Shown here: piece after piece, positions 1-6,005 of the stretch
Layout of the letters: each line of letters opens with the position of its first letter
Numbering within the stretch: position 1 is the stretch's first letter
Assembly: GCA_030042375.1 (NCBI GenBank)
Contig: JASHZU010000382.1
Coordinates: 1-6,005, forward strand
Origin: Verrucomicrobiia bacterium
Lineage (GTDB): Bacteria; Verrucomicrobiota; Verrucomicrobiae; Limisphaerales; UBA11358
Length of the DNA: 6,005 nt
Direction of reading: 5' to 3'
Position numbers and translations under genes: made by a program
The notes under the pieces: generated by a model
What the model was told of the DNA's origin: nothing
Seen by the model: the letters and a program-made list of their open reading frames with translations, nothing else
Databases searched by the model: none

Positions 1-2
1 CG

Positions 3-923
3 CCGCAACGGCTGTTCCTGGCGGGCGGGGCGAGCATCATGCCTTACACGGCGCAATTTTTTGCTGAGAAACTCAATGTGCCGGTGGAATATTTCAATCC
101 GTTCCGCAACGTGCAGATTGATCCGTCGGTGAATTTGGAAGCGCTGGCGCGAGTGGCGCATTCCCTGGCCGAAGTGGTGGGGCTGGGACTGCGGAACCTG
201 GCCAATTGCCCCGTAGAAATGAATTTGATGCCGGAGAGCACTTTGCGCTGGCGCAATTTCAATGAAAAGAAACCGTACCTGATGTGCACGGTGTTCGTTT
301 TGGTACTGGTGGGTTTTGCGGTGGGATTTTTGTTTCAGCAACTGGCCCAGCAAAAAGTAACCGAACTTGCAAAAATCCAGCCGCAGCTTGATAGCGCGAA
401 TGCCCAGGTGCAGCAACTGCAAAGAGCACAGCAGTCCTTGAAGGACACAGGGAAAGAGGCAGACCGGATTGCGGAGCTGATCCAGGCCCGGTACTACTGG
501 GGTGGTGTTCTGTCGGACATGCGCCAGGCGCTGATTCATGCGGAAGGCGACATCCAGAAAAAATTGTCCGCACAAAAGCCGGGAGTGGAGGCGGGGATAT
601 GGGTTCAAACCATGACGACCATGGGCGGACCGGCCATCGGAGGAGCTCCCGGGCAGCCACAGATGATGCCCACGGGCAGCATCCAAACGACCAACAACAT
701 GTTTCTTACTTGCCGGGCGGTGAGCCTGGCGAGTGTGGATCCCTCCGCAGACAGCGATATGGCGTACATGGTCCAAAACGAGTTCCAGGCATGCCAGGAT
801 TTTGATCCCAAAGGGACGACGCTTCAGGGTACTGTCAGCCAGCCTGATCCCGATGGGACGTTTACTTTTGGCGTCAATGTGACGCTATTAAATCCGCCCC
901 AAATAAATTCACCGCAATTTTAA
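3..923 (+). CDS. PilM-PilN-like fusion protein (Amuc_1101-type), 5' partial
   Basis: This is the C-terminal 306 residues of a protein whose start lies before the window; the frame is open from base 3, so the ATG at 39 is internal. The first codons give LFLAGGASIM, matching the late nucleotide-binding motif of actin-fold PilM/FtsA-like ATPases, followed by the PilM-typical stretch ending PVEYFNPF. Counting from the ATG at 39, PilM-like sequence ends near residue 58, then MNLMP (61-65) resembles the INLLP start of PilN. A hydrophobic membrane segment spans about 79-101, a Gln-rich coiled coil about 102-150, and a periplasmic domain with a Gly/Pro/Met linker (195-213) follows. Seen: one uninterrupted frame joins both parts. 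Known: PilM is cytoplasmic and binds the short N-terminal tail of PilN, so a fusion makes this contact permanent. Inference: inner-membrane platform of a type IV pilus-like machine. The next gene starts one base after the stop, so they are co-transcribed. Confidence 0.85.
   Translation, partial: PQRLFLAGGASIMPYTAQFFAEKLNVPVEYFNPFRNVQIDPSVNLEALARVAHSLAEVVGLGLRNLANCPVEMNLMPESTLRWRNFNEKKPYLMCTVFVLVLVGFAVGFLFQQLAQQKVTELAKIQPQLDSANAQVQQLQRAQQSLKDTGKEADRIAELIQARYYWGGVLSDMRQALIHAEGDIQKKLSAQKPGVEAGIWVQTMTTMGGPAIGGAPGQPQMMPTGSIQTTNNMFLTCRAVSLASVDPSADSDMAYMVQNEFQACQDFDPKGTTLQGTVSQPDPDGTFTFGVNVTLLNPPQINSPQF
428..447 (+). repeat. 20-bp exact direct repeat, copy 1
   Basis: Twenty bases identical to 1907-1926. 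The copy lies in the coiled coil after the membrane helix of the PilM-PilN-like protein and encodes QQSLKD (residues 131-136 from the ATG at 39). The other copy, in the same reading frame, encodes QQSLKD just after the membrane helix of the Amuc_1099-like protein. Flanking bases differ on both sides. Confidence 0.8.
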
Positions 924-924
924 C

Positions 925-1809
925 ATGGCCTGGATAAAACGAAATTTATTCTTTACGATTGGCGGTGTTATTGCGCTGATCCTGCTGGGCGCTGCGGGGT
1001 ATTATGATTTTAAAGCCTGGGGACAGAACAGTAATAACATGGCAACTTTGTCACAGGCGTATATTGATTTAGCCAATGACTACAGCAAGCCCATATCGCC
1101 GGATAACCAACATCCCAATAACATTGATGTGGCGCATGACCAGGAAAAGCAATTGCGGGACTGGATCGGCCAGGCGAGGAAGTATTTTGAGGTCATTCAA
1201 CCCATTCCCAATCCGCCGGACGGCGTGGTGAAGGACCAGGAGTTTGCCGGCACATTGAGAGAAACTATCCTGAACCTCCAGCAGGAGGCGACAAATAACA
1301 ATGTCGCGTTGCCATCGGATTATGCCTTCTCGTTTGCCGCCGAACGCAACCTGGTGACGTTTTCCCCGGGAAGTTTGAATTTGCTGGCCCAGCATCTTGG
1401 CGAAGTCAAGGCATTGTCCGAAGTTTTGTTTGACGCCAAAATCAATGCCCTCGTCCAAATTCAACGGGAAAATGTTTCCGATAACGATTCCGCGGGACCG
1501 CAAGCGGATTTTTTGAGCGATAAAACCACCACCATCGGCGATGGCCTGGCGACGGTGACACCTTACAGCGTCACCTTCCGGTGCTTTTCCGCCGATTTGG
1601 CGAAGGTTTTATCCAAGCTCGCCGCGTCCAACCATTGTTTTATTGTTGGCGGCATTAACGTCATGCCTGCCGAATCGATGTCGACGGGAGCGGATCAAAC
1701 TCCGCCGCCCGCGCCCATGCCAATGTCCGGGGGTGGATTGCCCACGGTGCTGGATGAAAAACTGTTGCAGGTCACATTGGCGATTGATGTGGTCAAGCTG
1801 AAGCCATGA
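925..1809 (+). CDS. Amuc_1100-like pilus-associated inner-membrane protein (PilO-like)
   Basis: A 294-residue single-pass protein: short cytoplasmic start (MAWIKRN), membrane helix about residues 9-27, then a long periplasmic part. It resembles Akkermansia Amuc_1100 in length (that protein is about 317 residues), in the N-terminal anchor, and near the C-terminus, where a 'VL..L......F.V..I.VMP'-like stretch (228-248) is followed by a Pro/Ala/Met-rich linker (258-273) and a final strand LLQVTLAIDVV (280-290). Known: Amuc_1100 has a PilO/PilN-like fold and is studied as a host-signalling surface protein in Akkermansia; in pilus systems PilO pairs with PilN. Inference: it partners the PilN-like part of the preceding protein. 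The start is one base after the upstream TAA and has no Shine-Dalgarno sequence, so translation is probably coupled. The end overlaps the next start by four bases (ATGA). Confidence 0.85.
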   Translation: MAWIKRNLFFTIGGVIALILLGAAGYYDFKAWGQNSNNMATLSQAYIDLANDYSKPISPDNQHPNNIDVAHDQEKQLRDWIGQARKYFEVIQPIPNPPDGVVKDQEFAGTLRETILNLQQEATNNNVALPSDYAFSFAAERNLVTFSPGSLNLLAQHLGEVKALSEVLFDAKINALVQIQRENVSDNDSAGPQADFLSDKTTTIGDGLATVTPYSVTFRCFSADLAKVLSKLAASNHCFIVGGINVMPAESMSTGADQTPPPAPMPMSGGGLPTVLDEKLLQVTLAIDVVKLKP

Positions 1810-2600
1810 GTTTCCTAAAAAAACATTACGAGAAAATTTTGCTCGGCGCAGTGCTGCTGGGACTGGTGGGATCCCTGCTTTTCTTGCCGGTGATTATTTC
1901 GGCTGAACAGCAGTCCTTGAAGGACAAGGAAGAGAGTATCATTCCACGCAACCCCCGTCCGTTGCCGGCGCTGGATATGACGCTGCAAAATAACAGCCTC
2001 GGGATGGTGCAATCTCCAGTCACGCTGGATTTCGACACCACGAATCGCTTGTTCAATTCGATGCAGTGGGAAAAAGCGGTGGATGGTCACCTGATTAAAA
2101 TTGAAAATGGCACTGAGGTAGGGCCGGGAGCGCTCAAGGTGACCGGTATTGAGCCCCTTTATTTTGTGTTGCGGCTGGACGGGATCGAGCCGGCGAATCA
2201 ATTCAGCGCGGCGCGATATCAGATCGGCGCCGAACACCAGGGCGCGGCGACGCCGGGAGAACGCCATTCCCGAAAACATTTCCTCTCCGTGGGGGATAAA
2301 GATGAGACTTTGCACCTCGTTTCGGTCAGTGGTCCCCCGGATGCCCCGCAATTGAAGATTGAAATCCTCGGGAGCGGCGAAAGCGTGACGGTATCACAGA
2401 CCCAGCCATACCAGGAGGTGGAGGGCTACGAAGCTGACTTGACGTATCCTCCGGAGAACAAGAACTGGAGAGCCCAGCGCGTAGGGGCACTCTTAAAATT
2501 TAACAACAATGACTATAATATTGTTGTCATTGACCAGAATGAAGTGGTAATATCAGCCGAATCAAACCAGAAAAGAACAACAGTACCGTATCAGCCTTGA
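1806..2600 (+). CDS. Amuc_1099-like pilus system protein (PilP-position)
   Basis: A 264-residue protein with a basic N-terminus (KKHYEK), a strong membrane helix at about residues 11-32, and a periplasmic, beta-rich remainder. There is no lipobox cysteine. A Pro-rich linker (47-55) precedes two beta-rich segments: about 68-130 and 155-200. The C-terminal part (about 215-252), with GALLKFNNNDYNIVVIDQNE, has the strand pattern of the small homology-region/PilP-type domains that touch secretin N-domains; this last point is inference from strand pattern only. By gene order it corresponds to Amuc_1099 and sits where pilP sits in pilMNOPQ, between the PilO-like gene and the secretin. Its ATG overlaps the upstream stop (ATGA), indicating translational coupling. 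It may link the inner-membrane platform to the secretin. The family call is firmer than the function. Confidence 0.75.
   Translation: MSFLKKHYEKILLGAVLLGLVGSLLFLPVIISAEQQSLKDKEESIIPRNPRPLPALDMTLQNNSLGMVQSPVTLDFDTTNRLFNSMQWEKAVDGHLIKIENGTEVGPGALKVTGIEPLYFVLRLDGIEPANQFSAARYQIGAEHQGAATPGERHSRKHFLSVGDKDETLHLVSVSGPPDAPQLKIEILGSGESVTVSQTQPYQEVEGYEADLTYPPENKNWRAQRVGALLKFNNNDYNIVVIDQNEVVISAESNQKRTTVPYQP
1907..1926 (+). repeat. 20-bp exact direct repeat, copy 2
   Basis: Second copy of the repeat at 428-447. It encodes QQSLKD at residues 35-40 of the Amuc_1099-like protein, immediately on the periplasmic side of its membrane helix, in the same frame as copy 1. Its origin (chance codon convergence, gene conversion or shared ancestry of the segment) cannot be decided from the sequence. 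Confidence 0.8.
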
Positions 2601-2623
2601 TAAATTTCGTTTAAGTTTAGAAT
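2597..2623 (+). promoter_or_regulatory. Weak candidate promoter before the secretin gene
   Basis: The 55-base gap between the Amuc_1099-like stop and the secretin start is AT-rich at its 5' side. TTGATA (2597-2602, one mismatch to TTGACA) and TAGAAT (2618-2623, one mismatch to TATAAT) are separated by only 15 bases, shorter than the usual 17. Verrucomicrobial promoters may differ from this consensus. It could give the secretin transcription beyond operon read-through. Confidence 0.22.
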
Positions 2624-2655
2624 AGAAATCTGCGCCGCATCGCGCTATCAATCCC

Positions 2656-4923
2656 ATGATCAAAGCCGTTATTTTCCCGATTCCCATAATTCTCCTGCTG
2701 GCCGTTTCCCCTGCGCCCGCCCAAACAACTGATGCCCAAGGCGATGCTGTTAACGAGGCGGTGATGCGCCAGGCCGATGAGATTGTGCTCAGCCAAAAAC
2801 TTGATCTGGCTAGAGCGGCAGTGGCGCAAAAGGATTACGTCGGGGCTTCGAAACTTTACGAAGAAGCATATGTACTGGTTCAGCAGATCGGCGTCGTCAG
2901 CATTCCCCAGCAGGCGGCAGAAACGAAAGCCGGTCTCGTAAGTGTTCACATGGAACTGGCGCGGGAAGCCCAGCGTGAAGGCAATTTGCACGATGCGGAT
3001 GTCCAGGTGACGCGGGTGCTGACTGTGGATCCGCAAAATGCCGAGGCGATTGCTTTTAAGAGACAGAATAACGCGATGATTGCCCAGATGCGCGGCACCC
3101 AGCCGGACCTGGCCACGCAACAGCAGGTGCCGGAAATAATCAATCAAAAGACCGACGCAGCTACGCTGGCGCGAGACGGGCAGTTGCTTTACGAAATGGG
3201 CAAGCTGGACGATGCCCAGGCGAAATTGGAGCAGGCGCTGCAGTTGGATCCGGATAATCGTGGTGCGATATACTATTTGAATTTGGTCAAGCAGGCCCGT
3301 TATGCCCGCGAAGATGCGCATCAGGCCCTTGATAACCTCGACCGGATGGTGCAAGTCGAGCGCGCCTGGCAGAAACCAGTCAATATCGTTACCAATTTTT
3401 CCAACCCATATTTTATGACGAATCTGGTCTACACCGGACAGGGGCGTCAGGCAATCTATAGCAAATTAAATCGCATCCAGATGGACGCCATTGATTGGCA
3501 GCAGATGCCGTTGCATGAAGCGCTTCATTACCTCCGGGACCAGTCCAAATTGCGCGATCCCGATAAACAGGGCATCAATTTTCTTTTCAATCCGAATATA
3601 GAAAATATTCCATCCACGGCGGAAGGTGAAGGCGGGGAAGGCGGCGGAGGTGGTGGAGGGGCGGCGGCGATAAATCCTGCGACAGGGTTGCCGGAACAAC
3701 AGCAGGCTGCAGGCGCCCAACCGGCGGATGACACGGCGATCAATATCAACCTGGAATTGAATAACGTCAACATGGCACAATTATTGGATGCGATTTGCAT
3801 GGTATCGGACCATCCGATTAAATATTCCGTGGAGGATTGGGGTATCGTCTTCTCCCAAAAAGGGCCGGATGCTCCCCAATATGAGATGAGGATATTTAAA
3901 GTGGATCCCAATACGTTTTACGCGGGCTTGCAAAGCGTTGCTTCGTTTTTGTTTGGCTCGGTGAATATCACCACCGGCACTGGTGGCGGTAGCGGTGGCG
4001 GCGGTGGTGGTGGCGGTGGCAATAGTGGTGGTGGTGGCGGTGGCAACGGCAACAGTTCCAGCGGCGCGGTTGTTCCGGTGGTTAATATCGCGCCGGGAGC
4101 CGGCGGTGTTCGTGGCGGACAAGGTGGCGGTGGTGGCGGTGGTGGTGCCGGCGGTGGTGGTGGTGGTGGTGGCGGCGAGGGTGGCGGTGGTATCTTGAAC
4201 AATCCTGTGAGCGAACTGACTGGGACCAGAGTTCAACCCGGCGGCGGTGGTGTGAATTACCTGACGGTGCCAAGTTTAACCCGCGACGTCAGCGCCATAG
4301 CCAAGCAATTCTTTTCCAGCCTTGGCGTTAATTTGGATCCGCCCAAGTCCATGTTCTTTAATGATCGTTTGGGAGAGCTGTTTGTGTATGCGACACCTCA
4401 GGATGAGGACATCATTGAGCGCGCGATACAAGTGCTGAACGAGGTGCCGCCGCAGGTGCATATCAAATCGCGCTTTATTGATGTGGAGCAGGACGACTCG
4501 ACGGGCCTGGGTTTCGATTGGTATTTGGGGCAATTTAGCATCGGAGGCGCAGCGCAAGGACAAGGCGGCAACGCTGGAACGGTGAATGTCCCTTCTTCTT
4601 CAGCCAATCCGTCTGGCACATTTCCGGGCAATCCTGTTGTGGGCGAGGTTGCCCAGACTCTGCCGTCTCTGACCAGCGGACTGACTCAAAATGCGGGCCT
4701 CCCGGCCATTGCCTCGATCACCGGTATTTTGACTAATCCTAATTTTCAAGTGGTGCTGCATATGTTAGAGACGCGTACGGGCACCCAGGAATTGGCCGAG
4801 CCGGAAGTAACGACCATTAGCGGACGACAAACGCAAATGCGGGCAACGATCATCCAACCGGTGGTTGTGGGCTTTACCTTCCAGGCCGCGCCGGCCACAG
4901 CTACCGCTAGCGGAGTGCCGTGA
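2656..4923 (+). CDS. Secretin N-terminal part with TPR-like region and half of the secretin domain (Amuc_1098-type)
   Basis: A 755-residue outer-membrane secretin subunit that stops in the middle of its pore domain. Order of parts: signal peptide 1-22 (cleavage after APA); TPR-like helical repeats about 45-215 (for example LARAAVAQKDYVGASKLYEE and YEMGKLDDAQAKLEQALQLD); an N0/STN-like segment about 270-400 with a Gly/Ala/Gln insertion (323-356); an N-domain starting YEMRIFKV (409-416), broken by a 72-residue glycine-rich loop (441-512) and resuming with helix 543-555 and LGELFVYATPQDEDIIERAI (572-591); then secretin domain first half, HIKSRFIDVEQ (602-612) to VVLHMLETRTGTQ (699-711) and EPEVTTISGRQTQM (715-728). 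It ends soon after, before the usual 'G..L.V.P.I..DG' and 'GGL...vP.LG..P..G.LF' motifs, which occur in the next gene. Start chosen because it gives a clean signal peptide; no Shine-Dalgarno is visible. Last gene-order match to Amuc_1098. Confidence 0.88.
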   Translation: MIKAVIFPIPIILLLAVSPAPAQTTDAQGDAVNEAVMRQADEIVLSQKLDLARAAVAQKDYVGASKLYEEAYVLVQQIGVVSIPQQAAETKAGLVSVHMELAREAQREGNLHDADVQVTRVLTVDPQNAEAIAFKRQNNAMIAQMRGTQPDLATQQQVPEIINQKTDAATLARDGQLLYEMGKLDDAQAKLEQALQLDPDNRGAIYYLNLVKQARYAREDAHQALDNLDRMVQVERAWQKPVNIVTNFSNPYFMTNLVYTGQGRQAIYSKLNRIQMDAIDWQQMPLHEALHYLRDQSKLRDPDKQGINFLFNPNIENIPSTAEGEGGEGGGGGGGAAAINPATGLPEQQQAAGAQPADDTAININLELNNVNMAQLLDAICMVSDHPIKYSVEDWGIVFSQKGPDAPQYEMRIFKVDPNTFYAGLQSVASFLFGSVNITTGTGGGSGGGGGGGGGNSGGGGGGNGNSSSGAVVPVVNIAPGAGGVRGGQGGGGGGGGAGGGGGGGGGEGGGGILNNPVSELTGTRVQPGGGGVNYLTVPSLTRDVSAIAKQFFSSLGVNLDPPKSMFFNDRLGELFVYATPQDEDIIERAIQVLNEVPPQVHIKSRFIDVEQDDSTGLGFDWYLGQFSIGGAAQGQGGNAGTVNVPSSSANPSGTFPGNPVVGEVAQTLPSLTSGLTQNAGLPAIASITGILTNPNFQVVLHMLETRTGTQELAEPEVTTISGRQTQMRATIIQPVVVGFTFQAAPATATASGVP
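3622..3660 (+). repeat. Glycine-codon tract 1 in the secretin
   Basis: Low-complexity GGN run encoding residues 323-335 of the secretin (Glu/Gly mix then seven glycines), followed by an Ala run. It sits between strands of the N0/STN-like segment and probably makes a flexible loop. Confidence 0.85.
3976..4191 (+). repeat. Glycine-codon tract 2 in the secretin
   Basis: A 216-base low-complexity region of GGT/GGC codons encoding residues 441-512, of which 47 of 72 are glycine, with runs of nine, six, eight and nine glycines and a short hydrophobic island (AVVPVVNIAP) in the middle. It lies between the first strand/helix and the rest of an N-domain. Long Pro/His/Thr-rich open frames on the opposite strand here are by-products of the repeat. 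Confidence 0.9.
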
Positions 4924-4940
4924 TCTGCCAACTTTAATGT

Positions 4941-4946
4941 GAGGAG
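4941..4946 (+). promoter_or_regulatory. Strong ribosome binding site of the second secretin gene
   Basis: GAGGAG followed by five A residues and then ATG at 4952. It is the only strong Shine-Dalgarno match before any start in the window, and it decides for the ATG at 4952 over the in-frame ATG at 4961, which would be too far away. A frame-2 TGA (4940-4942) overlaps it. Confidence 0.85.
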
Positions 4947-4951
4947 AAAAA

Positions 4952-5602
4952 ATGAAAAGAATGACGAAAAAATCTAGACTCATTGCCGGTCTTTTGGCGT
5001 TACCCGCCCTCGGCACGGCTATGACTACCAGCGCCCAGGTTACCACGATTGCCCCAGGCGTCTCAGCCATCACTCCGGAAGTGCAACAGATCGAAACCGG
5101 CCCAATCCTCGACGTGCTGCCCGATGTCCTGTCCGATGGCTATACGATTAATTTAACGCTGATTCCGTCCCTGATCGAGTTTACCGGCTATCAGTCGCCC
5201 CCAAACCTGGGAGACTTTACCACTGGCGGCCTCAATGTGGTGCTATTGCCCACGGTTCTGCCTGAATTCAGTGTGCGTGAAGTAACAACGACGGTTAATG
5301 TATGGGATGGGCAAACCGTCGTTCTGGGCGGATTGGTGGACTCTACTTTATCGGATGAAAGGCAAACGGTCCCCGTGCTGGGCGATGTACCGGTTTTGGG
5401 AAGGCTTTTTCAGAGCAGTACAAAGACCGAGACCAAGCGGAATTTGATGATTTTTGTGACAGCCACATTGATTGATCCGGCGGGCAATCGGGTGCATTCG
5501 GACGATGAGATGCCTTTTGCGCAAACGGCCATCCCATCGCAGCCTGCTGCTTCCCCGGGACAGTTGCAGATGGGTCAAATCAATCCGTCGGGCGGCCAAT
5601 AG
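4952..5602 (+). CDS. Separately encoded C-terminal half of the secretin domain, with its own signal peptide
   Basis: A 216-residue exported protein. Residues 1-28 form a classic Sec signal peptide: basic start (KRMTKKSR), hydrophobic core LIAGLLALPALGTAM, and cleavage near TSA|Q. The mature part starts at the point where the upstream 755-residue protein ends within the secretin domain: PILDVLPDVLSDGYTINLTL (51-70), then VREVTTTVNVWDGQTVVLGG (108-127), VPVLGDVPVLGRLF (140-153) and NLMIFVTATLIDPAG (164-178). These are the motifs of the second half of the secretin family (PulD/GspD/PilQ). No TPR, N-domain or first-half motif is present. A Gln/Pro/Gly/Ser-rich tail (184-216) ends it. It starts 28 bases after the upstream stop in another frame and has a strong ribosome binding site. 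Inference: it co-assembles with the upstream protein into one ring. Alternative: recently broken and non-functional, made less likely by the intact signal peptide and ribosome site. Confidence 0.88.
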   Translation: MKRMTKKSRLIAGLLALPALGTAMTTSAQVTTIAPGVSAITPEVQQIETGPILDVLPDVLSDGYTINLTLIPSLIEFTGYQSPPNLGDFTTGGLNVVLLPTVLPEFSVREVTTTVNVWDGQTVVLGGLVDSTLSDERQTVPVLGDVPVLGRLFQSSTKTETKRNLMIFVTATLIDPAGNRVHSDDEMPFAQTAIPSQPAASPGQLQMGQINPSGGQ

Positions 5603-5639
5603 AGCCGTCATGAACTTTGGATCGATCGCGCGGGTGTGG

Positions 5640-5670
5640 TTGACAATGAATGGAATTTGAACCGGTTAAC
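5640..5670 (+). promoter_or_regulatory. Weak candidate promoter before the exonuclease gene
   Basis: A perfect TTGACA (5640-5645) lies in the 83-base gap after the secretin gene, but the best -10-like partner, GTTAAC (5665-5670), matches only three of six bases at a 19-base spacing. A change of function between neighbours makes a promoter here reasonable. No hairpin plus T-run terminator is visible in this gap. Confidence 0.25.
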
Positions 5671-5685
5671 GCTTGAGCTTCGATT

Positions 5686-6005
5686 GTGGAACGGTTGTTG
5701 ATCATTGACGGACACTCTTACGCTTATCGCGCGTTCCATGCGATTCGTGAATTGCATTCGCCCACCGGCCAGCCGACGAATGCAATTTATGGTTTTATTA
5801 AGATGCTCGCAAAATTGCGGGCTACGGTGGCGCCGACGCATTTGATGGTGGTTTGGGACGGTGGTTTGTCGGCCACGCGCCTGGCAGCGTTGCCGGAATA
5901 CAAGGCACAGCGGCCTGAAATGCCGGTGCCGCTGCAGTCGCAGATTGATGAAATAAACGGCTATTTGGAAGCGGCGGGGATAGCGTGGTTCTGTCGGGAC
6001 GGGAT
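5686..6005 (+). CDS. 5'-3' exonuclease domain protein (PolA N-terminal type), 3' partial
   Basis: The first 106 residues of a protein that runs off the window. It begins MERLLIIDGHSYAYRAFHAI, the start of the 5'-3' exonuclease/FEN-like domain found at the N-terminus of DNA polymerase I and in stand-alone exonucleases. Family residues seen: D8 of the first metal-binding motif, R15, TNAIYGFIKML (31-41), a second acidic motif at D58 (VVWDGG), and Y72-K73...R76 in EYKAQRPEMP (71-80), then the Q..EI..YL helix (84-94). Known role: 5' flap and RNA primer removal in replication and repair. The GTG at 5686 is chosen because an in-frame TGA lies at 5674-5676 and no ATG lies before the conserved start; a weak GAG (5675-5677) precedes it. 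Whether this is full-length polA or a short stand-alone nuclease cannot be told here. It is functionally unrelated to the pilus genes. Confidence 0.88.
   Translation, partial: MERLLIIDGHSYAYRAFHAIRELHSPTGQPTNAIYGFIKMLAKLRATVAPTHLMVVWDGGLSATRLAALPEYKAQRPEMPVPLQSQIDEINGYLEAAGIAWFCRDG

Follow-up and report, generated by a model that had tools for sequence, protein, structure and literature searches.

The prevailing picture of a secretin, to our knowledge, is a ring in which every subunit is the same single chain. A locus in which the secretin domain is distributed over two adjacent genes raises the question of whether two separately encoded chains can build one outer-membrane pore, or whether the gene has simply decayed. 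We address this question for a window of 6,005 nt (the whole stretch of DNA analyzed) from a Verrucomicrobiia bacterium (GCA_030042375.1, contig JASHZU010000382.1, positions 1 to 6,005, forward strand). A preliminary description had proposed that a 755-residue protein (chain A) carries the N-domains and the first half of the secretin domain to about residue 742, that a 216-residue protein (chain B) supplies exactly the missing second half, that each chain has its own signal peptide, and that together they form a natural split secretin.

Gene array and domain content of the two chains

All genes in the window lie on the plus strand, in the order Amuc_1101-type gene, Amuc_1100-type gene, a gene for a 264-aa protein, chain A, chain B and an exonuclease-domain gene (Table 1). 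The division of the secretin domain over two genes was confirmed, as chains A and B are encoded by separate open reading frames that are 28 nt apart and in different frames. We compared 16 named loci, including eight with a split and eight with an intact secretin. The succession of Amuc_1101-type gene, Amuc_1100-type gene, unnamed gene and secretin is constant in 15 of them regardless of the form of the secretin, the exception being a locus (L001) whose sequence starts within chain A. The exonuclease-domain gene follows the secretin in 8/8 split loci versus 1/8 intact loci. The gene context of the Amuc_1098 family (NF042912) is thus present in the window, with Amuc_1100- and Amuc_1101-type neighbors that both score below their curated cut-offs.

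The two halves have complementary profile matches. The secretin profile PF00263 matches chain B (5.2e-29) over positions 43-168 of 169, and no match to chain A was found up to E 1 in the Pfam profile search. In the Amuc_1098 family profile (805 positions), the best stretch of chain A covers positions 19-376 with 202 bits, and chain B covers positions 655-804 with 119 bits. Both scores stay below the curated whole-protein cut-off of 750 bits, which is what two halves of a diverged family member would give. Chain A also weakly matches the earlier parts of the GspD, PilQ and MshL models. In sequence searches against solved structures, chain B matched 22 distinct sequences, each of them a secretin according to its name or entry (best PulD, 2.2e-16), and chain A gave matches to its glycine linker only. 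The TPR repeats found in chain A are an addition to the N-domains described earlier. Among the best 120 relatives of chain A, most are 700-780 aa long, most have the same kind of tail end, and six contain PF00263.

Both chains have signal-peptide-like starts as read from the sequence, in agreement with the preliminary description. Judged by eye and with a loose rule, the first residues of chain B resemble a Sec signal peptide, with a basic start, a hydrophobic core and a TSA/Q site. Among 25 aligned chain B proteins, the signal-peptide positions vary apart from the start Met, Ala28 and Gln29, and the secretin signature columns are kept. We found 3095 chain B relatives at E <= 0.001 within the searched length range; of the best 120, 119 are 203-238 aa long and one is 173 aa long. 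Of 119 relatives tested from these best 120, 117 satisfied the loose signal-peptide rule; around half of shuffled N-termini satisfy it as well.

Table 1. Features of the window and the evidence for each
Feature	Position	Strand	Evidence
Amuc_1101-type PilM-like protein, C-terminal part	3..923	+	NF045709 7.5e-42, below curated cut-off; same array
Amuc_1100-type pilus-like protein	925..1809	+	NF038287 5.9e-18, below curated cut-off; present in 15/16 loci
Unnamed protein, 264 aa	1806..2600	+	directly upstream of chain A in 15/16 loci
Chain A, 755 aa: exported, TPR + N-domains + first half of secretin domain, ends in Gate 1	2656..4923	+	ORF, profiles, alignment
Chain A signal peptide, residues 1-22, ...SPAPA/Q	2656..2721	+	read from sequence
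Chain A TPR region, about residues 27-235, ends approximate	2734..3360	+	Pfam TPR_2 1.2e-09 at 175-201; helical repeat in intact relative's model
Chain A glycine-rich linker, about residues 440-510, GGN repeats in DNA	3973..4185	+	sequence; low pLDDT at matching place in relative
Chain A first half of secretin domain, residues 575-742	4378..4881	+	TIGR02517 575-722, TIGR02515 560-738; alignment
Chain A C-terminal stub in Gate 1 loop, about residues 738-755	4867..4920	+	alignment and intact relative's model
Intergenic stretch, 28 nt, Shine-Dalgarno-like GAGGAG at 4941-4946	4924..4951	+	sequence
Chain B, 216 aa: exported, second half of secretin domain	4952..5602	+	PF00263 5.2e-29
Chain B signal peptide, residues 1-28, ...TSA/Q	4952..5035	+	A28 in all and Q29 in nearly all of 25 aligned chain B proteins
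Chain B secretin core, residues 41-176	5072..5479	+	profile and structure-sequence matches
5'-3' exonuclease domain protein, start only	from 5686	+	domain match

Position of the break within the secretin domain

To locate the break, we aligned 111 proteins, with an intact relative of 910 aa, P0145, at the head. The rows comprise 55 intact proteins, 33 A chains and 23 B chains, among them those of the window. The chain A rows continue through the SGRQ..MRAT motif and then end in a Ser/Thr/Gly-rich stretch, and the mature chain B rows open with ...PGVSAITP..QQ.ETGP.LDV, which is the stretch preceding ETGP in intact rows. The end of chain A and the start of mature chain B meet without overlap in one hypervariable S/T/G-rich loop of the intact relatives, and no conserved columns missing or doubled between them were seen in this alignment. 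The first approximately 40 positions of PF00263, absent from chain B, align to the end of chain A, and the start of this profile has a direct match in chain A of two further split loci (positions 1-38 of 169 in L102 and 1-41 of 169 in L117). As judged from the alignment, mature chain A and mature chain B together comprise the conserved parts of one intact secretin, once each. Two outcomes that would have spoken against the preliminary description, overlapping parts and a chain A with all pore strands, were thus not seen, chain A being without the later strands.

The predicted model of P0145 matches solved secretins, and this comparison places the break in Gate 1, the loop that closes the pore at its center; the break replaces the tip of this loop. 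The free ends have median lengths of 16.5 and 13 aa in 40 split loci, and their sum is close to the median of 27 aa for the intact loop (45 intact loci in 43 distinct intact genomes). Since the break is inside the pore domain, the pore strands of a subunit are not all on one chain. It also differs from an RhcC1/RhcC2-type break, which separates N-terminal domains from a complete secretin domain.

Distribution and history of the split and intact forms

The split arrangement was read in the window and in 39 other genomes, and its recurrence in so many genomes shows that it is not due to chance. In the family of genome G003, 32 of 49 genomes have the split form, 14 have the intact form, and three remained without a call (G132, contig end; G138, match to a long-frame paralogue only; G139, no match). 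This survey takes in G001-G007, and in this family of the window's nearest relatives the split is the commoner form. A survey of 116 genomes of the order gave, among the matches listed, 11 split and 79 intact genomes, 12 uncalled (G031, G045, G055, G058, G068, G071, G072, G074, G076, G079, G098, G102), and 14 without a match at the threshold. The 11 split genomes are four from the G003 family (G007, G057, G095, G119) and G008, G054, G061, G070, G083, G096 and G111. The intact calls comprise 16 genomes read at the DNA level and 63 called by a stop-free match row across the break and not read individually, some of which, at 39-45% identity, could be paralogues. All 15 genomes with a stop in the break-spanning row were read, and 14 of them proved intact and one split (G054). 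Where annotation names are given, chain A proteins often appear as 'tetratricopeptide repeat protein' or 'hypothetical protein', and those of the chain B type as 'general secretion pathway protein D', which may explain why the split escaped notice.

Chain A and mature chain B are under purifying selection in the pairs tested, and the signal peptide of chain B drifts. For the pair of loci L003 and L004, we obtained a dN/dS of about 0.16 in chain A and 0.21 in mature chain B, and a value near 1 over the 25 codons of the signal peptide. Five further pairs agree for the mature parts, with dS high or saturated in most of them. Together with the alignment and the conserved cleavage site, these ratios, rather than the loose signal-peptide rule, make the case against decay.

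We then followed changes between the split and intact forms on trees of paired loci, leaving out rows L095 (re-read as L097) and L132. The core tree (54 loci, 340 columns) requires five changes, three of which are forced by the starred branches; the long-alignment tree (862 columns) requires nine, seven of them forced; and a wider tree (85 rows, 83 different, 338 columns, bootstrap not settled) requires eight, four of them forced. Fused genes are placed inside the split clade. Beyond the main clade, split loci stand beside or among intact genes, including L008 by L009-L011, L119 by L125, and also L134, L117/L131 and L101/L102. Constraining the 32 split loci of the family together gave p-AU values of 0.04 (core) and 0.003 (long alignment), and constraining the 13 intact family rows together was not rejected (0.09 and 0.098, respectively). 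FastTree trees of single halves gave five changes, three forced, for chain B (230 rows, core delimited by profile) and 15 changes, six forced, for chain A (225 rows). These are weaker evidence than the paired loci, because unpaired chain A rows were called split by length and lack of PF00263; the intact set comprised 95 database proteins of 860-1010 aa, with named M56 fusions dropped, plus eight loci. The change counts and p-AU tests support more than one change between the two forms on these trees, the core and long alignments differing in detail. Given an intact outgroup, the simplest reading is that the halves were re-joined at least once, and independent splits or gene transfer could share in the changes. 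The position in Gate 1, the recurrence in several lineages and the support for repeated switching go beyond the preliminary description.

In three split loci (L101, L102, L117), chain A extends past the break into a Peptidase_S74 (endosialidase chaperone) domain (PF13884, 2.2e-13, 6.8e-12 and 4.2e-09, respectively), and a chain B with its own signal-peptide-like start follows. A Pfam search did not find PF13884 in chain A of the window. When the end of an S74-bearing chain A was searched against 293 genomes of the order, only these three genomes had, among the matches listed, matches over both the secretin and S74 parts. S74 domains are trimeric and cleave themselves at a Ser-Asp motif, and the SDRNLK/SDRNVK start of the domain fits this motif. 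No literature joining 'Peptidase_S74' with 'secretin' was found, and we know of no secretin described as built with a self-trimming chaperone on a barrel part. A broader proposal, to which we give somewhat less than even odds, is that Gate 1 is a hinge point in secretin evolution, where the chain has been cut and joined again on several occasions. This would yield functional two-chain pores (about 24-30 chains in each ring, if the number of units is the usual 12-15) with a gate of free ends, and in one sub-lineage the S74 domain on the cut end of chain A would aid assembly and then trim itself off.

A two-chain pore and its alternatives

The reading that best accounts for the alignment, the relatives and the selection data, to which we assign a probability of about 80%, is a natural split secretin: an outer-membrane secretin of the Amuc_1098 pilus type that is encoded by two genes and has A+B pairs in one ring. 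That the two chains build one pore is, from their sequences, the most likely course. They would cross the inner membrane separately through Sec and meet in the periplasm, where the TPR domain of chain A may serve as a built-in escort. Each repeat unit of the single ring would be an A+B pair. Chain A would contribute the first strands of the outer barrel and the inner strand that runs into Gate 1. Chain B would contribute the inner strand that runs out of Gate 1, together with Gate 2 and the final outer strands. In such a ring, free chain ends instead of a closed loop would make up the central gate, and the pilus would still pass.

The strongest competitor, which we consider unlikely, places chain B outside the pore. 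Chain A would then act as a TPR scaffold in the periplasm or the outer membrane, chain B would be an exported protein in its own right, and the pilus would use a different secretin. A new role for either half is conceivable in principle, and split genomes do contain other secretin-like frames and M56-peptidase/secretin chimeras (Pfam matches in L047 and L049). However, chain B retains the secretin signature columns, selection on the two chains is similar, split and intact forms occupy the same slot of the gene array, and fused genes fall within the split clade. The chimeras are fusions to a BlaR1-like membrane peptidase and also occur in two genomes with an intact secretin (L140 of G013, L141 of G016), so we set them aside as a replacement for the split secretin; a further frame, L142 of G015, has M56 but no PF00263.

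Still less probable are two pools of rings, in which chain A alone would form an immature or open ring and chain B would join afterwards as the half that closes the barrel and acts as a regulated gate. Separate genes permit separate dosage, and the break is exactly at the gate. Against this, chain A alone would be without about half the strands, and the short spacing within one array (for at least one candidate start, 14-39 nt in 38 of the 40 split loci; the remaining two have 72 and 208 nt) speaks for joint expression. The same adjacency could favor restoration of a single chain by frameshift, readthrough or splicing. We reject such recoding as highly improbable, since all three frame offsets between the chains occur (16, 9 and 15 loci) and in 40/40 split loci the halves are separated by a stretch resembling a signal peptide, whose [AG]Q motif is 10-18 residues ahead of the core. 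Recent decay or an assembly error, which the existence of intact relatives might suggest, is refuted by the comparative data, as the cut recurs in 39 other genomes and both parts are under purifying selection in the pairs tested.

The two-chain secretin can be placed among known systems. Amuc_1098 (PilQ) of Akkermansia muciniphila is, according to PMC4960237, abundant and located in the outer membrane. The window shares with Amuc_1098/NF042912 the order of TPR part, N-domains and secretin, and the adjoining Amuc_1100- and Amuc_1101-type genes. Amuc_1098, however, is one chain of 907 residues, whereas the window's protein is cut at Gate 1 and its second half has its own signal peptide. Two-gene secretins conserved in a lineage are described for the rhizobial type III secretion 'split secretin' RhcC1/RhcC2 and for HrcIIC1/HrcIIC2 of P. 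syringae (PMC3574062, PMC3973906), and RhcC1 is described as a remnant that accompanies RhcC2, a Tad-like secretin that was acquired (PMC4500985). The cut in RhcC1/RhcC2 lies ahead of the pore domain, between N-terminal and C-terminal domains, and the two genes are at a distance from each other and of mixed origin. In contrast, intact relatives have the counterparts of both of the window's parts in one gene, and here the cut goes through the pore domain itself. The f1 phage pIV and GspD/PilQ secretins form a double-walled barrel with Gate 1 and Gate 2 (PMC8563730). They have one chain per subunit, and the model of P0145 matches them. Searches of the open literature, mostly at the level of listings, on split, two-gene or heteromeric secretins, Amuc_1098 and Verrucomicrobia pili did not find a split of the pore domain. 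The split is real, conserved and, as far as these searches reach, undescribed.

The bacteria concerned are a group within environmental Verrucomicrobiota, with a pilus channel protein of the outer membrane encoded as two halves predicted to be exported separately. If the two-chain reading is true, the gate loop of a secretin need not be continuous, and these bacteria would offer a natural system for studying the assembly and opening of a giant double-walled barrel, with natural split and fused pairs available for comparison.

Chain A of the split secretin and its variants

Among the 120 listed database relatives of chain A, the first of the two secretin chains (P0121-P0240), most chain A proteins of the split form carry a short Ser/Thr/Gly tail at the C-terminus, with Pro or Gln as the last residue before the stop; these tails are similar in kind but not in sequence. 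The glycine-rich linker of chain A is encoded in the window by a tract of GGN repeats, antisense to which run long open frames rich in Pro, His and Thr. At three loci from related genomes (L101, L102 and L117), the secretin is split at Gate 1 and chain A has an added Peptidase_S74 (endosialidase chaperone) domain; chain B is separate there, with its own signal-peptide-like start.

Coordinates of the described features
Feature	Source	Positions
Amuc_1101-type protein	window	3-923
GGN repeat tract	window	3960-4200
S74-type split secretin	L101	265-2946 and 2986-3708
S74-type split secretin	L102	181-2952 and 2974-3684
S74-type split secretin	L117 (genome G111)	58-3054
M56/secretin chimera	L047	1418-4810
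M56/secretin chimera	L049	1272-4235
M56/secretin chimera	L140	94-4536
M56/secretin chimera	L141	265-5517
M56/secretin chimera	database protein P0242	

Neighbouring genes

Among the loci L001-L016, an exonuclease-domain (polA-like) gene lies 3' of the secretin at all eight split loci, against only one of the eight intact loci. Read by eye, a PilM end and, downstream of it, a membrane-anchored, coiled part seem to be combined in the Amuc_1101-type protein.

M56/secretin chimeras

In both intact and split genomes, we found one-chain chimeras that combine a secretin domain (PF00263) with a BlaR1-like M56 peptidase (PF05569). Such a chimera is a membrane-sensor-like protein bearing a secretin domain.
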